A stretch of 5,347 bases of DNA. Origin: an uncultured Clostridia bacterium (GTDB taxonomy: Bacteria > Bacillota_A > Clostridia > Christensenellales > UBA3700). Made by a program: the position numbers and the translations under genes. The notes beneath the pieces are model-generated. The model searched no databases and was not told the DNA's origin. It worked only from the letters and a program-made list of their open reading frames with translations. Positions 1 through 5,347 of this stretch are shown here, piece after piece. Location of the stretch: assembly GCA_946545105.1 (NCBI GenBank), contig CAMNMY010000073.1, positions 1-5,347 on the forward strand, read 5' to 3'. Every line of letters begins with the position of its first letter. The first letter of the stretch is position 1.

Positions 1-1
1 A

Positions 2-1525
2 GGAAAGAAAATTGTAGCTATAAAGAAAGGCGCATTAAACGATTCAAAGGTTACTAAAGTTTCATTTGAAGAAGGTTCAAACATTGAAATTGAAGAAGGC
101 GCATTCGCAAATGATACAGTTTTGCAACAAGTTACTTTGCCATCAAATATCACTTACATTCCAAAGAACTGCTTTATGGGATGTACCTCTCTAAACACAG
201 TAACTATGCCAGATACAATTACATATATTGGCGATTATGCTTTTGCTGAATGTACAAATCTTACAAAGAATTACGAAAAGGATGAAAAAGGGTATAGATG
301 GTTAGAATTGCCAAAATCTTTAAAAGAAGTTTGTGATCATGCTTTCTATAATTGTACACAACTTGATTGTATAAAAGTTTCTGAGAAGTTAGAATTGATT
401 GACAATAGTGCATTTAGAAGCACAGCTATTCAAAGAATAGAAATGTATGAAGAAGATGCTACATTAGCTATTCAAGAAATTGGTGATTATGCTTTCTATG
501 GTACAGTTTTATGTTCAAAGAGTGCAGCAGATGCATTGGAATTGCCAGCATTAAAGAAAATTGGTAATTATGCATTTGCATCAACTCAAACAAACTTTAT
601 ATATTTTTCAGTTCCATCAGGCGTAACATCTATCGGTGATTATGCTTTCTCTGGTAGCTCAAGTTTAAAACAAATCATATTTGAATCTGATGAAGGCGAT
701 GAAGAATTAACATTTGGAAAATATGCTTTATCTTCTTGTATTCAACTTGAGAGCGTTGAATTAAAGAGAAAGGTTACAGCAATTCCAGAGGGTATGTTTA
801 TGGGCTGCATTAGATTGTTGTACAAGCAAAATCTAACACTTCCTGAAGAAGTATCTTCAATTGGGCCAGCTGCATTTGCTTTGTTTGTAACACCATCTTC
901 TAATACAAAATATTGTAATTACACAATTAACTTCAGAAGAGAAGGATATGATAGTGCAGTAAATTACAACGATAACTTCAAAATAACTCAATTAACAGAT
1001 TACTATGCATCATCTTCAACATCTTTAACATCAAAGCATTTTGTAATTACTGAATATTATGGAAGTGATATTCAAGGACATCAAAAGCCACAAAGTTTAT
1101 ATGCATACGTAGGATTGTATTCAACAAACAGCCAATGGAAATTGGATAATAAAACATCTTATGCGTTTAGATTCTTAACGGAATCATCAACATTCAGTGA
1201 ATTAACTACAGTTACTAATTCTGCATTTGCTGGAGCAATGTTCGATAAGCTTTGCCTACCAGGTACAGCTTGTAATATAGAAAAGAATGCTTTCTATAAA
1301 TCATCAATCAATACTATATATATCGACAATGGCTGTTTGAATGTTACAAGTAATATTAATTCTGAAGCATTTGCAAATATGAATACAGATCTTAATGATG
1401 TTAGAGTATTCGTTAAGGGAACGCCATCTCAAAGATCTTTATATGAAAATAGCACAATTAAAAAGCAAATAGATGCTATAAATGAAGAATTATGTAGTTT
1501 TACTACACAAGATTGGCCTAAATAA
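2..1525 (+). CDS. BspA-like leucine-rich repeat (LRR_5) protein, 5'-truncated by the window
   Basis: The reading frame is open from base 2 to a TAA at 1523-1525 (507 residues visible), so the gene starts upstream; a TTG at 122 is internal and there is no reason to start there. It shows irregular repeats of about 20-27 residues of the BspA/Treponema LRR_5 type, with the recurring pattern L-P-x-x-[VI]-x-x-I-G-D-Y-A-F-x-x-C-x-x-L. Examples are IGDYAFAECTNL, HAFYNCTQL, IGDYAFSGSSSL and GMFMGCIRL; about 14 'aF' cores can be seen. A stretch of about 100 residues rich in Tyr, Ser and Thr (bases ~895-1205) lacks the pattern, and repeats resume at NSAFAGAMF. The C-terminus (ends QDWPK) has no LPXTG motif, membrane anchor or other sorting signal that I can see. 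Family members are usually secreted or surface proteins involved in binding, but the N-terminal signal would lie outside the window. All 10 arginines are AGA. The family is clear; the ligand is unknown. Confidence 0.88.
   Translation, partial: GKKIVAIKKGALNDSKVTKVSFEEGSNIEIEEGAFANDTVLQQVTLPSNITYIPKNCFMGCTSLNTVTMPDTITYIGDYAFAECTNLTKNYEKDEKGYRWLELPKSLKEVCDHAFYNCTQLDCIKVSEKLELIDNSAFRSTAIQRIEMYEEDATLAIQEIGDYAFYGTVLCSKSAADALELPALKKIGNYAFASTQTNFIYFSVPSGVTSIGDYAFSGSSSLKQIIFESDEGDEELTFGKYALSSCIQLESVELKRKVTAIPEGMFMGCIRLLYKQNLTLPEEVSSIGPAAFALFVTPSSNTKYCNYTINFRREGYDSAVNYNDNFKITQLTDYYASSSTSLTSKHFVITEYYGSDIQGHQKPQSLYAYVGLYSTNSQWKLDNKTSYAFRFLTESSTFSELTTVTNSAFAGAMFDKLCLPGTACNIEKNAFYKSSINTIYIDNGCLNVTSNINSEAFANMNTDLNDVRVFVKGTPSQRSLYENSTIKKQIDAINEELCSFTTQDWPK
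482..655 (+). repeat. Near-identical nucleotide words inside the LRR gene
   Basis: Bases 482-502 and 635-655 share 20 of 21 nucleotides (GGTGATTATGCTTTC core, encoding GDYAF), and a third copy of the core with one change lies at 230-243. These are the conserved cores of neighbouring LRR units. DNA identity this high in an otherwise divergent repeat protein suggests recent unit duplication or gene conversion, or simply strong codon preference. Confidence 0.6.
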
Positions 1526-2249
1526 TAAAGCCACCATTAATTGAAATAACTTGGCCGTTTATGTAACTAGCTTCATCTGAAGCAAGATATATAGCGGCCT
1601 TTGCTATATCTTGAGGTTTTCCAATTCTAGATGAAGGAGTGCATTCAATTAGAGCATCCTTATCTTCTTTAGATAAATGATTATTCATTTCAGTATCAAT
1701 AAGACCAGGACTAATAGTATTAACGTTTATTCCGTTGTATCCAAGTTCCTTTGCTAGAGCCTTTGTGAATGCAATAACACCACCTTTAGATGCAGAATAA
1801 ATACTTTCCATACATGCGCCTACTTCGCCCCACATAGAAGATATAGTGATTATCTTTCCATAATGGTTTTCAAGCATTGGCTTTGCTACTGCTTTGCATG
1901 CATATATAGTTCCAATCAAATTTGTATTAATAATTTCGTTGATTTCATCAAGTGGGGCATCAATTAAAAGATTATTCTTTGAGATGCCAGAAGAGACGAT
2001 AGCAACATCGATTGACTTTCTTTCCTTTAAAAGTTCATCAATCATAGATTGTACTTCGTCATATTTTGTAATATCGGCTTTTAAAACAATTCCTTGTCCG
2101 CCAATATCTTTAATGTCGTCTAAGACTTGCTCAGCGCTTGATTTAGAGGAATTGTAATTGATTGCAACAAAATATCCGCCCTTAGCAAACTCCTTTGCTA
2201 TTTGAGCGCCTATGCCTTTAGATCCTCCAAATATAATTGCTGTTTTCAT
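1518..2249 (-). CDS. fabG: 3-oxoacyl-ACP reductase-like short-chain dehydrogenase/reductase (FabG family)
   Basis: Predicted cytoplasmic NAD(P)H-dependent reductase of 243 residues; E. coli FabG is 244. FabG reduces 3-oxoacyl-ACP to 3-hydroxyacyl-ACP in fatty acid elongation. A Rossmann glycine motif GGSKGIG lies at residues 8-14, and NYNSS follows strand 2 (31-35). The catalytic set N110, S138, Y151 and K155 (YSASK) falls at the same numbers as in E. coli FabG. SPG occurs at 180-182 and the C-terminus is INGGFII. The usual NNAG motif is replaced by VSSG (85-88). I chose ATG 2247-2249: an in-frame ATG 13 codons upstream would add residues before the first beta strand and would lie on the -35 box of the promoter. 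No fab genes are adjacent, so the substrate could be another 3-oxo or 3-hydroxy compound. The coding region overlaps the convergent LRR gene by 8 nt. Both arginines are AGA. The SDR family is certain; the FabG role is likely. Confidence 0.85.
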   Translation of the reverse strand: MKTAIIFGGSKGIGAQIAKEFAKGGYFVAINYNSSKSSAEQVLDDIKDIGGQGIVLKADITKYDEVQSMIDELLKERKSIDVAIVSSGISKNNLLIDAPLDEINEIINTNLIGTIYACKAVAKPMLENHYGKIITISSMWGEVGACMESIYSASKGGVIAFTKALAKELGYNGINVNTISPGLIDTEMNNHLSKEDKDALIECTPSSRIGKPQDIAKAAIYLASDEASYINGQVISINGGFII

Positions 2250-2259
2250 CTTGCTATAT

Positions 2260-2288
2260 ATTATACTAATATTTTTTTTGTATCTCAA
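2260..2288 (-). promoter_or_regulatory. Promoter of the FabG-like gene
   Basis: On the minus strand, TTGAGA (2288-2283, 5 of 6 to the -35 consensus) is followed by a 17-nt spacer with an A8 run and a perfect TATAAT (2265-2260). Only 10 nt separate the -10 box from the ATG at 2249, so the predicted transcript has a leader of about 2-4 nt. No Shine-Dalgarno fits; the only nearby purine run is AGCAAG, directly against the ATG. Confidence 0.75.
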
Positions 2289-2292
2289 ATGA

Positions 2293-2321
2293 TTGTTGTT
2301 GTTGATTAATGTTGGTATAAT
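2293..2321 (+). promoter_or_regulatory. Promoter of the DEAD-box helicase gene (extended -10)
   Basis: TTGTTG (2293-2298, weak -35) is followed by a 17-nt spacer and TATAAT (2316-2321), preceded by TGG to give the extended -10 TGGTATAAT. The extended -10 compensates for the poor -35. Only 7 nt lie between the -10 box and ATG 2329-2331, so the predicted transcription start falls on or beside the start codon. The -35 lies in four tandem TTG units (2293-2304). It is 4 nt from the -35 of the divergent FabG-like promoter, so the two polymerases should compete or interfere. Confidence 0.72.
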
Positions 2322-2328
2322 TCAAAGC

Positions 2329-3957
2329 ATGAGTGAATTTGAAAAATTTGGAATTAATTCTTTAGTTATAAAAGCTCTTGATGAGCAAAATATTGTTGAA
2401 CCAACAGAGATTCAACAAAAGGTTCTTCCTTTAGCTTTAGGCATTGGTGATGTTGTTGCTAAGGCCCCAACTGGAACAGGAAAGACATTGGGTTTTGCTT
2501 TGCCTATCATTGAAAAGGTTGATAGAGATTCTAATAAAGTTCAAGCATTGATAGTATGCCCAACAAGAGAGTTGGTTATTCAAATATGTGATGTATTCAA
2601 GATGGCTGTTAAGTATTATGAGTCATTTAGAGTAGCAGGATTATATGGTGGACAAAACTTCCAAAGACAATTAATGTTTTTAAGAAAGAAGCCACAAGTT
2701 ATTGTTGGAACACCAGGAAGAATATTAGATCATTTAGATAGAAGAACTCTAAAACTTCAAGAATGCAAAATGTTAGTTTTAGATGAAGGCGACGAAATGT
2801 TCGATATGGGATTTAGAGATGATATTGAAAAGATCATGTCAGCAGTTCCTCAAATTACAACGCAAAAACTTTTATTCTCAGCAACTATCCCAAATGCTAT
2901 TAAAAAGGTAATAGATGAAAAGTTCAATGAGCCAGAATATGTAGAGGCAACAATAGGTGGAGATAATATTCCAGATATTAAACAATACTACACAATGGTT
3001 AAGGATAGCCAAAGAGTAGCAGCCCTTTTACATATTAAAGAATCTAACAAATTTAGAAGATGTATCGTTTTTTGTAACACAAAGCAAAGAGCAGACAAGC
3101 TATATCAAGCGCTAAAGAATGCAAAACAAAACGTTGCTTTGATCCATAGCGATATTAGACAAAACGAAAGAACAAGAATAATGAAGGCGTTCAAAGAAGG
3201 CCAAACAGAGATCCTTGTAGCAACCGATGTTGCTGCTCGTGGTATTGATGTTGATGATATAAAAGTTATCTTCAACTTTGACCCACCATCAGATTCAGAT
3301 TTCTATATTCACAGAATTGGAAGAACAGCGCGTGCAAATAAAAATGGTGCAGCATATACAATTATTGATTCATCACAAGTCGGATTCGTACAAGCTTATC
3401 AAAGCGCTACAAATAATGCGCTTGAGTATATTGAGATGCCAGAGTTAAAACAAAACTTTACGCTTCCTCATGATGGCTCAAACAAGTTCCATAAGATTGA
3501 AAGACAAGGCCTAACAAAGAGATTCTTCTTAAACGTAGGAAAGAAAGACTTATTAGATAAAGATACTTTGGCTAAAATGGTATGTTCAAAATGTAATGTT
3601 CAATTACATGAGATTGTAGATATTAAGGTATCTGAGACATATTCTTTTGTAGAATTAACAAATGATAAAGCACAAAACATCTCAAGACTTATGGGTATGC
3701 AACTTGGAAAGAGAAAGTTGGTTATTGAAGAAGCCAAAGAAGAAGAACCAAAGGCTAATCGCGATAAGAAGAGTTCATTTAAAGGAAAGAAAGAATTCTC
3801 TAAAGATAAAAAAGACTTCAAAAAGAAAGAATTTAAAGATGATAATAAAAAGAAGGGCAAGCCTTCAAAATCTAAAAAGTTCTCAAACACTGATTATTCA
3901 AAACCAAGACAATATGAAAAGACAGTGAAGAGATTTGATAAATCCAAAAAGAAATAA
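2329..3957 (+). CDS. DEAD-box ATP-dependent RNA helicase with DbpA-type RNA-binding domain (CshA/DeaD-like)
   Basis: Predicted cytoplasmic RNA helicase of 542 residues. Such proteins unwind structured RNA in ribosome assembly, mRNA decay or cold adaptation. Motifs in order: Q motif PTEIQQ (25-30), motif I APTGTGKT (46-53), PTRELV (78-83), GG (107-108), TPGR (128-131), motif II DEGD (152-155, in place of DEAD), SAT (184-186), IVFCN (246-250), ATDVAARGID (298-307) and HRIGRTAR (328-335). Residues ~397-468 (KRFFLNVGKKD onward) resemble the DbpA/CsdA C-terminal RRM-like domain that binds structured RNA. The tail ~470-542 is Lys-rich and low in complexity, typical of a disordered RNA-contacting extension. 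I chose ATG 2329: the protein then begins MSEFEKFGI as the family does, whereas the TTG at 2293 lies in the promoter. 24 of 27 arginines are AGA. cshA or deaD are plausible names, but orthology cannot be decided here. Confidence 0.93.
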   Translation: MSEFEKFGINSLVIKALDEQNIVEPTEIQQKVLPLALGIGDVVAKAPTGTGKTLGFALPIIEKVDRDSNKVQALIVCPTRELVIQICDVFKMAVKYYESFRVAGLYGGQNFQRQLMFLRKKPQVIVGTPGRILDHLDRRTLKLQECKMLVLDEGDEMFDMGFRDDIEKIMSAVPQITTQKLLFSATIPNAIKKVIDEKFNEPEYVEATIGGDNIPDIKQYYTMVKDSQRVAALLHIKESNKFRRCIVFCNTKQRADKLYQALKNAKQNVALIHSDIRQNERTRIMKAFKEGQTEILVATDVAARGIDVDDIKVIFNFDPPSDSDFYIHRIGRTARANKNGAAYTIIDSSQVGFVQAYQSATNNALEYIEMPELKQNFTLPHDGSNKFHKIERQGLTKRFFLNVGKKDLLDKDTLAKMVCSKCNVQLHEIVDIKVSETYSFVELTNDKAQNISRLMGMQLGKRKLVIEEAKEEEPKANRDKKSSFKGKKEFSKDKKDFKKKEFKDDNKKKGKPSKSKKFSNTDYSKPRQYEKTVKRFDKSKKK

Positions 3958-3996
3958 GATAAGAGCCGTTTCTATTTAACGGCACTTATCTATTTT
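3958..3996. terminator. Hairpin, probable shared terminator between convergent helicase and ATPase genes
   Basis: Bases 3958-3970 pair with 3978-3990 in a 13-bp stem with one A-A mismatch and a 7-nt loop (TCTATTT). It begins directly after the helicase TAA. The + strand tail TATTTT is a modest U-tract. On the minus strand the hairpin is followed by TTATTTCTTTTT, which is also T-rich, so it could end ATPase transcripts too, about 20 nt after the ATPase stop. Confidence 0.75.
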
Positions 3997-4010
3997 GAGC
4001 GATAAAGCAA

Positions 4011-5057
4011 CTAAATAAAATCTTTAGCGTATAACACGAATTCTTTAAAACGCGGAAGCACAAATTCGAGCTTATCGTAATCTGTTGAAGCGACAAGGCC
4101 TTTTTCAATAAGGCGTTTTCTGTATTGCGAGAAATTTGTTTTAGAAAAGCCACCTGTTGATATAATTTCTTCTTTTTTCCCAGCATTAGATTGAGCTAAT
4201 GCAACAACGAATTTCTTCTCGGTTTTGGTTAAATCGTTCCAAAACTTGTTGTATCCATTATTCCAAAGATATGTGTCGTATTGACTAATAAAATCATCGT
4301 TAAGGGATTGCGCTTTGCTTTCGTAGAAGTAATAGCCTAGTACCTGGTAAGCGAATGCATAACCATTTGTTAATTTCGCCATATTGACGGCTAGTTCTTT
4401 ATTTATATTAAAAATTCGTTGATATTCAAGAGCGATGCTGATTTGGCTTAATGGTTCAAGTTCTATTTTTGGAGCGCGAGTTAAAAATGTCATAGCCTTA
4501 TCATTTATGATTAAGTTAAAATTTTCAATTAGGCCTGTCATTAGCAAATAGAAGTTAAATCCTTTACCAATCATGGTTTGAAAGAAATTTACAAATTTTT
4601 TAAACTCGTGAGTATTTGTAACTTCATCAATGGCTATTAGTATATTCTTAGACTTATTAGACAAACGTTCTAATAATTTCTCAATTATAATCTCTGGATC
4701 AGAAATCGTATTTTGTTGATTTTTTGTTATTGTAACCCCAGGAAGATTTATGCTAATACTCCATCCATCTAATAACTTTGCATCAATAGATTTAGAATAA
4801 AGTTTGTTTGCTATAGACTCCAAAATCTCGCCTTGAGAGTTTACTTCAAGAACAATCCAATTGTCTATCTTGCTTATTGTGGAACATACATTTCTTAAAA
4901 ATACGGTTTTCCCACATCCTCGTATTCCGGTTATATAAAATGTGCGTAATGAATTATCAATAGTAAAAGATTTCAGTATTGTAGCTTCGTGCTCTGCTCG
5001 CGAAATAATGCTTGGAGCAGGCATTCCATACATTAACGTAAATGGGTTGTTTGACAT
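4011..5057 (-). CDS. AAA/STAND-type ATPase with C-terminal winged-helix-like region
   Basis: A 348-residue predicted soluble P-loop ATPase. The N-terminus NPFTLMYGMPAP with a following ISRAEHE is characteristic of a standalone ATP-binding family I recognise from gut Firmicutes. Walker A is GIRGCGKT (44-51), Walker B is ILIAIDEV (139-146), and a sensor-like strand LLMTGLIENF spans 171-180. LTRAPKIELEPLS (192-204) and NGYAFAYQVLGYY (231-243) match the layout of archaeal-ATPase/STAND-like modules. Residues ~275-345 (LTKTEKKFVVAL to LPRFKEFVLY, with FSKTNFSQYRKRLIEKGLV) look like a winged helix-turn-helix, which suggests DNA binding. No signal peptide or membrane segment is seen. The start ATG 5055-5057 has a Shine-Dalgarno 9 nt upstream. 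Only 2 of 10 arginines are AGA (the rest CGN), unlike every neighbour, which points to acquisition. Four direct repeats lie upstream. The ATPase call is firm; the biological role is unknown (regulator, defence or mobile-element function are all possible). Confidence 0.85.
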   Translation of the reverse strand: MSNNPFTLMYGMPAPSIISRAEHEATILKSFTIDNSLRTFYITGIRGCGKTVFLRNVCSTISKIDNWIVLEVNSQGEILESIANKLYSKSIDAKLLDGWSISINLPGVTITKNQQNTISDPEIIIEKLLERLSNKSKNILIAIDEVTNTHEFKKFVNFFQTMIGKGFNFYLLMTGLIENFNLIINDKAMTFLTRAPKIELEPLSQISIALEYQRIFNINKELAVNMAKLTNGYAFAYQVLGYYFYESKAQSLNDDFISQYDTYLWNNGYNKFWNDLTKTEKKFVVALAQSNAGKKEEIISTGGFSKTNFSQYRKRLIEKGLVASTDYDKLEFVLPRFKEFVLYAKDFI

Positions 5058-5066
5058 AAGAACTTT

Positions 5067-5074
5067 CTCCTTTT
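5067..5074 (-). promoter_or_regulatory. Shine-Dalgarno of the ATPase gene
   Basis: The minus strand reads AAAAGGAG, with GGAG ending 9 nt before ATG 5057. It is the only strong Shine-Dalgarno in front of a complete gene in the window. It arises inside repeat copy 1, where an extra G turns the AAAAGAGA of the other copies into AAAAGGAGA, so a repeat-binding factor would also cover the ribosome binding site. Confidence 0.8.
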
Positions 5075-5089
5075 CATTTCTGCAAGAAT

Positions 5090-5118
5090 ATTATATCTCT
5101 TTTCATTTCTTACGTCAA
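5090..5118 (-). promoter_or_regulatory. Proximal ATPase promoter built on repeat copy 2
   Basis: On the minus strand TTGACG (5118-5113, 5 of 6) and TATAAT (5095-5090, 6 of 6) are separated by exactly 17 nt. A complete repeat unit fills the spacer and runs into the -10 box. Transcription should start near 5083, giving a leader of about 26 nt that contains repeat copy 1 and the Shine-Dalgarno. Confidence 0.78.
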
Positions 5119-5127
5119 TTATTTGCA

Positions 5128-5156
5128 TCTATATATCTCTTTTCATTTCTTGCCAA
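5128..5156 (-). promoter_or_regulatory. Possible distal ATPase promoter built on repeat copy 3
   Basis: TTGGCA (5156-5151) and TATAGA (5133-5128) lie 17 nt apart on the minus strand, again with a repeat unit between the boxes. It is weaker than the proximal promoter. Copy 4 also has a poorer version: TTGCTT (5188-5183), 18 nt, TATATC (5164-5159). This could be a tandem promoter series, or a by-product of the TATA at the 3' end of each repeat. Confidence 0.4.
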
Positions 5157-5186
5157 TTGATATATCTCTTTTCATTCGCTTTAAGC

Positions 5187-5219
5187 AAAAAAAAGAGTTG
5201 CTCAAAGTGAACAACTCTT
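5187..5219 (-). terminator. Intrinsic terminator of the aldolase gene
   Basis: On the minus strand an 11-bp stem (5219-5209 with 5203-5193, one G-U pair) closes a 5-nt loop, and a run of eight T (5194-5187) starts at the 3' base of the stem. It begins about 22 nt after the aldolase stop and separates that gene from the ATPase promoter region, so the ATPase is an independent transcription unit. Confidence 0.92.
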
Positions 5220-5240
5220 AATTTCTATTCTATCTAAAAA

Positions 5241-5347
5241 TTACTTGCTAGCTTTTGCGTAAGCTTCAAGAATTTCATCAGCCTTTCCAGCACAACCAAG
5301 AACGTCAACAAGTTTATGCTTAACAACTGCTCTGATGTTATCTCTAG
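5241..5347 (-). CDS. Probable class II fructose-bisphosphate aldolase, C-terminal end only
   Basis: Only the last 34 codons and a TAA (5243-5241) are in the window; the gene continues past the right edge. The visible end reads RDNIRAVVKHKLVDVLG, then CAGKADEILEAYAKASK. It resembles the C-terminal helix of class II aldolases, where R-x-A-I/V-x-x-V-V-x-x-K-[IM]-x-x-[FL]-G-S-x-G-[RK]-A is usual (B. subtilis FbaA ends similarly, in GSNGRA). Class II enzymes are zinc-dependent and cleave fructose 1,6-bisphosphate into dihydroxyacetone phosphate and glyceraldehyde 3-phosphate in glycolysis. No catalytic or metal-binding residues are in the window, so the call rests on the tail alone. Both arginines are AGA, and a strong terminator follows. 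Confidence 0.58.
   Translation of the reverse strand, partial: RDNIRAVVKHKLVDVLGCAGKADEILEAYAKASK

Follow-up and report, generated by a model that had tools for sequence, protein, structure and literature searches.

A lone ATPase gene in the window, by which we mean the whole stretch of 5,347 nucleotides that was analysed, is preceded by short repeats that run in one direction across its control region, which raises the question of what reads these repeats and whether they belong to the gene. An earlier note, made from the letters alone, had proposed that the ATPase or a partner binds the repeats and controls its own transcription, or else that they mark a mobile or partition-like module. We consider it probable that the ATPase assembles on its own array and represses its own gene, and that array and gene move as one unit; self-control and mobility are not mutually exclusive. 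The features of the locus are listed in Table 1.

Table 1. Coordinates of the repeat array, the promoter and the ATPase gene in the window
Feature	Position	Strand	Basis
Terminator-like hairpin of upstream gene, left neighbour of array	5193..5219	-	hairpin search
Array copy 1, 19-mer with 3 mismatches	5161..5179	-	19-mer search
Array copy 2, exact 19-mer	5132..5150	-	19-mer search
-35 hexamer TTGACG	5113..5118	-	promoter search
Array copy 3, exact 19-mer; fills promoter spacer and overlaps -10	5092..5110	-	19-mer and promoter search
-10 hexamer TATAAT, overlaps copy 3	5090..5095	-	promoter search
Array copy 4, AGAAATGAAAAG then GAG, fused with Shine-Dalgarno	5067..5081	-	direct reading, core search
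Shine-Dalgarno AAGGAG	5067..5072	-	direct reading
Core AATGAAAAG, four same-direction copies	5168..5176, 5139..5147, 5099..5107, 5070..5078	-	
ATPase ORF, 348 aa, PF01637 ATPase_2 / PF13173 AAA_14 with C-terminal winged helix	4011..5057	-	ORF reading, Pfam, model
Walker A, residues 44-51, GIRGCGKT	4905..4928	-	alignment
Walker B, residues 138-145, ends DE	4623..4646	-	alignment
C-terminal winged helix-turn-helix, residues 278-347	4017..4226	-	AlphaFold2 model and fold matches
Predicted recognition helix, residues 306-318	4104..4142	-	model; inside the stretch that best covaries with array sequence

The four cores are offset by 29, 40 and 29 nt, as the earlier note had it. A search with the 19-mer AGAAATGAAAAGAGATATA, allowing up to three mismatches, finds 3 matches in the window compared with 0.04 expected, a number reached in 0 of 200 shuffles of the window; the gene-proximal copy 4 has only its first 12 nt in common with the 19-mer. 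When the array is scored by 8-mers on a lattice, 12 of 200 shuffles reach it, and its significance in the window therefore comes from the 19-mer test and not from the lattice score. The earlier note had the repeats cover the promoters and the Shine-Dalgarno. The Shine-Dalgarno stands, as does one promoter, TTGACG-17-TATAAT, which agrees with the consensus at 11 of 12 bases. A second promoter-like site agrees at 9 of 12, and shuffles average 1.0 such sites, so the repeats cover one good promoter plus the Shine-Dalgarno.

The ORF is as described earlier, and no neighbour of it is conserved. The encoded protein exceeds the cut-offs of Pfam PF01637 (ATPase_2, 38.3 bits vs. 33.2) and PF13173 (AAA_14, 35.6 vs. 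27), the only two to pass their gathering scores among the Pfam families listed, and both Walker motifs are intact, in keeping with membership of PF01637. Across 48 aligned sequences, residues G44, R46, G47, G49, K50 and T51 of Walker A and D144 and E145 of Walker B are invariant. The winged helix suggested previously for the C-terminus is borne out by an AlphaFold2 model (mean pLDDT 86), with helices at 278-289, 295-302 and 306-318, strands at 322-326 and 329-332 and a last helix at 337-347, and by the structures 2qen and 2fna, which align to the model over almost its full length. These are the archaeal Walker-type ATPases PABY2304 (2qen) and SSO1545 (2fna), which we take to belong to PF01637/COG1672 and for which we know of no function; their identity to the window ATPase is only 13-14%. 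ATPase domain and winged helix fill the 348 residues, and neither Pfam nor the model indicates an additional sensor or effector domain. The partition-like alternative is not supported: Pfam finds no ParA or ParB domain in the window ATPase, which places it outside ParABS systems, and no family recurs among the nearest neighbours scanned. A DEAD-box helicase gene (2329-3957) lies downstream of the ATPase gene and is convergent with it. Positions 2-1525, further off, match LRR_5 at 188.6 bits and encode the C-terminal portion of a leucine-rich repeat protein of the BspA type.

In order to see whether the array accompanies the gene elsewhere, we scored the 170 nt upstream of 78 loci taken from the best 80 of 528 confirmed relatives found in a contig scan, those 80 being mostly from metagenome-assembled genomes labelled Bacilli, Lachnospiraceae or other Clostridia, and Coriobacteriia. 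The array score lay above all 20 dinucleotide shuffles in 70 of the 78 loci, and a score of at least 5 was reached in 70 of 78 (a set not quite identical to the first) compared with 5 of 378 control regions upstream of other ORFs at the same loci. The eight loci that did not beat every shuffle were L019, L020, L023, L045, L058, L060, L067 and L078; in some, L023 and L078 among them, repeats are nevertheless visible by eye. Repeats are thus present upstream of close homologues, where their absence would have spoken against the earlier note, and the array is a family trait. The short direct repeats themselves differ in wording between lineages: the four closest relatives among the matches listed have GAAATGAAA, other Bacilli TTGCACAAA or ATATACACAAA, and Lachnospiraceae AGTTATAAAA, ACAGTAAA, AATGATAAA, AGATATAAA and more. 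A natural array-less copy was also seen: L198 (genome G534) has a gene 94% identical to that of L192 (G555) and downstream DNA in common with it, with no array visible upstream, and Rfam names nothing in the replacing DNA. Rfam gave no match in the window, L198 or L146, and one tRNA in L137.

Despite the differing words, a single spacing rule holds. In 153 non-redundant upstream regions out of 166 unique units, exact 7-mer coincidences peak at lags of 10, 19-20, 29, 39, 48-49, 58, 68, 78 and 88, and the centroids of the first seven peaks fit 9.74 bp per step, a lattice that had first been detected in 78 upstream regions. As much as 91.5% of the coincidences at lags 5-74 sit on 15 of those 70 lags; lag 10 is found in 89% and lag 28-30 in 92% of the 153 regions. 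The lags in the window itself (29, 40 and 69) are at most 1 bp off the lattice. Judging from the relatives, what the earlier note took for a 19-nt unit is better read as half-sites of ~10 bp on a regular lattice. The half-sites extend from a median of 101 nt before the start codon, where the first one begins, to a median of 16.5 nt before it, where the last one ends. TTGAC or TTGCC is found in the 40 nt that precede the first half-site in 69 of 154 units, compared with 6.7% of random stretches. Half-site counts by the lax lattice score, which are no evidence alone, were at least three in 100 of 103 units and at least four in 154 of 164. We infer that an ordered oligomer sits across the promoter and the ribosome-binding site.

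According to the mechanism that we favour, the C-terminal winged helix of a solitary STAND-like/ATPase_2 protein would bind the ~10-bp half-sites that lie in the promoter of its own gene, and the protomers of an oligomer would in succession occupy these on the ~9.74-bp lattice, between approximately the -35 region and the Shine-Dalgarno. The assembled oligomer would exclude RNA polymerase and thereby keep expression of the ATPase gene low, with the ATP/ADP state or a bound trigger as the likely switch. Repression rather than activation is suggested by a single feature, the overlap of the array with the -10 hexamer and the Shine-Dalgarno.

By analogy, the array-ATPase module may work like MalT-box or iteron autoregulation. 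MalT-type STAND regulators oligomerise in an ATP-dependent manner and their sites are arrays of direct ~10-bp boxes, and iteron-controlled Rep genes, which are autoregulated and encode winged-helix initiators, have direct repeats over the initiator's own promoter. The likeness to the latter lies in direct repeats that overlap the protein's own promoter and in the winged helix, whereas the window ATPase fails the Orc1/Cdc6 profile, 1-9 matches are found per genome (15 genomes) and the repeats follow a 9.74-bp lattice. Restriction-modification controller (C) proteins and toxin-antitoxin operators provide examples of self-only autoregulation on a mobile module; in contrast to these, there is no recurrent partner gene here, the ATPase is not a small HTH protein and the half-sites are many and phased. 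Canonical multi-domain STAND proteins have an extra sensor or effector domain that the window ATPase lacks. Mycobacterial IniR has an SSO1545-like ATPase domain and a sensor-type domain and acts at the iniBAC promoter (PMC5760070). MalT, too, has a sensor-type domain, unlike the window ATPase. Both MalT and IniR activate other operons, whereas the well-matching arrays in 8 genomes occur only at ATPase genes.

If the ATPase reads its own array, the two sequences would be expected to vary together. Among 91 non-redundant proteins, array similarity correlates with both the ATPase domain (0.401) and the winged helix (0.408). With each of 57 sliding windows along the protein corrected for the rest of the protein, the largest partial correlation falls on residues 301-312 (0.213), followed by residues 307-318 (0.177) and the wing at 325-336 (0.168), so that the recognition-helix stretch, residues 301-318, covaries best with the array sequence. 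In the permutation version the maximum, 0.192, again falls on residues 301-312; free permutation gives a value as high in 1 of 1000 cases, and permutation confined to clusters of relatives in 28 of 1000. Columns 311, 316, 190, 310 and 306 rank highest, and two of these, 316 and 190, hardly vary. At positions 310-311, NP goes with AGTAAA-containing half-sites (11 of 11), QN with TTGCA(C/T)A half-sites (4 of 4) and TP with ATGATAAA (3 of 3), although ATGATAAA is also found with other residues and the correspondence is therefore not one-to-one. The NP type is represented by the ACAGTAAA array and the QN type by the GTTGCACAA array. In a wider set, 9 of 9 units with at least three CAGTAAA have NP (Asn-Pro) at 310-311, with three further NP units outside this strict count. 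One match, found by array pattern only, proved to belong to a further ATPase, which has 49% identity to the first copy of that genome and NP at 310-311.

The association is partly one of descent. For 30 held-out units, the mean nearest-neighbour motif distance by recognition helix (0.272) was no better than that by ATPase domain (0.256); the rest of the C-terminal domain gave 0.253 and random choice 0.357. The partial correlation of the array with the ATPase domain, once the winged helix is allowed for, is 0.175, close to the 0.199 obtained for the recognition helix when the ATPase domain is allowed for, and shared descent thus accounts for much of the association. The link between array and recognition helix is supported, with descent as part of its explanation. 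On balance the self-control proposed earlier gains from the family-wide pairing of array and gene and from the covariation of array and recognition helix, and loses in that held-out prediction did no better than overall similarity; conservation and covariation lend indirect support to an autoregulatory operator array.

Within the eight genomes searched, well-matching repeats keep to the ATPase genes. In four genomes, all six exact matches to a GAAATGAAAA-type pattern lie before an ATPase; with one mismatch, one of six lies in an array and five are single sites away from arrays, and with up to two mismatches there are 61 matches compared with 46 for the reversed control. In four other genomes a TTGCAYAA pair pattern with up to two mismatches gave 19 matches, all of them before an ATPase by coordinates, and none for the control. 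Contrary to a genome-wide scatter without the ATPase, which would have spoken against the earlier note, exact and near-exact copies cluster before ATPases only in these eight genomes, and single weaker matches are scattered. With the winged helix predicted at the C-terminus, none of the three outcomes that the earlier note named as refuting has occurred. A regulon elsewhere was considered and rejected, since no second array was found in the 8 genomes, though weak sites could still be scattered; a third pattern, searched in 9 genomes, missed known arrays and so provides no regulon test, its sole match being the array of another ATPase.

The 15 genomes chosen for holding the ATPase gene contain 1-9 matches each, fragments included, and paralogues in one genome have mostly different arrays. 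Because most copies' arrays differ from those of their paralogues, control would be largely in cis. Exceptionally, copies L026 and L227 of genome G602 both have ACAGTAAA half-sites; in G007, copies L030 and L101 have a GTTATAA core in common. Selection for private arrays was rejected as an explanation: none of 57 within-genome pairs in the 15 genomes are alike, compared with 2.3% of random pairs, a difference that gives no clear sign of avoidance. Next to full-length ATPase copies, truncated or broken ones occur at G005:C17:22115-22456, G014:C13:71233-71547, G533:C3:150392-151425 and on G554:C28, and are consistent with turnover of a dispensable gene. The gene is present in 50 of 79 genomes in the genus of G009, 24 of 29 in the genus of G005 and 1 of 43 in the family of G002.

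Array and gene also travel together, in agreement with the mobile alternative of the earlier note. Among 48 block pairs of at least 80% nucleotide identity, some are alike far out on both sides, some on the downstream side only, and in others neither flank is alike. In four classes of non-syntenic pairs with at least 93% identity, homology stops 15-40 nt past the stop codon. L137 and its orthologues are 97.6-97.9% identical to L146 along about 1120 bp that extend from the array to a point 15-16 nt past the stop, in unrelated surroundings. For L129 and L130 (93.9%) homology reaches 97 nt upstream and 40 nt downstream of the ORF; the corresponding limits are 181 and 19 nt for L182 and L200 (95.4%, with an extra 31-nt match downstream) and 141 and 35 nt for L023 and L027 (93.0%). 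In the lower-identity pairs L192/L200, L193/L195 (which has an additional 74% match further upstream), L112/L213, L138/L137 group, L128/L129 and L014/L024, homology likewise stops at about the array and the stop codon, a picture that decay of non-coding DNA would also give. Several close pairs have their downstream DNA in common and differ upstream, so a change of context is not always a jump. Homologous DNA lies downstream of the ATPase in all eight of L090, L093, L132-L136 and L139 from the genus of G009. A search with one protein in 397 genomes from the family of G009 gave 8 genomes at E 1e-120, too few for insertion pairs.

The best resolved insertion is that of L137, for which three genomes have the empty site with both flanks in one piece (84-86% identity). 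At the filled site tens of bp of intergenic DNA are gone, the array directly follows the stop codon of the preceding gene, and no target duplication is seen relative to the three empty sites. The left flank of L146 corresponds to a region that is intact in other genomes, and the junction has a few bases in common with the target. These two insertions look like illegitimate insertion rather than classical transposition. A tRNA gene (L137 2923-2994) lies about 390 nt downstream of the inserted block. The common block consists of array, ATPase ORF and a short tail only, and encodes no transposase or recombinase, as an insertion sequence or transposon would. Array and ORF (about 1.1-1.3 kb, no other ORF) have apparently moved between species together, the block reaching new sites repeatedly through horizontal transfer and non-homologous insertion.

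Movement could be the primary function. TnsC/IstB/MuB-like ATPases are a model for ATPase-driven movement, and in a minimal mobile unit the array would be one end, the ATPase, alone or with a host recombinase, would drive movement, and autoregulation would be secondary. The 93-98% identical blocks at unrelated sites in different genomes, with ends near the array and 15-40 nt past the stop, the three empty sites for one insertion, the patchy presence of the gene and the want of a recurrent neighbour family all fit such a unit. We regard it as unlikely, since the ATPase is the sole ORF of the block and no transposase goes with it, intergenic DNA has been replaced relative to the empty sites with no target duplication seen, left-junction microhomology at two insertions suggests illegitimate recombination, several close pairs differ upstream only, and movement alone does not need a fixed array geometry at promoters. 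Rather unlikely, too, is a combined reading in which a ~1.1-1.3 kb mobile unit of array and ATPase only spreads between species without encoding a recombinase, and the same array would serve as operator and as assembly platform directing insertion or maintenance.

No partner gene emerges from the surroundings of the ATPase. Two neighbours per side were clustered in the best 80 of 528 loci; the largest group at one position comprises 4 loci, with a sugar transferase downstream, and a group of 6 is scattered over different positions. The Pfam scan covered the nearest neighbours, 71 of 76 on the downstream side and 65 of 76 on the upstream side. No family was found more than 3 times among the former or twice among the latter, and the sugar transferase, counted 3 times, would reach 4 with L068. 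A partner gene was therefore rejected on both clustering and Pfam. In L039, L059, L065 and L068 the sugar transferase gene comes after the ATPase gene, with a gap of -4 to 7 nt.

The lone, patchy, mobile and often multi-copy gene would also suit a single-gene defence or conflict system, in which a STAND-like sensor is kept off by the array until infection. The fold is related to the ATPases of NLR proteins and Avs5, and there is a weak PADLOC match to PDC-S01 (27 bits, with its best stretch in part of the ATPase domain). Against this, any generic ATPase would give such a match, the 348 residues hold no effector or sensor domain, and the neighbours as a group are not defence genes, which makes a defence role improbable; as it concerns purpose, it could be compatible with autorepression by the ATPase on its own array.

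A further explanation makes the ATPase a passenger, with the repeats read by an unrelated host protein or acting in the 5' leader RNA. In several relatives much of the array is found past the -35 box, and its last half-site runs into the Shine-Dalgarno, which makes it probable that part of the array is transcribed. This explanation is nonetheless very improbable: the array sequence varies among lineages and most paralogues, and one host protein could hardly read all versions, a step of ~9.7 bp suits duplex DNA better, and the array covaries with the ATPase's own recognition helix. Least probable by our assessment is a replication-initiator-like module, with an Orc1/Cdc6-like ATPase and iteron-like sites as a relic or active chromosomal or plasmid replicator, since the protein scores 12.3 bits against a cut-off of 181.3 for the curated Orc1/Cdc6 model TIGR02928, the top two structures by VIA-align Z are 2qen and 2fna (although 1w5t trails by no more than about 2 units and a Cdc6 comes top in Foldseek), and the copies adjoin ordinary genes with no recurrent replication partner.

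The earlier note knew of no description of such a repeat-ATPase pairing, and none was found in a literature search that covered few subscription papers and no bioRxiv preprints. The family, annotated as 'ATP-binding protein', is large, common in Bacillota of rumen and gut and present in Actinomycetota. A phased array in its own control region, probably read by its own winged helix, would be a first testable property for it. The common 9.74-bp step limits how an AAA/STAND oligomer could sit on DNA, and the natural pairs of array and recognition helix form a set for decoding winged-helix specificity. Transfer of array and gene to unrelated sites raises two questions, by what route a single gene without a recombinase is moved and for what benefit it is selected.

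As sources of the block, phages and plasmids were rejected. No match was found in 50,697 phage records, nor in viral contigs by two short patterns, and the 24 matches among 72,556 plasmid records are all below 60% identity, the best at 34%. Lattice 7-mers were compared with 100 shuffles upstream of six distant plasmid homologues: L121 (reached by 0 shuffles), L124 (1; Arthrobacter plasmid, 25% identity) and L126 (0; Lactobacillus crispatus plasmid, 29% identity) are clear and L123 is marginal (5), while L122 (62) and L125 (35) are not above chance. Since repeats at ~10-bp spacing precede distant ATPases, the array may predate the family as sampled in this analysis. Directly upstream of L110 (G012, Parafannyhessea) there are ~10-bp-spaced repeats, recognised by eye and by the lax lattice score. 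The ATPase gene of L121, on plasmid pNP95 of Pseudobutyrivibrio xylanivorans, lies between a gene for an O-antigen ligase and genes for glycosyltransferases.
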